The translations under genes were made by a program, and so were the position numbers. Of a stretch of DNA of 64,000 nt, positions 1-64,000 are shown in pieces. How positions within the stretch are numbered: the first letter of the stretch is position 1; each line of letters starts with the position of its first letter. The notes beneath the pieces are model-generated. The model searched no databases. It saw only the letters and a program-made list of their open reading frames with translations, and was not told the origin of the DNA. The stretch is taken from the NCBI RefSeq assembly GCF_010119205.1, contig NZ_WRXM01000002.1, positions 54,982 through 118,981 of the forward strand, written 5' to 3'. This DNA comes from Haloarcula limicola. GTDB lineage: Archaea; Halobacteriota; Halobacteria; Halobacteriales; Haloarculaceae.

Positions 1-366
1 GCCGAGATATCCGACAGCATCGACACCATCCAGGCCCAGGCGACGGAGACGGCCGAGATGGTCGACGACTCGCACGAGCAGGTCGAACGGGCCGAGACCG
101 AGATCCAGGCGGCGCTGGACGCGCTCGACGAGATAACGACCGCCGTGGAGGCGGCCACGTCCGGCATCCAGGAGGTCGCCGACGCGAACGGGGGACAGGC
201 GAGCGCCATCGAGGACATCACGACGATGATAGAGGACGCGAAAGTCCACGCCGAGGAGGCGGAAGCGGCGACCGAGGAGATCGTCTCCGCGACGGACCAG
301 CAGTCCGAGGCGGTGGCGGACCTCGCGAACGACGTCGCGGACCTCACCGACGACGCGCGACGGTGA
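1..366 (+). CDS. C-terminal end of a methyl-accepting chemotaxis (Htr-type) transducer, partial
   Basis: An open frame enters from the left edge and ends at a TGA at 364-366. It encodes about 121 residues that are almost entirely Ala/Glu/Asp/Thr-rich heptads with no membrane segment. This is the long antiparallel coiled coil of a transducer signalling and adaptation domain, with Ala/Glu/Gln/Thr-rich stretches of the kind that carry methylation sites. The conserved hairpin tip that binds CheA/CheW lies upstream of the window, so the sensed signal and membrane topology are unknown. No chemotaxis genes follow. A stand-alone soluble transducer is as possible as a membrane one. Confidence 0.8.
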   Translation, partial: AEISDSIDTIQAQATETAEMVDDSHEQVERAETEIQAALDALDEITTAVEAATSGIQEVADANGGQASAIEDITTMIEDAKVHAEEAEAATEEIVSATDQQSEAVADLANDVADLTDDARR

Positions 367-434
367 AACGTCAGGACCGACGTACGATTTCGACGCACGT
401 TGATGTCGGGTACGTCGCTTGACGGTAAACCCGT

Positions 435-444
435 CTTTTTTTAG
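435..444 (+). promoter_or_regulatory. TATA-like element of the malic enzyme gene
   Basis: A T-rich run ending TTTTTTTAG lies about 25 bases before the ATG at 465. This spacing fits a leaderless haloarchaeal transcript. No Shine-Dalgarno sequence precedes the ATG. Confidence 0.5.
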
Positions 445-464
445 TTGGCGTTCGACCATCGACT

Positions 465-2717
465 ATGGGTCTGGACGAGGACGCACTCGAGTACCACAGC
501 AGCGATCCGCCCGGGAAGATAGAGATAGCGACGACGAAGCCGACCAACACGCAGCGGGACCTCTCGCTCGCGTACTCGCCGGGCGTCGCGGCCCCGTGCG
601 AGGAGATCGCCGAGAACCCCGACGACGCGTTCACCTACACGGCGAAGGGGAACCTCGTCGGCGTCGTCTCCGACGGCTCCGCGGTGTTGGGACTCGGCGA
701 CATCGGGCCCGAAGCCGGAAAGCCGGTGATGGAAGGAAAGGGCGTGCTGTTCAAGCGCTTCGCCGACATCGACGTCTTCGACATCGAACTGGACACCGAC
801 AGCGCCGACGCGATGGTGAACACGGTCCGCGCGATGGAGCCGACCTTCGGCGGCATCAACTTGGAGGACATCGCCGCGCCGGAGTGTTTCGAGGTCGAAC
901 GCCGCCTGCGCGAGGACTTGGACATCCCCGTCTTCCACGACGACCAGCACGGGACCGCGATCATCTCGGGGGCGGCGCTCGTCAACGCCGCCGAGATCGC
1001 CGATAAGGACCTCGCGGACTTGGATATCGTCTTCTCCGGGGCCGGCGCGAGCGCGATCGCCAGCGCGCGCTTCTACGTCTCGCTGGGCGCGCGAAAGGAG
1101 AACATCACGATGTGTGACTCCTCGGGCATCATCACCGAGGACCGCGCCCAACACGAGGAGCTCAACGAGTTCAAGGAGGAGTTCGCCCGCGACGTCCCCG
1201 GCGGCGATCTCGCGGACGCGATGGCCGGCGCGGACGTCTTCGTCGGCCTCTCGGTCGGGGGCATCGTCAGCGAGACGATGGTCCAGTCGATGGCCGAGAA
1301 CCCCGCCGTCTTCGCGATGGCGAACCCCGATCCCGAGATCGACTACGAGACCGCCAAGAACGCCCGCGACGACACCGTCATCATGGCCACGGGTCGCTCG
1401 GACTACCCCAATCAGGTCAACAACGTGCTGGGGTTCCCGTTCATCTTCCGCGGCGCGCTGGACGTGCGCGCGACCGAGATCAACGAGGAGATGAAGGTCG
1501 CCGCCGCCGAGGCGCTGGCCGAACTCGCACAGCAGGACGTGCCCGACGCCGTGGTCAAGGCCTACGGCGACCAACCGCTCCAGTTCGGCCCCGAATACAT
1601 CATCCCGAAGCCACTCGACCCGCGGGTCCTCTTCGAAGTGACGCCCGCCGTCGCCGAGGCCGCCATGGAGAGCGGCGCGGCCCGGAGGGAACTGGACCTG
1701 GACGACTACGTCGAGAAACTGGAGGCCCGGCTCGGGAAGTCCCGCGAGATGATGCGCGTCGTCCTCAACAAGGCCAAGAGCGACCCCAAGCGCGTCGTCT
1801 TAGCGGAGGGCGACGACGAGAAGATGATCCGCGCGGCCTACCAGCTCGTCGAACAGGGCATCGCCGAACCGGTCCTGATCGGCGACGCAGACGAGATCGA
1901 GGCGACCCGCCGTCGGTTCGGCCTGGAGTTCGACCCCATCGTGGTCGACCCCGACACCGCCGACGTCGAGGAGTACGCGGAGCGGCTCTACGAACTCCGT
2001 CAGCGCAGGGGCATCACCCGGAGCGAGGCCGAGGAACTGATTCGGGACGGCAACTACCTCGGTAGCGTGATGGTCGAGATGGACGACGCCGACACGATGC
2101 TGACCGGCCTCACGCACGATTACCCCTCGGCGCTTCGCCCGCCGCTACAGGTCATCGGGACGGCCGACGACGCCGAGTACGCCGCCGGCGTCTACATGCT
2201 CACCTTCCGGAACCAGGTCGTCTTCTGTGCGGACACGACGGTCAATCAGGCCCCCGACGAGGACGTGCTGGCCGAGGTCACCCGCCACACCGCCGAACTG
2301 GCCCGCAGTTTCAACGTCGAACCGCGGGCGGCGATGCTCTCGTACTCGAACTTCGGCAGCGTCGACACGGAGGGGACGCGCAAACCGCGGAAAGCCGTCG
2401 AGAAGCTACAGAACGACAGCCGCGTCGACTTCCCGGTCGACGGGGAGATGCAGGCCGACACCGCCGTCGTCGAGGAGATCCTCACCAACACCTACGAGTT
2501 CTCCGAACTCGACGACCCCGCGAACGTGCTGGTGTTCCCGAACCTCGAAGCGGGGAACATCGGCTACAAGCTCCTCCAGCGCCTCGGCGGCGCTGAGGCC
2601 ATCGGGCCGATGCTCGTCGGCATGGACAAGCCAGTCCACGTCCTCCAGCGCGGCGACGAGGTCAAAGACATCGTGAATCTGGCGGGCGTCGCCGTCGTCG
2701 ACGCGCAACAGGACTAG
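465..2717 (+). CDS. maeB: NADP-dependent malic enzyme fused to a phosphotransacetylase domain
   Basis: A 750-residue protein of the MaeB type. Residues about 15-150 form the malic N-terminal domain, with the YSPGVA motif (Tyr37) and a Lys (about 92) expected to take part in acid-base catalysis. Residues about 155-400 form the NAD(P)-binding domain, with FHDDQHGTA (about 157-165) and the Rossmann SGAGASA near 191. From about 428 to the end there is a phosphate acetyl/butyryltransferase-like domain that in this family is usually regulatory, not catalytic. The enzyme oxidatively decarboxylates malate to pyruvate and links the TCA cycle to gluconeogenic precursors. The length matches full-length MaeB fusions, and the gene stands alone. 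Confidence 0.93.
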
Positions 2718-2734
2718 CCGCGGCGACATGACCG

Positions 2735-2974
2735 TCACTGCGACTCCGTCGGCGGATGCAGGAAGAGCACGTCGGTGACGGCCGCGACGGAGAGAAGCGA
2801 GCCAGCGGCGAAGGCGAGAGGAAGCGGCACGCCGATCGCTACCGCCGCGACCGCGGCCAGCAGAAACGCCGTCGGGATGAGCGCGAGCACGAGGTCGTAT
2901 CGAGTGACCGACGGTGTCGGCCGGTCCCGGCGCTGTTCATCTGGGTCGCGGGTCCTGCCGCTACGGATACTCAT
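2735..2974 (-). CDS. Small two-helix membrane protein, haloarchaeal hypothetical
   Basis: A 79-residue product. The first 26 residues are polar and Arg/Asp-rich. Two hydrophobic segments follow (about 28-48 and 51-70), separated by one or two residues, which is a hairpin membrane topology. The ATG at 2974 has a TATA-like GTATATT on the plus strand at about 2998-3004, consistent with a leaderless transcript on the minus strand. The gene converges on maeB. No family is recognised and no function can be given. Confidence 0.6.
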   Translation of the reverse strand: MSIRSGRTRDPDEQRRDRPTPSVTRYDLVLALIPTAFLLAAVAAVAIGVPLPLAFAAGSLLSVAAVTDVLFLHPPTESQ

Positions 2975-3193
2975 CTGTGAGACACCTCTCGGTATGACGT
3001 ATATTGCCGCCCCGACTTAAAGTTTGAGCCGCGTAACGTCGCTGAAACGTCGAAGTCGTAGGCATCGTGGTTTCTCGTAACATATGCAAGGGCGTTTCAC
3101 GGGATCGGTCGGCCGTGACACGTCGTCGGTGGCGTCAGTGACGGTCCGGGACCCGCCGCATGACCTTTGGTCGTGGCCCCGAGATGACGGTAC

Positions 3194-4090
3194 GTGACCG
3201 AAACAGTCGCCGTCACCGGCGGGAACGGCCGGGTCGGGCGGGCCGTCCTCGAGCACCTGTCTGCGGAGGGGTACCGAACGGTGAACCTCTCGCGCGGGAA
3301 GCGAGACGAGTCGCACTCGGACGCCTATCTCACGACGGACCTGCTCGACGCGGGCGAAGTGTACGGGTCGGTCGCGAAGAGCGACGCCGACGCCGTCGTC
3401 CACCTCGGGATGCTCCCGACGCCGGAGGCGACGCCCGGCTATCGGACGTTCGAGAGCAACGCGATGTCGACTTATCACGTGCTAGAGGCCGCGGGCGAAC
3501 TCGGCGTCGAGACGGTGACGCTCGCGTCGAGTTTCAGCGCCATCGGCGGCGGGTTCGAACCGGACCCCATCACCGTCGACTACCTGCCGGTGGACGAATC
3601 CCATCGGCTCACGCCCTCGACGCCCTACGGGATGGGCAAACAGACGCTCGAAACCGTCGCCGACGGGTTCGCCCGCCGGGACGAGGGCGCGCCGCGGACG
3701 ATCACCTCGCTGCGGTTCCCGTGGGTAGTCGACGACGCTATTGCCCGCGAGACGTTCGCCGAGGCCGACCGGACGCTCTCGGGGATGCGCGAGAGCGGAT
3801 CGCTGCACGGGCAGCGAAACACGCTGTTCACCTACGCCCACACCTCGGACGTGGTCGACCTCGTCCGCCGGACCGTCGAGGCGTCCTTCGACGGTCACGA
3901 ACGCGTCTGGGTGTCGGCACCCGATACGAGCGCGGAGACGCCCAGCGAGGAGCTCGTCGCCGAGCTGTTCGACGACGCGACGGTCCGAGACGACTTCCCC
4001 GAGGACGACCACGCGGCGCTGGTCGATACGTCGAAGGCGGCGACGCTGTTCGACTGGGAGCCGACGTGGCGCTGGCGAGAGCACCGCTGA
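3194..4090 (+). CDS. NAD-dependent epimerase/dehydratase (extended SDR)
   Basis: A 298-residue protein starting at GTG 3194. The N-terminus has a Rossmann fold with the GGNGRVG nucleotide-binding motif at about residues 9-15. A Tyr-x3-Lys catalytic pair sits in PYGMGKQ (about 147-153), with upstream Ser residues (ASSFS) at the expected position. This is the extended short-chain dehydrogenase/NAD-sugar epimerase family (GalE/UDP-glucose 4-epimerase-like). The substrate cannot be read from sequence. The gene is single and convergent with the RNase H gene, with only 27 bases between stops. It could act on a nucleotide sugar or another alcohol. Confidence 0.85.
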   Translation: MTETVAVTGGNGRVGRAVLEHLSAEGYRTVNLSRGKRDESHSDAYLTTDLLDAGEVYGSVAKSDADAVVHLGMLPTPEATPGYRTFESNAMSTYHVLEAAGELGVETVTLASSFSAIGGGFEPDPITVDYLPVDESHRLTPSTPYGMGKQTLETVADGFARRDEGAPRTITSLRFPWVVDDAIARETFAEADRTLSGMRESGSLHGQRNTLFTYAHTSDVVDLVRRTVEASFDGHERVWVSAPDTSAETPSEELVAELFDDATVRDDFPEDDHAALVDTSKAATLFDWEPTWRWREHR

Positions 4091-4117
4091 CTGGGTTTCG
4101 ACGTGACCGCCTCTGGC

Positions 4118-4777
4118 TCAGTCCGAGGCACCGCCGCGGTTCGACCGGGACGGCGGCGGCACGCGCTCGTCGGTGGTGGTCGTCTGTGGGACGACACACC
4201 GGTCGGGTTCGCCGTTGACGTGAGCGTACTGGTCGGGGGCGTTCGCCAGCGGATGAGCCGGGTTCCGGTCGCTGGAGATGCGAGCGGCCCTGATCTCGTC
4301 GAAGCCGTTGATGCGAGCCTGGATGCCACGCCAGTGAAGGCCCGTCGACGGGGGGACGGAGACGCCGTGGGGCGGGTCGTACGCCGACCCGTGCGTGGCC
4401 AACACTTCGGCGTTGACGTTCTCGGCGAGCTGGTCGTGGTCGATGAGGAGCCCGATGCGAGCGTTCGTCGGCGCTCGCGCGGCGAGGACGTCCAGTCCGA
4501 GATGCAGCGCTCGATACTCGGCGACGTTGTTGTCCGGCGAACTGTCGGGGACAGACAGCCGGACCACGCGTTCGCCGTCGAACGTCTCGACGACCACGCC
4601 GAGGCCGCCCTCCTCCACGGAGCCATCGTCGCCGACGGCACCGCCGCTGTGTGGGCGGAAGGAGCCGTCTGTGGCGATGTAGAAGTCTCGATGGTGACTG
4701 CGCGGTGGGTGGGCGATATGCGGCGTCGGTGACTCGTCGAACAGGTCTCGTAAGGTCGGCCGGCCGTAAGCGGCCAT
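4118..4777 (-). CDS. rnhA: RNase H-like protein (archaeal RNase HI family)
   Basis: A 219-residue protein with an N-terminal extension of about 30 residues, then the RNase H fold. Carboxylates expected for metal binding are visible as Asp37 (DGSF), Glu87 (in NNVAEYRAL) and Asp113 (LIDHD). The usual last Asp, in an N-x-x-A-D-x-L-A context, reads NPAHPLA here, so it is His175. RNase HI removes the RNA of RNA/DNA hybrids during replication and repair. The start is supported by a strong TATA element about 27 bases upstream. The C-terminal 35 residues are polar and probably disordered. The symbol is given for the family; activity with the His is not certain. Confidence 0.8.
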   Translation of the reverse strand: MAAYGRPTLRDLFDESPTPHIAHPPRSHHRDFYIATDGSFRPHSGGAVGDDGSVEEGGLGVVVETFDGERVVRLSVPDSSPDNNVAEYRALHLGLDVLAARAPTNARIGLLIDHDQLAENVNAEVLATHGSAYDPPHGVSVPPSTGLHWRGIQARINGFDEIRAARISSDRNPAHPLANAPDQYAHVNGEPDRCVVPQTTTTDERVPPPSRSNRGGASD

Positions 4778-4798
4778 ACCCGTTTTTAGATGAGTAGG

Positions 4799-4809
4799 AA
4801 TATAAATAT
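4799..4809 (-). promoter_or_regulatory. TATA box of the RNase H-like gene
   Basis: The A/T block AATATAAATAT is centred about 27 bases upstream of the ATG at 4777. It indicates a leaderless transcript and supports the chosen start. Confidence 0.65.
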
Positions 4810-4837
4810 GTGGCCTGATACTGCGATAATCGGCCGA

Positions 4838-5080
4838 CTACTCCCGCGCGTGCGAGTGGCCGATGAGCAGCGAAACGGCGTTACAGACGACCAGCGCGGC
4901 GAACGCCGTCCGCACGGGAGCCGAGTGGAGGCCCGAAGCTAACAGCGGGAGATAGAGGAAGGGGAGGGCGATGGCTGTCCAGAAGGCGATACCTCGAACG
5001 GGGGCCAGGAGGGACTGACCGATGTTCGGGACCGTCTCGTCGAAACGGGCGAACAGTTCGTTAGCTGACGAACTTGACAT
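4838..5080 (-). CDS. Small haloarchaeal membrane protein
   Basis: An 80-residue protein. Residues 1-25 are polar. Two hydrophobic segments follow (about 31-50 and 56-73), ending in His-Ser-His-Ala-Arg-Glu. TATA-like ATATAA lies about 40 bases upstream of the ATG at 5080. The gene is on the same strand as the RNase H-like gene, 60 bases before it, but that gene has its own promoter. I do not recognise the family, and nothing in the context suggests a function. Confidence 0.6.
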   Translation of the reverse strand: MSSSSANELFARFDETVPNIGQSLLAPVRGIAFWTAIALPFLYLPLLASGLHSAPVRTAFAALVVCNAVSLLIGHSHARE

Positions 5081-5151
5081 GGCGGGTGACCTACCGACAA
5101 CTATGCGGCCCGCTATGATATAACCGCGAGAGCCTTCGACCGATTTTGTCT

Positions 5152-5217
5152 CGTTTTACGTCTGGAAGCGACTGACTAGACGTTTTACGGATTTATTAGA
5201 GATGCCGAGACGTTTTA
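5152..5217. repeat. Three CGTTTTA direct repeats at about 30-bp spacing
   Basis: CGTTTTA occurs at 5152, 5181 and 5211, with spacings of 29 and 30 bases. The second and third copies are preceded by GA. The segment is an A/T-rich island in a G/C-rich genome, between two minus-strand genes. Regular spacing of nearly three helical turns would fit a cooperative protein-binding site. Confidence 0.4.
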
Positions 5218-5283
5218 TCGACACTTCTCAGGCAGTAACTCGTCGTAACGCCAAATCTTCCAATCCATATATCATTTCGGTCT

Positions 5284-5697
5284 TCACGGTCCGAGCAGCG
5301 AGATACGCACCTCGTGACCGTCCGCCGAAATCGTAACCGTCTCCGCGACGTGGTCGGGCAGCGTCTCGCGCCACTCCGCGACGCGCCGTTCGTGGTACTC
5401 GCGGTGCCGAGCCACGCCGTAGGTCTCGTCGTCCCGGTCGCGGAGCTCGTCGGCGGTCCGGTCGGGCGTCGGATACGGCGGGGCGTCCTCACGCAGGAGC
5501 GACGCGGGCTGGATGTGGAGGGTCTCGTCGTCGGCGTCGCCCTGAACGACGTGGAGGCGCGCGCGCATCCGACCGCTGTACGGCGGCGTCACGCGCAGGA
5601 CCGCGTTCGGGCCGTCCCGCGCGCTCGCCTCCGCCGCCGCGAGGAGGTCCTCGGCGCTGACCGCGAGCGAGCGAACGGCCGACGGATCGGTGCTCAT
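5284..5697 (-). CDS. Conserved haloarchaeal protein of unknown function
   Basis: A 137-residue soluble protein. The N-terminal half carries an Ala/Glu-rich helix and a beta-rich part (VLRVTPPYSGRMRARLHVV). The second half has an Arg/Glu/His-rich helix followed by two short strands (ETVTISADGHEVRISLLGP). A TATA-like element (GATTTGTAC on the minus strand, about 5722-5730) sits about 28 bases before the ATG at 5697. I do not recognise the family. No catalytic motif, zinc ligands or membrane segment are visible. Confidence 0.65.
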   Translation of the reverse strand: MSTDPSAVRSLAVSAEDLLAAAEASARDGPNAVLRVTPPYSGRMRARLHVVQGDADDETLHIQPASLLREDAPPYPTPDRTADELRDRDDETYGVARHREYHERRVAEWRETLPDHVAETVTISADGHEVRISLLGP

Positions 5698-5742
5698 CGG
5701 TCGCCCGTAGGTCCCCCTCGTACAAATCGCCGACGGCCCGCG

Positions 5743-6180
5743 TTACATCCGGTCGCTGTAATCCCACGAGTGGAGCCGCTCGGGCGCGACGGTGATCTTC
5801 ACTTCCTTCCGGTTCGGCGAGAGCAGCCGCTCGGCCAGCGGCGAATCGGTCCCGCCGAGATACCGCTCTATGAGCGCTCGCAACACCTGTTTCTCGTCGT
5901 CGGGCGCTATCGTGACGCGCCCGTTCCCACGGACGCCGCGATATGGTGGCTCGTTCGTCGACACCTCGAAACTGACCTCGGGGTCGGCCTCGAGATAGCG
6001 GACGACGTCGGCGTCGGCGGCCGTCGCACACTCGAAGTCGCCGTCTCGATAGCGATACCACAGCGAGAGCATCCAGAGATCGCCCGACGGTCGCCGACAG
6101 CCGAGGCGGATCGGTACCGTCGTCTCGGTGAGGAAGTCGGCGACTTCGTCGAGCGACCACGCGCCCGTTACTGAGACCAT
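5743..6180 (-). CDS. Pyridoxamine 5'-phosphate oxidase-fold (FMN-binding split barrel) protein
   Basis: From the ATG at 6180 this encodes 145 residues. A longer frame to 6222 exists, but an A/T-rich element (AATTTTA, about 6204-6210) lies 27 bases before 6180, which favours the shorter form. The pattern of strands (WMLSLWYRYRDGDFECAT, then SFEVSTNEPPYRGVRGNGRVTI, with a C-terminal VKITVAPERLHSWDY) matches small PNPOx-like FMN- or F420-binding proteins. The conserved terminal Trp-containing strand is typical of that fold. The real substrate is unknown; such proteins reduce or bind flavin, F420 or haem. Confidence 0.72.
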   Translation of the reverse strand: MVSVTGAWSLDEVADFLTETTVPIRLGCRRPSGDLWMLSLWYRYRDGDFECATAADADVVRYLEADPEVSFEVSTNEPPYRGVRGNGRVTIAPDDEKQVLRALIERYLGGTDSPLAERLLSPNRKEVKITVAPERLHSWDYSDRM

Positions 6181-6351
6181 CGCCGGAGAGACGTTCGCCA
6201 CGGGTAATTTTACTATGGGCAATAATGATTCTCAACCGACCAGTCGAAAATCATGTCTGATAATCCGTCAGGTGGATTTATGGTAGCCATTCGGCAAGAC
6301 GTAACAGATGCAGGCGGTCCGGCCATCGAGACGGAGGTATCAAAGGCGCAT

Positions 6352-6921
6352 ATGACCGCGGATTCAGAGACGGCGACGGTGCTCGTCGTGGACGACGAAC
6401 GGGACGTGGCAGAGCTGTACGCGACGTGGCTCGGGATGCGTCACGACGTCCGGAGCGCGAACAGCGGCGAGAGCGCGCTCGAAGCGGTAGACGAGTCGGT
6501 CGACGTGGTGTTTCTGGACAGACAGATGCCCGGGGTGTCCGGCGACGACGTGCTCGACGGGATCCGCGAACGCGACCTCGATTGCCGCATCGTGATGGTC
6601 ACCGCCGTCGACCCGGGATTCGACATCGTCGAGATGCCGTTCGACGACTATCTGACCAAGCCGGTGACGCGCGCGGACCTCTACGAGACGGTCGAGGAGA
6701 TGCTCGTCCGAGACGCCTACGACGAACAGATACAGCGGTACTTCGCCATGGCCTCGAAGAAGGCGACGCTCGAAGCCGAGAAGAACGCCGCCGAACTCGA
6801 CGCCCACGACGAGTATCACGAGGTCACACAGCGCGTCGAGTCGCTCAAGCGGACCGCCGATCAGACGATCGGCGAGATTCAGGACTTCGAAGCCGCCTTC
6901 GGCGAGTTCTCGGGGAGTTGA
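6352..6921 (+). CDS. Response regulator with C-terminal HalX domain
   Basis: A 189-residue product from the ATG at 6352. A frame upstream to 6253 lacks homology-like features. Residues about 7-115 are a receiver domain: acidic pair Asp-Asp-Glu (VVDDE), phosphoacceptor Asp in VVFLDRQMPG, Thr in VMVTAVD and Lys in YLTKP. The remainder is an Ala/Glu-rich helical HalX domain (about 120-185), a haloarchaeal output domain whose biochemical role is not settled. No kinase is adjacent; the nearest is at 12.3-14.5 kb. The 3' end converges on the FAD oxidoreductase, 16 bases away. Confidence 0.9.
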   Translation: MTADSETATVLVVDDERDVAELYATWLGMRHDVRSANSGESALEAVDESVDVVFLDRQMPGVSGDDVLDGIRERDLDCRIVMVTAVDPGFDIVEMPFDDYLTKPVTRADLYETVEEMLVRDAYDEQIQRYFAMASKKATLEAEKNAAELDAHDEYHEVTQRVESLKRTADQTIGEIQDFEAAFGEFSGS

Positions 6922-6937
6922 GGGTGCGGTCGGCCGC

Positions 6938-8164
6938 TCACTCCCGCTTTCGTACCACGTCTTCGTCGGTCGGTCCCTGGCCGTCGTATCTGTCGACGAA
7001 CTCGTCCAGCCGCGCCGCGTCGTCGGCACCCGGCAGTTCCCGGGTCGCCGTCTCGCAGGCGGCGTCGACGCCGAGGCGTTCACAGACGCGGTCGGCGGTC
7101 GCTTCGGCCATCTGTCGGTAGGTCGTTAGCTTGCCGCCGACGATGCTGAGGAAGTTCTCGACGCCGTCCTCGGCGTGGTCCAGCCGGAAGAACCCCCGCG
7201 AGATACCGCGCCGGTCGCCGTCGCCCTCGTCCGGCGCGTACAGCGGTCGGACGCCCCACCACTTCCGGACGACCGGCGAATCGGCGACGGGGGGTAACAT
7301 CGCCGCGCACTCCTCGATGGAGCTCTCGACCTCCCAGTCGGCCCGCTCGTAGTCGTCGGGGTCCGAGACGGGCACGCTCGTCGTCCCCAGCACCGCTTCG
7401 GAGTCGTGCGGGACCACGATGTCGCCGTCGGCGGGGTCCCGACAGCGGTTCAACACCGGGTCGACCCCGTCGTACTCGACTGAGACCATCACGCCGCGGG
7501 TGGGGGCCATCTCGACGGTCACGCCCGCCATCGACGCCACGTCGCCGGCCCACGCACCGGTCGCGTTGACGACGTAGTCGACCTCGACGGTGTCGTCGAC
7601 CGCGCCGCCGAGCCGCGCCTCGGTCACCCACCCCTCGACCGTGCTCAGCGCTTCCAGGGGCGCGTGCGGGTGAACCGTCCCGCCGTGTGCCTCGACGTCG
7701 GCCGCGTTCGCCGCGACGAGTCGCGAGGGGTAGACGACGCCGTCGGGGACCGTCATCGCGCGCTCTACGTCCGCCGAGAGGTCCGGGACGCGTTCCCTCG
7801 CCTCGTCGCCGTCCAGTAGCTCGGTCTCGATGCCGACGGTCCCGCAGGCGGTTCGCTTCTCCTCGAAGTACTCCGGGTCGTCGCCGGCGAGTTGGACGAA
7901 CAACCCGCCGGTGTCGCGGACGCACTCCCCGGCGATGGACCGGAGGATGCGGTTCTCCTCGATGCACTCCTCGGCACCGGCGCTGTCGCTCTCGGCATAG
8001 CGCGCCCCGCTGTGTAAGAGCCCGTGCGAGCGGCCCGTGGTGCCGCTGGAGAGACCGCCTCGCTCGGCGAGCGTCACGTCGACGCCCCGAAGCGCGAGGT
8101 CGCGCGCGACGCCGGTACCTGTCGCCCCGCCGCCGACGACCAGAACGGACGGTGAACGTGTCAT
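6938..8164 (-). CDS. FAD-dependent glycerol-3-phosphate dehydrogenase-like oxidoreductase, short form
   Basis: A 408-residue protein starting at ATG 8164; a GTG one codon upstream is also in frame. The N-terminus has the FAD-binding GGGATGTGVARDLALRG. Downstream, RSHGLLHSGARY, VVNATGAWAG and GGKLTTYRQMAE are signatures of the GlpA/GlpD family, which oxidises glycerol 3-phosphate to dihydroxyacetone phosphate. Archaeal and bacterial GlpA proteins are normally about 540-580 residues, with a C-terminal Cys-rich domain after a GPTDEDVV-like segment. This protein stops just after that segment. A zinc alcohol dehydrogenase lies 37 bases upstream on the same strand, so they are probably cotranscribed. 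No glpB, glpC or glpK is seen. Confidence 0.82.
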   Translation of the reverse strand: MTRSPSVLVVGGGATGTGVARDLALRGVDVTLAERGGLSSGTTGRSHGLLHSGARYAESDSAGAEECIEENRILRSIAGECVRDTGGLFVQLAGDDPEYFEEKRTACGTVGIETELLDGDEARERVPDLSADVERAMTVPDGVVYPSRLVAANAADVEAHGGTVHPHAPLEALSTVEGWVTEARLGGAVDDTVEVDYVVNATGAWAGDVASMAGVTVEMAPTRGVMVSVEYDGVDPVLNRCRDPADGDIVVPHDSEAVLGTTSVPVSDPDDYERADWEVESSIEECAAMLPPVADSPVVRKWWGVRPLYAPDEGDGDRRGISRGFFRLDHAEDGVENFLSIVGGKLTTYRQMAEATADRVCERLGVDAACETATRELPGADDAARLDEFVDRYDGQGPTDEDVVRKRE

Positions 8165-8201
8165 CACCGTACGTTGGACTGAAGCGGGATGTGTCTGGCG
8201 C

Positions 8202-9248
8202 TCAGTGGTCCACCTTCACGAGCACCTTGATCGCCTCGCGCTCGTCCATCGCTCGATACCCCTCCGGAACGCCGTCTAAGTCGACCGTCTTCGTGAAGAC
8301 GGGCGAGGGGTCGAGCGTCCCCTGTAACACGTCGGCGAGCAACTCCTCCGCGTACGCGCGAACCGGCGCGACGCCGCCTCGGAGCGTGACGTTCTCCTGG
8401 AACATCGAGAACACGTCGAGACCGGCTTCGTCCACGCCGTGGGGGACGCCGACGTAACCGACGGTACCGCCGGGTCGGCAGAGGTCGATAGCGGCGTCCA
8501 TCGACGACGACGCGCCGACGCACTCCAGAACGTGCCTCGGACCGCCGTAGGTCAGCTCTCTCGCCCGCTCGACCGCTTCTTCGCCGCGAGCGGCCACCGT
8601 CTCCGTCGCGCCGAAGGACTCCGCGAGCTCGAGGCGGTCCTCGTGGTGGCCCATCGCGACGATCCGCTCGGCACCGAGGCGGCGCGCCGCGAGGACGCCA
8701 CAGAGGCCGACCGCGCCGTCGCCGACGACGACGCAGGTGTCGCCCTCGCCGACGCCGGCGCTCACGGCCGCGTGGTGGCCCGTCCCCATCACGTCGGTCA
8801 GCGGCAGCACCGCTTCGAGCGTCGCCTCGTCGTCGGCGTACCGGTCGGGCACCCGGACGAGCGTCCCGTCGGCCTCGGTCGTCCGAACGAACTCCCCCTG
8901 TGCGCCGCCGTTGTCGCCGCCCCAGGAGTCGCCGTTCACACAGGAGGTGTGCAGCCCCTTCCGGCAGAACTCACAGCGCCCGCAGCTGATCTTGAACGGC
9001 GCGAACACCCGGTCGCCGGGGTCCACCGAGCGGACGTCCTCGCCCACTTCTTCGACGATACCCATCGGTTCGTGCCCGACCGGCGACCCCTCCTCTCGGT
9101 CGCTCTCGCCGCGATAGAACCAGAGGTCCGACCCGCAGACCGCCGTGTGCGTCACGCGGACGACGGCGTCGGTCGGCGACTCAATCTCGGGCTTCGAAAC
9201 GTCCTCGACGGCGATATCGCCGGGGCCGCGGTAGATAGCTGCGCGCAT
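8202..9248 (-). CDS. Zinc-dependent medium-chain alcohol dehydrogenase
   Basis: A 348-residue MDR protein starting at ATG 9248; the longer frame has no support upstream. Catalytic zinc ligands are Cys38 (CGSD) and His59-Glu60 (GHEP). Structural zinc ligands are Cys89, Cys92, Cys95 and Cys103. The coenzyme-binding segment VVVGDGAVGLCGVLAARRLGA lies near residue 170. The family oxidises alcohols or polyols with NAD(P); the substrate is not determinable. Its partner downstream is the GlpA-like oxidoreductase, so a glycerol or polyol substrate is conceivable, but this is only inference. Confidence 0.88.
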   Translation of the reverse strand: MRAAIYRGPGDIAVEDVSKPEIESPTDAVVRVTHTAVCGSDLWFYRGESDREEGSPVGHEPMGIVEEVGEDVRSVDPGDRVFAPFKISCGRCEFCRKGLHTSCVNGDSWGGDNGGAQGEFVRTTEADGTLVRVPDRYADDEATLEAVLPLTDVMGTGHHAAVSAGVGEGDTCVVVGDGAVGLCGVLAARRLGAERIVAMGHHEDRLELAESFGATETVAARGEEAVERARELTYGGPRHVLECVGASSSMDAAIDLCRPGGTVGYVGVPHGVDEAGLDVFSMFQENVTLRGGVAPVRAYAEELLADVLQGTLDPSPVFTKTVDLDGVPEGYRAMDEREAIKVLVKVDH

Positions 9249-9320
9249 ACGCCGCCTTCGCCCCGTCGGTGGAAAACCGTTCGCCCACACTGGTAAGCCG
9301 CTTCGGGCGAATGCACTCCC

Positions 9321-9704
9321 ATGGACGCGACCACGACCGTCCGCGATTACTACGACTCGCTCCGACACGGCGCGCCGCTTGACACCTTCTTCGCCGACGA
9401 CCGCCCCGAGGATGACGCCATCGTGAAGGTCGGCATCTCGGAGCGTCTCGTCGGGTCCAACGCCGTGCAGGCCGGGCTCCGCGACCAGACCCTCTCGACG
9501 AGCGACTGGGTCGTCGAGAGCCGCGCGCTCAGGGTCACCGAGCGCGGCGACGTGGCGTGGTTCAGCGACGACGTGGCCCTCGCGTGGACGGACGAAGACG
9601 GCGAGCGACGCGAGTTCGACACCCGCTGGAGCGGCACGCTCGAACGCCGCGACGGCGACTGGCGGTTCGTCGGCATGCACGTGAGCGCCCCCAGCGAAGT
9701 GTGA
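9321..9704 (+). CDS. SnoaL/NTF2-like domain protein
   Basis: A 127-residue single-domain protein. It has an N-terminal helix (VRDYYDSLRHG), a short DTFFADD loop and a four-strand sheet (WVVESRALRVTERGDVAWFSDDVALAW and the terminal WRFVGMHVS). This matches the cone-shaped NTF2/SnoaL/DUF4440 fold. These proteins include isomerases, cyclases and ligand binders; no catalytic set is obvious here. The gene is divergent from the zinc alcohol dehydrogenase across 72 bases. Confidence 0.7.
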   Translation: MDATTTVRDYYDSLRHGAPLDTFFADDRPEDDAIVKVGISERLVGSNAVQAGLRDQTLSTSDWVVESRALRVTERGDVAWFSDDVALAWTDEDGERREFDTRWSGTLERRDGDWRFVGMHVSAPSEV

Positions 9705-9780
9705 GCGGAACACCGGTTACGGCGACACGTGAGAACGCGTCTGTATGCGCCGCTCACCGGCGTTCGCGTCGGTTGGAAAA

Positions 9781-9924
9781 TGCCCGGGGAGGGCTCCGAA
9801 CCCTCGATCTCCGCATAACCCAGGTTCGGGGCGTGACGAGCACCCCACGGGTCATGTCGGCAGGTGCCGCATGAGTCGTGAAACCCTATGAGTGCGGCGC
9901 TATGTCCAGCTAAGCCACCCGGGC
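9781..9924 (-). tRNA. Elongator tRNA-Met (CAU) with a 70-nt intron
   Basis: On the minus strand the acceptor stem GCCCGGG/CCCGGGC closes with discriminator A at 9781. The D-arm GCTTAGCTGGACATAGC follows, then anticodon stem CCGCA/UGCGG with loop CUCAUAA. The T-arm is GAGGG-TTCGGAG-CCCTC. The loop is interrupted after A37 by an intron at about 9817-9886, the canonical archaeal position, so the exons are 9887-9924 and 9781-9816. Haloarchaeal elongator tRNA-Met typically carries an intron of about this size. tRNA-Ile2 also has CAU but is the less likely reading. Confidence 0.9.
9817..9886 (-). other. Intron of tRNA-Met
   Basis: About 70 bases separate A37 and A38 of the anticodon loop. They are removed by the splicing endonuclease, which recognises a bulge-helix-bulge. 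The exact boundaries were placed by restoring a seven-base anticodon loop. Confidence 0.8.
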
Positions 9925-10018
9925 TCGGGTGCACCCGATGCTTGGCCGGTACTCGCCTTGAAGGTTCTCATCTTCCCGCAGACTGTGGGTCACTCCCACG
10001 GCGGGGTCGATTGACCCC
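9925..10018. repeat. Row of short palindromes beside tRNA-Met
   Basis: A perfect 14-bp palindrome TCGGGTGCACCCGA (9925-9938) abuts the tRNA 5' end. Two hairpins follow: GTGGG/CCCAC (9985-9999) and GGGGTC/GACCCC (10003-10018). They fill the gap to the promoter of the next gene. Confidence 0.6.
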
Positions 10019-10022
10019 CCGG

Positions 10023-10031
10023 ATTTAAGCC
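10023..10031 (+). promoter_or_regulatory. TATA element of the gene at 10054
   Basis: ATTTAAGCC lies about 27 bases before the ATG at 10054, fitting a leaderless start. Confidence 0.5.
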
Positions 10032-10053
10032 ATCACGCGGAAATGCAGGGAGC

Positions 10054-11058
10054 ATGAAGGTACCACCCCTCGTCCGGCGGGAACTCGGGGACGAGGAGAT
10101 CAGGGCCAGCGTCAACCTCGGTGACGAGGACGTCGTCTGTTTCACGGCCACCCGAACGCTCGTCTATCGCGGTGAGGGTCTGCTCAGCGACGAGAAGGTC
10201 GTCGCCTATCCCCACGACTTCGAGCGCCTGACCGTCTCCGAGGGCCGCCGGAAGACCAAGCTCACCCTCTACTACGCCGACGAGAAGCGCGACCTCGGCG
10301 TCCCGCTCGACCGCGGCGAGACGGTCCTCGAACGCCTCCTCGAAGGCAGGCTCGGCGTCGCCGGCGTCACCGCCGACGACGAGGGCGTCAACGGCGTCTT
10401 CCGCTTCAGCGAGCTCACGCTCGTCGTCACCGACGCCCAGTTGCTGAAACACATCGGCGGCGTCACGTGGGACGCCGACTTCGAATCGTACTCCTTCGCC
10501 GACGTCACCGGACTCGACTTCGAGGAGGGCAGCGTCGCCACGGCCATCGTCTTCGCCGTCGACGGCCGCCCCGAACGCATCAAAGCGCCGGCCGAACAGG
10601 CCCCGGCCGTCCAGCAGACGCTCCAGCGGGCGCTGTTCGCCTATCACGACGTCTCGTCGCTGGACGAACTCAACGCGAAAGTGGGATCGGAACCGGACGA
10701 GGAAGCAGACGCCGAGGACGGTCTCGACCTCGACGCCGGCATCGACCCCCTCGTCGGCGGCGAGGACGACGAGGACGAATCAGGCGGTCAGCCGTCCGAA
10801 CGGGCCGCACGAACCCCCGCAGCCGGCGGGCAGCGGGACACGGCGGACGGCGTGAACGCCGCTCAGCGATCGGCGTCCCAGTCACAACCGTCCACTCAGC
10901 GGACGCCGCCGGCCACGGCGGATACCAGCGCCGACCTCGCGTCACTCGAATCGCAGGTCGCCGAGCTCACCGCCGCCGTGGAACGACAGAACGAGCGCAT
11001 CGAACGGCAGGAACAGGTCATCGAGAAACTGATCGAAGAGCTCCGACAGGGTCGCTGA
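10054..11058 (+). CDS. Haloarchaeal protein with two PH-like domains and a C-terminal coiled coil
   Basis: A 334-residue soluble protein. Residues about 1-95 and 100-195 look like two related beta-rich modules. Each has a strand pattern resembling bacterial PH-like domains (VVCFTATRTLVYRGEGLLSDEK, then ELTLVVTDAQLLKHIGG) and ends in a helix. Residues about 210-285 are acidic and Pro/Gln/Ala-rich and probably disordered. Residues about 285-334 form a regular coiled coil (VERQNERIERQEQVIEKLIEEL). Function is unknown; the layout suggests a scaffold or binding protein. The domain assignment is inferred from the strand pattern, not from a recognised motif. Confidence 0.7.
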   Translation: MKVPPLVRRELGDEEIRASVNLGDEDVVCFTATRTLVYRGEGLLSDEKVVAYPHDFERLTVSEGRRKTKLTLYYADEKRDLGVPLDRGETVLERLLEGRLGVAGVTADDEGVNGVFRFSELTLVVTDAQLLKHIGGVTWDADFESYSFADVTGLDFEEGSVATAIVFAVDGRPERIKAPAEQAPAVQQTLQRALFAYHDVSSLDELNAKVGSEPDEEADAEDGLDLDAGIDPLVGGEDDEDESGGQPSERAARTPAAGGQRDTADGVNAAQRSASQSQPSTQRTPPATADTSADLASLESQVAELTAAVERQNERIERQEQVIEKLIEELRQGR

Positions 11059-11087
11059 GAGCTGCATTTTCGGGTCGTTCGCTTCTT

Positions 11088-11121
11088 CGTGGTTCGCGCG
11101 TCTGTAGACGCGCGAACCACG
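11088..11121. repeat. Perfect 16-bp inverted repeat with 2-nt loop
   Basis: The arms CGTGGTTCGCGCGTCT (11088-11103) and its exact complement (11106-11121) flank GT. The element lies between convergent gene ends. The first 12 bases of the arm recur at about 37148 in the phoU hairpin array. Confidence 0.8.
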
Positions 11122-11159
11122 CTACTGCTCCACGGCTCACTCCGTTCGCCGTTCCGCTT

Positions 11160-11188
11160 CGAGGATTCTCACTTCGTTCGAATCCTCG
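11160..11188 (-). terminator. Hairpin directly after the stop at 11189
   Basis: CGAGGATTC (11160-11168) pairs with GAATCCTCG (11180-11188) around an 11-base loop, touching the stop codon of the minus-strand gene. It is a possible transcript end or stability element. No T-run follows, so terminator function is tentative. Confidence 0.45.
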
Positions 11189-11557
11189 CTACTCCCGCCC
11201 CAACACTTTCCGAATACACGTCGACCCGAACGGCCCCAGTTCGCCGCCGTCGAACTGGACGAAGTGGCCCGTCGAGATGCTCGCGCCGCAGCGCTCACAG
11301 GAGAACTCGCCCTCGCGGACGACCACGTCGGCCTCGAAACTGACGTACGTGCCCCGAGACCGGGGACGGACGAGGCCGTCCTCGCGGTCGATGACCCCGC
11401 GCATCGCCGCGGTGTCGAGAATCTCGCGCTGGACGCCGGGGTTGGTCGTCACCGTCTCGATGCGGTCCATGGCGTCGGCCACCGACAGCTCCTCGTGTTC
11501 GAGGTGGGCGAGCAGCTCGACCCCGAGTTCGACGGGGTCGCGGTCGGCGTCGTCCAC
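11189..11557 (-). CDS. Haloarchaeal helix-turn-helix/zinc-site protein (DUF5830-like)
   Basis: A 122-residue protein. The N-terminal half is helical (VELGVELLAHLEHEELSVA and DRIETVTTNPGVQREILDTA), with a wing-like segment to about 80. The C-terminal part carries Cys87-x2-Cys90, His98 and Cys114, a plausible zinc site in a treble-clef-like arrangement. I believe this corresponds to the haloarchaeal DUF5830 family, but that name is from memory. A DNA- or RNA-binding role is suggested by the architecture and is not demonstrated. Confidence 0.65.
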   Translation of the reverse strand: MDDADRDPVELGVELLAHLEHEELSVADAMDRIETVTTNPGVQREILDTAAMRGVIDREDGLVRPRSRGTYVSFEADVVVREGEFSCERCGASISTGHFVQFDGGELGPFGSTCIRKVLGRE

Positions 11558-11631
11558 GCCGGAGCCTCGTCCGCCATCGGATTAACGCTTACCACAAGAT
11601 GTTTGCCGGTCGGAGACACTCTCATCGGTAG

Positions 11632-12294
11632 ATGGACAGCCTCGTCAAGCGCCAGGTGCTCGGGTCGGCGGCGCTGCTCGCCGTCCTCGCGGTAGTCGCG
11701 GCGATCCTCTCGCCATCCCGCCTCATCCAGGAGGCGATGCACCTCTCGGAACACCCCGTCTACATGGCGGGTCTCATCGTCGCCCTCTATCTCGTCCGTC
11801 CGCTGTTCGCGTGGCCGACGATGCCGCTGTCGGCGTTCGTCGGGTTCGTCCTCGGGATCGGCTACGGCATTCCCGTGGCGCTGATGGGCGCGTTGGTCAC
11901 CTGCCTCATCCCCTATCGGTTCGCCCAGCGAGCGGGCGAGCAGGGCGGGATGTTCGGGCGGCTGGGCGAGTCCGGCCGGCGCATCATCGAGGTGACCGGC
12001 GAGACACGCGGCGTGTTGGCCGCCCGGCTCTCGCCGGTGCCCGCCGACCCGGTCTCCTACGGCGCGGGCTTCGCCGACGTGTCGACGCGGGCGTTCGTCG
12101 TCGGCACGTTCGTCGGCGAGATCCCGTGGGTCGTCGCGGAAGTCGCCGCCGGGGCGTCGATGCGGTCGCTGACGCTGACCGGCGTCTCGGTCGAGGCGCT
12201 CCCGCACCTGCTCGTGTTGCTCGGCGCGATGGCGGTGCTGGTGTTGGCCGGGCCGACCTACCGCCACTTCAGCGGCCGTCCCGACTCCTCGTGA
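11632..12294 (+). CDS. TVP38/TMEM64 (VTT domain) membrane protein
   Basis: A 220-residue integral membrane protein. An N-terminal helix (about 8-28) and further helices at about 42-60 and 66-95 are followed by a re-entrant region. The VTT family features are FAWPTMPLSAFVGFVLGIGYG and the Arg-Leu-Ser-Pro-Val-Pro motif near 145 (AARLSPVPADPVSYGAG). DedA/VTT proteins act in lipid scrambling and membrane homeostasis. The 3' end overlaps the convergent histidine kinase gene by 26 bases. A family-level call is secure; the substrate is not. Confidence 0.85.
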   Translation: MDSLVKRQVLGSAALLAVLAVVAAILSPSRLIQEAMHLSEHPVYMAGLIVALYLVRPLFAWPTMPLSAFVGFVLGIGYGIPVALMGALVTCLIPYRFAQRAGEQGGMFGRLGESGRRIIEVTGETRGVLAARLSPVPADPVSYGAGFADVSTRAFVVGTFVGEIPWVVAEVAAGASMRSLTLTGVSVEALPHLLVLLGAMAVLVLAGPTYRHFSGRPDSS

Positions 12295-14506
12295 ACTCGA
12301 AGCGCGCGCCGCCCGCGTCGCTCTCCGCAGCGCTGACCGACCAGCCGTGGGCGTCGGCGATGTCTTCGACGATAGCGAGGCCGAATCCGGTCCCCCCGTT
12401 ACTGGTGGTGTAGCCGCGTTCGAAGACGCTCGACCGTTCTCCCGGCGGGATGCCGACGCCGTCATCTTCGACGTAGAATCCGTTCGCTCCGTCGAGATCG
12501 TCTCCGTCTATCACCCCGACAGTCACGGTCAGCGGCGTCGCTCGGTCGCCGTCAGATGGACCGTGTTCGACGCTGTCATCGGAACGCGGCGAGTTCCGAT
12601 CGCTCGTGGAGCCATGCTCCACACTGTTTCGAAACAGGTTCTCGAACAGTTCGCGGAGTCTGGCGGGGTCGGCCTCGACGGCCCCGTCCGAGCCGAGCGA
12701 CAGCGCTGCCTCGCCGGTGTCGACGCCCGCCCACGCTCGCTCGGCGGTGTCGGAGAGCGCCACTTCGACGGTCTCACCGACGCTCTCGCCCTGTCTGGCG
12801 AGGGTCAGCAGGTCCTCGATGAGCCGTTCCATCCGCTCGGCGGCGGCGGCCGCGTCGCCGAGGTGGGAGACGTCGCCGGTCTCCTCGGCCAGCGAGAGGC
12901 GTCCCTGCACGACGTTGAGCGGGTTCCGCAGGTCGTGGCTGACGACGGAGGCGAACTCAGAGAGGCGGTGTTCGCGCTCCTTGCGATCGGTGATGTCTCG
13001 GACGACGCCGGCCGTGCCCGTGAACTCCCCGTCGGGACTGGGCAGTATCGCCATGTTGTTCTCGGTCGGGACGTGCTCGCCGTCCCGAGTCACGACGTCC
13101 ATCTCGAGCGTCGTGGTCTCGACGTCGGGGTCAGTGACGAGCAACCGGACCAGTTCGTCTCCCCTATCGAGGTCCTCGTCGGTCATTATCGTCCCGATGT
13201 GTTCGCCGACGAGCTCCGTGGAGGCGTACCCGGTCATCGGCTCGAAGGCCTCGTTGACGTAGGTGAACACGCCGTCGTCGTCGAGCGTGTACACCGGGTC
13301 GCCGACGGCTTCGACGATGGTCTGGTAGCGTTCGAGTTCTCGCTCGCGCGCCTTTCGCTCGGTGACGTCGCGAGCGATCCCGGCAATGCCGAGGTCGTTA
13401 CCTTCGGCGTCCTCGATGAGCGTGCCGCGGAACTCGTGGCGGATCTCGTCCCCGCCGCTCGTCAGCAGCGGCGCTTCGAACGTCGCGTATCCGGTTTCGA
13501 TCGTTCGGCCGGTGGCCTCGACGACGCGGTCACGGACCGACGCCGGGAACAGTTCCAGGGCCGTCATCGAGGACAGTTCCTCGTCGCTGTAGCCGGTCAC
13601 CTCGGTCGCGGTGTCGTTCCACCGGAGTAGGCCGCCGTCGAGCCCGACGAGGTAGAACACGTCGTCGATGGCGTCGACGAGGTTCTCCGTGAACTCCCGC
13701 TCCCGTTCGAGCTCCCGCTCTCGCTCCCGTCGAGCCGTGATGTCCGTGATGAAGCCCTCTATCAGTTCGACGCCGTCCTCGCCGCTCTCGACGGCCCGTC
13801 CCCGCTCCCACATCCAGCGACGCTCGCCGTCCCTCGTCTCGACGGCGTAGGTCACCTCGAAGGGCTCGCCGGCCGAGAGGCAGGTCTGCACCCGCTCCCA
13901 GAGGTCGTCCCGGTCCCCCGGTACGATGAGCGAACTCCAGGTCACCTCGCCTGATTCGAGCGCCTCGCTGTCGTAGCCGACCAGTGCCTCGGCGCCCTCG
14001 CTGACGAACTCCATCGGCCACTCCGGCTCGTTCCGACACCGGTAGACGAGTCCCGGCAGGTTCGAGATGAGCGTCGCCAGCTGCCGTTCCGACTCTTCGA
14101 GGGCGGATTTCGCCCGGTTCTCGCTCACGGCGCGGTCGATGCGGTTGGCGAGCACCGCGTACTGCTCGGTGCCGACGTCCTTCTGGAGGTACTCGGTCAC
14201 GCCGGCCGAGATGGCGTCGCTCGCGATCTCCTCGTTGCCCTTCCCCGTGAAGAGGACGAAGGGGAGGTCGGGATACGCCGACCGGACGGCTTTCAGGAAG
14301 TCGAGTCCGTCCATCCCCGGCATGTCGTGGTCGCTGACCACGCAGTCGACCGGCTCCGAGCCCAGCACGTCGAGTCCCTCGCTCGCGGACGACGCCGTCA
14401 CGACCTCGATGTCGTCGGCGACTCGCTGTAAGTGCATCGCGGCGACCGCTGCGAACTCCGGGTCGTCGTCGACGTGGAGGACGGAAATGTCGCCGTCGTT
14501 ACCCAT
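12269..14506 (-). CDS. REC-PAS-PAS-PAS sensor histidine kinase
   Basis: A 745-residue soluble hybrid. Residues about 8-125 are a receiver domain (DDDPEF, phosphoacceptor Asp in CVVSDHDMPGMDG, Lys in YLQKD). Three PAS/PAC units follow at about 140-260, 270-385 and 390-505. The HisKA phosphoacceptor His is in VVSHDLRNPLNVV (about 523). The HATPase_c domain contains an N-box (ENLFRNSVEHG), a G1 box (VEDDGVGIPP) and a G2 box (GGTGFGLAIV). The N-box is expanded by about 18 residues that repeat SVEHG. There are no membrane segments, so it senses a cytoplasmic signal. A TATA-like element at 14530-14538 supports the start. The output partner is not adjacent. Confidence 0.92.
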   Translation of the reverse strand: MGNDGDISVLHVDDDPEFAAVAAMHLQRVADDIEVVTASSASEGLDVLGSEPVDCVVSDHDMPGMDGLDFLKAVRSAYPDLPFVLFTGKGNEEIASDAISAGVTEYLQKDVGTEQYAVLANRIDRAVSENRAKSALEESERQLATLISNLPGLVYRCRNEPEWPMEFVSEGAEALVGYDSEALESGEVTWSSLIVPGDRDDLWERVQTCLSAGEPFEVTYAVETRDGERRWMWERGRAVESGEDGVELIEGFITDITARRERERELEREREFTENLVDAIDDVFYLVGLDGGLLRWNDTATEVTGYSDEELSSMTALELFPASVRDRVVEATGRTIETGYATFEAPLLTSGGDEIRHEFRGTLIEDAEGNDLGIAGIARDVTERKARERELERYQTIVEAVGDPVYTLDDDGVFTYVNEAFEPMTGYASTELVGEHIGTIMTDEDLDRGDELVRLLVTDPDVETTTLEMDVVTRDGEHVPTENNMAILPSPDGEFTGTAGVVRDITDRKEREHRLSEFASVVSHDLRNPLNVVQGRLSLAEETGDVSHLGDAAAAAERMERLIEDLLTLARQGESVGETVEVALSDTAERAWAGVDTGEAALSLGSDGAVEADPARLRELFENLFRNSVEHGSTSDRNSPRSDDSVEHGPSDGDRATPLTVTVGVIDGDDLDGANGFYVEDDGVGIPPGERSSVFERGYTTSNGGTGFGLAIVEDIADAHGWSVSAAESDAGGARFEFTRSRDGR
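12578..12637. repeat. Three adjacent palindromes inside the kinase N-box
   Basis: Within the kinase coding sequence lie ATCGGAAC/GTTCCGAT around 7 bases (12578-12600), GTGGAGC/GCTCCAC around CAT (12606-12622), and the perfect palindrome CTGTTTCGAAACAG (12624-12637). The first two encode the extra residues of the N-box, in frame. Confidence 0.75.
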
Positions 14507-14529
14507 TGACCGTTACCTACGCGTCCACC

Positions 14530-14538
14530 ACAATAAAT
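14530..14538 (-). promoter_or_regulatory. TATA element of the histidine kinase gene
   Basis: AATAAATCT on the plus strand sits about 27 bases upstream of the minus-strand ATG at 14506. Confidence 0.5.
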
Positions 14539-14566
14539 CTGATAGCAGTCCTCGATAGCGCGGTAC

Positions 14567-14689
14567 TCAGTAGAACGTGTCGGCGCAGTCGTAGACGACG
14601 CCGTGTTCCGGACAGACGTACTTACAGTGGCGGTGGTACATAGCCCGGTCGCACAGCGGACAGGGGCGGCCGCCCGACTCCTCGCTCAT
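14567..14689 (-). CDS. 40-residue zinc-finger micro-protein
   Basis: An ATG at 14689 opens a 40-residue frame ending at 14567. It has Cys10-Pro-Leu-Cys13, then His21-Cys22, Cys26-Pro-Glu-His29 and a late Cys35, enough ligands for one zinc ribbon-like site. Small CPxCG-type zinc-finger proteins are abundant in haloarchaea. This one resembles the type I recall as the HVO_2523 family, but that link is from memory. It lies between the kinase (60 bases away, same strand) and the divergent molybdoenzyme gene. Such proteins have been tied to regulation or protein contacts; the role here is unknown. Confidence 0.75.
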   Translation of the reverse strand: MSEESGGRPCPLCDRAMYHRHCKYVCPEHGVVYDCADTFY

Positions 14690-14774
14690 ACGCGACGCAG
14701 GCGCGCCGTCGGCTTCCCTCTTTGGGGGCGAAATTGGAACAACGCCTTTGCGTGGGTAGTCCGTCCCTCCGACT

Positions 14775-16292
14775 ATGGCCGACGACATCCTCGACACGCG
14801 CGGAGGCCGGGCGCTCGTCTCTCTCGTCGCGGCGGTCGCCGGACTCGCCGCCTCGTACGCGCTCACCGGGTACACGCCGGCGTTTCTCGCCTCGCCGGTC
14901 GAGCGGACGCTCGCTCGGACCATGCCGGGCGAAGTCGTCTCGCTCGCCATCACCGAACTCGGGAGCGTCGGCCAGCAACTCAACCTCCTGACCGCCCTCT
15001 CGCTCACCGGAGCGGTCGTCGCGCTCGCGGCATGGGCGGCCATCGTCGCCGGCGACGCGGCAAACAATCGGCTGCTCCCCGGCGTGGGGACGGCGGTGCT
15101 GACGTGGGGGCTCGCCGCCGCGCTCACGGGCGAACTCGTCCTCGCCGCGGGACCGGCGCTCGCCGCGGCCGCCGTCGTCGCCCTCGCACAGACGGTCGAC
15201 GCATACGGCGACGGGACGCCGATCTCCTCGAAGCGCCGGCGCGTCCTCTCGACGGTCGGCGTCGCCCTCGGCGCGAGCGTCCTCGGGTACTCAGTGGGAA
15301 CGCGTCGGACGCCCGCGGCGACGGCCGCCGACGCGCCGTCGCTCCCCGTCTCCGACTCGGCCCGCGAGGACATCGAGACCAAGCTCGCCCTCGCCGAGGC
15401 CCGCTCGCTGGACGTCGACGGCCTCGATTCGCTGGTCAGCGAGACGTTCTATCAGGTGGACATCAACTCCATCGACCCCGACCTCGACGCCGACGACTGG
15501 TCGCTCTCGGTCACGGGGGCCGTCGAGGAGGAGACGACGGTCGACTACGACGAACTGCTCTCGATGGACTCGCGAAACCAGTTCTCGACGCTGCGCTGTG
15601 TCGGAGATTCCCTCAACGGCAAGAAGATGGACACCGCGCTGTGGACCGGCGTGCCCCTCGGTCGTCTGCTCGACGAAGCCGGCGTCCAGAGCGGCTGTGA
15701 GTGCGTGATGTTACACGCCGAGGACGGTTACTTCGTGGAGTTCCCCATCGAGGCGCTGCGCCGCGGCCTGCTGGTCTACGGGATGAACGGTAAGCTCCTC
15801 CCGCGCGGTCACGGCTACCCGGTTCGCGCGCTCGTCCCGGGCCACTGGGGGGAGGTCAACACGAAGTGGGTCACCGAGATCGAGGTGCTCGATAAGAAAG
15901 CCGACGGCTACTGGGAACGCCGGGGCTGGGAGGGCACCGGGCCGGTCAAGCCCATCGCCAAACTCCACCACAGCGAAGTCCTCGACGACGGTCGCCGTCG
16001 CCTCGCCGGCCACGCCTACGCCGGACTGCGCGGCGTCTCCCGCGTCGAGGTCTCCACCGACGGCGGCGAGTCGTGGACCGACGCCTCGCTCTCCGAACCG
16101 CTGCCCTCCGTCGACGTCGACGGGAATGCCGAGGACGCGTGGCGGCAGTGGGTCTACACGTACGACCCGCCGTCGGGCGCTCACACCGCCGTCGTCCGGA
16201 TGGTCACCGAGGACGGAACCGTCCAGACCGACGAAGAGACCGGACCGAAGCCGACCGGCCCCTCCGGGTGGGTCTCGAAGGAGTTCTCGTAG
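14775..16292 (+). CDS. Membrane-anchored sulfite-oxidase-family molybdopterin oxidoreductase
   Basis: A 505-residue protein. Residues 1-150 contain four hydrophobic segments (about 13-35, 70-95, 100-122, 125-142), then a basic segment and another hydrophobic stretch (about 155-175). From about 215 the molybdopterin (Moco) domain begins: FYQVDINSIDPDLDADDW, the molybdenum ligand Cys in TLRCVGDSLNG (about 276), and HGYPVRALVPGHWG. A C-terminal Mo-co dimerisation, Ig-like domain with VSTDGGESW follows. This is the sulfite oxidase/YedY superfamily with an integral anchor. The enzyme probably faces outward. The electron donor or acceptor and the substrate are unknown; sulfite is only one option. 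Confidence 0.87.
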   Translation: MADDILDTRGGRALVSLVAAVAGLAASYALTGYTPAFLASPVERTLARTMPGEVVSLAITELGSVGQQLNLLTALSLTGAVVALAAWAAIVAGDAANNRLLPGVGTAVLTWGLAAALTGELVLAAGPALAAAAVVALAQTVDAYGDGTPISSKRRRVLSTVGVALGASVLGYSVGTRRTPAATAADAPSLPVSDSAREDIETKLALAEARSLDVDGLDSLVSETFYQVDINSIDPDLDADDWSLSVTGAVEEETTVDYDELLSMDSRNQFSTLRCVGDSLNGKKMDTALWTGVPLGRLLDEAGVQSGCECVMLHAEDGYFVEFPIEALRRGLLVYGMNGKLLPRGHGYPVRALVPGHWGEVNTKWVTEIEVLDKKADGYWERRGWEGTGPVKPIAKLHHSEVLDDGRRRLAGHAYAGLRGVSRVEVSTDGGESWTDASLSEPLPSVDVDGNAEDAWRQWVYTYDPPSGAHTAVVRMVTEDGTVQTDEETGPKPTGPSGWVSKEFS

Positions 16293-16331
16293 ACTGGCAA
16301 GACACATCCCGCTGTGCCCCGAGACGCCGAT

Positions 16332-16628
16332 ATGACCGAGACGATCGCGGGCGAGGTCATCCACGTCGTCCCGCCCGACGAACTCGACGACTACGACCTC
16401 GACCCCGAACTGGCGTCGCTGGCCGACTCCCGGTACGTCCTCGTCTGTCGCAAGGGCGGCCGCCCGTCGTGGCTCGAACGAATCGCCGCCTTCCTCCGGC
16501 GAGAGGCGATCGAACCGGTGACGCTCGTGGCCGACGTCGCCGCCGAGGAGGGCGAAGAAGTCACCGCGAGCGTTCGAGAGACGAATATCGCTGGCGTCTA
16601 CGACGTACTCGAGTTCGAATCCGAATAG
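16332..16628 (+). CDS. Small acidic haloarchaeal protein of unknown function
   Basis: A 98-residue product from the ATG at 16332; six extra upstream codons are in frame but unsupported. It opens with a beta strand (IAGEVIHVVPP), an acidic linker and a second strand (RYVLVCRKGG), then a basic amphipathic helix (WLERIAAFLRREAIEP). It ends with strands VTLVADVAAEEG and VYDVLEFESE. It follows the molybdoenzyme by 39 bases on the same strand and may be cotranscribed. I do not recognise a functional family. Confidence 0.65.
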   Translation: MTETIAGEVIHVVPPDELDDYDLDPELASLADSRYVLVCRKGGRPSWLERIAAFLRREAIEPVTLVADVAAEEGEEVTASVRETNIAGVYDVLEFESE

Positions 16629-16734
16629 AAAGGCGAACCGGCACTGCACGCGGCGAAGTCGGCTCCGGTGTCACACGCTCGTCTGGCCGCGGAAATCGGT
16701 CGTCGGTCGTCAGTCGATCGGTCAGTCGGTCAGT

Positions 16735-19700
16735 TCAGCACTCGGACCAGCCACAGGACTCGCAGGTCTTACAGCCCTCCGAGTAGTACAGCGAGAGCGA
16801 CCCGCAGTCGGGACACTCCGGGCTCTCGCCGGCGTCGATGAGTTCCTGCTGGTCGCCGGCCGTCTCGGTGCCGGCGTCGGCGTTCGGTCCCGGAGCGGCC
16901 GCCGCACCGCCGGCGGACGCCGGACCGCCGTCAGTCTGGGTCGAGGCGGACTGGCCGTCGAGTTCCTCCTCGTCCTCGGCCGTCTCCTCTAAGGTGACCT
17001 GCTGCGGGTAGGCCTTGTCCACCTCGCCGTCGAGGTAGCGACGCAGGGCCGTACCGATGGCGTCGGGGATGGACTGGATCTGCTCGCCCTTGTCCCAGGC
17101 GACCTTCGGCGACCGGATGCCCTGCAGTTCGTCGGCGATCTCCTCGGGGTCCACGCCCGAGCGGAGCGCCGTCGAGATGGTCTTCGCGAGCGCCTCGGTG
17201 AAGGAGGCGGTGAAGCCGCCCGAGTTGCCGATGTTGGCGAACAGCTCGAAGGGCCGCTTGGCCTCCGGGTCCTCGTTGATGTTGACGTAGAGCTTCCCGT
17301 AGCCGGTGTCGATGCGCTGGGTGACGCCGTGGAGGACGTCCGGGCGACTCTGCTTGCGGGCGAAGTCGGACTGCTCGCCGTCCGCCACGGAGAGCATCTC
17401 CTCGACGGACTCGTCGAGCGCCGCCTGCACGGCCTCGTCTTCGAGGAAGCCCTCGACGCCGCCGAACATCTCCTCGATCTGGGCGACGATCTCCTCCGTG
17501 TCCATGTCGGCGAACTCGGCGTTCTGCGCGCGGGTCGTCAGCACCTGCTTCGAGCGGGTGCCGTCGCGGTAGTAGGTGACGCCCTTGCCGCCGTGGTCGT
17601 AGATGTACTCGAACACCTCGGCGGCGTCCTCGACGGTCGAGTCGTTGGGCGCGTTGACCGTCTTCGAGATGGCGGAGTCGACGCCCTCCTGACAGGCGAC
17701 CTGCACGCCAGCGTGGGCCTGCGCGGAGAGGTCACCGGTCGTGACGAACAGTTCGCCGATGGCGTCCGGAACGGTCGTGAGTCCGGTGACGCCGTCGAAC
17801 TCGTTGTTTGCCATCTGCTCCTGGGCCTCTTCCTTGACGGCCTCGACGTCGACGCCGTTCTCCTCCAGGGCGCGCAGGAAGTAGTCGTCGAACTCGACGA
17901 GCATCTCGTCGCCCTGGACGTCGTCGGAGACGTTCTTGTAGTAGGCGACGTTGTAGATGGGCTCACAGCCGCCGGTGGTGTTGCCGATCATCGACGTGGT
18001 GCCGGTCGGCGCGATGGTCGTCGTGTTGTGGTTGCGGATGGGGAAGCCGTCTTCCCAGTCGTCTGCGTCCTCGCCGGTCTGCTTCTCGAACCACTCGCGG
18101 TACTCCGTGGGGTTCGCGTACTTCGAGTTGTCCCACTCCTCGAAGGTGCCGCGGTCTTCGGCGAGGTCGCGCGACGCCCGCTTCGAGCCGTGGTTGATGT
18201 GCCGCATCAGCTGGCGGGCGACCTCGTTGGCCTCGTCGGAGCCGTACTCGACGCCCAGCTGGATGTACAGCTGCGCGAGGCCCATGATACCGAGACCGAT
18301 CTTGCGCATCTCCCGGACCTTCTGCTCGATCTTCTCGACCGGGAAGTCCGACATCGTCACGACGTTCTCGAGGAAGCGGGTGCCGAGTTCGATGCGTCGG
18401 TCGAACTCCTCCCAGTCCATCGCCTCGTCCAGGAACGCCGCGACGGCCTCGGCGTCGGAGTCGTACTCGTCGGCGTGCTCGCCGGCCCAGACGCGCCAGT
18501 CCGGGGCGTCCCGCGCCGCGAGCGTCGAGAGGTTGATGTGTCCGAGGTTGCAGGCCTCGTACTCCTCCAAGGGCTGCTCGCCGCAGGGGTTCGTCGCGAG
18601 GATGCGGTGGTCGGGGTGTTCCTCGACGTCGAAGGAGTGCTCCTTGTTGACGCGTTCGAGGTAGATGACGCCCGGTTCGCCGTTCTCGTGAGCGCCCTCG
18701 ACGATGCGTTCCCAGAGCTTCTCGGCGGGGATCGAGAGCACTTCGCCGGCCTCGACGTACTCGCCGAGGTCGAACATCTCGTACAGTTCCTCCGTCTCGG
18801 CGGTGGCGACGTGGTCCTCGCCGGTCCGCGGGTTGGTGAAGGTGAACTCCTCGCCGTTCTGGAGGGCGTCCATGAAGCCGTCGGTGACGCCGACGGAGAT
18901 GTTGAAGTTAGAGAGATGTCCCTCGACGGCGTTGCGGAGGTGCTTCGGAACCTTGCCCTCGTCGTCGATGAGGCCGCGGGCCTCTTCGAGCGCGTCGGCG
19001 AAGGAGTTGTGCGTGAAGTCGTCCGGGTCGTTCAGGCGGAGCGTCTCGGCCAGCGAGACGTCCTTGTTCTTCGAGTGGATGAACTGGATGACGTCCGGAT
19101 GCGAGACGCGCATGACGCCCATCTGCGCGCCGCGGCGGGCACCGCCCTGCGCGATGGTCTCGCACATCTGGTCGTAGGTCCGCATGAACGTGATCGGTCC
19201 GGAGGCGATGCCGCCGGTCGAGCCGACGGGGTCGCCGTAGGGCCGGAGCCGCCAGAACGCGTAGCCCATGCCGCCGCCGGACTGGAAGACCTGCGCGGCC
19301 TCCTTCGCGGTCTGGTGGATGTCGTCGATGTCGTCCTCGGGCGAGTCGACGAAACACGCAGAGAGCTGCTGGAGTTCGTCGCCGGCGTTCATCAGCGTCG
19401 GCGAGTTCGGCATGAACGAGAGCTGCTCCATCTGTTCCTGGAACGCGTCGGCGGTCTCCTGGACGTGGTCGCGTACCTCGTCGGGCAGTTCCGGAACCAC
19501 CGTCTCGTAGGCGAACTTGTTGACGTTGTACACCGAGAGCGTCGTCTCGGCGCTGCTCGCGGTTTCACCGCTCGCATGTTCGGAGGCCTCCTCGTCGTCG
19601 GCCTCCCAGTCCTCTGCGGTGGTGCCCTTCCCGAACACTTCGGCGGCGAGTTCGTCCCGGCGCGGGTGGTCGGGTTTGAGCTGGTCGGGCGTGACGGTGA

Positions 19701-19938
19701 CGTCGACGCCGCGCTTCTCGGCCTCGAAGACGGCCTCGGCGAGCGCGATGTTCTGTGCGACTCGTTCGAAGAGGTCCTCGGGCTCCTCGACGAGCTCGCC
19801 GTCGGCGTCCTTCCGCAGATATCGGGCGGGGAGAATGTTGTGATAGGCGTTACTCGTCAGTCGTTCCTCCAAGGTGTCTCCGTCCGTTCGCTTGATCGGA
19901 AGCGTGAGTTCGTCGGCGGAATGGCCCGCGTCGCTCAT
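16735..19938 (-). CDS. nrdJ: Adenosylcobalamin-dependent ribonucleoside-diphosphate reductase (class II)
   Basis: A 1067-residue class II ribonucleotide reductase that makes deoxyribonucleotides without oxygen-dependent radical generation. The barrel begins near 170 (MPNSPTLMNAG). The nucleophile Cys lies in LQQLSACFVDSP. The NPCGEQP loop with the thiyl-radical Cys is at about 449-455, and a later PTGTTSMI segment is visible. The C-terminus has a linker and a Cys-rich tail (CPDC ... CKTCESC) that delivers reducing equivalents. No ATP-cone is apparent. No intein interrupts NPCGEQ, although inteins occur at conserved sites of this gene in some haloarchaea. A Shine-Dalgarno sequence sits before the ATG, so this transcript has a leader. 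Confidence 0.95.
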   Translation of the reverse strand: MSDAGHSADELTLPIKRTDGDTLEERLTSNAYHNILPARYLRKDADGELVEEPEDLFERVAQNIALAEAVFEAEKRGVDVTVTPDQLKPDHPRRDELAAEVFGKGTTAEDWEADDEEASEHASGETASSAETTLSVYNVNKFAYETVVPELPDEVRDHVQETADAFQEQMEQLSFMPNSPTLMNAGDELQQLSACFVDSPEDDIDDIHQTAKEAAQVFQSGGGMGYAFWRLRPYGDPVGSTGGIASGPITFMRTYDQMCETIAQGGARRGAQMGVMRVSHPDVIQFIHSKNKDVSLAETLRLNDPDDFTHNSFADALEEARGLIDDEGKVPKHLRNAVEGHLSNFNISVGVTDGFMDALQNGEEFTFTNPRTGEDHVATAETEELYEMFDLGEYVEAGEVLSIPAEKLWERIVEGAHENGEPGVIYLERVNKEHSFDVEEHPDHRILATNPCGEQPLEEYEACNLGHINLSTLAARDAPDWRVWAGEHADEYDSDAEAVAAFLDEAMDWEEFDRRIELGTRFLENVVTMSDFPVEKIEQKVREMRKIGLGIMGLAQLYIQLGVEYGSDEANEVARQLMRHINHGSKRASRDLAEDRGTFEEWDNSKYANPTEYREWFEKQTGEDADDWEDGFPIRNHNTTTIAPTGTTSMIGNTTGGCEPIYNVAYYKNVSDDVQGDEMLVEFDDYFLRALEENGVDVEAVKEEAQEQMANNEFDGVTGLTTVPDAIGELFVTTGDLSAQAHAGVQVACQEGVDSAISKTVNAPNDSTVEDAAEVFEYIYDHGGKGVTYYRDGTRSKQVLTTRAQNAEFADMDTEEIVAQIEEMFGGVEGFLEDEAVQAALDESVEEMLSVADGEQSDFARKQSRPDVLHGVTQRIDTGYGKLYVNINEDPEAKRPFELFANIGNSGGFTASFTEALAKTISTALRSGVDPEEIADELQGIRSPKVAWDKGEQIQSIPDAIGTALRRYLDGEVDKAYPQQVTLEETAEDEEELDGQSASTQTDGGPASAGGAAAAPGPNADAGTETAGDQQELIDAGESPECPDCGSLSLYYSEGCKTCESCGWSEC

Positions 19939-19944
19939 TCGTCG

Positions 19945-19974
19945 CTCCTCCTCCCGGCAGCGTCCGTCTGCCGG
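19945..19974 (-). promoter_or_regulatory. Shine-Dalgarno and hairpin in the nrdJ leader
   Basis: On the minus strand GGGAGGAGGAG ends 9 bases before the ATG, a strong ribosome site that is unusual among the leaderless genes of this window. Just upstream, CCGGCAG and CTGCCGG (19954-19974) form a 7-bp hairpin with a 7-base loop. It overlaps the edge of the ribosome site and could affect initiation. Confidence 0.6.
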
Positions 19975-20204
19975 TCGATACCCCTCTCGACGGTTGGCCG
20001 AATTCCTGTCATTTCTGGCGGCGAATAGGTATTCATGGATGTCCTATAACCCTTGCTTTCTGAATCTCATGTGCGAATTCCTACCTGTCGTAGAGTAGTA
20101 ACTACGGTGGCAGTTCCTGCAATTTCGTTCACACGACGACCACAGTCGCGTACGACCACTAGCAACGTTGGTCACTCCTTAAGCGTGTGTAGACCGCGGT
20201 GAAA

Positions 20205-20395
20205 GTAAAATACTCCCCCTCAGAATCGCCAGATGACGTGCGAGAATCCAGTGGAAACGAGCGGGGGTTCGAGTCGGAGTTGCGCCCCTGCCCCGACTGA
20301 ACGCAAACCGAGAGGTTCGCGTTCGACGCGGTACCGCCCCGCGATCAGTCGCCGGGAATCGGGGACTGCGGCCCGCGGCGAGTCAGTGACCACTT
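20205..20395 (+). ncRNA. Candidate structured RNA between nrdJ and a small membrane protein gene
   Basis: The 500-base gap 19939-20438 has no convincing gene. Its right half contains consecutive hairpins. AGTCGG (20272-20277) pairs with CCGACT (20293-20298). GAACGC-A-AACC closes a GAGA tetraloop against GGTT-C-GCGTTC (20299-20324). A CGCGG/CCGCG stem (20327-20343) and a CGCCG/CGGCG stem (about 20350-20380) follow. A/T-rich AAAGTAAAATA at about 20202-20212 could be the promoter. It does not match the haloarchaeal 7S, RNase P or tRNA sequences I know. The left half (about 20040-20200) is A/T-richer and probably holds nrdJ promoter elements. Confidence 0.35.
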
Positions 20396-20404
20396 ACCTT
20401 CCAT

Positions 20405-20414
20405 GAACTATATG
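20405..20414 (+). promoter_or_regulatory. TATA element of the small membrane protein gene
   Basis: AACTATATGT is centred about 28 bases before the ATG at 20439, favouring that start over the in-frame ATGs at 20403 and 20412, which overlap the element. Confidence 0.6.
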
Positions 20415-20438
20415 TGGCAGTCTCGCGTCTCTGTCGGT

Positions 20439-20618
20439 ATGCTCCCCCTGTTGCAGTTCGGATCGCTCGGCTCGCCCCCCTCGTTGCTGGTCGGGTTAGT
20501 CCTCGTCGCGCTGGTACTTCTCGTCGGCCGCTTCGTGATGAAAGTCGCCTGGAAACTGGTCATCCTCGCCATCGTCGCCGTGACTGTGCTGTGGGTGATC
20601 GGAATCCTCGGCTTCTGA
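20439..20618 (+). CDS. Small two-helix membrane protein
   Basis: A 59-residue product from the ATG at 20439. Two hydrophobic helices (about 16-32 and 38-57) are separated by Arg-Phe-Val-Met-Lys-Val. Almost the whole chain is apolar apart from that loop. It converges on trpG, with stops only 4 bases apart, so the two genes share a transcript-end region. A longer reading from 20403 (71 residues) is possible but starts inside the probable TATA element. The function is not recognisable. Confidence 0.65.
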   Translation: MLPLLQFGSLGSPPSLLVGLVLVALVLLVGRFVMKVAWKLVILAIVAVTVLWVIGILGF

Positions 20619-20622
20619 GCCG

Positions 20623-21252
20623 CTAGATTCCCGAGAGGAAGTTTCTGACGACGTCGTGACCCACCGCGGTCAGCACCGACTCCGGGTGGAACTGCACCGC
20701 TTCGATCGGATACTCGCGGTGACGGACGCCCATGGTCAACTCGGTGCCGTCCTCGGTGGTGGTCGTCGCCGTCACCGCGAATTCGTCCGGTACTTCGGTC
20801 GCCACGAGCGAGTGGTACCGTCCACCCTGAAAGCCCTGTTCGAGCCCGGCGAAGACGCCCTCGCCGTCGTGGTCGATGGGGAACGCCTTCCCGTGAACGG
20901 GGTCGGGAGCGCGGCCGACGGTGCCGCCGTAAGCGTACACCGCCGCCTCCAGGCCGAGACAGACACCGAGCGTCGGCACCTCGGGACTGACCTCCCGGAG
21001 GACGTCCATCGTCACGCCCACGTCGCGGTCGTTCTCGGGATGACCCGGCCCCGGCGAGAGCACGATGGCATCGGGGTCGAACGCCCGCACGTCGGAGAGC
21101 GTCGCCGTGTTCCGGACCACGTCGGTCGTCGCGTGCTCGGAGACGTACTCGACGAGGTTGTACGTGAACGAGTCGAAGTTGTCGATGAAGAGGACGCGAG
21201 TCTGCGAAAGCGACTCGTCCGCCGCCGGCTCCCGCGCGTCTTGCGCGCTCAT
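20623..21252 (-). CDS. trpG: Anthranilate synthase component II (glutamine amidotransferase)
   Basis: A 209-residue class I glutamine amidotransferase. LFIDNFDSFTYNLVEY (about 25-40) is the N-terminal signature. The nucleophile Cys is in LGVCLGLEA, and the catalytic His-x-Glu is in VQFHPESVLT near the C-terminus. It supplies ammonia to TrpE for making anthranilate from chorismate. The ATG at 21252 overlaps the trpE stop (ATGA), so translation is probably coupled and the subunits are made in step. It is the last gene of the trpDFEG operon. Confidence 0.95.
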   Translation of the reverse strand: MSAQDAREPAADESLSQTRVLFIDNFDSFTYNLVEYVSEHATTDVVRNTATLSDVRAFDPDAIVLSPGPGHPENDRDVGVTMDVLREVSPEVPTLGVCLGLEAAVYAYGGTVGRAPDPVHGKAFPIDHDGEGVFAGLEQGFQGGRYHSLVATEVPDEFAVTATTTTEDGTELTMGVRHREYPIEAVQFHPESVLTAVGHDVVRNFLSGI

Positions 21253-22880
21253 TCGCGCACCTCCGCGCCGGTCTCGGCCGGCGGCCGCTCGCGCTCGATG
21301 CGTTCGACGGCCGCCAGCACGCCGTCCATCTTCTGTTCGGTCTCGACGTACTCGCTCTCGGGATCGGAGTCGGCGACGATGCCCGCCCCGGCTTGCACCG
21401 TGACGCGGTCGCGCGTCGGGTCGGCTCCCACGTCCGCGTCGGGCAGCGAGACGCCGTGCTCGACGGTCGCGGACCGGATGACGATAGCGAAGTCGGTGTC
21501 GCCGCCCCAGTCGAAGTAGCCGACGCCGCCGCCGTAGGGGCCCCGCGGCGAGCGTTCGAGCTCGTCGATTATCTCCATGGCGCGGATCTTCGGCGCGCCC
21601 GAGAGCGTGCCCGCGGGGAACGTCGCTCTGGCGGCGTCGAAGGCGTCTGCGTCCGCGGCGAGCGTGCCCGTCACCGTCGACTCGATGTGCTGGACGTGGC
21701 TGTATTTGAGGACGTTCATGAACTCCTCGACACGGACCGAGCCGGCCTCGGCGACCCGGCGCACGTCGTTGCGCGCTAGGTCGACGAGCATCGTGTGTTC
21801 GGCCCGCTCCTTCCCGTCGGCGAGCATCTCGCCGGCCAGTCGGCGGTCCTCGACGGGGCTGTTCCCGCGCGGGCAGGTGCCCGCGATGGGGTTCGAGACC
21901 ACGCGGTCGCCCGCGACAGACACCAGCGTCTCCGGGCTCGCGCCGACGACGCTCAGGTCGTCGTAGCCGAGCAGATACATGTACGGCGAGGGGTTGACCG
22001 CCCGGAGCGCCTCGTACAGTCCGAGCGGATCGATGTCGCCGTACAGTTCCCGAGTGCGGGAGATGACCCCCTGATAGATGTCCCCCGAGAGGACGTACTC
22101 CTTGGCGCGGGAGACGGCCTCCTCGTACTCGTCCTGCGGGCCGGCCACCTCCGCCTCGCGGGTGAACCCGCCGGTCGAGAGCGGCTCGGCGTCCGCGAGG
22201 GCATCTTCGACCCGTTCGACCTCGGCAAGGAGTTCGTCGTAGCGCTCGCCCGCGTCCTCGTCGGCTCTGAGGACCGGCGTGAAGACGAGGTCGACGCGCT
22301 CCTCGACGTGGTCGAACCGGAGCGTCGCCGTCGTCAGGACGAACTGGGCGTCCGGGAACCGAGAGTCGGGCCGGTCGAGGCCCACCTCGTCCAACCAGAG
22401 GTCGTAGACGGCGTCGTAGGAGAGAAAGCCGACGAGGCCGCCCTCCAGGTGCTGTCGATCCATCTCGGGGAACCCGCGCAGTTCGGCGTCGGGCATGACC
22501 GACCGGAGGTCGTCGATGACGTCGCCGCCGTTGGTCGTCACGAGGCCGGCGTAGCGGTCGTCGAACACCTCGACGTCGCTCTCCTCGCCGGTCACCGTCA
22601 CGACCGCCCGAGGGTCGTAGCCCACGAAGGAAAAACGGGCGTGGCGGTCGTCGGTCTCCGGGGCGAACGCGCCGTCGGGGTCGCTGGAGGCGACCTTCTC
22701 GGCGCTCTCCAGCAGGAACGTGTAGTCGCTCGCGTCGATGTCGCTGGTCCGCCCCGCGAGCGCCGCGTACGCCGAGAGCGGTTCGATATCCGCGTCGAGT
22801 TGGGCCGCCGCCCGGACGACGACCGGTCGGTCGGTCTCCGCGCGTTCGACGAACCGCTCGCGGGAGACGTCGAGGCTCAC
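21249..22880 (-). CDS. trpE: Anthranilate synthase component I
   Basis: A 543-residue chorismate-binding enzyme starting at GTG 22880. The N-terminal domain (about 1-200) carries the feedback-site region (LLESAEK and RFSFVGYDPRA). The catalytic half contains GDIYQGVISR, GASPETLVSV, IAGTCPRG, LVDLARNDVRRV, GTLSGAPKIRAMEII and GGVGYFDWGG, the motifs for chorismate and Mg binding. It converts chorismate and ammonia to anthranilate. The GTG overlaps the trpF stop by 4 bases. The preceding frame continues open to 23507 but overlies trpF and is not coding. Confidence 0.95.
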   Translation of the reverse strand: MSLDVSRERFVERAETDRPVVVRAAAQLDADIEPLSAYAALAGRTSDIDASDYTFLLESAEKVASSDPDGAFAPETDDRHARFSFVGYDPRAVVTVTGEESDVEVFDDRYAGLVTTNGGDVIDDLRSVMPDAELRGFPEMDRQHLEGGLVGFLSYDAVYDLWLDEVGLDRPDSRFPDAQFVLTTATLRFDHVEERVDLVFTPVLRADEDAGERYDELLAEVERVEDALADAEPLSTGGFTREAEVAGPQDEYEEAVSRAKEYVLSGDIYQGVISRTRELYGDIDPLGLYEALRAVNPSPYMYLLGYDDLSVVGASPETLVSVAGDRVVSNPIAGTCPRGNSPVEDRRLAGEMLADGKERAEHTMLVDLARNDVRRVAEAGSVRVEEFMNVLKYSHVQHIESTVTGTLAADADAFDAARATFPAGTLSGAPKIRAMEIIDELERSPRGPYGGGVGYFDWGGDTDFAIVIRSATVEHGVSLPDADVGADPTRDRVTVQAGAGIVADSDPESEYVETEQKMDGVLAAVERIERERPPAETGAEVRE

Positions 22881-23524
22881 GCCGGGACCTCCGCGTCGGG
22901 AGCGGTCGCGTTCGCGACGAAGCGCTCGACGGCGTCGTGGTCTTTCGCCCCGCCGCCGCTCTCCACGCCGCTCGCCACGTCGACGGCGAACGGCCGCACC
23001 GTCCCGACGGCCTCGGCGACGTTCTCGGGGGTGAGCCCGCCCGCGAGGATCACGGGCACGTCGAGCGAGGCCACGAGCTCGCGCGTCCGCTCCCAGTCGT
23101 GGGTCTCGCCGGTGCCGCCGGCCCCGTCGGCGTCGACCGAATCGACCAGCAACGCGTCGGCGTGAGCGGCGTAGTCGGCGAGGTCGTCGGACTCGGGGTC
23201 GACGGCGGCGACGACTCGCTGGGTGACGCGCTCGGCGAGCGCGCCGACTTCCGCCGGCGCGAGACCGCCGTGGACCTGCACGACGTCCGGCGAGACCGCG
23301 TCGATGCGGTCGACGGCCTCCTCGACCGCCGTCGGCATCGTCACCAGGACGCTCGTCACGAAGGGCGGAACTCCGTCGACGAGGGCCGCGGCGGTGTCCG
23401 CGTCGATCTCTCGGGGTGTTTCGACGGGAACGCCGTGGATGACGCCGACCGCGTCGGCCCCCGCCGCGACGACGGCGTCGCGGTCTTCCGGAGTCGTTAC
23501 GCCACAAATTTTCGCTCGCGTCAT
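22877..23524 (-). CDS. trpF: Phosphoribosylanthranilate isomerase
   Basis: A 215-residue TIM barrel. It opens with AKICGVTTPEDRDAVVAAGADAVG, where the catalytic Cys and the beta-strand start are visible. It continues with VQVHGG, an acidic segment DALLVDSVDADGAGGTGETHDW that carries the catalytic Asp, VILAGGLTPENV and ending VDVASGVESGGGAKD, the phosphate-binding turn. It isomerises phosphoribosylanthranilate in tryptophan synthesis. Start and stop codons overlap those of trpD and trpE by four bases each. Confidence 0.95.
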   Translation of the reverse strand: MTRAKICGVTTPEDRDAVVAAGADAVGVIHGVPVETPREIDADTAAALVDGVPPFVTSVLVTMPTAVEEAVDRIDAVSPDVVQVHGGLAPAEVGALAERVTQRVVAAVDPESDDLADYAAHADALLVDSVDADGAGGTGETHDWERTRELVASLDVPVILAGGLTPENVAEAVGTVRPFAVDVASGVESGGGAKDHDAVERFVANATAPDAEVPA

Positions 23525-24516
23525 GCCCCGATCAGGTCCGAGAGCTTCGCGGCGGCGTCGCCCGAGTCGATGGCCTCTCTGGCGAGGTCGACGCCCTCGG
23601 TGTGGGTCTCCGCGACGCCGGCGACGTAGATGGCCGCGCCGGCGTTGGCGAGGATGATCTCGCGTTTCGCTCCCGTCACGTCGCCCTCGACGATGCCTCG
23701 CAGGTCCGCCGCGTTCTCCTCGGGGGACCCGCCGGAGATACGCCCGATGTCGCGGGTCTCGAGTCCGATGTCCTCCGGCGTGATGCTGTACTCGGAGATC
23801 GAGTCGCCGTCGACCTCGGCGATGGTCGTCCTGCCGTGGATGCCGATCTCGTCTAAGCCGTCGCCGTGGACGACCAGCGCGCGCTCGACGTCGAGGCGGG
23901 CCAGCGCCTCGGCCATGATCGGGACGAGGTCGGGGTCGTAGACGCCCAGCACCTGCGCTTCGGCTCCCGCGGGGTTCGTCAGCGGCCCGAGAATGTTGAA
24001 GATGGTCCGGATCCCGAGTTCCTGTCGCGGGCCGATGACGGCCTTCATCGCCGGGTGGAAAACCGGCGCGAGCATGAAGCCGATGTCCTTCTCCTCGATG
24101 GTCTGCTCGACGTCTCTCGGTTCCGCCTCGACGTCGACGCCGACGACTTCCAGTACGTCGGCGCTGCCCGACGGAGAGGACACCGAGTAGTTGCCGTGCT
24201 TGGCGATGGGGACGCCCGCGCCCGCGGCGACGATGGCGCTCGTCGTCGAGACGTTGATCGTGTCGTAGTCGTCGCCGCCGGTCCCGCAGGTGTCGACGAG
24301 CCCCTCCCGGTCGGGCTCGATGGTCCGGGCGGCGTCGCGCATCCCCTGGGCGAACCCGGCGACTTCGCCCTCGGTCTCGCCTTTCGCCCGGAGCGCGGTC
24401 AGCAACGCCCCGATCTGGGCGTCCGTCGCGCCCTCGAAGACCCGCGTCGCGACCTCGCGTGCCTCCGCCTGTGTCAAGTCCTCGCCGTCGGTAACGCGCT
24501 CGATGTACTCCTTCAT
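23521..24516 (-). CDS. trpD: Anthranilate phosphoribosyltransferase
   Basis: A 331-residue protein from the ATG at 24516. A longer in-frame ATG at 24555 lies inside the probable operator and upstream of the predicted transcription start. MKEYIERVTDGEDLTQAEA begins the N-terminal helical domain. The PRPP-binding glycine loop is DTCGTGGDD (about 78-86), followed by NVST, KHGNYSVSSPSGSADVLEVVG and the Arg-containing GPLTNPAGAEAQVLGVY. It joins anthranilate to PRPP. It is the first gene of trpDFEG; trpCBA is not in the window. The promoter and operator candidate lie directly upstream. Confidence 0.95.
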   Translation of the reverse strand: MKEYIERVTDGEDLTQAEAREVATRVFEGATDAQIGALLTALRAKGETEGEVAGFAQGMRDAARTIEPDREGLVDTCGTGGDDYDTINVSTTSAIVAAGAGVPIAKHGNYSVSSPSGSADVLEVVGVDVEAEPRDVEQTIEEKDIGFMLAPVFHPAMKAVIGPRQELGIRTIFNILGPLTNPAGAEAQVLGVYDPDLVPIMAEALARLDVERALVVHGDGLDEIGIHGRTTIAEVDGDSISEYSITPEDIGLETRDIGRISGGSPEENAADLRGIVEGDVTGAKREIILANAGAAIYVAGVAETHTEGVDLAREAIDSGDAAAKLSDLIGA

Positions 24517-24548
24517 TGTATCCACCAATGGTCTATTTCGTGTTGTGA

Positions 24549-24573
24549 TGTACAACTTCGTACAATGACTTAA
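24549..24573 (-). promoter_or_regulatory. trpD promoter with TGTACA-type inverted repeat
   Basis: TGTACAACTTCGTACA (24549-24564) is an inverted repeat TGTAC-N6-GTACA. It sits next to a TATA-like CTTAAG (24568-24573), between that element and the predicted start of transcription. TGTACA is the core reported for TRP boxes bound by the archaeal regulator TrpY in a methanogen. A similar regulator here is inferred. Confidence 0.55.
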
Positions 24574-24654
24574 GCCTGTCGGGGGACCGCTACCAGACGC
24601 ACGCCCGTGCGGCGAATCAACAGACGCCGCACGGTCACGAATTCGAAACCTTCA

Positions 24655-24660
24655 ATTATA
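24655..24660 (+). promoter_or_regulatory. TATA element of tRNA-Val
   Basis: ATTATA lies about 37 bases before the mature tRNA 5' end, allowing a short 5' leader to be trimmed by RNase P. Confidence 0.4.
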
Positions 24661-24694
24661 CCCCCCGGCAAGGATGAGTTGCACGAGGCAGCGA

Positions 24695-24769
24695 GGGTTC
24701 GTGGTCTAGGTCGGTTATGACACCTCCTTGACATGGAGGAGGCCGGCGGTTCAAATCCGCCCGAACCCA
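24695..24769 (+). tRNA. tRNA-Val (GAC)
   Basis: A 75-nt cloverleaf: acceptor stem GGGTTCG/CGAACCC with discriminator A, and the D-arm from GTCTAGG to ATGAC. Anticodon stem CCTCC/GGAGG carries loop TTGACAT (anticodon GAC), and T-arm GGCGG-TTCAAAT-CCGCC follows. The 3' CCA is not encoded. No intron is present. Confidence 0.95.
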
Positions 24770-24774
24770 CTAAT

Positions 24775-24804
24775 TTTGCGACGAGCGAAACCGCGAGTCG
24801 CAAA
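24775..24804 (+). terminator. Hairpin after tRNA-Val
   Basis: TTTGCGAC (24775-24782) pairs with GTCGCAAA (24797-24804), starting 5 bases after the tRNA end. It is a plausible 3' end or processing signal. Confidence 0.45.
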
Positions 24805-25061
24805 TCTGTTCGTGAGGGCGGTTTAAATCTTGATAGTCGCAGCACCGAGCGAAGCGAGGTGATCGTCTATCTGCGGTTCAACTCTGCCGGAAGCGATTCC
24901 CATTCCCGGTCCTGCGTTCGCGTAGGACCCCCGAGCCCGCTATTTTGCGGCGGCCACCGAGCCTCGAGCGTATGAAGCGCGCAGGCGAGTCGGGTTCCGG
25001 AAAGCGCACGTTGTTCGAAAGACGGATGGTGGCGCTCGTCCGTCACGAAACTCACGGGCGG
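24805..25061. other. Gene-free stretch with degenerate copies of the tRNA-Val 3' end
   Basis: No gene is supported between the tRNA hairpin and the promoter of the next gene. GCGGTTCAA at 24873 and CCCGAGCCCGCTATTTTGCG at 24930-24949 resemble the tRNA T-arm and the tRNA 3' end with its downstream flank (CCCGAACCCACTAATTTTGCG). This is a possible decayed attachment-site duplication. Confidence 0.35.
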
Positions 25062-25070
25062 ATAATTAAC
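25062..25070 (+). promoter_or_regulatory. TATA element of the DUF3267 gene
   Basis: ATAATTAAC lies about 28 bases before the ATG at 25096. Confidence 0.5.
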
Positions 25071-25095
25071 CCGTCCCCACACCGAACGGGATCCA

Positions 25096-25734
25096 ATGCC
25101 CTCAAGTGAGTTCGACCCCGCCGATACCCTCCGGCCAGCGACGCCCGACGGCTATCAGGAGCCCCGATCGTTCCGCTATCCGTTCGTGGTTCTCCTCGGC
25201 CTGGTACTCGTAATCGTGCCGGTCTCGGCCCTGCTGTTCGGGAGCCTGCTCTGGTACGCCCAGGGGAGCGCCCTCGAAGCAGTGTTCGCGTTCGAAGAGA
25301 CTGCCACCAGTATCTCGCTCACGGTCTCCTCGGGGGCGGTGTTACTCGCGTCGGTCGGCGCTGTCGGACTCGTAACTATCCTCCACGAACTTGTCCACGG
25401 ACTCGTCTATCGGTACTTCGACTACACGGTCTCGTACGGCGTCGCCCCGCAGCTCGGTGCCTTCTACGCCGCGGCCTTCCATCAGTACCAGGCTCGGAAT
25501 CACAATATCGTCGTCGGCATCGCGCCGCTCGTCGTCCTCACGCTGATCTTCTGCCCGCTGCTGTTCGTCCCCCAGCCGGTCGTCGCGGTCGCCGCGTGCA
25601 TCGCGCTGGTGTTCAATACCGCCGGTGCGGCCGGTGACGTCTACCTCGTTACCCGGTTGCTCCGGCTGCCCGCGGGGTCGCTACTGTACGATAGCGACAT
25701 CCGTCACAGCTACATATACTATCCCGAGAGCTAA
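25096..25734 (+). CDS. DUF3267-type membrane protein with HExxH metalloprotease motif
   Basis: A 212-residue protein. An N-terminal cytosolic segment of about 30 residues is followed by membrane helices at about 32-58, 75-95, 140-165 and 170-185. HELVH (about 97-101) lies in the helix LVTILHELVHGLVYRYF, and an additional His in AAFHQYQARNH sits about 40 residues later. This resembles the DUF3267 and site-2-protease-like group of intramembrane zinc proteins. The function is unproven; such proteins may cleave membrane substrates. The gene is alone, with its own promoter. Confidence 0.75.
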   Translation: MPSSEFDPADTLRPATPDGYQEPRSFRYPFVVLLGLVLVIVPVSALLFGSLLWYAQGSALEAVFAFEETATSISLTVSSGAVLLASVGAVGLVTILHELVHGLVYRYFDYTVSYGVAPQLGAFYAAAFHQYQARNHNIVVGIAPLVVLTLIFCPLLFVPQPVVAVAACIALVFNTAGAAGDVYLVTRLLRLPAGSLLYDSDIRHSYIYYPES

Positions 25735-25983
25735 GCGTCGGTCGGCCCGCTGACTACGAGACGGGGTTCCGCCCGCCCGGACCGCTGCACACTGCCGGTA
25801 TCACGGACCGCGGTGGCTGTCGGAATAGAACCGCGCTTTCGGGAAGCGCGTCTCCGTTCGTCCGTCGCGGTTCAGCACTAGTCTCGTGAGCCGGCATCCC
25901 GCTCGGCGGAGCGACCGGCCGAGAGCAGTCCCGGAGACGACCGGTTCCAGAAATTTCTTACTGTGGCCGTCCGACCCGGACCT

Positions 25984-26340
25984 ATGGAGGAGACTCTGCA
26001 GTCGGCGCGGCCGTTCGAACAGTTCGTCTTACTGTCGGTGGTAGAACTGTCGGTGAAAGGGAAGACGCCAGCCCACTCCTACGACGTCGCGGAGACGGCG
26101 CGCGACCGTCTCGACGACGTGGATCGGGAACCGTTCGGCGGCGTCGAACGACAGGAGGTCATCTCGGCGCTGCGGACGCTAGCGGACGAAGACGTCCTCG
26201 CGAAGGACCGCACCGAGTCGGCGACCGGGAAGGGACGACCGGCGTACGAACTGGCCGTCGACGTCGATACCGTGTTAGACGCACTCGAAGACGCAGAAGG
26301 CGTCGGCTCGTACGCCGAGTCGCTCAGAGCGGACGCGTAG
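25984..26340 (+). CDS. Winged helix-turn-helix-type transcriptional regulator
   Basis: A 118-residue product starting at ATG 25984. A/T-rich AATTTCTTA at 25951-25959 lies about 28 bases upstream; seven more codons upstream are in frame but unsupported. The chain opens with a helix (FEQFVLLSVVELSVKG). It continues with VAETARDRLDDV, VERQEVISALRTLADEDVLAKDR as a possible recognition helix, then GKGRPAYELAVDVDTVLDALED as a wing and final helix. The arrangement resembles PadR-like small regulators of archaea. The operator and regulon are unknown. Confidence 0.62.
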   Translation: MEETLQSARPFEQFVLLSVVELSVKGKTPAHSYDVAETARDRLDDVDREPFGGVERQEVISALRTLADEDVLAKDRTESATGKGRPAYELAVDVDTVLDALEDAEGVGSYAESLRADA

Positions 26341-26423
26341 GCCGGTTGCGGCCGTCGTCGCTGTGCTCCGTTTCTCTCCGACCGACGTCGGCGAACTGTC
26401 GAAACGACCGACGACAGTCTCTC

Positions 26424-26915
26424 TCAGACGATACTGACGTCCGTCGCGGTCTGTTCGAGCGCGGACGGTTCGCCTTCTTCCAGTCGCTCCAGTCGGTCCA
26501 CGATAGTGTGGACGACGTCGCCTTTCGTACACGGGGCGACGTGGGCGAGTTCGCCCTCGTGGTATTCGGCGAGACCCATGACCGGCAGGACCATCGTGTC
26601 GTAGGCGTCGTCGGTGACTTCGGAGTCGGTCTCGCTGTTCTGGTAGAACGACTCCAGTGAGACGTTGTTCGAGAGCGCCCACTGCTTGAACTCGGCGACG
26701 CGGTTGAGGATGTACTTCCCCTCCTCGGTGTTGGCCGCGGCGGACTCGGCGGCGACCTGCTTGCCCCAGACGACGACGTTGTAGCCGGCGATCTCGTCCT
26801 CGCGTTCGAGGCGGTCGAGTTGGTCGATGACGGCCTCCTGCCGTTCGTGGGCACCGTCGGGGAGGAGCGACCGGACGTACAGTTCGATTCGGGGCGCGGG
26901 AGTGTCCTCGGTCAT
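26424..26915 (-). CDS. Conserved haloarchaeal protein, annotated in relatives as HTH-domain protein
   Basis: A 163-residue soluble acidic protein. It begins with a strand (RIELYVRSLLP), then a helix (HERQEAVIDQLDRLERE) and NVVVWGKQVAAES. A longer helix (GKYILNRVAEFKQWALSNN) follows, then the conserved LPVMGLAEYHEGELAHVAPC and a final amphipathic helix. One Cys (PCTKGD) is present. A TATA-like ACATATAGG lies about 30 bases upstream on the plus strand (26942-26950). I recall close relatives carrying an HTH label, but no clear DNA-binding motif is visible, so the role is open. Confidence 0.6.
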   Translation of the reverse strand: MTEDTPAPRIELYVRSLLPDGAHERQEAVIDQLDRLEREDEIAGYNVVVWGKQVAAESAAANTEEGKYILNRVAEFKQWALSNNVSLESFYQNSETDSEVTDDAYDTMVLPVMGLAEYHEGELAHVAPCTKGDVVHTIVDRLERLEEGEPSALEQTATDVSIV

Positions 26916-27107
26916 GTCTGATGAGAATCATACAGTCGCGCCTACATATAGGTTCCGTGGGTAGTGTATGCACATCTCTGGACGATATATATTCCTATTA
27001 ACCGCTCGCTGTCGGGCGATTTCTTCGAATTCGATTACCAGCGTTGTGACCGTAGTACGTACGATTAACACTCGGTAAATGCAGTATCGGCCGTGTAACA
27101 GGTTCAC

Positions 27108-27410
27108 TCAGTCACGGTTTCGCAGAGTCTCGTGGATCCCCAGCACGAACGCGGGGACCACCACCATGAAGATGTGCTCCTCGATGGGGATTCCCAGCAC
27201 GTCGACGCCGGTACGAAGCTTGATGTCGAAGACGCCGACTTTCAGCGTGTACCAGTCCCACGCGTACGCGACGGGGTAGAGGACGGCGATGGTCCGAGCG
27301 GCGGAGCGAAGCGCGTCGGCCCGCCACAGCAACCCCAGCGCGGCGGACCCGAACACCACCTCGGTCACGAAGTAGGTGAAGCGACCGAACACGCCGATGT
27401 TAGGAAGCAT
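27108..27410 (-). CDS. Single lycopene cyclase-type (CrtYcd) domain membrane protein
   Basis: A 100-residue protein with three hydrophobic segments (about 10-30, 38-55, 78-95). PIEEHIF (Glu77-Glu78) is the catalytic-type motif of the CrtYc/CrtYd beta-cyclase family. WDWYTLKVGVFDI is also characteristic. The usual haloarchaeal lycopene beta-cyclase is a fusion of two such modules with about 230-260 residues. This has one, so it may pair with itself or another half, or have lost cyclase activity. No carotenoid genes are adjacent. It is divergent from the CBS-domain gene. Confidence 0.78.
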   Translation of the reverse strand: MLPNIGVFGRFTYFVTEVVFGSAALGLLWRADALRSAARTIAVLYPVAYAWDWYTLKVGVFDIKLRTGVDVLGIPIEEHIFMVVVPAFVLGIHETLRNRD

Positions 27411-27517
27411 ATCTGACAGACGGCCCGGCGATGTAAAAGTCTGGTCCGGCTCCCGAAACCCGGGAACTAAACCAAGCTTGATAACCCTTCACGTAGAATC
27501 TGCGGACGTGAAGCACG

Positions 27518-28660
27518 ATGGACATTGCTGACATCGCCACCAGAGAGTTTGTCGAGGTCGACGCCAACAAGCGCCTCGGGAAGGTCCGCTCGATCTTCGA
27601 GCGGGAGAACCCGAAGGGCATCATCGTCACCGAGGACGGTGCGTACGCGGGCGTCATCACGCAGAAGCAGTTGGTCCAGTCCCACGTCGAGGACGACGCG
27701 AAGGCGGGGGCGATGACCAGTTCGGCACCGAAGATCGGGCGGACCGACGACGTGCGCGAAGTCGCACGGGTGCTGGTCGAGGGCGGGACTAAAATCGCGC
27801 CGGTGTTCCAGGGCGAGGAGCTCTGGGGCATCGTCACCGAGGACGACATCCTCGAAGCCGTACTCGAGAACCTCGACGCGCTGACTATCGAGCAGATCTA
27901 CACCGACGACGTCATCACCGTCACCGAGGACACGAACGTCGGACAGGTCGTCAATCTGCTCCGGAAGCACGGCATCTCCCGACTGCCGGTGCTCGACGAC
28001 ACCGACTCGCTGACCGGGATGGTCACGCGCCACGACATCGTCGACGTGGTGGTCCGCGACATGAACAAGGCCACCCGCGGCGACCGCTCCGGCGAGATCG
28101 AACGCGTGCTGGACCTGCCGGTCTACGACGTGATGAACAGCCCCGTCGAGACGGCGAAACTGGGCGACTCCGTGGAAGACGCCGTCTCCCGGATGCTCGA
28201 GAACGACTTCGCCGGGCTGGTCGTGACCGACGAGGACGACGACGGCCACGTCATCGGTATCCTCACCAAGACGGACGTGCTCCGGGCGCTGACCTACACC
28301 GAGGAGGACCACATGGACGTCCAGATAACCAACATCAAACTCCTCGATACCATCTCCCGGGAGACCATCCGCACCGACATCGGGGAGGTCGTCGACAAGT
28401 ACCAGGCGATGCAGGTGAAACACGCCCACGTCCGCTTCCACGAACACAAGGAGAAGCTCCGGGGCACCCCGCTCATCCAGTGTCAGATCCGCCTCCGGAC
28501 CAACAAGGGACAGGCCGCCGGTTCCGGTGAGGGATACGGGGCCGAGACGGCCTTCAACGTCGCGCTGGACAAGCTCGAACGCAACGTCCTCGAACTGAAG
28601 GGCGTCCAGGCCGACGAGGAGTACCGCGGCCAGTTGCTCCGGAAGCTCGGCGAGCTGTAG
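27518..28660 (+). CDS. Four-CBS-domain protein with C-terminal ribosome-hibernation (HPF)-like domain
   Basis: A 380-residue protein. Four CBS motifs follow in order at about 1-55, 60-120, 125-190 and 205-270, each with the sheet-helix pattern ending in GI(V/I)T.DDI or similar (WGIVTEDDILEAV, GMVTRHDIVDVV, GILTKTDVLRAL). From about 285 the chain changes: a helix, VKHAHVRFHEHKEKL, an antiparallel strand IQCQIRLRTNKG and a long helix (ETAFNVALDKLERNVLELKG). The last matches the S30AE/HPF pattern of a conserved DKLER helix. CBS pairs bind adenine nucleotides, so ribosome binding under adenylate control is a reasonable inference. Confidence 0.82.
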   Translation: MDIADIATREFVEVDANKRLGKVRSIFERENPKGIIVTEDGAYAGVITQKQLVQSHVEDDAKAGAMTSSAPKIGRTDDVREVARVLVEGGTKIAPVFQGEELWGIVTEDDILEAVLENLDALTIEQIYTDDVITVTEDTNVGQVVNLLRKHGISRLPVLDDTDSLTGMVTRHDIVDVVVRDMNKATRGDRSGEIERVLDLPVYDVMNSPVETAKLGDSVEDAVSRMLENDFAGLVVTDEDDDGHVIGILTKTDVLRALTYTEEDHMDVQITNIKLLDTISRETIRTDIGEVVDKYQAMQVKHAHVRFHEHKEKLRGTPLIQCQIRLRTNKGQAAGSGEGYGAETAFNVALDKLERNVLELKGVQADEEYRGQLLRKLGEL

Positions 28661-28766
28661 CGGCGCTCACAGTTCGATCTCTTCTCCGGCTTCGAGACAT
28701 CGACCGTGACAGCGGCCGGTACGTCCGCACGTCGTCTCCGCCTCGTCAGGTCCTATCCCTGTTCGA

Positions 28767-28888
28767 GTGGTCGGTAGAGATGGCCGCCGCTCGCGGAAGT
28801 TAGAGCGACGGTTTAGGCCAGACAGCGGTAACCGCACGTGGAAACCACGCGGGTTCGAAAGGTAGCCGTCTGGCCGTGCCGTCTACCG
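28767..28888. other. Gene-free convergent region with a cloverleaf-like set of inverted repeats
   Basis: The 404-base gap 28661-29064 holds no supported gene. GGCCAGAC (28816-28823) pairs with GTCTGGCC (28868-28875). Between them lie GCGG-TAA-CCGC (28825-28835) and CGTGG-AAA-CCACG (28837-28849). Outside, CGGTAGA (about 28771) can pair with TCTACCG (about 28882). The third inner arm is weak. Further right, CGCCAGCG and CGCTGGCG (about 28958-28980) form another hairpin. It is not a tRNA, because its loops are three bases. Confidence 0.4.
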
Positions 28889-29064
28889 CTAGCTCTCTCG
28901 GTCCCGCGTAAAACCCCTCCGATACGCCGATGTGAGAGGTGGCGGTCTCGGTGGCCTCGCCAGCGGCGTCGTCGCTGGCGAACGGGGAAGGGCAGGGTCA
29001 CTGACGGGAGCAGAGAGCGACGTCCGCAGGCGGCCGAAGAAATCCGACGAAATGTGACGCGAGC

Positions 29065-31290
29065 TTACTGGAAGCCGATGCGGCCGCTACCGCCGGGCTG
29101 GCGCTGCGGGCTGGAGCCGCCCTTGAACTCCTCTTGCATCTGCTCGTAGTAGTCGCGGATGTCGTCCGTGATCGTCGGCCGGACGCTGTCCATCGCCTGA
29201 CGGAAGTGCCGCATGTCGACCTCCTCGGCGTCGTCGTCCTCGCGGAGGGCCTCGATGGCCGCCTCGCGCGCGATGGATTCGAGGTCGGAACCGACGAATC
29301 CGCCGGTGCGCTCGGCCAGTTCGCGCAGGCTCACGTCGGGAGCCAGCGGCGTGTCGTCCGTGTGGATCCGCAGGATCTGCTCGCGGCCCTCGACGTCGGG
29401 CTCGCCGATCATGACCAGACGGTCGAAGCGGCCCGAGCGGATGAGGGCCGGGTCGATCATGTCCGGGCGGTTGGTCGCGCCGATGACCATCACGTCCTCC
29501 ATCTCTTCGAGACCGTCGAGTTCGGTCAGTAGCTGGTTGACGACGCGCTCGGAGACGTTCGACCCCATCTCGCCGCCCCGGCCCGGAGCCAGCGAGTCGA
29601 GTTCGTCGAAGAAGATGACCGTCGGCGCGACCTGCCGCGCCTTGCGGAAGGTCTGCCGGATGGCCTTCTCGCTCTCCCCGACCCACTTGCTGAGCAGTTG
29701 CGGTCCCCGCACCGAGATGAAGTTGGCGTCCGTCTCGTTGGCGACGGCCTTCGCCATCAGCGTCTTCCCGGTGCCGGGCGGGCCGTACAGCAGGACTCCG
29801 GAGGGCGGGGTGACGCCCATCCGCTCGAACTTCTCCGGGCTGTTCATCGGCCACTCGACGGCCTCCTGGACCTGTTCCTTGGCCGGGTCTAACCCGCCGA
29901 CGCTGTCCCAGGACACCTTCGGCAGTTCCACGAGGACCTCCCGCATGGCGCTGGGGCTCACCTCGTTGAGCGCGCCCTTGAAGTCCTCGCGCTTGATGAT
30001 CATGCGGTCGATGAGGCTCGGCGGGATGTCCTCCTCGTCTAAGTCGATCTCGGGGAGGTACCGGCGCAGTGCCTTCATCGCCGCTTCCTTCGTCAGGCTC
30101 TCGATGTCGGCACCGACGAAGCCGTGGGTGTCCGTTGCCATCTTCGCGAGGTTGACGTCGTCCGAGAGGGGCATCCCGCGGGTGTGGATCTGGAGGATCT
30201 CCTCGCGTCCGACCTCGTCGGGGACGCCGATCTCGATCTCGCGGTCGAAGCGGCCCGGGCGGCGGAGCGCCGGGTCGACGCTGTCGACGCGGTTCGTGGC
30301 GGCGATGACGATGACCTGACCCCGCGATTCGAGGCCGTCCATCATCGTGAGCAGTTGGGCGACGACCCGGCGCTCGACCTCGCCGGTGACGTCCTCGCGC
30401 TTGGGCGCGATGGAGTCGAGCTCGTCGATGAAGATGATGGCGGGCGACTCCTCGCTCGCGTCCTCGAAGATCTCGCGCAGCTGTTGCTCCGATTCGCCGT
30501 AGTACTTCGAGATGATCTCCGGCCCGGCGATAGAGAAGAAACTGGCGGAGGTCTCGTTGGCGACCGCTTTAGCGAGCAGGGTCTTCCCGGTACCCGGCGG
30601 CCCGTGGAGCAGAACCCCCTGTGGCGGCTCGATGCCGAGCTTCTTGAAGATCTGGGGGTGTTTCATCGGCAGCTCGACCATCTCGCGGACGCGCTGGATC
30701 TCGTTCTGGAGACCGCCGATGTCCTCGTAGGTGATGCCGCCGCCGGTCTTCTCGAAGCCCGAGATCGGCTCCTCGCGCAGTTCGACCTCGGTGTCCTCGG
30801 TGATGAGACAGACGCCCTCGGGCTCGGTCTCGACGGCGATGAGCGGGATGGCCTGTCCCGGCGAACGCATGAAGGGGTGGTTCGTCGAGGACATCACGGG
30901 GACGATGTCGCGCTCGACGACCGGCCGCTTCAGGATCTGTCGCTTGACCATGCCGGCGGCGTCGGAGCCGAACTGCACCGACGCCTCCTCGGGCGGTGCG
31001 AGGACGAGCTTGTCGGCCTTCTCGGCCTCGGCCTTCCGTATCTCGACGCGCTCGCCGATTCCCACGTCGGCGTTCTGCCGCGTGAAACCGTCGATGCGCA
31101 CCGTGTCCGTGTTCCAGTCCTGTCGGTCGGCGCGCCACACCTTGGCGGCCGTCGTGTCGCTCCCCTCTATCTCGATGATGTCGCCGGGCGAGAGCTTGAG
31201 ATGGAGCAGCGTGTCGGGGTCGAGGCGGGCGATGCCGCGTCCCGAGTCGTTCGGGTACGCCTTCGCCACTTCCAGTTGCACTTCGTTCAT
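29065..31290 (-). CDS. cdc48: Cdc48/VCP-type AAA+ ATPase
   Basis: A 741-residue protein. Residues about 1-180 form the N-domain (double-psi barrel plus a beta clam). Two AAA modules follow, with Walker A GPPGTGKT at about 230-237 and 500-507 and Walker [10 protein letters not shown] and VIFFDELDS. Arg fingers and sensor motifs (RPGRFDR, RSGRFDR) are visible. The tail [14 protein letters not shown] is short and lacks an obvious HbYX motif. It unfolds substrates for the archaeal proteasome or other quality control. No intein is present. The 3' end converges on the CBS protein gene across the structured gap. Confidence 0.95.
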
Positions 31291-31490
31291 AGTAGAGTGA
31301 GGCTACAGAGAACTCGGGTAGCCCGGGAGATATGCTTTATGCTACCGGCGGGCAGGAGACGGCAGCGACGCCTTTTTATGCTAACTGCTACCACACTTCA
31401 GCCGGCGCGCGACGGCGGCGGTATCTGGTCGATTAGCGGCCGGCTCGGCCGCACTCGGATTCCCACCGGCGTCTGCCGCCATCGCCGCGT

Positions 31491-31499
31491 TTGATAAGG
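31491..31499 (+). promoter_or_regulatory. TATA element of the UspA gene at 31520
   Basis: TTTGATAAG lies about 27 bases before the ATG at 31520. Confidence 0.45.
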
Positions 31500-31519
31500 C
31501 TGGCTCCGATAGCGCCGAT

Positions 31520-31936
31520 ATGGTGTTTCTCGTTCCCTTCGACGGATCGTCGCTCGCCGAGGCCGCGCTCGAGCGCGCGGTGGAGTACGCCGCCGCCCTC
31601 GACCACGAAGTCGTCGCCGTCAGTCTCATCCCGACGGGGTCCGACTACGCGCAGCGCCGTCGACAGGTCGACCCCCACGAGGACTTCGCGGCGGAGACGG
31701 CCGCCAGCGACCTCCGGCGCAAGATCGAGGAGGCGACCGACGACGCCGAACTCCGCTACGAGGACGTTAGCGCCTACTCCGCGAACGAACTCTCCGAGAC
31801 CGTCCGAAAGGTCGCCCGCGACGTCAACGCGTCCGTCGTCTTTCTGGGCAGCGCCGACACCGAGGACGTGGTCGTGCCCATCGAGGAGCTCGACGACGAG
31901 GACGCCTACGACGTCCACATCGTCCGGCGCGCGTAG
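31520..31936 (+). CDS. Universal stress protein family protein
   Basis: A 138-residue UspA-fold protein. It begins with a strand (FLVPFDGSSLAEAALERAVEYAAA), then VVAVSLIPTGS and a basic Arg/Gln helix. A strand-helix pair follows (LRYEDVSAYSANELSETVRKVA), then VVFLGSADTEDVVVPIEELDDEDAYDVHIVR. The canonical ATP-binding G-x2-G-x9-G(S/T) is not clear here, so it is probably a non-ATP-binding type. It is single, with its own TATA element. Its partner is unknown. Confidence 0.8.
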   Translation: MVFLVPFDGSSLAEAALERAVEYAAALDHEVVAVSLIPTGSDYAQRRRQVDPHEDFAAETAASDLRRKIEEATDDAELRYEDVSAYSANELSETVRKVARDVNASVVFLGSADTEDVVVPIEELDDEDAYDVHIVRRA

Positions 31937-31951
31937 GCCCGTTGTAGTAGG

Positions 31952-31958
31952 CTTTTAT
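31952..31958 (+). promoter_or_regulatory. TATA element of larC
   Basis: CTTTTAT lies 27 bases before the ATG at 31982, consistent with a leaderless transcript. Confidence 0.55.
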
Positions 31959-31981
31959 CCGCCGAGCGTGACGCTCCGAGT

Positions 31982-33343
31982 ATGCGAACGCTCGCCTTCG
32001 ACGGCCGGATGGGCGCCGCCGGCGACATGCTCCTCGGCGCGTTGCTCGCCGCCGGTGCCGACCGCGCCGTCCTCTCACCCGTCGAGGAGGCGCTCGACGT
32101 CGAGTACGCTGCCTCCGAAGTGGACCGGAGCGGCATCAGCGCCACGCGCGTCGATGTGCTCCTGACCGACGACGACCGCGAACAGCACGCCGAACACGAC
32201 CACTCACACGACGAGGGCGACGACCCTACTCACGATCACGACCCCGGCCAGAGCCATTCTCACTCGCACGACGACGGCCAGAGCCATTCTCACTCGCACG
32301 ACGACGGCCACACACACTCGCACGACGAGGACGGCCACACACACGCGGAAGGCCACGGCCCGAACCGGAGCTACGCCGAGGTCGTCGATATCGTCGAGGA
32401 GATGGGCCTCGACGGCGGCGTCGAGGCGGACGCGCTGGCCATCTTCGAGATACTCGGCGAGGCCGAGGCGTCCGTCCACGGCACCGAACTGGCCGAGACG
32501 CACTTCCACGAGGTCGGGGCCGACGACGCCATCGCCGACATCGTCGGCGCGGCGCTGTTGCTCGACGACCTGAACGTCGAACGGGTCGTCACGACGCCGC
32601 TGTCGGCCGGCGGCGGCACGGTCGAGATGAGCCACGGGACCTATCCCGTGCCGACGCCCGCCGTCGTCGAGATCGCCGAACGCGCCGACTGGTCGCTGCG
32701 GGGCGGCCCGGTCGACGCGGAACTGCTGACGCCGACCGGCGCGGCGATCCTCGCCCACGTCGCCGAGGGCGTCGAGTCGCTCCCGTCGCTCTCGCTCGAT
32801 TCGTCGGGCTACGGCGCTGGTGGCCGCGCCTTCGAGGGGCGACCCAACGTCCTCCGCGCGATGGTCGGCGAGGGCGAGGGGCGACTCCGCCGGGACGACA
32901 TCACCGTCTTGGAGACGAACCTCGACGACGCCTCGCCGGAACTGCTCGGCGACCTCCAGCGGTCGCTGTCGGCCGTCGGTGCCCGCGACGTCTCGGTGAT
33001 CCCGGCGACGATGAAGAAGTCCCGACCCGGTCACCTCGTGAAGGTCATCTGCAAGCCCGAGAACGCCGAGCGCGTCGCCCGCAGACTCGCCGAGGAGACC
33101 GGGACCCTCGGGGTCAGAGAGCACGGGGCCGGCCACCGCTGGGTCGCCGAGCGAGCGTTCGAGACGGTCGCGCTCGCGCTCGACGGTGAGCAGTACGAGG
33201 TCGACGTGAAGTTAGCGAGCGACGGAGACGGCGAGGTGTACGACGTGAGCGCCGAGTTCGACGACGCGGCGGCCGTCGCCGACGCCACCGGTCTCCCGGT
33301 TCGGGAGGTCATCCGCCGGGCCGAGCGCATCGTCCGAGATTAG
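31982..33343 (+). CDS. larC: Nickel-pincer cofactor biosynthesis protein LarC with His-rich insert
   Basis: A 453-residue protein of the LarC (UPF0272) family. It begins with TLAFDGRMGAAGDMLLGALL, which is the family signature. A His/Asp-rich stretch at about 67-125 follows, with repeated HSHSHDDGQ/HTHSHDEDG, then the C-terminal domains (GGGTVEMSHGTYPVPTPAVVE, VLETNLDDASPE, PGHLVKVICKPENAERV). LarC inserts nickel into the pyridinium pincer cofactor of lactate racemase and related enzymes. The His stretch is a plausible nickel store or binding arm. larA, larB and larE are not adjacent. Its stop overlaps the convergent next gene by four bases. Confidence 0.88.
   Translation: MRTLAFDGRMGAAGDMLLGALLAAGADRAVLSPVEEALDVEYAASEVDRSGISATRVDVLLTDDDREQHAEHDHSHDEGDDPTHDHDPGQSHSHSHDDGQSHSHSHDDGHTHSHDEDGHTHAEGHGPNRSYAEVVDIVEEMGLDGGVEADALAIFEILGEAEASVHGTELAETHFHEVGADDAIADIVGAALLLDDLNVERVVTTPLSAGGGTVEMSHGTYPVPTPAVVEIAERADWSLRGGPVDAELLTPTGAAILAHVAEGVESLPSLSLDSSGYGAGGRAFEGRPNVLRAMVGEGEGRLRRDDITVLETNLDDASPELLGDLQRSLSAVGARDVSVIPATMKKSRPGHLVKVICKPENAERVARRLAEETGTLGVREHGAGHRWVAERAFETVALALDGEQYEVDVKLASDGDGEVYDVSAEFDDAAAVADATGLPVREVIRRAERIVRD
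32246..32310 (+). repeat. Two identical 30-bp tandem units encoding the His stretch
   Basis: A 30-base unit at 32251-32280 is repeated exactly at 32281-32310, and the five bases before it (32246-32250, GGCCA) also match. The copies encode the Ser-His-Ser-His-Ser-His-Asp-Asp-Gly pattern. Identity at the DNA level, including third positions, points to recent expansion. Confidence 0.85.
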
Positions 33344-34128
33344 TCCGCCGAATCACCGTCGTCTCCGCCGTCGCTCTCTTCACTGCCTTCGCTCTCCGCG
33401 TCGCCGCGGTGTTCGGCCAGCGCCTCCTCGATGGTGTACGTGCCCTCGGCGACGTCGCGGGCCAGTTCCGCGTCGATGGCCCGATTGGTGTCGCTGACCT
33501 CCCGGGATCGGTCCTTGATGCGCTGGAGTTCGCCCGCCGTCGGCTCGACGTCGCGGCTCGTGATCTCCTCGCCCTCCAGTCGGGCGATGTTGACGGCGGC
33601 CAGCACGTCGCCCATCCCGCGCGCGCCGCTGCCGAGATACGGCGTCGTCCCCGTCTCGTCGACCAGTTCCACGGGGACGTCGGAGAGGTCGTCGACGAGG
33701 CGCGAGCCGACGAGTCGCGCGCCATCGCCGATGCGGACCACCGGGTCGGCGGCGTCTTCGACTTCGCGGTGGACGACCTCGGCGGCGTCGGCGGCCGGTA
33801 CCTGAAACGCGGCGACGACCATCTCGCCGTGCACGACGGCGACGCCGGGGCGCTCGCCGGGGTCGATGCCGACGATGGTGCGCCCGCTCTCGCCTCGAAG
33901 CGCCGCGATGGCCGCCTCGACCGCTCGCCGCGGCCGCTCGGGGTCGGCCTGCACGAGGTCGACGCCGTCCGGAATCTCGACGGCCTCGCCCGCCGCGATC
34001 ACCGCCACGTCGGTCTCCTCGGGCCACTCGTCGCCGGGTTCGATAGTCGTAAAGGCGGCGCCGCGGTCCCGCAGCTCCGTGACCACACCGTGGTACACCT
34101 CGAAATCCGCCGTCGCGACGACTATCAC
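33340..34128 (-). CDS. RuvC/YqgF-like RNase H-fold protein
   Basis: A 262-residue protein from GTG 34128. The open frame to 34287 lacks a promoter, while CACTTATAG at 34149-34157 lies about 25 bases before the GTG. The N-terminal third is a Rossmann-like region (STVIVVATADFEVYHG start). The core is TIVGIDPGERPGVAVVHG, the Asp-x-Gly-x-x-x-Gly pattern of RuvC-type RNase H folds, and it ends with GMGDVLAAVNIARLEG. The chain ends in an acidic Ser/Glu/Asp tail. Nuclease or structural recognition of nucleic acid is plausible but unproven. It is convergent with larC and divergent from the membrane protein gene. Confidence 0.72.
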   Translation of the reverse strand: MIVVATADFEVYHGVVTELRDRGAAFTTIEPGDEWPEETDVAVIAAGEAVEIPDGVDLVQADPERPRRAVEAAIAALRGESGRTIVGIDPGERPGVAVVHGEMVVAAFQVPAADAAEVVHREVEDAADPVVRIGDGARLVGSRLVDDLSDVPVELVDETGTTPYLGSGARGMGDVLAAVNIARLEGEEITSRDVEPTAGELQRIKDRSREVSDTNRAIDAELARDVAEGTYTIEEALAEHRGDAESEGSEESDGGDDGDSAD

Positions 34129-34222
34129 GGTCGAATCTTCAGCGTGTGGGCACTTATAGGGACTGTTGACTCCGAGCCGGCGACCCGTGAAGATATTGTG
34201 CTGGCGCGGGTATCCGCGGTCG

Positions 34223-35053
34223 ATGCCGCCCTCCACCGTCGAGACCGCCCCGGAGCGATCGGGTGACCCGCTGTTCGGCGTCGTCACCGGAATCTACCTC
34301 GCATTGCTCGCGACGCCGCTCGCCGCGTTCGCCGCCGTCCGAGCCGGAATGTCCGGTTCGGGCGTCCTCTACGGCGTCGTCCTCGTCACGCTGACCGTCG
34401 TCACCGGCCTCGGCTGGCTGGCGACGGCGCGAGCGGCGGGCGTCGACGCCCGCCTCGGTGCGTCCGCCGCTCGCTGGCTCCCCGGAATCGCGCCCGCGGC
34501 CCTCGTCCTCCTCGGATTCGCCTCGCTCGCCGCGACCGGGATCGCCGGCCTCCTCGCGTTCTTCTTCGGCATGTTCGCCATGATACTCGGGTTCGTCCTC
34601 GGCGTGATGGCGCGAACCAGATACGCCGTCGCAGCCACCGACGGCGTCGACCCCGACTGCGAGTTCACGGCCGGGTGGCCCGAACGGGCGCGCCGCCGCG
34701 TCCTCGCCGTCGCCGGCGTCCTCCTCGCCGTGACCGCCGCCGGGTTCGTCGCCGGGCTGGCCACGAACAGGGTCTGGCTCCAGACGGCCTCGCAGATCCT
34801 GTTCCCGCTCGGCATCGTCTTCGCTACGGCTGGCGAGGAGCGGACCTACGTCGCTTCGAGCGTGGGCGTCGAACAGCGGATGCCGGTCGCGCGGCGGCTC
34901 TTTCCGTGGGACGACTTCACCGGCTACACCCGAACCGACGACGCCATCGTCCTCCACCGTCCCCGCCGAATCGATTTCCGGTTCGCGCTCGCAGACTTGG
35001 ACGACCCGGACGCCGTCGAGCGAGCGCTCGGGGCGCGTCTCTCACCCTCGTGA
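34223..35053 (+). CDS. Multi-helix membrane protein with C-terminal PH-like domain
   Basis: A 276-residue protein from the ATG at 34223. A TATA-like GATATTGTG lies about 27 bases upstream; an in-frame TTG at 34166 is less likely. Helices are at about 21-40, 45-65, 85-100, 103-130, 160-180 and 185-200. After the last helix the sequence turns polar, with an aromatic, basic strand run (FPWDDFTGYTRTDDAIVLHRPRR) reminiscent of bacterial PH-like domains. Function is unknown. It precedes radB by 48 bases, but radB has its own TATA element. Confidence 0.65.
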   Translation: MPPSTVETAPERSGDPLFGVVTGIYLALLATPLAAFAAVRAGMSGSGVLYGVVLVTLTVVTGLGWLATARAAGVDARLGASAARWLPGIAPAALVLLGFASLAATGIAGLLAFFFGMFAMILGFVLGVMARTRYAVAATDGVDPDCEFTAGWPERARRRVLAVAGVLLAVTAAGFVAGLATNRVWLQTASQILFPLGIVFATAGEERTYVASSVGVEQRMPVARRLFPWDDFTGYTRTDDAIVLHRPRRIDFRFALADLDDPDAVERALGARLSPS

Positions 35054-35071
35054 ACCGAGTCGGTGCGAGCG

Positions 35072-35078
35072 TTTTTAT
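35072..35078 (+). promoter_or_regulatory. TATA element of radB
   Basis: TTTTTAT lies about 26 bases before the GTG start at 35102, indicating a leaderless transcript with a GTG start. Confidence 0.6.
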
Positions 35079-35101
35079 CCGGACACGTCTAACCCGCTCT
35101 C

Positions 35102-35818
35102 GTGACCGACCACGTCTCGACCGGCTGTGACCCGCTGGACGAGTTGCTGGGCGGCGGACTGGAGCGCGGGGCCGTCACGCAGGTGTACGGCCCGCCGGCG
35201 GCCGGCAAGACGAACCTCGCCCTCTCGGCGGCCATCGAAGTCGCCGCGGGTGGCGACGCCGCCCTCTACATCGACACCGAGGGCCTCTCGGCCGACCGGA
35301 TGCGCCAGATCGCCAGCGGCCGCGCCGCCGGGACGGACCAGACGGTCGACGACCTCGCGGGCCGCCTCATCGTCTCCGAGGTCTTCGACTACGACGAACA
35401 GGCCGAAGCCGTCCAGGACGCCGCCGAGTTCGCGCCCGAGATCGAGCTCGTCGTCCTCGACAGCGCTACCGGCTTCTACCGCCTCCAGCGGGACGACGAG
35501 GACGGCGGCGCGGCCCTCCGGGACGTGGCCCGACAGATCACCCATCTGCTCTCGCTGGCCCGCAAACACGACCTCGCCGTCGTCTTCACGAACCAGGTGT
35601 TCACCGACCCCGACAGCGACCGCTCGACCGCGCTGGGCGGCCACACGCTGAATCACTGGTCCGGTGCTATCCTCCGCATCGACCGCTTCCGCGGCGGCAA
35701 CCGCCGCGCCACGCTGGAGAAACACCGCGCGAAGGCCGCCGGCGACACCGCCCAGTTCCGCATCACCGACAAGGGGATGGCCGGCGACGACGGACAGCAA
35801 CCGCCGCGCCGGGAGTGA
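35102..35818 (+). CDS. radB: DNA repair and recombination protein RadB
   Basis: A 238-residue RecA-family protein without the N-terminal HhH domain of RadA. Walker A is GPPAAGKTNLAL (about 36-47). The Walker B region is ELVVLDSATGFYRL (about 115-128). A later segment KHDLAVVFTNQVFTDP and the ATP-site GGHTLNHWSGAILRI follow. RadB is a RadA paralogue that assists Holliday-junction and recombination steps in archaea. It starts at GTG, has its own TATA element, and is the last gene before the repeat region. Confidence 0.93.
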   Translation: MTDHVSTGCDPLDELLGGGLERGAVTQVYGPPAAGKTNLALSAAIEVAAGGDAALYIDTEGLSADRMRQIASGRAAGTDQTVDDLAGRLIVSEVFDYDEQAEAVQDAAEFAPEIELVVLDSATGFYRLQRDDEDGGAALRDVARQITHLLSLARKHDLAVVFTNQVFTDPDSDRSTALGGHTLNHWSGAILRIDRFRGGNRRATLEKHRAKAAGDTAQFRITDKGMAGDDGQQPPRRE

Positions 35819-35970
35819 AGTGAGCGGTGCGGTGAAGACACTCCCCATAGCGGTGGCGCGCACCCTCGCGGTTCACAGACCGCGAGGTACGCGCGAGGGA
35901 CGAGTAGCGCAGCGACGCGAGCAACGCAGTCGGTTGGGGTGGGCGTGGCTGTCGAGCGTCGGTGTGCGGG
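35819..35970. other. Gene-free stretch after radB with hairpin
   Basis: No gene is supported. CCTCGCGGT and ACCGCGAGG (35864-35887) form a 9-bp hairpin with a 6-base loop. More repeat-rich sequence leads into the 111-bp element. Confidence 0.5.
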
Positions 35971-36087
35971 AGAGCATACCGCGCCGGAGGCGCGGTTTCG
36001 CCGTCAGAACTCCGTTCTGACGAGCCTGCCGTCGCTGTGCTCCGGCAGACACCGAACTCGCGGCGTCGCCGCGAGTTCGGCCTTTTT
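35971..36087. repeat. Hairpin array element, copy 1 (111 bp core 35977-36087)
   Basis: The core differs by one base from a copy at 36958-37068; six flanking bases (35971-35976) match with one further mismatch. Four consecutive stems are visible: CCGCGCC/GGCGCGG around GGA, GTCAGAAC/GTTCTGAC around TCC, TGCCG/CGGCA, and an 11-bp stem GAACTCGCGGC/GCCGCGAGTTC around GTC. It ends in TTTTT. It lies 78 bases beyond the stop of the first phoU gene. Confidence 0.9.
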
Positions 36088-36092
36088 AGCGT

Positions 36093-36160
36093 AGATTTTT
36101 GCGCCGAGTGGTTCCCACAGCGCCGCGAAGCGGCGCGAGGAAACCCGAGGCGCAAAAAGG
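36093..36160. repeat. Additional hairpins between copy 1 and phoU
   Basis: GCGCCGC and GCGGCGC around GAA form one stem. TTTGCGCC and GGCGCAAA bracket it, about 36098 to 36155. The region reads like a nested cruciform next to the phoU stop. Confidence 0.6.
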
Positions 36161-36165
36161 TACTC

Positions 36166-36846
36166 TCAGTAGATGAGATCGTCGTCGTTCTCGACCATGT
36201 ACAGCGTGCGAGCGGCGATGTTGACGGCGTGGTCGCCGACGCGCTCGATGTCGCGGATCGTCAGCAGGAGCCGCGAGACGTCGGCCATCAGTTGCTCGAT
36301 CTCCGCGTCGCTGGTCTCGGCGTCGATCTCGCGCTCGATGAGGTCGCGGACGACCTCCTCGGAGGCCGCCTCACAGCGGCTGTCGACCTCGTCGTCGGTC
36401 TCGGCGATACTGTAACACAGCTCCGTGGCCTCGCGGTCGTAGGCGTCCATCGCGTTCTCGACCATCTCGATGACGACCTCGGCGACCTCCTGGATGTCGA
36501 CCTCGGGGTAGGCGTCGCGCTCGGCCTCCAGGGAGTACTCGCCGAGGTTGGTGGCGAGGTCGCCGATGCGTTCGAGGTCGGTGATGATCTTGAACGAGGC
36601 GGCGATGAAACGGAGGTCGGAGGCCACCGGTTGCTGGAGCGCCAGCAGGTCGATGCAGTCCTGCTCTAAGTCGAGATACAGCTGATTGATCTCGTCGTCG
36701 CCGTCGATGACCTGCCAGGCCATCTCCTCGTCCTTCTGTTCGAGGGCGGAGAGCCCCAACCGCAGCCGGTCGAGGACGACTTCAGACATGTAGAGGACGT
36801 CCTCGCGGACCGATTCGAGGAGTTCCTGATACGATTCTCGTGGCAT
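36166..36846 (-). CDS. phoU: PhoU domain protein, phosphate signalling (copy 1)
   Basis: A 226-residue protein from the ATG at 36846; an in-frame ATG at 36894 has no support. Two homologous three-helix bundles of the PhoU family are visible. Helix 2 of the first contains QDCIDLLALQQPVASDLRFIAASFKIITDLERIGDLATNLG, which gives the acidic metal-binding edge Glu-Arg-Ile-Gly-Asp. The second repeat ends RDIERVGDHAVNIAART. PhoU restrains phosphate uptake by contacting Pst and sensor kinases. No pst genes are near. A paralogue follows at 37186-37854, and the same hairpin element lies beyond both stops. Confidence 0.93.
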   Translation of the reverse strand: MPRESYQELLESVREDVLYMSEVVLDRLRLGLSALEQKDEEMAWQVIDGDDEINQLYLDLEQDCIDLLALQQPVASDLRFIAASFKIITDLERIGDLATNLGEYSLEAERDAYPEVDIQEVAEVVIEMVENAMDAYDREATELCYSIAETDDEVDSRCEAASEEVVRDLIEREIDAETSDAEIEQLMADVSRLLLTIRDIERVGDHAVNIAARTLYMVENDDDLIY

Positions 36847-36951
36847 AGCCCGTAGTGGCCCTGCCGAGTGTATCAGCCTTTCCCTTGGGCGCAAAATCCG
36901 CCTCCGGTCGGGAGCGAACGGGTACGTGCGGTCGCCGAAAGAGAGGTGTAA

Positions 36952-37068
36952 AGAGCGTACCGCGCCGGAGGCGCGGTTTCGCCGTCAGAACTCCGTTCTG
37001 ACGAGCCTGCCGTCGCTGTGCTCCGGCAGACACCGAACTCGCGGCATCGCCGCGAGTTCGGCCTTTTT
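36952..37068. repeat. Hairpin array element, copy 2 (111 bp core 36958-37068)
   Basis: The core matches copy 1 at 110 of 111 positions in the same orientation. It lies between phoU copy 1 and copy 2. It is placed 117 bases beyond the stop of phoU copy 2, so each phoU gene has one copy downstream. Confidence 0.9.
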
Positions 37069-37185
37069 CGTGAACGTTTTTCGAGTCGAGCGGGACCGAA
37101 GGTCCCGCTGACCGTGCGAACGGGCGCTTCGCGCCCGTGAGCAGAGCGTGGTTCGCGCTCCGCGCGAACCCACTGAAGAAAAAGT
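37069..37185. repeat. Further hairpins between copy 2 and the second phoU
   Basis: Three perfect hairpins with three-base loops: GCGGGACC/GGTCCCGC around GAA (37090-37108), ACGGGCGC/GCGCCCGT around TTC (37120-37138), and GGTTCGCGC/GCGCGAACC around TCC (37150-37170). The last shares its arm (CGTGGTTCGCGC) with the palindrome at 11088. No gene is supported between 36847 and 37185. Confidence 0.8.
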
Positions 37186-37854
37186 TCAGTAGATGAGTTC
37201 GTCGCTGCTCTCGACCATGTACAGGGTTCGAGCGGCGATGTTGACAGCGTGGTCGCCGATCCGTTCGAGGTCCCGAACCGTGAGGAGGAAGCGCTGGGTG
37301 TCGGCCATCAGCGACTCCAGTTCGTCCTCCTCGGGGGCCTGGTTGACCAGCGAGCGGACGAGGTCGTCGGTGGCGGCCGCACAGCGCTGGTCGAGGTCGG
37401 TGTCGGCGGCGGCGACCGTCCGACAGCGCTCGGCGTCGCGCTCCTCGTAGGCGGTCATCGCGCCGTCGAGTTGAGCCAGCGCCATGTCGGCGATGTCGGC
37501 GATGGGGACGTTCGGGATGGTCTCCGACTCCATCTCGTGGGCGTACGCCCCGAGGTTGGACGCGAGGTCGGCGATGCGTTCGAGGTCGGTGAGTATCTTG
37601 AACGAGGCGGCGATGAAGCGCAGGTCCGAGGCCACCGGCTGCTGGAGCGCGATGAGGTCGATGCAGTCCCGTTCGAGTTCGAGGTAGCGCTCGTTTATCT
37701 CGTCGTCGGCCTCGGCGACGGCGCGGCCCATCGCTGGATCGCGTCGCTCGTAGGCGGTGACGGCGCGGTCGAGGCGGTCGGTGACGTCCTCGCCCATCGC
37801 ACGAATGTCGGCCCGTAACGCGTCGAGGTCCGACTCGAAGCTGTCACGCGTCAT
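37186..37854 (-). CDS. phoU: PhoU domain protein, phosphate signalling (copy 2)
   Basis: A 222-residue paralogue of the protein at 36166-36846. Conserved blocks are shared, such as IALQQPVASDLRFIAASFK, LTDLERIADLASNLG and a C-terminal RDLERIGDHAVNIAART. Outside these blocks the two proteins have diverged clearly. The metal-binding acidic positions are retained in both repeats. The ATG at 37854 is preceded by an A/T-rich GATATC at 37882-37887, suggesting its own promoter. It may serve another Pst system or another partner. Confidence 0.93.
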   Translation of the reverse strand: MTRDSFESDLDALRADIRAMGEDVTDRLDRAVTAYERRDPAMGRAVAEADDEINERYLELERDCIDLIALQQPVASDLRFIAASFKILTDLERIADLASNLGAYAHEMESETIPNVPIADIADMALAQLDGAMTAYEERDAERCRTVAAADTDLDQRCAAATDDLVRSLVNQAPEEDELESLMADTQRFLLTVRDLERIGDHAVNIAARTLYMVESSDELIY

Positions 37855-38057
37855 CTGTCAGAAGTGTGTATCCGTTGAGATATCAGTGTGGCGGCCGTCG
37901 ACGTTCGGCCGCGGCGGGGCGGCCCGTGAGGCGGTCGGGGTAGCCCTGAAAAGTCGGCCACTCGACCGACTCCTAACGCCACGTGCACCGGACTCCGTCA
38001 GGCGACGGACCGGCGCGGCCGCTACCCGTCTTCGACGCGTCCGCGAGAAGCGAACAG

Positions 38058-38261
38058 TTACTCCCCGTTCAGGGTGAGGGTGTGCTCTCTGAGGGCACCG
38101 CACGACGGACATTCGTGTTCGTAGTGGATCTCGCGGCCGTCCGTCTCGCTCGACCAGCTGCCGTCTTCGTCCTCGTAGCCGCAGTCCGGACAGACGAGTT
38201 CCGTCTCGTCGTAGTGGTGTTTGAGCAGTTCCATGGGGGACTTCTCGCTGTGTCCTTCCAT
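38058..38261 (-). CDS. 67-residue zinc-ribbon protein (HVO_0649-like)
   Basis: A small protein with a single zinc ribbon: Cys24-x2-Cys27 (CPDCG) and Cys51-x2-Cys54 (CPSCG), 24 residues apart. A strand-rich core with Trp36 and an aromatic His-Tyr pair sits between them. This resembles the haloarchaeal group I recall as the HVO_0649 zinc-finger family. An A/T-rich AAAAAATATT at 38287-38296 lies about 30 bases upstream of the minus-strand ATG. No partner is suggested by context. Confidence 0.75.
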   Translation of the reverse strand: MEGHSEKSPMELLKHHYDETELVCPDCGYEDEDGSWSSETDGREIHYEHECPSCGALREHTLTLNGE

Positions 38262-38407
38262 ACGACACGGGAGTGTTTCGGATACAAAAAATATTCCGGT
38301 GCTACATTTTCGTATAGCTATTCGACCAGCTCTATATTTTCTATCGAATTATTTCGGCTAGCCGGCACCGAATAGACGCCTCTCTCGGGAGAGAGCGAGC
38401 ACAACCG

Positions 38408-38416
38408 CTATTATCG
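38408..38416 (+). promoter_or_regulatory. TATA element of the Lrp-TrkA_C regulator
   Basis: CTATTATCG lies about 26 bases before the ATG at 38437. Confidence 0.5.
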
Positions 38417-38436
38417 ATACGAAAGAAACGTCCGGC

Positions 38437-39207
38437 ATGGATTATCGAATCGACGAGATCGATCGTCGCATTCTCTATCATCTCGCGGTCGACGCGCGCG
38501 GGACGGCCGCGCCGAAGATCGCCGAGGAGGTCGACGTCACGCCGGCGACGATCCGTAACCGCATCCGGCAACTGGAGGAAGCGGGCGTCGTCCGGGGTTA
38601 TCACGCCCAGATAGACTACGAGGCGATCGACGGGCGACTGACGATGCAGTTCACCTGCAGCGCGCCCGTCGATACCCAGTCTGACCTCGCGCGCGACATC
38701 GGCCGGGTCTCGGGCGTGGTTCGCGTCAGCGAGCTGATGGCCGGCCAGCAGAACCTGCTGGTCACCGTCGTCGGGACCGACACCGACGATACAGCCCGGA
38801 TCGCTCGCCAGCTGTCGGACCTGGGCGTGACTATCGACCGGGAGGCCATCGTCCGAGACGAGGCGTTTTATCCCTACCAGCAGTTCGGCCCGGAGGACGG
38901 CCCCCCGCAGACCGCGATTCGGGACTTTCAGAGCGTCGCCGGCGGGGCCGAAGTCGTGGAGTTCACCGTCTCCGAGGACGCCGAGATAACGGGACAGACC
39001 CTGGCGGAAGCGAACCGCACCGGACTGCTTCCGGACGAGGTGCTCGTCGTGAGCATCGAACGCGGCGACGCCCGGCTCACGCCGAACGGCGACACCACCG
39101 TCGAAGCGGGCGACGTGGTGTCGGTGTTCTCACCGGAGACGTTCCCGGAACAGCTAGTCGAGGCGTTCGAGTGCGGGGACGAAGCGGCCGACGGAACGCA
39201 CCGATAG
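38437..39207 (+). CDS. Lrp/AsnC-type regulator fused to a TrkA-C (RCK_C) domain
   Basis: A 256-residue protein. Residues 1-60 are an AsnC-type winged helix (IDRRILYHLAVDARGTAAPKIAEEVDVTPATIRNRIRQLEEAGVVRGY). An Lrp ligand-binding (RAM-like) domain covers about 65-145. From about 170 a TrkA-C/RCK_C domain begins, with VVEFTVSEDAEITGQTLAEAN, LPDEVLVVSIERGDARLTPNGDTTVEAGDVVSVFSPE. The architecture suggests direct control of transcription by a nucleotide or cation signal sensed by the RCK_C part. The trkH gene follows 215 bases later on the same strand, so potassium-uptake control is the likely role, by inference. Confidence 0.88.
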   Translation: MDYRIDEIDRRILYHLAVDARGTAAPKIAEEVDVTPATIRNRIRQLEEAGVVRGYHAQIDYEAIDGRLTMQFTCSAPVDTQSDLARDIGRVSGVVRVSELMAGQQNLLVTVVGTDTDDTARIARQLSDLGVTIDREAIVRDEAFYPYQQFGPEDGPPQTAIRDFQSVAGGAEVVEFTVSEDAEITGQTLAEANRTGLLPDEVLVVSIERGDARLTPNGDTTVEAGDVVSVFSPETFPEQLVEAFECGDEAADGTHR

Positions 39208-39279
39208 ACCGTGACGCGGCCGGGCTCGACAGCGGCGCACCGATACGTCGCGCTCCCGTCGGTCGCCCGACTCTGGCGG

Positions 39280-39287
39280 TTTTAATA
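39280..39287 (+). promoter_or_regulatory. TATA element of the leader ORF-trkH transcript
   Basis: TTTTAATA predicts a transcription start near 39310, a few bases upstream of the ATG at 39318. trkH itself begins about 110 bases downstream. Confidence 0.6.
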
Positions 39288-39317
39288 TCGTCGCCTCGTC
39301 AGCCAACGGTAGCAAGG

Positions 39318-39425
39318 ATGTCCGGACACCTCCGCGTCGACGATCGGGCGGGCCGCCCGGTGGGGTCGGCGGTCCCGAGTCGCGCGACGAGAAGACGCAT
39401 CGATAGCACCGGGACGGCGGCATGA
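39318..39425 (+). CDS. 35-residue leader ORF overlapping the trkH start
   Basis: An ATG at 39318 opens 35 codons rich in Arg, Ser and Thr, ending with a TGA at 39423-39425. That TGA overlaps the trkH ATG (39422-39424) as ATGA. The predicted transcript starts just upstream, so ribosomes would meet this ORF first. The G/C-rich third positions are like real genes. I recognise no family. It may couple or regulate trkH translation. It could instead be a chance frame in a leader. Confidence 0.45.
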   Translation: MSGHLRVDDRAGRPVGSAVPSRATRRRIDSTGTAA

Positions 39426-40957
39426 ACGTCGTCGTCGAGTGGCGAAAGAGCGTCGCACTCACCGGAACGGTCGTCAAGTACCTCGCGGTCCCGCTGCTCG
39501 TCCCGCTGGTGGTCGCTCTGTATTACGGCGAGGACGTCGGCGTCTTCGGCGTCTCCATCGTCGGCACGATGCTGTTGGGGCTGGCCGTCGAACAACTCGA
39601 TCCCGGGACGGAACTCCGCGAACGGGAGGCGCTGTTGTTCGTCGCGCTGACGTGGTTCGTCGTCGCCGTCGTCGGCGCGATCCCGTACGTGCTGGCGGGC
39701 TGGGGAACGGCGTCGACGCTCGCGGACCCCGTCAACGCCCTCTTCGAGTCCATGTCCGGCTTCTCGACCACCGGCGCGACCGTGATGGGCGAGATCGGCG
39801 TCGACCGTCACTCCCACGCCCTCATGATGTGGCGACAGCTGACCCAGTGGCTCGGCGGCATGGGTATCATCGTCCTCATGGTCGCTATCCTCCCGGAACT
39901 GGCGGTCAACGGCGCGCAACTGATAAACGAGGAAGCGCCCGGCCCCAGTCTGGAGAAGCTCACCCCGCGCATCGCCACGACGGCCCGCATCCTCTGGCAG
40001 GCGTACTTCGCGTTTACCGCGCTACTGGCCGTCCTACTGTACGCCCTCCACTGGTTCGGCTACGCGCCGGAGATGAATCTGTACAACGCCATCGCACACG
40101 CCTTCTCGACGCTGCCGACCGGGGGATTCTCGACGAAAGGAGCGAGCATCGCCGCATTCTCGGCGGCGGTGCAGTGGGTCGTCATTCCGTTCATGGTCGT
40201 CGCCGGCACCAACTTCGCGCTGTTCTGGTATCTCTTCGACGGCGACCTGCGCGCGCCCCTCGAAGACACCGAGTTTCGCGCCTACGCCGGCGCGACGGCG
40301 GTGTTCACGGCCATCCTCTTCGGGCTCCTCTTCAACGGTGCCGCGCCGACGCTCGCCCTCGGCGGGACGACGGAGGGGAGCGTCGCCAACGCGCTCCGCG
40401 AGGCGGCGTTTCAGGTCGCTTCGCTGATGAACTCGACGGGGTACGCGACGAGCGACTTCGCTCAGTGGGAGGTCTACAGCCAGCTCTTTCTCCTGCTGGT
40501 GATGTTCGTCGGCGGGTCGGCCGGCTCGACCGGCGGCGGCATCAAGGTCGTCCGCTGGCTCATCGTCCTGAAGGCGCTCCGGCGCGAGCTGTTCCACGCC
40601 AGCCACCCCGACGCCGTCAGACCGCTTCGCCTCGGCGACGTCGTCGTCGACGAGGAGGCGGTCCGCGGTATCGTCGGCTTCACGCTCCTCTATCTCCTCC
40701 TCTTCGGCGTCGCGGCGGTGTTCATCGCGCTGGACGCCAGCCGCGTTGGCATCGCGCTCACACCGCTGGAGGCGATCGGCGCGAGTCTGGCGGCCATCGG
40801 CAACATCGGCCCGGCCTTCGGTCGGCTGGGACCGTTCGGCTCGTACCTGCTGCTGCCCGACACCACCAAAGTCCTCATGATACTGCTGATGTGGGCCGGT
40901 CGCCTGGAGATCATCACCGTCCTGGTGGTGTTCACCCGGTCGTTCTGGGGACAGTAA
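39422..40957 (+). CDS. trkH: TrkH-family potassium channel/transporter subunit
   Basis: A 511-residue integral membrane protein with about ten helices and four pore-helix repeats. The selectivity-type motifs are FSTTGATVMG (about 117), TLPTGGFSTKG (about 230), MNSTGYATSD (about 338) and AAIGNIGPAFG (about 455). Potassium passes through, gated by a TrkA/RCK partner. No trkA gene is adjacent, but the preceding regulator carries an RCK_C domain. A second, longer TrkH is at 42883-44454. Its start overlaps the leader ORF. The gene is on the plus strand. Confidence 0.93.
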   Translation: MNVVVEWRKSVALTGTVVKYLAVPLLVPLVVALYYGEDVGVFGVSIVGTMLLGLAVEQLDPGTELREREALLFVALTWFVVAVVGAIPYVLAGWGTASTLADPVNALFESMSGFSTTGATVMGEIGVDRHSHALMMWRQLTQWLGGMGIIVLMVAILPELAVNGAQLINEEAPGPSLEKLTPRIATTARILWQAYFAFTALLAVLLYALHWFGYAPEMNLYNAIAHAFSTLPTGGFSTKGASIAAFSAAVQWVVIPFMVVAGTNFALFWYLFDGDLRAPLEDTEFRAYAGATAVFTAILFGLLFNGAAPTLALGGTTEGSVANALREAAFQVASLMNSTGYATSDFAQWEVYSQLFLLLVMFVGGSAGSTGGGIKVVRWLIVLKALRRELFHASHPDAVRPLRLGDVVVDEEAVRGIVGFTLLYLLLFGVAAVFIALDASRVGIALTPLEAIGASLAAIGNIGPAFGRLGPFGSYLLLPDTTKVLMILLMWAGRLEIITVLVVFTRSFWGQ

Positions 40958-41062
40958 CGACCGACCGCCGTCGACCGTTCGCTACGGGACTCGTCTCGCG
41001 GAGCTCTCGTGATGGCGGAGTTCGACGTGGTCCCGAACGGAGTGTTGACGACGCAAGGGCAT

Positions 41063-41070
41063 TTCTTATC
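41063..41070 (+). promoter_or_regulatory. TATA-like element of the small lipoprotein gene
   Basis: TTTCTTAT lies about 27 bases before the ATG at 41094, so the short frame probably is transcribed. Confidence 0.4.
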
Positions 41071-41093
41071 GGTCTGCGGAGGCGACCCGCAGT

Positions 41094-41279
41094 ATGGAAC
41101 GACGACGATTCCTCGCGGTAGGCTCCGCAGTGATGATTCCCGCTTTCGCCGGCTGTAGCACGCCCGAAGGAGGCGAGGAAGGCGGTGAGGGCGGCGAGCA
41201 AGAAGGCGGAGAAAGTGGCGAAGACGACGAAGGAGAAGAAGACGGCGAGGGCGGTGAAGGTGGCGAGGAGGAAGGATAA
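41094..41279 (+). CDS. Short Gly/Glu-rich lipoprotein, possibly truncated
   Basis: A 61-residue product. RRR at 3-5 is followed by a hydrophobic stretch and the lipobox AGC (Cys22), a signal for a lipid-anchored exported protein, perhaps by the Tat route. The rest is nearly all Gly, Glu and Asp in GGE/EGG repeats and then stops. Related lipoproteins continue after such a linker with a folded domain. The neighbour at 41510 has the same layout with a longer folded part. It could be a remnant of a larger gene or a real micro-lipoprotein. Confidence 0.5.
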   Translation: MERRRFLAVGSAVMIPAFAGCSTPEGGEEGGEGGEQEGGESGEDDEGEEDGEGGEGGEEEG

Positions 41280-41509
41280 TCTCGCTCCGGCGGTCGTTTC
41301 GAGCCCGATCCCGACCGTCAGCGCCGCTACGAAGAATAGCGAACTGTATCGGGACCGCCCCGCCGCTGAGAACGCGTCACCCGGGAGTGCCTTTGATTCG
41401 CTCGGCACAGACCGCTTCACGTGGACGGTTCCAGCCTCCTAACCCCGTTCGAGACTTGCAAAGACAGGCCTTGGCCTCATTCTCCTAAAGCGCCCAGATG
41501 GTCGATGTA

Positions 41510-42382
41510 ATGGATCGACGTGAGTTCGTAAAATCCGTTAGCGGAACCGCTCTTCTGGGTGCTACCGCCGGCTGTCTCGGCGGCGGCGAAGGAGGAGAAG
41601 CGACCGAAACCGCAGGCGCCGGCGGCGAGTCGGGCGGGACTACCCAGACGGCCACGGACACCGAAACGGCTACTGCCGAAGAGGAAACCGGAACCGAAGA
41701 GGAGGGAACTGCCGGTCAGGCCGGAGACATCCAGGGCGAAGTCAACGATACGCCGCAAGGCCTCTCCGTCACCGACCACGAGCTGTATCAAGAGAACGGC
41801 GAGGTCGGGCTGCGAGCGACCGTGGAGAACACGGGCGACGAGGCGTTCGCGTACGTCGAAGCCGAAGTGACGCTGCAGGACGACCAGGGCGAGGTCCTCT
41901 ACGAGTTCGTCGACGAGACCGAAGAGGACCAGATCACCCAGCTCGCGACCGGGAACACGTGGGAGTTCGACGTCACGTTCGAGGAGGCTCAGCTGAGCGA
42001 GGTCCGGACGTACGTCATCGACCTCGAGGGCGACATCGCGAACGAACAGACCTCCTTCGACGACATCGTCGGGGAAGCCGATCAACAGGACCCGAACCTC
42101 GAGATCACGAGCCACCGTCTGACGCGCCGGGAATCGACCACCTACGTCGAGGGAACGATCCGAAACGTCGGGAGCGAAGCCGTAGAGTCGGCCGAGGTCT
42201 CCGTGACGCTGTACGACGATAGCGACCAGGAACTCACCGACTTCAACGACACCGTCGAGCAGGAGAACGACGTCCAGCAGCTGTCCCCCGGACAGGTCTG
42301 GGACTTCCAGGTGCAGTTCACCGACGTCGACATGCAGAACGTCGCTCGCTACGTCGTGAGCGTCGATAGCGACCTCGTGTAG
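41510..42382 (+). CDS. Tat-exported lipoprotein with two FxLYD-type domains
   Basis: A 290-residue protein starting at ATG 41510; an ATG four codons earlier is in frame. MDRREFVKSVSG is a twin-arginine signal, with lipobox TAGC near 24. A Gly/Glu/Thr-rich linker (about 28-75) follows. Two similar beta-sandwich domains are then present. The first is LSVTDHELYQENGEVGLRATVENTG...NTWEFDVTF; the second is LEITSHRLTRRESTTYVEGTIRNVG...WDFQVQFTD. This FxLYD-like pattern is common in surface proteins. It may bind a ligand or act as a spacer outside the cell. A CTAAAG element about 24 bases upstream supports the start. Confidence 0.82.
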   Translation: MDRREFVKSVSGTALLGATAGCLGGGEGGEATETAGAGGESGGTTQTATDTETATAEEETGTEEEGTAGQAGDIQGEVNDTPQGLSVTDHELYQENGEVGLRATVENTGDEAFAYVEAEVTLQDDQGEVLYEFVDETEEDQITQLATGNTWEFDVTFEEAQLSEVRTYVIDLEGDIANEQTSFDDIVGEADQQDPNLEITSHRLTRRESTTYVEGTIRNVGSEAVESAEVSVTLYDDSDQELTDFNDTVEQENDVQQLSPGQVWDFQVQFTDVDMQNVARYVVSVDSDLV

Positions 42383-42485
42383 AGAGGACGCTCGCAGTCG
42401 ATTTTTCGGAGACGCGACTCGGCGCGAACGCTTCGTCACCGCCTCTCGACCGACGTACGGGCCGGTACAGTAGCGGCGGCTCGGT

Positions 42486-42839
42486 TCAGAGCAAGTCGCC
42501 CGGTAGCGTCTCGGCGTTGCGGACGAGGACGCGGACGAACGGCTCCACCTCGTCGAAAGCCGGCCCGCGGGAGACGACGCCCGCCGACTGGTCCCACTCC
42601 ACGAGGTCCGCCTCCGCCAGTTTCGGGAGGTGGACGTGGATCAGTTCGAGCGGCACGGCGCTCTCTTCGCCGTTCGTCGCGGGCCAGCCGGGCGCTTCGC
42701 TCGGCGCGCCCCCTGCACTCGCCGAGCGCAGCAGGAGGCCGGCCGGCACGTCCACGGACTCGCTGTCGCACAGGACGACGAGTATCTGCCGGCGATAATC
42801 GGCGGCTAACAGTTCGAACAGTGACGAGACGTCTACCAC
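42486..42839 (-). CDS. Winged-helix regulator of the DUF7344 type
   Basis: A 117-residue protein. The opening helix is LFELLAADYRRQILVVLCDSESVDV, followed by a Ser/Ala/Gly-rich insert. ELIHVHLPKLAEADLVEWDQSAGVVSRGP then forms the recognition helix and wing. The ArsR-like arrangement (HVHLPKL as the helix entering DNA) is common among haloarchaeal DUF7344 regulators. A TATA-like CATTTAAATG at 42862-42871 fits the ATG at 42839. It sits between a surface lipoprotein and the second trkH operon. The target is unknown. Confidence 0.75.
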   Translation of the reverse strand: MVDVSSLFELLAADYRRQILVVLCDSESVDVPAGLLLRSASAGGAPSEAPGWPATNGEESAVPLELIHVHLPKLAEADLVEWDQSAGVVSRGPAFDEVEPFVRVLVRNAETLPGDLL

Positions 42840-42882
42840 GGAATGAGTATCAACTGACGACCATTTAAATGTTATCGCTCTT

Positions 42883-44454
42883 TCACGAGCGCCAGTAGGC
42901 CCGGGTCAACAGGACAAACACGGGCAGAATCTCCAGGCGACCGGCCCACATCAGCAGGATCATGTACGCTCTGCTCGTCCACGGGAAGTCGGTGTAGCCG
43001 TTCATCGGACCGACGACGCCGAATCCGGGACCGACGTTGCCCAGGGTGGCGGCGACGGCCGACATCGCTTCGAGGGCCGTGAGGTCGTAGCCGACGCGGG
43101 CGGCGTCGACGAAGACGACGCCGACGCTCACGAAGAAGATGACCAGATACAGCAGCGTGAAGGCGTAGATACCCCGAATGGCCCGTTCGTCGATCGTCCG
43201 GCCGCCGAGGCGGACCGGCGAGACGGCCTCCGGATGGATCGTCGTGAACAGCTCCCGCCGGAGCGACTTGACGATGACCAGACAGCGGACGACCTTGATC
43301 GCGCCGCCGGTCGACCCGGCCGACCCGCCGACGAACATCCCGAACAGCAGGACGTACTTCGCGGCGTCGCTCCACGTGTTGAAGTCCATCGAGGCGTACC
43401 CCGTCGTCGTCACGATGGAGGTCACCTGAAAGGCCGCGTGTCTGAGCGAGCGTTCGACGCTGCCGTCGATGGCCGGGACGTTCGTCGGCAGTTCCGCGAA
43501 TCCGGGACCGAGCCCGGCGAAGAGCAGCCCCGCGATGACCGCCGTGAGCGCGGCCATGACGCCCGTGTAGAAGCGGAACTCGCTGTCCTCGAAGAAGACC
43601 AGCGGCTCGCCGTTGATCGCGCGCCAGATGAGCGCGAAGTTGGTGCCGGCCGCGACCATGAAGGGGATGACGACCCACTGCACCGCCGCGGAGAACGCCT
43701 CGATCGAGCGGGCTTCGGGCGAGAACCCGCCGGTCGGCATCGTCGTCAGCGGGTGAGCCACGGCGTTGTACAGGCCCATGTTCGGCGCGTAGCCGAGCTG
43801 GTTGAGACCGAACAGCAACAGGAATTCGAGGACGGTCAGTCCGATGTACGCCAGCCAGAGCGCCCGCGCCGTCTCGGCGATGCGCGGGGTGAGCTTCTCG
43901 ATGCCGGGCCCCGGCGCTTCGGCGTCCATCAACTGCGCGCCGCCGACGGAGAGCTCCGGGAGGATGGCGACGGCCAGCACGACGATTCCCATGCCGCCGA
44001 GCCACTGGGTCAACTGTCGCCACAGCAACAGCGCGTGAGAGTGTCGCTCGAAACTGATCTCGCCCATCACGGTCGCGCCCGTCGTGGTGAAACCGGACAT
44101 GGACTCGAAGAGGGCGTTGACGGGGTCCGCGAGCGTCGACGCCGTCCCCCACCCCGCCAGCACGTACGGGATCGCCCCGACGACTGTGACCGACAGCCAC
44201 GTCAGCGACACCATCAGGAACGCCTCGCGCGCGCCGAGGTCAGGGTCCGTATCGAGTCGTTCGAGCGCGAACCCGACGAAGATAGTCACGAGGATAGAGA
44301 TCCCGAAGACGCCGACGTCCTCGCCGTAGTACAGCGCGACGAGCATCGGGGCCAACAGCGCCACCGAGAGGTACTTTATCACCGTGCCGACCAGCGACAC
44401 CGACGCTCGCCAGTCGACGCGGAGCGTCCGCCGCGTCGAAGTCGTTCCGAACAT
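42883..44454 (-). CDS. trkH: TrkH-family potassium channel/transporter subunit (second copy)
   Basis: A 523-residue paralogue from the ATG at 44454, one base after the trkA stop, so it is probably translated with trkA. Pore motifs FTTTGATVMG, TMPTGGFSPEA, VTTTGYASMD and ATLGNVGPGFG are present. It aligns with the protein at 39422-40957 over most of its length but has longer loops. The same-operon TrkA supplies the RCK gating ring. The pair would be the main Trk uptake unit of this locus. Stop 42883 leaves 43 bases before the DUF7344 gene start. Confidence 0.93.
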   Translation of the reverse strand: MFGTTSTRRTLRVDWRASVSLVGTVIKYLSVALLAPMLVALYYGEDVGVFGISILVTIFVGFALERLDTDPDLGAREAFLMVSLTWLSVTVVGAIPYVLAGWGTASTLADPVNALFESMSGFTTTGATVMGEISFERHSHALLLWRQLTQWLGGMGIVVLAVAILPELSVGGAQLMDAEAPGPGIEKLTPRIAETARALWLAYIGLTVLEFLLLFGLNQLGYAPNMGLYNAVAHPLTTMPTGGFSPEARSIEAFSAAVQWVVIPFMVAAGTNFALIWRAINGEPLVFFEDSEFRFYTGVMAALTAVIAGLLFAGLGPGFAELPTNVPAIDGSVERSLRHAAFQVTSIVTTTGYASMDFNTWSDAAKYVLLFGMFVGGSAGSTGGAIKVVRCLVIVKSLRRELFTTIHPEAVSPVRLGGRTIDERAIRGIYAFTLLYLVIFFVSVGVVFVDAARVGYDLTALEAMSAVAATLGNVGPGFGVVGPMNGYTDFPWTSRAYMILLMWAGRLEILPVFVLLTRAYWRS

Positions 44455-44455
44455 C

Positions 44456-45787
44456 TCAGAGGGCGGCGCTGGCGGCTTCGAGCGACTCCGACTCGACGAA
44501 GACGACGACGTGGTCGCCGGGTTCGACGACGGTGTCACCGCGGGGGATCACCAGTTCGCCGCCCCGGGTGATCGCGCCGATGACGACGCGGTCGGGGAGG
44601 TCGGCGACGGCCTCGCGGATGGGGCGACCGGCGAGGACGCTCTCGTCGTCCACCTCGATCTCTAAGACCTCCGCTCGGTCTGACTCGATGATGGCGACGT
44701 TCTCGGCCTGATGCTCGCGGGTGAAGCGGGTTATCTCCTCGGCGGTCGCCTCCCGCGGGTTGACCGCCACGTCGACGCCGACGGCCTCGAACAGCGGGAC
44801 GTACTCGCCCGAGTCGACGACGGCGACGGCGCGGTTCGCGCCGAGTCGCTTCGCCAAGAGACTCGCCAAGAGGTTCTTCTCGTCGTTGTCCAGCGCCGCG
44901 ATTACCATGTCCACGTCCGCGACGTGTTCGCGTTCCAAGAACTCTCGGTCGGTGGCGTCGCTCTCTAAGACCGTCGTCCCGCGGAGGTCCTCGGCGAGTT
45001 CGCGGGCGCGTTCGTGGTCCCGCTCGATGAGTCGGGGCTTCAGGCCGCGGTCCTGCAAGAGCCGTGCGGTGTGATAGCCGATGTCGCTCCCGCCGACGAC
45101 GAGGACGTTCCGCGCCCCGTCGACGTCCGGCGAGATGGCGTGAGAGAAGGTGTGGACGCTCTCCTTGCTCCCGATGACGACCACCTCGTCGCCCGGCTGT
45201 AAGACCGTCTCCCCGCGGGGGATGACCACCTCGTCGCCGCGCAACACGGCGGCGAAGGTCAGCGACTCGTAGCGGTCGGCCTCCCGGACCGTCTGGTCGG
45301 CGACGGGACTGGACTCGGGGATCTCGAACTCGGCCATCTGGACGACGCCGTCGGCGAACGTCTCGACGTCCTGTGCGGCCGGCAGGCCGACGACGCGCGC
45401 GATGGTCTCGGCCGTCAGGAGGTTCGTCGCCACCATGTGGTCGACGCCGAACGCCCCCGCGGACTGCTGCCAGGTCCGGAGGAACTTCGCGCTCTTGACC
45501 CGGGAGATGGTGAACGCGTCGGTCGTCGTCATCGCGGTCCCGCAGGTGACGATGTTCGTCTCGTCGTCGTCCGTGCTGGCGATGACGATGTCGGCCTTCT
45601 CGACACCGGCCTCGGCGAGCGTCTCGAGGTCCGCGCCGTCGCCCTCGACGCCGAGTACGTCCACGTCGTAGACGAGTTCTTCGACCCTGTCGTCGTCGAT
45701 GTCGACGACGGCGACGTCGTGGCTGTCGGCGAGGCTCTCGGCGATCGACGCCCCCACCTGGCCAGCGCCGACGATCACGACGTACAC
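44456..45787 (-). CDS. trkA: Trk potassium transport regulatory protein TrkA
   Basis: A 443-residue double RCK protein from GTG 45787, where the fold begins (YVVIVGAGQVGASIAESLADSHDVAVVDID). Two RCK_N/RCK_C units follow. The second opens at about 225 with VLVVGGSDIGYHTARLLQDRGLKPRLIERD. They bind NAD(H) or ATP/ADP and gate TrkH. An in-frame ATG at 45850 is also possible, because CTTAACG on the minus strand lies about 28 bases before it; that would add 21 residues. The gene is followed by trkH. Confidence 0.93.
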   Translation of the reverse strand: MYVVIVGAGQVGASIAESLADSHDVAVVDIDDDRVEELVYDVDVLGVEGDGADLETLAEAGVEKADIVIASTDDDETNIVTCGTAMTTTDAFTISRVKSAKFLRTWQQSAGAFGVDHMVATNLLTAETIARVVGLPAAQDVETFADGVVQMAEFEIPESSPVADQTVREADRYESLTFAAVLRGDEVVIPRGETVLQPGDEVVVIGSKESVHTFSHAISPDVDGARNVLVVGGSDIGYHTARLLQDRGLKPRLIERDHERARELAEDLRGTTVLESDATDREFLEREHVADVDMVIAALDNDEKNLLASLLAKRLGANRAVAVVDSGEYVPLFEAVGVDVAVNPREATAEEITRFTREHQAENVAIIESDRAEVLEIEVDDESVLAGRPIREAVADLPDRVVIGAITRGGELVIPRGDTVVEPGDHVVVFVESESLEAASAAL

Positions 45788-45976
45788 CGGCGACCCTCCG
45801 CGTCGTACATACCCGGCCCGTTCAGTCGGCCCCGTCAAGTGCATTTCCATCCGGCGGGCGGCGATTAGGCGTGAGCGTTAAGGGTGACGAGCGAGTCTCG
45901 AACGACATGATTTGTTCGGTCACGAGACACTCGTCAGACGATCGACGCCCGCCCTCGCACCCGGGGAGGGACCACT

Positions 45977-46393
45977 ATGGCTGAGTTACTCGACCGGGTG
46001 CTCCTGCCCGTCGCCAGCGAGGAGGACGCCGTCACGTCCGCTCGCGCCCTCTCCCGCCGCCCGCACGGGGAGGTGGTGGTCATCAACGTCGTCGAGAAGG
46101 CCGGCGGCGCGCCCGACAAGGCGGGCGTCGAACAGCGAGAGGAGGCCGCGGCGGAGATGTTCGCGGCCGCCCGCGAGATACTCGGCGACGTCGAGACGGA
46201 TATCTACTACGGGACCGACGTCACCGAGACGATATTCGACGCCGCCGAGGAGATCGACGCCACCGCCGTGGTCGTCACGCCGCGCGGCGGGAACCGCTTC
46301 GTTCGGATGATAACCGGCGACGTGGCGCTGCGGATGATAACGGACAACGACCGTCCGGTCGTGGTTCTGCCCGACGAGGACGCCGATGAGTGA
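45977..46393 (+). CDS. Universal stress protein A family protein
   Basis: A 138-residue UspA protein. It begins with LDRVLLPVASEEDAVTSARALSRR and VVVINVVEKAGGAPD. It ends with VVVTPRGGNRFVRMITGDVALRMITDNDRPVVVLPDEDAD, which has a G-x2-G-like loop before the last strand. GGGGAGGGA is placed about 8 bases before the ATG, an apparent ribosome site. The last eight bases overlap the transporter gene downstream (ATG at 46386). It therefore very probably works with the APC transporter. Confidence 0.88.
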   Translation: MAELLDRVLLPVASEEDAVTSARALSRRPHGEVVVINVVEKAGGAPDKAGVEQREEAAAEMFAAAREILGDVETDIYYGTDVTETIFDAAEEIDATAVVVTPRGGNRFVRMITGDVALRMITDNDRPVVVLPDEDADE

Positions 46394-48635
46394 CGAGGAA
46401 CTCGCGAAGGACCTCGGACCGCTCGCGGCCCTGACCATCGGCGTCGGGACGATGATCGGCGCTGGCATCTTCGTCCTGCCCGGCGACGCCATCATCAAGG
46501 CCGGGTCGATGGCCTCCGTCGCGTTCGTGCTGGGCGGGGTCATTGCCATGTTCACGGCGCTCTCGGCGAGCGAACTCGGGACGGCGATGCCGAAATCCGG
46601 CGGCGCGTACTACTACGTCAACCACGCGCTCGGCCCGCTGTTCGGGTCGGTCGCCGGGTGGGCGAACTGGCTCGGACTGGCCTTCGCCAGCGCCTTCTAC
46701 ATGGTCGGGTTCGGTCGCTACATCGCCCGCATCTTCGGGATCGGCGGCTCCGTCGGCGTCGGCCCGCTCTCGCTGTCGGTGGTCAAGATCGCCGCGCTCG
46801 TCGGCGCGGCGCTGTTCATCCTCATCAACTACGTCGGGGCGAAGGAGACCGGACGCCTGCAGAACGCGATCGTCATCCTGCTGGTGGCGATTCTCGCCGT
46901 GTTCACCTTCCTCGGGACGCTGCGGGCCGACCCCGCGAACCTCCCCGAAGCGCGAAGCGTCGTGACGACGCTGGAGACGACCGGGCTCATCTTCGTCTCG
47001 TATCTCGGCTTTGTCCAGATCACGAGCGTCGCCGAGGAGATCAAACAGCCCGGAAAGAACCTCCCGCGGGCGGTCATCGGGAGCGTCGTCATCGTCACCG
47101 TCGTCTACGCGCTGGTGCTCGTCGTCATGAGCGCCGCCGTCCCGCAGGGGTTCATCGCCGGCCTCTTCGAGAACGTCGCGCCGGGCGAGACGCCGCCCAT
47201 CGCCGTCGTCGAGGTGGGCCAGCGCCTCCAGGGGGCCGCCATGGGCGGCGCGCTGCTGTTCGGCGGGCTGCTCGCGACCGCCTCCAGCGCGAACGCCTCC
47301 ATCCTCGCCTCCTCGCGCATCAACTTCGCGATGGGCCGGGACCGCATCGTCACGCCGGCGCTCAACGAGATTCACCCCCGGTTCGGGACGCCCTACCGCG
47401 CCATCGGCATCACCGGCGGCCTCATCCTGCTGTTCATCGTCGTCGGCGACCTGACGCTCTTATCGGGAGCGGCGTCGGGACTCCACCTCGTCATCTACGG
47501 GCTGTTGAACCTCGCGCTCATCGTGATGCGCGTCGTCGCGCCCGAGGAGTACGCGCCCGACTTCACGGTCCCGCTGTTCCCCCTGTTGCCGATACTCGGC
47601 GCGGTGTTCTCCTTCGCGCTACTGGCGTTCGTCGCGAGCGACGCGCTGTTGCTGACCTTCGGCATCGCGGCCGCGGCGGTCGTCTGGTACGGGCTGTACG
47701 CCCGCACGCGAACCGAGAAGCAGGGGATCCTCTCGGAGCACATCCTCTCGCGCTCCGAGGAGATGCCGAGCGCGGCGGTCAACGCCGCGGCGAGCGTCCA
47801 GCCCGACGGCGGCCAGTACCGCGTGATGGTCCCGCTCGCGAACCCCGCACACGAGAAGGAACTCATCACGCTCGCCAGCGCCGTCGCCAAACAGCGCGGC
47901 GGCACCGTCGTCGCCACCCACATCGTCACGGTCCCCGACCAGACGGCGCTCGCGGGAGCCGCCGAACGGGCCGACGAGATCGACGAGAGCTCGGAGCAGT
48001 TGCTGTCGAGCGCCCGCGAGGACGCCGAGACGTTCGGCGTCGACGTGGAGAGTCACACGATCATCTCGCATAAGTCCTACGAGGCCATCTTCGACGCGGC
48101 CAACACGCACGACGCCGACCTCGTCGTGATGGGGTGGGGGCCGGACTCGCACGGCTCGCCGGGCCGGGCCGAGTCCGCGATGGACGAACTCACCGAGGCC
48201 GTCCCCTGTGACTTCCTCGTCTTCCGCGACCGCGGGTTCGACCCCTCGAATATCCTGTTGCCGACCGCCGGCGGTCCCGACTCGGACCTCTCGGCGTCGG
48301 TCGCCCAGATGTTACAGGCGGAGTACGGCTCCGAGGTGACGCTGCTGCACGTCGCCGACGACGGCCGCGAGGAGGCCGAGCAGTTCCTCCAGACGTGGGC
48401 GAGCGAGCACGGCCTCGCCGACGCGAACCGACGCATCGAGACCGGCGACGTCCAGACGGTCATCGAGGACGCCGCCACGGACGCCTCGCTGTTGATACTC
48501 GGGGCGACCGAGGAGGGGCTCCTGCGTCGCCTCGTCTCCGGGTCGGTGGTCCTCGACGTGGTCGACGACGTGGAGTGTTCGGTCCTGCTTGCCGAGAAAC
48601 ACCGGGAACGCGGGCTGCTCGAACGGCTGTTCTAG
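46386..48635 (+). CDS. APC-superfamily permease fused to two UspA domains
   Basis: A 749-residue protein. Residues about 10-430 form a 12-helix amino-acid/polyamine/cation permease. TIGVGTMIGAGIFVLPG (about 18-34) is the family consensus with the substrate-binding loop. Two soluble Usp domains follow, at about 475-615 (YRVMVPLANPAHEKELITLASAVAKQRG) and about 620-745 (ILLPTAGGPDSDLSASVAQML, RRLVSGSVVLDVVDDVECSVLL). The Usp domains may sense adenine nucleotides and gate the transporter. Substrate is unknown; amino acids or cations fit the family. The start overlaps uspA by eight bases, and the stop overlaps the convergent deacetylase gene. Confidence 0.9.
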   Translation: MSDEELAKDLGPLAALTIGVGTMIGAGIFVLPGDAIIKAGSMASVAFVLGGVIAMFTALSASELGTAMPKSGGAYYYVNHALGPLFGSVAGWANWLGLAFASAFYMVGFGRYIARIFGIGGSVGVGPLSLSVVKIAALVGAALFILINYVGAKETGRLQNAIVILLVAILAVFTFLGTLRADPANLPEARSVVTTLETTGLIFVSYLGFVQITSVAEEIKQPGKNLPRAVIGSVVIVTVVYALVLVVMSAAVPQGFIAGLFENVAPGETPPIAVVEVGQRLQGAAMGGALLFGGLLATASSANASILASSRINFAMGRDRIVTPALNEIHPRFGTPYRAIGITGGLILLFIVVGDLTLLSGAASGLHLVIYGLLNLALIVMRVVAPEEYAPDFTVPLFPLLPILGAVFSFALLAFVASDALLLTFGIAAAAVVWYGLYARTRTEKQGILSEHILSRSEEMPSAAVNAAASVQPDGGQYRVMVPLANPAHEKELITLASAVAKQRGGTVVATHIVTVPDQTALAGAAERADEIDESSEQLLSSAREDAETFGVDVESHTIISHKSYEAIFDAANTHDADLVVMGWGPDSHGSPGRAESAMDELTEAVPCDFLVFRDRGFDPSNILLPTAGGPDSDLSASVAQMLQAEYGSEVTLLHVADDGREEAEQFLQTWASEHGLADANRRIETGDVQTVIEDAATDASLLILGATEEGLLRRLVSGSVVLDVVDDVECSVLLAEKHRERGLLERLF

Positions 48636-50068
48636 GTCTCGCCCTCCCACTCGTCCAGTATCGCCGTCAGCGCCTCGTCGTCCATGCGTTTCCCGTTGGT
48701 CCGCGGGACGTACGATCCCTCGCGGTTCCAGCGGACCGCTCGCTGGGCGTCGGCCAGTTCGATACCGCCGTCGCGGGCGACGGCCTCTCTGAGCGACTTC
48801 GGCCGGATCTCCTCGACCGGTGGGTCGATCAGTTCGGTCAGCATCTCGGAAGCGGGGATCACGTCCAGATCCCGGCGCTCGATACCGGCCATCGTCTCCT
48901 CGAAGTCCGCCCGTGAGACCCAGCCCGTGTCCGCGCCGATCTCGTGGTAGCTCAACACCGCCGTCTGGCCGTACTTCTCGGCGAGGTCCAGCACGGATTC
49001 GAGGCGCTCTAGGTTCTCACCGAAGATCCGTCCGGTCGTGAGCGGCCCGGTCAACTGCGCGCCGTGGGGGATGCTCCCGTCGGTGAACGCGAGGTAGTGG
49101 TAGTCGCCGACGATGTCCCTGATCCGGGGCGAGTTCGAACTCCACGGGTAGACGAACATCGACGCGCCGACTTCGAATCCCCGGTCGAGCAGCCACTCCT
49201 TGGCGTCTCGGACCTGCTCTCTGGCTTCCTCGTCCGAGAGGTCCGTGAGCCGCTCGTGGTCGACGGTGTGACTGCCGATCTCCCAGTCGGCGTCGCGCAT
49301 CTCGCGCATCTCGTCCTCGCCGAGGTGGTCGTCCTCGTCGGCCCGCCCGGGGTTGACCGCGGTGAGCGCCGGGAAGTCGTAGGACTCCAGCACCGGGAGC
49401 GCCCGCGTGTACTGGGTGATCCCCCCGTCGTCGAACGTGATGACGACGCGACCGCCGTCGGTCCGTTCCGTCGTTCGGAGTTCGTCCAGATACGCCGTGA
49501 TGGGGCGATCCACGTCGCGGTTGAAGCGGAGACGGATCTCCGAGACGTCTTCGAGATCCGGGTCACCCGACTCGTCGCTGACGCCGAGGTCGCTCCGGAA
49601 CCACCCGTACGTCGGTGAGACGGTCCGGCGGTCCATCGTCACTGAGTCGCCGTCGTCGTCCTCGACGACGGCCGTCAGCTGCTCGACCTCCGGCCGGACG
49701 AGCCGGATCGCGATCGAGAGGTCCCGATCCGAGAGGTCGAGGTCGTCGAACTCGCGGACGATCTCGACGGCCCCGTCCGAGCTCTCCGGCGAGAGCGAGA
49801 GTCTCGCCGACTGCGAGCCGCTGTAGACCACGTCCGTGCTCGCTTCGAGCGTCCCGCTGTCGGCCTCCCACTCGTCTAGGTCCTCGAAATCGTCCAGCAC
49901 GTCGCCGCTGTCGCCGTAGCGGTCGCGGCTGTCGAAGGCCGTGGTCAAGAGCGGGTGTTCGTGGTCCGCGCGCACTCGACCGACCCGGCTCCCGCCGAGG
50001 ACGAGGGCGAGGGCGGCGGTCCCCCCTTTCAGTACGCTCCGGCGTGACGTCGGCCGAGGATCTGTCAT
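48632..50068 (-). CDS. Tat-exported polysaccharide deacetylase family protein
   Basis: A 478-residue protein from the ATG at 50068; a longer frame to 50119 is unsupported. MTDPRPTSRRSVLKGG is a Tat signal. Residues about 45-200 look like a beta-sandwich carbohydrate-binding-like module. The NodB deacetylase follows, with VVITFDDGG (about 210) and the metal pair in SHTVDHERLTDLS (about 265), then YPWSSNSPRIRD and YHEIGADTGWV. It probably removes acetyl or acyl groups from a surface polysaccharide. An A/T-rich AAAAATAGC lies about 20 bases upstream. It is divergent from the PKD protein gene. Confidence 0.85.
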   Translation of the reverse strand: MTDPRPTSRRSVLKGGTAALALVLGGSRVGRVRADHEHPLLTTAFDSRDRYGDSGDVLDDFEDLDEWEADSGTLEASTDVVYSGSQSARLSLSPESSDGAVEIVREFDDLDLSDRDLSIAIRLVRPEVEQLTAVVEDDDGDSVTMDRRTVSPTYGWFRSDLGVSDESGDPDLEDVSEIRLRFNRDVDRPITAYLDELRTTERTDGGRVVITFDDGGITQYTRALPVLESYDFPALTAVNPGRADEDDHLGEDEMREMRDADWEIGSHTVDHERLTDLSDEEAREQVRDAKEWLLDRGFEVGASMFVYPWSSNSPRIRDIVGDYHYLAFTDGSIPHGAQLTGPLTTGRIFGENLERLESVLDLAEKYGQTAVLSYHEIGADTGWVSRADFEETMAGIERRDLDVIPASEMLTELIDPPVEEIRPKSLREAVARDGGIELADAQRAVRWNREGSYVPRTNGKRMDDEALTAILDEWEGET

Positions 50069-50097
50069 GCGGACGAACTCTTGGGAAAAATAGCGTA

Positions 50098-50190
50098 TTG
50101 TTATGCCGAACGTTCGCACCGGCAGCCGAAGCCGCCGTTTCCGGGGACGGCGGGAAAGCGCCGCTTACGCCGACAAGCTCGGCATAACAA
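50098..50190. repeat. 93-bp segment bounded by 12-bp inverted repeats in the divergent promoter region
   Basis: TTGTTATGCCGA (50098-50109) and its exact complement (50179-50190) bound the segment. Its right half contains a palindrome TTA-N-GCCGA-N5-TCGGC-N-TAA (50165-50187). CCGCCG/CGGCGG pairs in the middle. It lies between divergent genes for exported proteins. Reading as a MITE-like insertion or as a paired operator are both open. No target-site duplication is obvious. Confidence 0.6.
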
Positions 50191-50297
50191 ACCCGGTAGC
50201 TTCCCCGATTACGGACACGAATGTCGGCTCCCCACCGTTCGGCTCCGCCCGTCGCATCGAACCGAGCGGCGTCCGCCGCGACGCCGCGTGAGAACTG

Positions 50298-52685
50298 ATG
50301 GCGAGGACGCGCGTTCGGCGAGTGCTGCTCGTCGCGTGTACCCTCTCGGTTTTCCTCGCCGCACCGGCGGCGCTCGCCGCGCCGGACGATACCGTCGTCG
50401 TGAGCCAATCGCTCGACACCGAACGCGTCGAGCCCGGCGGTTCGGTCTCGGTCGAAGTCGACGTCGACGTCGACGACGTGGACGCGCCCGCGATCGACGT
50501 CGCGCTTCCCGAGAACTGGACGCTCTCGGTCGAGGACGACGACGGCGCGCGAACCGGCGCGGACGGGACCGCGTGGCTCTGGACCGACGGCGACGACCAC
50601 GCGGTCGAGTTCGTCGTCAGCGTCCCTCGAAGCGCGCAATCCGGCGAGTACGAACTCCGAGCGACCGGTTCTGCCATCTACGACGAGACCGGCGAACGAA
50701 TCACCGACACCACGACCGATACCGTCACCGTGAGCGGCGAACCCGAGATACCGCCGCCGACGGCCGACGCCGGGTCGAACCGAACCGTCGGAGCCGACGC
50801 GCGGGTCGAACTGAACGCGAGCGACTCCGCGGACCCGGTCGGCGACGGCCTGACCTACCGCTGGGCGCAGGTCGGCGGCCCGAACGTCACGCTGGCCGAC
50901 GCCGACACGGCGACGCCCGAGTTCGCCGCCCCCGCGACCGCGGAGCCGCGGACGCTCGCCTTCGACCTGACCGTCACCGACGGGGCGAACCGGACGGCGA
51001 CCGACCGCGTCGCCGTGACCGTCGAGCAGCGGAACCGCGCCCCGGCCGTCGACGCCGGAGCGAATCGGACCGCGGAACCGGGTACCGAGATCCGCCTCGC
51101 CGGCAACGGGACGGACCCGGACGGCGACGCGCTCTCCTACGGCTGGGAGCAAGTCGCCGGCCCGACCGTCTCGCTGTCGGCCAACGATACCGCCGCGCCG
51201 CGGTTCGAGGTCCCCGAAGCCACCGAGCCGACGCCGTTGCGGTTCGAACTGACGGCCAGCGACGGGAACGCGACCGCGACGGACACGGTCACCGTCACCG
51301 CCGCGGGGTCGCCGCCGCCGACGGCCGACGCCGGGGCGAACCGCTCGGTCGAGGCCGGCACGCGGGTGGAACTCGACGGGACCGGCTCCGAGGCGGTCGT
51401 CGGGTCGCCCGCCTACGCGTGGACGCAGACCGACGGCCCGTCGGTCAGCCTCGGCGGAGACGCCTCGCCGACGCCCGCGTTCACCGCGCCCTCGGTAGAG
51501 GACCGAGCTGTCCTCACGTTCGAGCTCGCGGTCACCGACGGCCGGAACCGCACCGATGCCGACGCGACGACGGTGGTGGTCGCGCCGGCTCCCGATTCGA
51601 GCGATGACGCCGAAAGTGACGACGATAGCGCGGGTGGAGACGAAGAGAGTGCGAGTGACAGCGGGGGCGTAGACGATGACACGAATGACAGAGATAGCGA
51701 CGATAGCGACGGACCGAGCGGCGGCTCCTCCGGCGGAGCCGACAGCGGCGGTGACAGCGACGACGCCGACGCCCCGCCGCGCGAACCGCACGTCTCGGTC
51801 GACCGACCCGACGGGCGAAGCGCCGTCGTCAGTATCGCCGGCGAGACGGACGAGGGGCGGATCGAGGTCGAGCCGAACGTCACCGTCGGGACCCTGACCT
51901 ACGAGCGAGTGACGTTCGCCTCCGCTCGAACGCCGGCGACGCTCCGCGTCGCCGAGCCGGAACGTAAGACCGCCGAGAACGCCGGCATCCGGTCGCTGGG
52001 TACCGTCACGACCGACGCCGACGGCGAGTCCGGTGTGACGCTCACCGTCAGCGTCCCCGCTTCGCGTCTCGACGAGGCGAACGCCTCGGCGCTCGCGGCC
52101 TACCGGGACGTGAACGGCACCGCGACGGCCGTGAACACGACGCGCCTCGACGACGGTGGCGAGCGCTATCGCTACCGCGTCGCGACCGCCGCGCCGGCGA
52201 CCCTCACTATCGGCGTCCCGAGCGCCGCGCTGTCGGTGACCGACGTGCGAGCGAACCGTTCGACGGTCGCCGTCGGCGACCGCGTTAGTGTGGCCGTCGA
52301 GGTGGCCAACGCGGGCAAGCGAGCGGGCAACGAGACGGTCCGCCTCACCGGGCTGGGCGACGAGCGCACGCGGACACTCGCGGTGCCGGCCGGCGACCGA
52401 GCGACCGCGACGGCGGTCCACCGGTTTGCCGAGCCCGGCACCTACACCGTCGGCGCGGGCGGCGAGAACGTGACGGTCACCGTCGAATCGGGGACGACGA
52501 CACCAGCGACGCCGGCGACCACGAGCGGCGGAGCGACCTCGACGACCGACGGCTCCGACCGGCCGACCGCAGCCGCGACCGCCAGCGAGAGCGGATCGAC
52601 AGCGGCGGACGGCACCGGATTCGGCGTCCTCGTCGCGCTACTGGCCGTGGTAGTCGCCGCGCTACTCGCGCGCCGCCGAACGTGA
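50298..52685 (+). CDS. Large exported PKD-domain surface protein
   Basis: A 795-residue protein. A Sec signal (about 1-28) is followed by a beta domain with an Asp-Val-rich run, to about 148. Three PKD/Ig-like repeats then begin near 153, 250 and 342, each opening with a (A/V)DAG-x-NR(T/S) motif. A Ser/Asp/Gly acidic linker (about 435-495), another domain (about 495-640), a CARDB-like repeat (about 640-735) and a Thr/Ser-rich tail follow. The C-terminal helix TGFGVLVALLAVVVAALLARRR resembles the archaeal PGF-CTERM sorting signal with Thr in place of Pro. N-glycosylation sequons are frequent. Attachment to the cell surface is likely. Confidence 0.82.
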   Translation: MARTRVRRVLLVACTLSVFLAAPAALAAPDDTVVVSQSLDTERVEPGGSVSVEVDVDVDDVDAPAIDVALPENWTLSVEDDDGARTGADGTAWLWTDGDDHAVEFVVSVPRSAQSGEYELRATGSAIYDETGERITDTTTDTVTVSGEPEIPPPTADAGSNRTVGADARVELNASDSADPVGDGLTYRWAQVGGPNVTLADADTATPEFAAPATAEPRTLAFDLTVTDGANRTATDRVAVTVEQRNRAPAVDAGANRTAEPGTEIRLAGNGTDPDGDALSYGWEQVAGPTVSLSANDTAAPRFEVPEATEPTPLRFELTASDGNATATDTVTVTAAGSPPPTADAGANRSVEAGTRVELDGTGSEAVVGSPAYAWTQTDGPSVSLGGDASPTPAFTAPSVEDRAVLTFELAVTDGRNRTDADATTVVVAPAPDSSDDAESDDDSAGGDEESASDSGGVDDDTNDRDSDDSDGPSGGSSGGADSGGDSDDADAPPREPHVSVDRPDGRSAVVSIAGETDEGRIEVEPNVTVGTLTYERVTFASARTPATLRVAEPERKTAENAGIRSLGTVTTDADGESGVTLTVSVPASRLDEANASALAAYRDVNGTATAVNTTRLDDGGERYRYRVATAAPATLTIGVPSAALSVTDVRANRSTVAVGDRVSVAVEVANAGKRAGNETVRLTGLGDERTRTLAVPAGDRATATAVHRFAEPGTYTVGAGGENVTVTVESGTTTPATPATTSGGATSTTDGSDRPTAAATASESGSTAADGTGFGVLVALLAVVVAALLARRRT

Positions 52686-52703
52686 CAGGCGACCCGACCC
52701 TAG

Positions 52704-52709
52704 TTTATA
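52704..52709 (+). promoter_or_regulatory. TATA element of sppA
   Basis: TTTATA lies about 28 bases before the GTG at 52735 and selects that codon over the in-frame TTG at 52711. Confidence 0.6.
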
Positions 52710-52734
52710 CTTGGGGTGGTACCTACCGAGAATC

Positions 52735-53679
52735 GTGTCAATCAAAAATAACCTCTCAGCGACAACTGTGGCAGCGTACGTGGTCGTCGTCACGGCGGCG
52801 CTCGTGACCGGTGCGGTAGTCGGCCCGGTGGTCTGGAACGCGGCGGCGACCGCCGAGGAGCGCCCGTCGGTGGCCGTCGTCACGTTGCGGGGACCGACCA
52901 ACGACGCGAACGTCAACGGCGTCGCCGAGCAACTGCGGGCGATTCGCGACAACGACTCGGTCGAGGCCGTCGTCCTCCGCGTCGACAGCCCCGGCGGCCC
53001 CGTAGACGCGAGCGAGGAGTTCTATCTGGCGGTCAACCGGACGGCGAGCGAGATGCCCGTCGTCGCGTACGTGGAGGGGGCGGCGGCCTCGGGCGGATAC
53101 TTCGGCATCGTCTCGGCCGACGAGATAATCGTCAAGCCCAGTTCCACCGTCGGCAGCATCGGCGTCATCGTTCAGGCGCCCCCGAGCGTCATCGAACAGG
53201 CGGGGCAGCAACAGGAGCAGTTCGTCCGCTCGGGTCCCGACAAGGCGCAGATCGGTATCGACCGAATTCGCACGGAGATGGAGTCCCTCCAGCGAGCGTT
53301 CGTCGGGACGGTCATGTACCACCGCGGCGACGCTCTCTCGCTCGACCGAACGGAGGTGGCGAACGGCCGCGCGTACCTCGGCGGCCGCGCCGTCGAGAAC
53401 GGCTTCGCCGACCGCATCGGCGACCTCGATTCCGCCATCGAGCGCGCGGCGAGTCGCGCCGAGGGGATCGAGGGCGACGAGTACGACGTCTACGTGACGG
53501 AACCGCAGGCGTCGAGCCCGACGCTCCTGTTGGGCAACGCATCGGTCCGTGTCGAGGGCGGCGACGGCGAGGTCGTCGGCAAACCCGGAGACGATGGACA
53601 GTTCCAGCGCCCCGTGAAGTACTACGCCGTCTGGGGCGTCCCGGAGACCAACGCCTCGGAGGTGTACGTCGATGGCTGA
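52735..53679 (+). CDS. sppA: Signal peptide peptidase SppA, S49 family
   Basis: A 314-residue protein from GTG 52735. An N-terminal membrane anchor (about 10-38) precedes the protease domain. It has LRVDSPGGPVDASEEFY, YVEGAAASGGYFGIVSADEIIV with the nucleophile Ser (about 119), SSTVGSIGVI, and SGPDKAQIG with the general-base Lys (about 169). It cleaves remnant signal peptides or membrane peptides from the outer face. The stop overlaps the next gene by eight bases. It follows the PKD gene by 49 bases but has its own TATA element. Confidence 0.9.
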   Translation: MSIKNNLSATTVAAYVVVVTAALVTGAVVGPVVWNAAATAEERPSVAVVTLRGPTNDANVNGVAEQLRAIRDNDSVEAVVLRVDSPGGPVDASEEFYLAVNRTASEMPVVAYVEGAAASGGYFGIVSADEIIVKPSSTVGSIGVIVQAPPSVIEQAGQQQEQFVRSGPDKAQIGIDRIRTEMESLQRAFVGTVMYHRGDALSLDRTEVANGRAYLGGRAVENGFADRIGDLDSAIERAASRAEGIEGDEYDVYVTEPQASSPTLLLGNASVRVEGGDGEVVGKPGDDGQFQRPVKYYAVWGVPETNASEVYVDG

Positions 53680-54712
53680 CGGCAGCGCGATCAGACTACT
53701 GGCCGCTTACGTCGTCGTGGTGGCCGTCGTCCTCGGCGCAGTGGCGCTGCTGGGACTCGCCGTCGACGGGAACTCGGGGTCGCCCGACGGCGCGGGGATC
53801 GACGGGCAGTCGCCGCCGCAGTTCCAGCCGGAGCGCGTCAACGTCGACGCGGATCCCGAAACCGGCACGCTCACAGTCGAGAACGGGAGCGCGCGCCTCC
53901 TCGCCGATACCCGCCACGGCAACGAGTTCGAACGGACGGACCTCGAACCGGTCGAAGAAGCGGTTTTCAGGGCGGGTCATCGCCTCTCGTATCCCGATAC
54001 CACCGACGAGAAACCCTACAACGAGACGCTGGCCGGCCACGAGGGACTGCTCGTCGTCCAGCCGACCCAGGAATTCACCGCGACGGAACGCGCGGTACTC
54101 GAAAACTACACCGACGCCGGCGGCCACGTCGTGATCCTCGGTGAACCGACCCAAACGCGCGTCAGCGGCGGACTGATAGCCAGTTCGACGGTCGTCTCCT
54201 TCGGCGCGAACAACCTGACGAGCCAGTACGGGTTCCGCATGGGTGCCGAGACGCTGTTCAACGTCGACGACGCGGCCAACGACAACAACTTCAAGAGCAT
54301 CTACGCGGCCCCGAGCGGTGACGGGCCGCTGACCGAGGGCGTCGACACCGTTACCTTCGACACCGGTAGCTACGCCTCCGTACGCGACGACAGCGACGCC
54401 GAGGTGGTGTACACCGCCGTCGACGGCACGCAGACGCTCCAGACCCGTCGGACGGGGCAGTACCCGACCGTCGTCCGCACGGAGAACGTCGTCTTCGTCG
54501 CCGACGCGTCCGTCCTCGAACGAACCGAGGTGTACGACGCCGACAACGAGGCGTTCGTCGGCAACCTCCTCTCGTTCCTCGCGGCGGGTGACGCCCCCGA
54601 GCGCGTCCCGGGACCCGAGCCCGACGACGAGGAGACCGCGTCCGACTCGACGCCGACCGGCGGATCCACGCCGACGACTCCCGGCAATACGACGACGCCA
54701 ACCGCCGGCTGA
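53672..54712 (+). CDS. DUF4350 domain membrane-anchored protein
   Basis: A 346-residue protein. One N-terminal membrane helix (about 7-30) is followed by an outward soluble domain. This matches DUF4350, a class I amidotransferase-like Rossmann fold without obvious catalytic Cys. Recognisable parts are RAGHRLSYPDTT, GLLVVQPTQEFTATERAVLENYTDAGGHVVILGEP and TENVVFVADASVLERTEVYDADNEAFVGNLLSFL. The C-terminal 30 residues are Pro/Thr/Glu-rich. DUF4350 proteins elsewhere often sit with membrane transport or protease genes. The overlap with sppA suggests a joint role. Confidence 0.82.
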   Translation: MADGSAIRLLAAYVVVVAVVLGAVALLGLAVDGNSGSPDGAGIDGQSPPQFQPERVNVDADPETGTLTVENGSARLLADTRHGNEFERTDLEPVEEAVFRAGHRLSYPDTTDEKPYNETLAGHEGLLVVQPTQEFTATERAVLENYTDAGGHVVILGEPTQTRVSGGLIASSTVVSFGANNLTSQYGFRMGAETLFNVDDAANDNNFKSIYAAPSGDGPLTEGVDTVTFDTGSYASVRDDSDAEVVYTAVDGTQTLQTRRTGQYPTVVRTENVVFVADASVLERTEVYDADNEAFVGNLLSFLAAGDAPERVPGPEPDDEETASDSTPTGGSTPTTPGNTTTPTAG

Positions 54713-54848
54713 CGCCTTGGGAATGTCAGTCGGTAACACCGGCAGTCAGGAGACAAGACAACTTTTCCGCTTGCGGGCCGGTTACGGACCGGATCGACAC
54801 AGATGTGACTCTCGAGCGGGAGCGACCGCAAAGAAGAGTTCGGCGGCC

Positions 54849-56315
54849 TCAGCCGAACATCTGGCGCATCATCGGGTGCATCTCCATGAGCTGTTCCTCG
54901 GCGATCTCCTCGTACAGCTTGTACGTGATGGAGACCGTGAGCAGCAGCCCGGTACCGGAGACGCCGCCGATGGTACCCAGCATGTTGGCCATCACGGCCA
55001 GTAGCCCGACGAGGGCACCGCCGATGACGGTGACCTGCGGGATGTAGCGTTCGAGCACTTTCTCGATGACGCCGACGTTCTGGCGGAATCCGGGGATCTG
55101 CATCCCGGAGTTGTGAATCTGCTTGGCCGTCGCCTCCGGGCCCATGTCGGTCGTCTCGACCCAGAAGACGGCGAAGACTGCGCCGCCGACCAGCATGAAC
55201 GTCAGGTCGATCCCGACGCGGATGAGGATCTGCCAGGCGGGGTTGGTCGTCGCTTCCAGCCACCACATCCAGTCACCCGGCGACTGGATCGGGGCCAAAT
55301 AGTAGAACAGCCCGCCGGTGGCCTGTCCGTTACTGTAGCTGCCCAGCCACCCTGGGAGCGTCCCCAACTGCGAGTGCAGGATGCGCCCGAGGAACTGGAT
55401 GTTCGCCTGCAGCGCCCGGACGAGGATCATCGGCAGGACGCTCGCGTAGATGAGCTTCACCGGGAAGCGACCGCGAGCCCCCTTCACCCGCGCGTTCGAG
55501 AGCGGGATCTCGACCCGAACCGACTCGGCGTAGACGACCACCGAGAAGATGAGTATCGTGGTTATCAGCGCCAGGATCTGGCCCTGACCGAGGAACACCG
55601 TCTCCAGACCGCCCGGAGCGAGGACCGGCCCGGTCGCCTGTTCGCCGGTGATGAACTGGAACCAGGTGTAGAGGATACCGCTCCGGCCGCCGATGAAGGG
55701 CGTCGAAAGCAGACCGCCCAGCAGTCGCTGGCTCACGCCCGCGACGATGAACAGCCCGATACCGGAGCCGACGCCCCACTTGGAGATGACCTCGTCCATG
55801 AACAGGATGAGGACACCGCCGACGAATATCTGGGCGAAGATGAGCCACTGGACACCGGTGGCCCCGATACCCAGCGACTGCGCGACGGCCGTGTCGGCGG
55901 GTAAGAACCCGCCGGCGAAGACCATCGGCAGCCCCGTCAGACAGATCATCACCAGCACCAGCAGCTTCTGCAGCCCCTGATAGAGGATCTGATCTCGCGG
56001 GTCGTCCTGCGTATTCAGCCCGAGCAGGTTGGCCCCGCCAAGCAACTGCAATACGATCGAGGCCGTGACGATGGGACCGATACCCAACTGCAGGATGCTC
56101 CCCTGCCCCGAGGCCAGAATCGACCCGAATCGGCCGAAGACGTCCTGGCTCGCGTCGATGTCGAGACCGAACAGCTTGACGTTCGTCAGGAAGAAATACA
56201 GCACCAACACGCCGCCGGTCCACATCAGCTTGCGCTTGAACGGGATGTGGCCCTCCGGTCGGCGGACTGCTGGCATCCTGACGAGCAACGGTTCGGCGGT
56301 GTCCTTCCAGCTCAT
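54849..56315 (-). CDS. secY: Preprotein translocase subunit SecY
   Basis: A 488-residue protein with ten membrane helices. LVLYFFLTNVKLFG, the plug-containing GSGIGLFIVAGVSQRLLG and PLSNARVKGARGRFPVKLIYASVLPMILVRALQANIQF (the cytosolic loop with Arg-Gly-Arg) are typical. It forms the protein-conducting channel with SecE and Sec61-beta. It lies at the end of the spc ribosomal cluster, seven bases after uL15, as in other archaea. The cytosolic C-terminus is short. Confidence 0.97.
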   Translation of the reverse strand: MSWKDTAEPLLVRMPAVRRPEGHIPFKRKLMWTGGVLVLYFFLTNVKLFGLDIDASQDVFGRFGSILASGQGSILQLGIGPIVTASIVLQLLGGANLLGLNTQDDPRDQILYQGLQKLLVLVMICLTGLPMVFAGGFLPADTAVAQSLGIGATGVQWLIFAQIFVGGVLILFMDEVISKWGVGSGIGLFIVAGVSQRLLGGLLSTPFIGGRSGILYTWFQFITGEQATGPVLAPGGLETVFLGQGQILALITTILIFSVVVYAESVRVEIPLSNARVKGARGRFPVKLIYASVLPMILVRALQANIQFLGRILHSQLGTLPGWLGSYSNGQATGGLFYYLAPIQSPGDWMWWLEATTNPAWQILIRVGIDLTFMLVGGAVFAVFWVETTDMGPEATAKQIHNSGMQIPGFRQNVGVIEKVLERYIPQVTVIGGALVGLLAVMANMLGTIGGVSGTGLLLTVSITYKLYEEIAEEQLMEMHPMMRQMFG

Positions 56316-56321
56316 CTGTCG

Positions 56322-56819
56322 TTACTCCTCGTCGTCCGCGTCGGCCTCGTCGTCTTCGGCTTCCGCTTGCCGTTCCTGGCCGCGTTCGCTCAGTTCCGTC
56401 GCGCCGCCGGCCGATTCGATCTTCTCCGTCGCGCTGTCCGAGAAGGCGTCGGCGACGATGGTGAGCTCGTTCCGGACCTGCCCGGCACCGAGCACCTTCA
56501 CCACGTCGGCCTCGTAGCCGTCCTCGACGACGTCTCGGGCGTCGATGTGGTAGCCGTCGCCGTCCTCTTCGGCGACGCCGTCGGCGGCCAGCAGCGGCGC
56601 GTCCTCGTCGAGTTCGCGGACGTCGACCGTCGCGACGTCCGGCTGAACCTGATCCGGGCGGTTGAAACCGCTCTTGCCCAGCGGTTCGTAGTTGTGGAAC
56701 TCGTGTTTGTCGCGGCCCGCGGCACCGCGGCCACCGCGGTGTCCGGCACCGCGCCGGTTCTTGTGCGACCCGCCGCCGTGCGTGCGCGACCCGCGCTGTC
56801 GTCGTTTCTTGCTCGTCAT
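56322..56819 (-). CDS. rpl15: 50S ribosomal protein uL15
   Basis: A 165-residue protein. The basic N-terminus (KKRRQRGSRTHGGGSHKNRRGAGHRGGRG) has the Gly/Arg/His pattern of uL15, which threads into the large-subunit rRNA. The C-terminal half is acidic, as expected in a halophile, with VVKVLGAGQVRNELTIVADAFSDSATEKIESAGG. The start codon overlaps the uL30 stop (TAATG). An 11-residue Glu/Asp tail is unusual in length only. Confidence 0.96.
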   Translation of the reverse strand: MTSKKRRQRGSRTHGGGSHKNRRGAGHRGGRGAAGRDKHEFHNYEPLGKSGFNRPDQVQPDVATVDVRELDEDAPLLAADGVAEEDGDGYHIDARDVVEDGYEADVVKVLGAGQVRNELTIVADAFSDSATEKIESAGGATELSERGQERQAEAEDDEADADDEE

Positions 56820-57283
56820 TATCGCATCGCCTCCAGGAGGTCGTCGATGCCCTCGGTGTCGTGTTTCCCGAGCTCACCGCCTTCCTTGGTGGGGTGTTTG
56901 ATTCCGTCGTGCCCGCCGCGCGGCGGGTGCAGACGGAGTGTGGGGGAGAGACCCTGCTCTTTGAGCGTCGTCTCCTCGTCGACCAGCGCCGCGGCCAGTC
57001 CCTCGACGTCGTCGTAGTCGGTGTTCTCGCCGATCCACTCGTCGTCGACGTCGGCGTCGCCTTCGAGCGGCTCGCCGCGCGTTTCGAGCAGGAGTTCGAC
57101 GGTCTCCTGGCTCGGCTCGCCGAAGGCCACGAAGTCGTTGACCTTCGAGACCATCCCGCGGTACGTCTCCGTCTGCGGGACCAGCGTGGCGTGGTTGACG
57201 TGGTGGATGTTCAGCATCTTCAGCGTGTCGTGGATGTCCGTATCCATGTTCACGTCGCCGCGGATCTGAACGAGCGCTTGCAT
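56819..57283 (-). CDS. rpl30: 50S ribosomal protein uL30
   Basis: A 154-residue archaeal-type uL30 from the ATG at 57283; a GTG one codon earlier is in frame. [35 protein letters not shown] is the conserved core. The C-terminal extension LRLHPPRGGHDGIKHPTKEGGELG is typical of the archaeal and eukaryotic (L7) long form. It overlaps the uS5 stop by one base. Confidence 0.96.
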   Translation of the reverse strand: MQALVQIRGDVNMDTDIHDTLKMLNIHHVNHATLVPQTETYRGMVSKVNDFVAFGEPSQETVELLLETRGEPLEGDADVDDEWIGENTDYDDVEGLAAALVDEETTLKEQGLSPTLRLHPPRGGHDGIKHPTKEGGELGKHDTEGIDDLLEAMR

Positions 57284-57921
57284 CACTCGATCACCTCGCG
57301 CTTCTCGAACGTGCGCTCGGGGACGCGGGCCTGGGCCGTGTTCCGCAGGGCGTTGAACGTCGCCTTCGCGAAGTTGACCGTGGTCCGCGTGTTCCCGCTA
57401 CTGCGCGTCCAGATGTCCTCGATGCCGGCCAGTTCCAGCACGTGGCGGACGGTCTCTCCGCCCGCCAGGCCGAGTCCGCGCGGTGCGGGCTGCAGCTCGA
57501 CTTCGACGCTCCCGGCCTTGCCCTGCGTGCGCAGCGCGACTGTGTGCGGACGGCCACAGCCACACTCCCAGGACCCGCAGCCGCGGGAGACGTCGATGAG
57601 GTTCAGTTTGGCCACGTCGATGGCCTTCTGGATGGCACCGCCGACCTGGTCGTCACGCCCCTCGGCGTAGCCGACGAGGCCGTCGCGGTTGCCGACGACG
57701 ACGACGCAGCGGAACTTCACCCGCCGGCCGGAGTCGGTCATCCGCTGGACCATGTTGATGTCCAGTACTTCGTCTTCCAGATCGGGGACGAGCTGGTCGA
57801 CGACTTCCGATTCTTTCAGGGGAAGCCCCGAGGTCAGCGCCTCCTGCATGGAGTCGATGTCGCCCTCGGCGACCTGCTTGCCGAGGCGTGTCCGGGGTTC
57901 CCAGCCGTTGTCAGCACTCAT
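57283..57921 (-). CDS. rps5: 30S ribosomal protein uS5
   Basis: A 212-residue protein. A double-stranded RNA-binding-like N-terminal domain shows [24 protein letters not shown] (about 66-90). The C-terminal domain has [44 protein letters not shown]. It acts in translation fidelity and helicase activity at the mRNA entry. The ATG overlaps the uL18 stop (ATGA). Confidence 0.97.
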
Positions 57922-58481
57922 AGTTCGATGTCACCTTCGAGTAGTGTCTCCCGGACTTCGTCGAAGTGCTCCGGGAGGTCTTCGGCGTCGAAGTCCCCGC
58001 TGTACAGCGGGTCGTCCAGCTGTTCGGCGTACTCGGCGATGTGGGCACCGCGCGTGCGCTGCCAGTCGGCGAGGACGTCGTCGTTGTGGGGGACTTCGAG
58101 CCCGGCGTCGATTGCGCCTTCTTGTATTGCGAACACTTTGCTACCTGGAGTCGGGGTGTTGAGGCCGATGTCGAGCACCGCTTCCTCGACGCCCGCTTCC
58201 TGCGCGCGAAGCCCGGCGAGTAGCCCGGTGAGGTACGCCGCGGGCATGTTGCCCGTCGGGGCCTCCCAGCCGTACTCTTCGAGGTCGCCCGAGTGTGCGG
58301 CCGCGAGCGTTCGGTCGCCGTCCTGGCCAAGCGTCACCAGCTGCGCCCTGACGTGCTTGTTGCTCTTTCGAGCAACGAGGCGGGGCTTGCCGGATTTCAG
58401 CAGGCGCAACCGCTGATGGTAATCGGTACGGGCCTCGCGGCGTCGCCGCATCGGCACGTTGTATCGTGGTCCTGTCGCCAT
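57918..58481 (-). CDS. rpl18: 50S ribosomal protein uL18
   Basis: A 187-residue archaeal-type uL18. The N-terminus is [44 protein letters not shown]. It binds 5S rRNA with uL5. The C-terminal part ([25 protein letters not shown]) is acidic. The start overlaps the eL19 stop (TAATG). Confidence 0.96.
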
Positions 58482-58930
58482 TATTCGTCACCGTGGTTTG
58501 CGTCGATATATCGTTCGAGGTCGGCCACGCTGTCGAACTCGCCACCGCCTGCCTTGTCGTACAGGTCGCGGTACTGCGAACTCGACAGCGAGCCGTCGTC
58601 GCGCAGTTCGCGCAGTTTCTTCCGCTGTGCGCGGATGCGCGACTCCCATTCCTCTTTGGGGTCCTGACGTGCGCCGGATTTGCCTTTCCGGTTGCCGGCA
58701 CCCTTCTGGTGGCCGTACGCACGCTTCTTCTGGCGCTCCCGGGCGCGGCCGCGGGAGTTGCCCTTCTCGTCTTTCGCCTGGATGGCGCCCTCATCGACCA
58801 GTTCGCGCACGTCCTCGCGGGTGATCGCGTCCGCGATGTCGCCCTGCTGCTCGGGGTCGAACCAGACGCGGTTCTTCCCGACGTCTAAGACGTCCGCTGC
58901 GAGTCGCTTCTGTGCGGAGAGATCCGTCAT
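58481..58930 (-). CDS. rpl19e: 50S ribosomal protein eL19
   Basis: A 149-residue eL19, specific to archaea and eukaryotes. DLSAQKRLAADVLDVGKNRVWFDPEQQGDIADAITREDVRELVDEGAI is the globular start. A basic extended helix (SRGRARERQKKRAYGHQKGAGNRKGKSGARQDPKEEWESRIRAQRKKLRELRDDG) crosses the subunit surface. Start and stop overlap its neighbours by one codon part each. Confidence 0.97.
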   Translation of the reverse strand: MTDLSAQKRLAADVLDVGKNRVWFDPEQQGDIADAITREDVRELVDEGAIQAKDEKGNSRGRARERQKKRAYGHQKGAGNRKGKSGARQDPKEEWESRIRAQRKKLRELRDDGSLSSSQYRDLYDKAGGGEFDSVADLERYIDANHGDE

Positions 58931-59808
58931 TACTCGTTCACCTCGACTTCGACGTAGGTGGGGTTGAGCACGCGGATGCCCGCGTCCTCAGCGGCTTCCT
59001 CGATGCGCTCGCGCTTGCGGGCACCGACTTTGGAGGCGATTCGGGCCGCCTCGACGTCCCCGTCGATGCCCTCCAGGTCGTCCACGTTGTGCACGCGGAC
59101 CTCCTCGAAGCCCGAGGGGTGCTTGCCGCGGACCGCCTTCGGCGAGCGGAAGCCCGCCTCGACCGTGTCGCCTTTGCCCTTGATGCCGCGGCGCTGCTTC
59201 GAGAGCTGGCCGCGCGGGCGTCGCCACGAGGTCGGGACGCGCTTTTTCTTGTGGTAGTCCTGCCGGTTGAACTGCGGCGTGCCGACGCGGTGTCGCTGTG
59301 CCAGCAGTCGGGCCTCCTCGTCGTCGAGGTCGGGCGTCTTCTCGGCGAGCCCGCGGGGCTGGAGTTCCGTCTCCACGTCCTCGTCGGGCTCTTCCTCGCC
59401 GCCCTCCTCCTCGACTTCGGCCTCGGTCTCGGTGTCGACTTCGAGACCGCCGACGTCGGCTTTGATTCGGGCCGCGAGCGCATTCCCGATGCCGTCGACC
59501 TCCGCGAGCGCGGACTGATCGGCGGCGCGAACGTCGTCGACCGTCTCGAAGCCGGCTTCGCGGAGCGATTCGGCCTTCGAGTCGCCGACGCCGCTGATGT
59601 CGGTCAGCTCGAGCTCTTCTTCCTCCTCGGACTCCTCGTCCGAGTCGGATTCAGATTCGGCCTGCTCCGCGATCTCGTCGGGGTCTTCGGCGCGTTCGCC
59701 CTCCAGTGGCTGCTCCGACTCGACGTCTTCCTGGGGGCCGTCGCCCTGCGTGAGCGCCTCCTCGTTCGCGTCGGCGTCGCTGCTTTTCCTGTCGGGGTTC
59801 TCTGGCAT
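58930..59808 (-). CDS. rpl32e: 50S ribosomal protein eL32 with acidic HhH-bearing N-terminal extension
   Basis: A 292-residue protein. The eL32 core is the last about 130 residues ([37 protein letters not shown] ... VEVEVNE). Ahead of it lies an acidic Glu/Asp/Ser run of about 60 residues and then a helix-hairpin-helix pair at about 65-125 ([54 protein letters not shown]). This is like HhH modules of repair proteins. The extension is unlike bacterial or eukaryotic homologues and could contact rRNA or other RNA. The start overlaps the uL6 stop. Confidence 0.94.
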
Positions 59809-60344
59809 CAGGCGTCACCTCGGCTCGGTTTCTGGGTGATGTACACCCCGTCCTGAAACACGCGCACGTCCTTGTCGTTGATGCGCGTGAGCTGTTCGAT
59901 GTCCGCGGCGGTCTGGCCGACGGCTTCGATGTCGGACCCGGACAGGGTCAGTTCCTCGCCGTCGACCGACACGTCGGTGTCGCCGTGGATGGCGGTCCGA
60001 CGGGCCGCTCGCTCGCCGAGGAAGTTCTCGATGACGACCTCGTCGCCCTCGACGTCGACCTGCATGGGGAAGTGAGAGTAGAAGACTTCCATCTCGTACT
60101 CCCAGCCCTCGGTCACGCCGTGGAACATGTTCTCTACGTGGCTCTCGAAGGTCCCGACGGTCGAGTTCGTCTTCGCGTCCTCCTCGACGGACTCGATGAC
60201 GACGACGCCGTCCTCGACGGAGACGTCGATCGCGGGATACCAGAGCCGTCGCGTGACGCTGCCGTTGTCACCCTCGACCGTGAGGTCGAGATGGTCCAGT
60301 TCGGCGGTCACGCCTTCCGGAATTTCCAGTTCTACTCGTGTCAT
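59808..60344 (-). CDS. rpl6: 50S ribosomal protein uL6
   Basis: A 178-residue protein from the ATG at 60344, two bases after the uS8 stop. It has two homologous uL6 domains: [44 protein letters not shown] and [50 protein letters not shown]. It binds the rRNA near the sarcin-ricin loop. The frame extending upstream to 60527 is the antisense of uS8 and not coding. Confidence 0.96.
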
Positions 60345-60346
60345 TG

Positions 60347-60739
60347 TCAGTATACGTACGCGATGACCTGGCCACCGACGCCCTCCTCGCGGGCCTCGTA
60401 GTGGCTCATGATGCCGTGGCTGGTCGAGACGACGAGCGTCCCGTAGTCGCGGGCGGGGAGGAACCGCTTCTCCCACTTCTCGAACTCGTCCGCGCCCGCG
60501 GAGTAGCGGGGCTTGACCGGGCCACACTCGTTGATGGCACCTTTCAGTTCGACCTCGAACTCACCGGCCTTGCCGTCGTCGACGAAACTGAAGCCGTCGA
60601 TGTACCCGCGGTCGTAGAAGACCTCGAGGACGGAGCCGATCTCGTTCGAAGCGGGCGATACCGTCTGATCCAGATGCCCGACGCTCTCGGCGTTGTCGAT
60701 GGCCGATAGAGCGTTGGCGAATGGGTCGTTTCCTGTCAT
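60347..60739 (-). CDS. rps8: 30S ribosomal protein uS8
   Basis: A 130-residue protein from the ATG at 60739; frames upstream are in uS14. It opens with DPFANALSAIDNAESVGHLDQTVSPASNEIGSVLEVFYDRGYIDGF. It closes with PARDYGTLVVSTSHGIMSHYEAREEGVGGQVIAYVY, which has the family Ser-x-Ser-x-Gly motif. It binds helix 21 of the small subunit rRNA. Spacers of two bases separate it from uS14 and uL6. Confidence 0.97.
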   Translation of the reverse strand: MTGNDPFANALSAIDNAESVGHLDQTVSPASNEIGSVLEVFYDRGYIDGFSFVDDGKAGEFEVELKGAINECGPVKPRYSAGADEFEKWEKRFLPARDYGTLVVSTSHGIMSHYEAREEGVGGQVIAYVY

Positions 60740-60741
60740 GG

Positions 60742-60921
60742 TTAGCTGTACTTCCTGAAGCCCATTCCCCGCGAGATCTCGCGGAAGCACTGGCGACACA
60801 GCCAGATGTCGTACTTGCCGACGAGTCCCTGTTCGCGCCCGCAGCGCTGACAGGACTCGAGCTGGCCGGTCCGCTCGCTTTCGGCGGCGTCGGGCTCTTC
60901 TGTGGTTTCACTTTCGCTCAT
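60742..60921 (-). CDS. rps14: 30S ribosomal protein uS14, zinc type
   Basis: A 59-residue protein from the ATG at 60921. It has an acidic N-terminus, then Cys24-x2-Cys27 and Cys42-x2-Cys45 forming a zinc ribbon, and the conserved end GMGFRKYS. It assembles into the small-subunit head. The start overlaps the uL5 stop (ATGA). Position between uL5 and uS8 is as in other archaeal spc clusters. Confidence 0.96.
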
Positions 60922-61448
60922 TCGGTCACCTCCACGTCGAAGGTCGACTCGACGAACGCCGTCGCGTCCTCGGGGTCGAGTCGATGGTTCGACGGAATCG
61001 AGCGCGACGCCTGGTCTCGCTTGGCGACGCGGTAGCCGGGGCGGACGAGGTTGACCGTCACGTCCAGCCCGTAGATTCCGATGCTCGGGTCGTACTCCTG
61101 GCTCGGGAACTCGGTGTGTTCCTCGACGCCGAAGCTGAAGTTGCCGGTGTCGTCGAACTGGCTCTTCTTCATCTCGGCGAGCGGCAGCGCGGTGTCGAGG
61201 AACTCCTCCGCGGCCTCGTCGCGCAGGGTGACCTTCGCGCCGATGGGGTCGCCCTCGCGGATGTCGAACTCGCCGACCGTCCGCTTGGCCTTCGTCCGAA
61301 CCGGGTTCTGTCCCGTGATCTCGCCGAGGATGTCCTCGGCGTTGGCGAGGTCACGGCCACCGTGGCCGATGCCCATGTGGACGACGACTTTCTCGACGCG
61401 GGGTTCCCGCATCTCGTGGAAGTCACCGGACTCGCTCTCGGAGCTCAT
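60918..61448 (-). CDS. rpl5: 50S ribosomal protein uL5
   Basis: A 176-residue protein. [52 protein letters not shown] and [42 protein letters not shown] are conserved uL5 blocks. It binds 5S rRNA with uL18. The N-terminus is acidic. Starts and stops overlap eS4 and uS14 by four bases. Confidence 0.97.
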
Positions 61449-62182
61449 TCGTCGTCACCTCCGTCGCTCGTGAAGTTCTCGTCGATGACGACGACGTACT
61501 CTTCGACCGTCTCGAAGCCGTCGGCGTCGTCCGAGTCCTCGCCGTCGATGCCTTCCTGCGAGACGAGGACGTTGTTCTTCGCGGAGCCGGGCGTGACCTG
61601 GATCTCGTCGACGGTGCCGATCTCGCCGGCGTGCGCGCCGTTGACGGCCGTGACGAGCGCGCCCTCTTCGTACTCGAAGTGGGCGACGACGTCGGTGCTC
61701 TCGTTGTCGACGACGATGGAGTCGCCGACGTCGTAGGTCTGGTCGTCCTCAACGACGAGCGTCTCGCCGTCGTGGAGCGCCAACTGAACGTCGCCACCGG
61801 GGACGTGCGTCTTGTTGACGATCTTGCCCAGTTTAGAGTCGGCCGCGTCCGCGACGATGGGGGTCAGCGCCAGCCGACCGCCCTCGCCGGGGAACACCCG
61901 ATAGTACTCGTCGCGCTCGGTGAAGGCGAGGATGTCGAACATCCCGACGGGGCGCTCCTCGTCGGAGACGGCCTTGCCGTTGATGAGCACGTTGTCCTCG
62001 TTGAGCGCGTAGCGCGCTTCCTTGCGGTTGTCGGCGTAGCCGAGCACGTCCCGCAGGACGATGAGCAGGGGGACCCCCGACTCGCCGTGCGGGCCGGCTC
62101 CGGCCTTGACCGTAAACGTCGCCGTCTTGCGCTCTACGGGCCAGCTGTCCGGCACCGAGAGTCGCTTCTGATGCTTACTCAT
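61445..62182 (-). CDS. rps4e: 30S ribosomal protein eS4
   Basis: A 245-residue protein specific to archaea and eukaryotes. An S4-like RNA-binding module sits at about 40-100 ([51 protein letters not shown]). A KOW-like segment is near 175-205 ([31 protein letters not shown]). The C-terminus is acidic. It belongs to the small-subunit shoulder. Confidence 0.97.
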
Positions 62183-62541
62183 GCGGAATCATCCTCCGAT
62201 TCGAGACGCGCCTCGCGCTCGTCGTCTTCGAGCGTCAGCTCGGTCACTCGAACGTTCGAGGTGTCGAGCGGGCGGGGGACCTCCTCGCCGTCGGTCTTCT
62301 CGAGGACGACGTCCTCGACGTGGATGACGGCGTCCGTGAGGTCGACGTCGACGACTTCGGCCTCTTCGCCGGCGAAGTCGCCCCGGAGCACCTCGACGGT
62401 GTCCCCGGCGTTGACGCGGACGTTTCGCTGGCCGTACTCCTCGCGGAGGTCGGCCGAGAGCGTGGCCCGCACCTGCTTGTGTCGCTCGTGGAGCGGTGCG
62501 CGTCGTTGACTCGTTCGCTGTTTGTCTGGTTGCTTGCTCAT
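62179..62541 (-). CDS. rpl24: 50S ribosomal protein uL24
   Basis: A 120-residue protein. A basic N-terminus ([62 protein letters not shown]) contains a KOW motif. The acidic tail ([15 protein letters not shown]) is halophilic. It initiates folding of the large subunit. The stop overlaps the eS4 start. Confidence 0.96.
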
Positions 62542-62545
62542 GGTT

Positions 62546-62944
62546 CTATACGATCATCGTCGCTGCGGAGGCGACGCTTCCGAACCGTTCCGCGACTTCC
62601 CGCGAGATCGGACCTTTCAGCTCGGTCCCGCGCGGGTCCTCGTTCTCGTCCACGATGACGGCCGCGTTGTCTTCGAACTTGACGCGGGTGCCGTCGGGAC
62701 GGCGGATCGGCTTTCGCTGGCGGACGACGACGGCTTCGAGCACCTGACGACGCATCTCGGGCGTCCCCTTGGTGACCGACACCGTGATCTTGTCGCCCAG
62801 ACCGGCCTTCGGATGCCGGTTCTTCGTCCCCGAGTAGCCGTGGACGGAGATGACCTTCAGCTCGCGTGCGCCCGTGTTGTCGGCACACGTGATGAGCGAG
62901 CCCTTCTCCAGTCCTTGGGTGACGTCTGCGTTGAGCGCCTCCAT
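62546..62944 (-). CDS. rpl14: 50S ribosomal protein uL14
   Basis: A 132-residue beta-barrel protein. It reads [18 protein letters not shown] at the start. It continues [90 protein letters not shown]. It forms an intersubunit bridge. The four-base spacer to uL24 is the longest of this part of the cluster. Confidence 0.97.
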
Positions 62945-63297
62945 TAGTTCTCACCGTCCTCTACGCCGTCCGTGGCCTCGTCCGAGCCCACACTGACGAC
63001 GACGTGACTCTTCGTCTTCGAGAGCGGTCGACACTCTGCTATCGTGACCGTGTCACCGACCGCGAGGTCGAGACAGTCGGGTGCGTGAGCCGGAACGCGG
63101 CTCCGCCGCTTCATGAAGCGGTCGTATTTCGGCACCTTCACGTCGTACTCGCGTTCGACGACGACGGTCTTCTCCATGTCAGTGGAAGCGACCTCACCGT
63201 CCAGCGTCTGACCGCGCACGGAGAGCTCTCCGTGGAACGGGCAGTTCTGGTCGGTACAGGTCGTTTCCGGTTCCTGTACGTTCAGTCCTAGCGCCAT
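62944..63297 (-). CDS. rps17: 30S ribosomal protein uS17
   Basis: A 117-residue archaeal-type uS17. An N-terminal Cys-containing part ([18 protein letters not shown]) precedes the OB fold ([59 protein letters not shown]). It contacts 16S rRNA helices 7 and 11. It overlaps the rnp1 end by ten bases. Confidence 0.96.
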
Positions 63298-63572
63298 TTG
63301 GAATCACCTGAATTCTCTGTGCGACGAGCGGGACGGGCGACGAGCGTCTCGCCCTCGACGCGGACTCGCTGCCCGCGTACGTCGAAGGCGAACGTCGCGC
63401 CGTCCTTCGGCACGTGCCACACCCGGTCTGCCCCCTCGATGGTCAGCGTCTGGGTCGTCTCGACGACGACCGCTCCGCTGATGCCGACGGCGTCCGGATT
63501 GGACGCGGCGACGACCTCGACGTCGAGGCCGACGAGTTCGTGACGGGGGAGCGTCTCGGGTGTCAGTGGCAT
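63288..63572 (-). CDS. rnp1: RNase P protein component 1 (Rpp29/Pop4)
   Basis: A 94-residue protein from the ATG at 63572. The Sm-like barrel of the Rpp29 family shows [74 protein letters not shown]. With Rpp21 it assists RNase P RNA in tRNA 5' processing. Its place between uL29 and uS17 is standard in archaeal genomes. The start overlaps the uL29 stop (TAATG). Confidence 0.95.
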
Positions 63573-63787
63573 TATTCGTTCTCCTGAAGGTCGCCGTCTT
63601 CGCGCTGAATCGTCTTGATCCGGGCGATGGCCTTCTTCAGTTCCTTGATGCGACCCGGGTTCTCCGGGGCACCACCCGCGGCCTGCACGGCCCGGGCGTT
63701 GAGCAGTTCCGTCTTGAGGTCGTCGAGTTCCGCCTCTCGCTCGGCGGCCGTCATGTCGCGAACTTCCTGGACGTGGAGGACGGTCAT
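63572..63787 (-). CDS. rpl29: 50S ribosomal protein uL29
   Basis: A 71-residue two-helix protein. VQEVRDMTAAEREAELDDLKTELLNARAVQAAGGAPENPGRIKELKKAIARIKTIQRE shows the classic helix-turn-helix hairpin. It lies at the peptide exit site, where SRP docks. The ATG overlaps the uS3 stop (ATGA). Confidence 0.97.
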   Translation of the reverse strand: MTVLHVQEVRDMTAAEREAELDDLKTELLNARAVQAAGGAPENPGRIKELKKAIARIKTIQREDGDLQENE

Positions 63788-64000
63788 TCTTCGTCGTCCT
63801 CCTCGTCTTCCATCTCGCCCATGAGCTCTTCGGCTTCGGCCTCGACGTCCTCGTCGAGTTCCTCGTCGACGGCGTCTTCGAGTTCGTCGACATCGACGTC
63901 CTCGACGTCCTCGTCGGTCGGAACGTCGACCTCTTCCGCGACGACTTCCTCTTCGACCTCGGTCTCCTCGTCGCGTCCGTCGTCGGCGACCTGCTCGTCG
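63784..64000 (-). CDS. rps3: 30S ribosomal protein uS3, C-terminal part (runs off the window)
   Basis: The window ends inside this gene. About 72 residues are visible, almost all Glu, Asp and Val, ending EELMGEMEDEEDDEE. Haloarchaeal uS3 has such an acidic tail beyond the KH and C-terminal domains. Identity rests mainly on its position directly before uL29 in the S10/spc cluster. The KH domain is outside the window. Confidence 0.8.
   Translation of the reverse strand, partial: DEQVADDGRDEETEVEEEVVAEEVDVPTDEDVEDVDVDELEDAVDEELDEDVEAEAEELMGEMEDEEDDEE

Follow-up and report, generated by a model that had tools for sequence, protein, structure and literature searches.

An apparently undescribed family of hairpin cassettes at the gene ends of salt-loving archaea

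Bacterial intrinsic terminators that work in both directions are built in the order A tract, stem-loop, T tract, with one palindrome for two converging transcripts. In haloarchaea, the portions of the literature on which we draw describe terminators so far as simple T stretches, at times with a hairpin: a T5C tract ended 95% of transcripts in Haloferax volcanii, where 503 mapped 3' ends had hairpins upstream of them (PMC7237163), and terminator U-tracts are bound by archaeal aCPSF1 (PMC8716108). The locus described here lies in a window of 64,000 nucleotides of the Haloarcula limicola genome (contig NZ_WRXM01000002.1, positions 54,982 to 118,981), in which two phoU genes end at a cassette that combines several hairpins with T tracts on both strands. 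We found no published description of this cassette in the open PMC literature, exact-sequence search included, and the family of hairpin cassettes to which it belongs is apparently undescribed.

A sequence-only reading of the window had pointed out that positions 35977-36087 and 36958-37068 agree at 110 of 111 positions in the same orientation, one copy beyond each phoU stop codon, and that each unit consists of four hairpins and a T5 tract. All of this was confirmed (E about 4e-51); the tract reads CCTTTTT, and the sole mismatch is a G/A difference in the loop of the fourth hairpin (H4). The homology is lost within about 6 bp on the left side (AGAGC, with one mismatch) and stops at the T5 on the right. 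The RNA fold z-scores of the cassettes range from -8.2 to -9.3, with no shuffle folding equally well. Both genes encode PhoU (PF01895), and named phoU relatives put the genome within Haloarcula or beside it. The two proteins had been described as clearly diverged outside conserved blocks; phoU1 and phoU2 are 70% identical in DNA (464/662), and therefore a recent duplication of the whole phoU unit is ruled out, an explanation that is also countered by species with adjacent phoU pairs and no element between them.

The 111 bp are, however, only the left half of a longer cassette, which is ordered H1-H2-H3-H4-T5-8-nt word-T5-long hairpin (H5)-A5-trailer and whose end adjoins an opposite-strand stop codon. 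To the right of the 111 bp follow the word, the second T5, the long hairpin region and an A5 abutting the phoU stop (36088-36163 and 37069-37187). Read on the phoU strand, the phoU1 copy runs stop, 2 nt, GTACC, TTTTT, H5, AAAAA, word, AAAAA, GG, H4, H3, H2, H1. In both phoU cassettes, each strand is thus faced by a T tract. The earlier statement that the T tract faces the strand opposite to phoU holds for the first T5 and is incomplete for the cassette, as the A5 beside the phoU stop is a T5 that faces the phoU strand. The features are:

35102-35818: gene of the RecA/Rad51 superfamily, converging on phoU1
35978-35996, plus strand: hairpin H1 of the phoU1-side cassette, arms ACCGCGCC/GGCGCGGT
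36002-36022, plus strand: H2, phoU1 side, arms CGTCAGAAC/GTTCTGACG
36026-36048, plus strand: H3, phoU1 side, arms CTGCCG/CGGCAG
36052-36080, plus strand: H4, phoU1 side, arms CCGAACTCGCGGC.../...GCCGCGAGTTCGG, shared more widely than any other module of the 111-bp unit
36083-36087, plus strand: first T5, phoU1 side, putative plus-strand terminator (of gene 35102-35818 or of an antisense RNA)
36088-36095, plus strand: 8-nt word AGCGTAGA, phoU1 side; within it, GTA (36091-36093) forms pairs with TAC (36161-36163)
36096-36100, plus strand: second T5, phoU1 side, pairing with the A5 at 36154-36158
36101-36153, no strand assigned: long hairpin H5, phoU1 side, between the T5 and A5 tracts
36154-36163, minus strand: A5 and GGTAC trailer, phoU1 side, which on the phoU strand read GTACC-TTTTT from 2 nt past the phoU1 stop (36166-36168)
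36166-36846, minus strand: phoU1, stop codon to start
36959-36977, plus strand: H1 of the phoU2-side cassette
36983-37003, plus strand: H2, phoU2 side
37007-37029, plus strand: H3, phoU2 side
37033-37061, plus strand: H4, phoU2 side
37064-37068, plus strand: first T5, phoU2 side
37069-37081, plus strand: word CGTGAACG and second T5, phoU2 side; triplet GAA can pair with TTC at 37185-37187
37082-37178, no strand assigned: H5 region, phoU2 side, in a three-hairpin form (37090-37108, 37120-37138, 37150-37170)
37179-37187, minus strand: A5 and GTTC trailer, phoU2 side, in overlap with the phoU2 stop (37186-37188); the A5 is a T5 when read on the phoU strand
37186-37854, minus strand: phoU2, stop codon to start

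The phoU2 cassette has three hairpins where the phoU1 copy has the single H5, and two of its inner hairpins (37082-37140) recur nearly unchanged in another Haloarcula (L246), there at the 3' site of phoU1. In many cores (e.g. 36101-36153), the basal part of the H5 arms often has GAGYGG...CCCGA and the upper part C(G/A)CAG...CGAGG, which are possible conserved internal loops with tandem G-A pairs. Outside the cassette, the repeat GAGCAACGCAGTCGGTTGGGG stands in exact form before H1 in two cassettes (35919-35939 of the window and C1:562077-562097 of genome G000) and has two further occurrences with 2 mismatches, and similar CCCCAGCCGACTGCGTTGCTCGGCTCGC stretches lie beyond the phoU1 cassette in many Haloarcula.

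The word has the form NNN-xyA-NN, in which xyA is reverse-complementary to a triplet of the trailer on the far side of the A5: CGCCCACG goes with GGTGG, AGCGTAGA with GGTAC, CATCGACG with GGTCG, CATGAACG with GGTTC, GTACTAAA with TTTAG and GGAGGAGA with GGTCC. With a core search pattern that fixes the T5 and A5 and leaves the word and trailer triplets free, exact pairing was seen in 112 of 125 distinct 8-nt-word cores, whereas 2000 shuffles of the trailers produced 33 on average and never more than 50; the non-pairing cores mostly show a one-base shift, a G-U wobble or one mismatch. Among 42 distinct sequences, 95.2% of the paired cells were complementary, compared with 26-39% when the columns were slid by 1-3 positions, and 44 cells carried compensatory changes on both sides. 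The GUA:UAC closure was also predicted by RNA folding of the window copy. The 2 bases between triplet and T5 remain mismatched in most copies, and it is therefore unlikely that quasipalindrome correction alone produced the covariation. It is the structure of the cassette that is constrained and probably under selection, not its sequence.

Cassettes of this kind are not confined to phoU. In the genome, the 111-bp query found about six near-full copies along with numerous partial ones, which are mostly H4-T5 or H1, and it matched 24 of the 32 genomes of the genus, the longest matches being 75-87% identical. All genome counts derive from searches and fetched stretches; the census is pattern-based, with a strict core defined as T5, 6-9 nt, T5, 30-60 nt, A5 and the reversed pattern as control. 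This core had 39 matches at 35 distinct, scattered sites in the genome (reversed pattern, 0), and it was present in 31 of the 32 genus genomes and in 342 of 392 genomes of the order, where the reversed controls were mostly zero or few. In other orders of the phylum, core counts equalled the reversed control, and the listed matches lacked GC-rich hairpins. One large genus (g20 of family f4) is almost without cores while sister families have tens, which suggests loss or a different style of terminator. The relative G005 carries identical or near-identical cores in tandem (C1:56503-56930, 3341567-3341994, 587566-587949 and 1093167-1093387), two of them being three-copy arrays with a 186-bp period and equal sequence at both loci and the others having periods of about 154-164 bp, which suggests local amplification. 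In H. amylovorans (L052/L222) and the matching genome G002, a run of N, i.e., an assembly gap, follows soon after the H1 module beyond phoU1, and repeats may thus break assemblies at that site.

The cores are also placed non-randomly relative to genes, which were called with an in-house codon model for the genome's own neighbours. The 35 own cores lie between gene pairs of the types (+,-) in 12 cases, (-,-) in 11, (+,+) in 9 and (-,+) in 3, compared with 20, 40, 32 and 20 background gene pairs, respectively; divergent gaps thus hold only 3 of the 35, and tandem (-,-) contexts are about as frequent as convergent ones. An opposite-strand stop codon lies 1-9 nt from the A5 in 15 of these 35 cores, including all seven with the word AGCGTAGA. 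Across many species, with opposite-strand frames of at least 150 codons, such a stop was found within 12 nt of the T5 in 61 of 124 cores, at 1-11 nt, compared with 2.5% of random positions, with modes at 4 and 6 nt; by word type, this applied to 24 of 31 GTA, 5 of 5 GAA, 19 of 52 CCA and 2 of 20 CGA cores. As half of the cores have no opposite-strand stop beside them, with CGA words as the extreme, many may serve the left gene only.

Why, then, are the two phoU copies so similar? The sequence-only reading had considered recent copying, conversion or tight constraint, and it is copying or conversion that stands. In the window, the phoU1- and phoU2-side cassettes are 99% identical in the H4-H1 half and 46% in the H5 half; in G002, the corresponding values are 71% and 99%, in G021 65% and 53%, and in G016 76% and 58%. 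The orthologous H4-H1 halves of the window and G002 agree at only 43% of positions, although the two phoU1 coding sequences are 94% identical, and tight sequence constraint is therefore rejected. The homogenisation struck different halves in two lineages and occurred independently in the two species. Throughout Haloarcula, the phoU1 3' site usually holds a cassette, with dialects switching between close species; the presence of the element at the phoU2-phoU1 site varies among species, and relatives lack H2 and H3 at the phoU site and retain H4-T5 and T5-H5-A5. The homogenisation of different halves fits ectopic exchange or cassette copying; the phoU copies match through recent exchange rather than constraint. 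Gene conversion is efficient in a polyploid haloarchaeon, and the conversion tracts measured in Haloferax are long, spanning hundreds of bp up to kb (PMC8223754). What the phoU cassettes share is a sharply bounded tract of about 115 bp, which agrees with cassette copying too; as the known tracts are longer, the recombination route can only be proposed.

We consider it likely that the element is a two-way transcription-termination cassette whose structure is selected and whose modules spread by ectopic exchange. A polymerase coming from the left would pass through H1-H4 and meet CCTTTTT and then the second T5, and a polymerase from the right would meet a T5 a few nucleotides past the stop of the gene just read. 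H5 would lie between the two release zones, with the T5:A5 base and the covarying triplet closing one extended stem, and the cassette would prevent neighbouring or antisense transcripts from extending into one another. At phoU1, it would separate this gene from the converging RecA/Rad51-superfamily gene, and at phoU2, it would end the phoU2 transcript and halt plus-strand antisense RNA from the phoU1 promoter region. Ectopic recombination or gene conversion may replace half-cassettes, either H1-H4 or H5, or copy them among sites, and this would account for the 110/111 agreement. If both T5 tracts function, H5 is in neither mature RNA, and its stem would then have to serve in read-through RNA or in DNA. 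A bolder version, which we regard as rather doubtful, is that of an order-wide haloarchaeal two-way terminator of inverted polarity, in which the central palindrome outside both transcripts is a DNA-level barrier between converging polymerases and the closing triplets form a small vocabulary of interchangeable dialects, which loci exchange in the form of cassettes.

The dispersal of copies, which had been anticipated as the mark of a REP/MITE-like family, was indeed found and shows that the element is not a regulatory element linked to phoU; the fixed polarity, the gene-end sites and the covarying stem disfavour a plain family of that type. A selfish mobile repeat resembling REP/BIME or MITE elements and inserting at gene ends, with terminator activity as an incidental property, would agree with dispersed copies and modular mosaics, with a phoU2-phoU1 site that is occupied or empty depending on the species, with near-identical copies at distant sites and with the tandem arrays in one relative. 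We nevertheless consider it unlikely, given that the genome has no IS200/IS605 Y1 transposase (the search was positive in 5 of 14 control genomes), that the 111-bp unit has no terminal inverted repeats, that the T5/A5 ends keep a fixed short distance to stop codons, that orthologous sites retain the element with its sequence replaced, and that it is present across most genera of an order. A reading specific to phosphate response, with an element conserved at both paralogues, has next to no probability left: both phoU 3' ends carry the cassette in the window genome, G002, G021 and G016, but neither does in L224 and L229, L225 and L226 use a different word dialect at each of the two sites, and copies are scattered over unrelated genes, so that the genome-wide distribution refutes it.

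Two further explanations concern single parts of the cassette. H5 might act as DNA: where polymerases converge, it could form a cruciform, or a palindrome bound by protein, and serve as a supercoil sink or road block. This would explain why stem and triplet covary although they are outside both mature transcripts if the T5 tracts terminate, and why a T tract precedes the hairpin on both strands, unlike in textbook bidirectional terminators. The 2-nt internal mismatch beside the triplet is retained in most copies, however, and RNA folding predicts the same stem, so that action as DNA and as RNA look alike here, and we hold this explanation to be quite improbable. That H1-H4 is an RNA stability or processing module of 3' UTRs and no terminator is suggested by four consecutive stable hairpins before the T5, but the relatives, in which H2 and H3 are missing at this site and both H4-T5 and T5-H5-A5 are present, make it very improbable.

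If the two-way terminator reading is true, a compound, structurally conserved, order-wide cassette would offer annotation a recognisable mark of gene ends, and genetics a portable terminator that works both ways. The cassette is also a clear case of structure being kept while exchange within the genome replaces the sequence again and again. From the triplet dialects it can be predicted that a swap on one side breaks the stem and a swap on both sides restores it. The most interesting point is that the H5 stem is conserved though it would be outside both RNAs if both T5 tracts work.

How does the cassette relate to known elements? The window region 34000-39000 gave only two weak Rfam matches, far below the gathering score. 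With the MITEs, PATEs and SMRs of Haloquadratum, the cassette shares being a small haloarchaeal repeat (SMR-A has about 110 bp); unlike it, the MITEs and SMRs carry inverted terminal repeats, and the PATEs have ends related to IS605-type transposons (PMC3119063), whereas our search for a Y1 transposase was negative. The 111-bp unit ends in TACCGCGCC... and ...GGCCTTTTT, without terminal inverted repeats, and no flanking (target-site) duplication was seen around the two phoU copies. REP/BIME elements with GTAG or CGTC tags are likewise short palindromic extragenic repeats, mosaic and downstream of genes (PMC3733652), but the cassette has T5/A5 ends and triplet covariation and no fixed tag tetranucleotide at the hairpin foot; neither GTAG nor CGTC was found there, and the foot triplets vary (CCA, GTA, CGA, GAA, GCA, GGA, CTA). 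A REP driven by IS200/RAYT was rejected, as the genome gave 0 matches to the RAYT transposase (Y1_Tnp, PF01797). The archaeal U-tract terminators, aCPSF1/FttA-assisted and including T5C of Haloferax volcanii, have in common with the cassette the T5 at the gene end and the hairpin upstream of one, and in the cited portions of the reports (PMC7237163, PMC8716108) they appear as single tracts or hairpins, whereas the cassette is compound: a long covarying palindrome is flanked by a T5 on either strand, and sequence dialects are shared across the order. Their position just past genes is matched by the cores, as seen from the stop-codon distances above. With bacterial bidirectional intrinsic terminators, the cassette shares one palindrome that serves two converging transcripts, but the polarity of its core is inverted, to T tract-stem-stem-A tract (T5..A5 versus A5..T5, 63 to 13, overlapping matches included) in place of a 5' A tract and a 3' T tract, and each polymerase would therefore reach a T tract before the hairpin.
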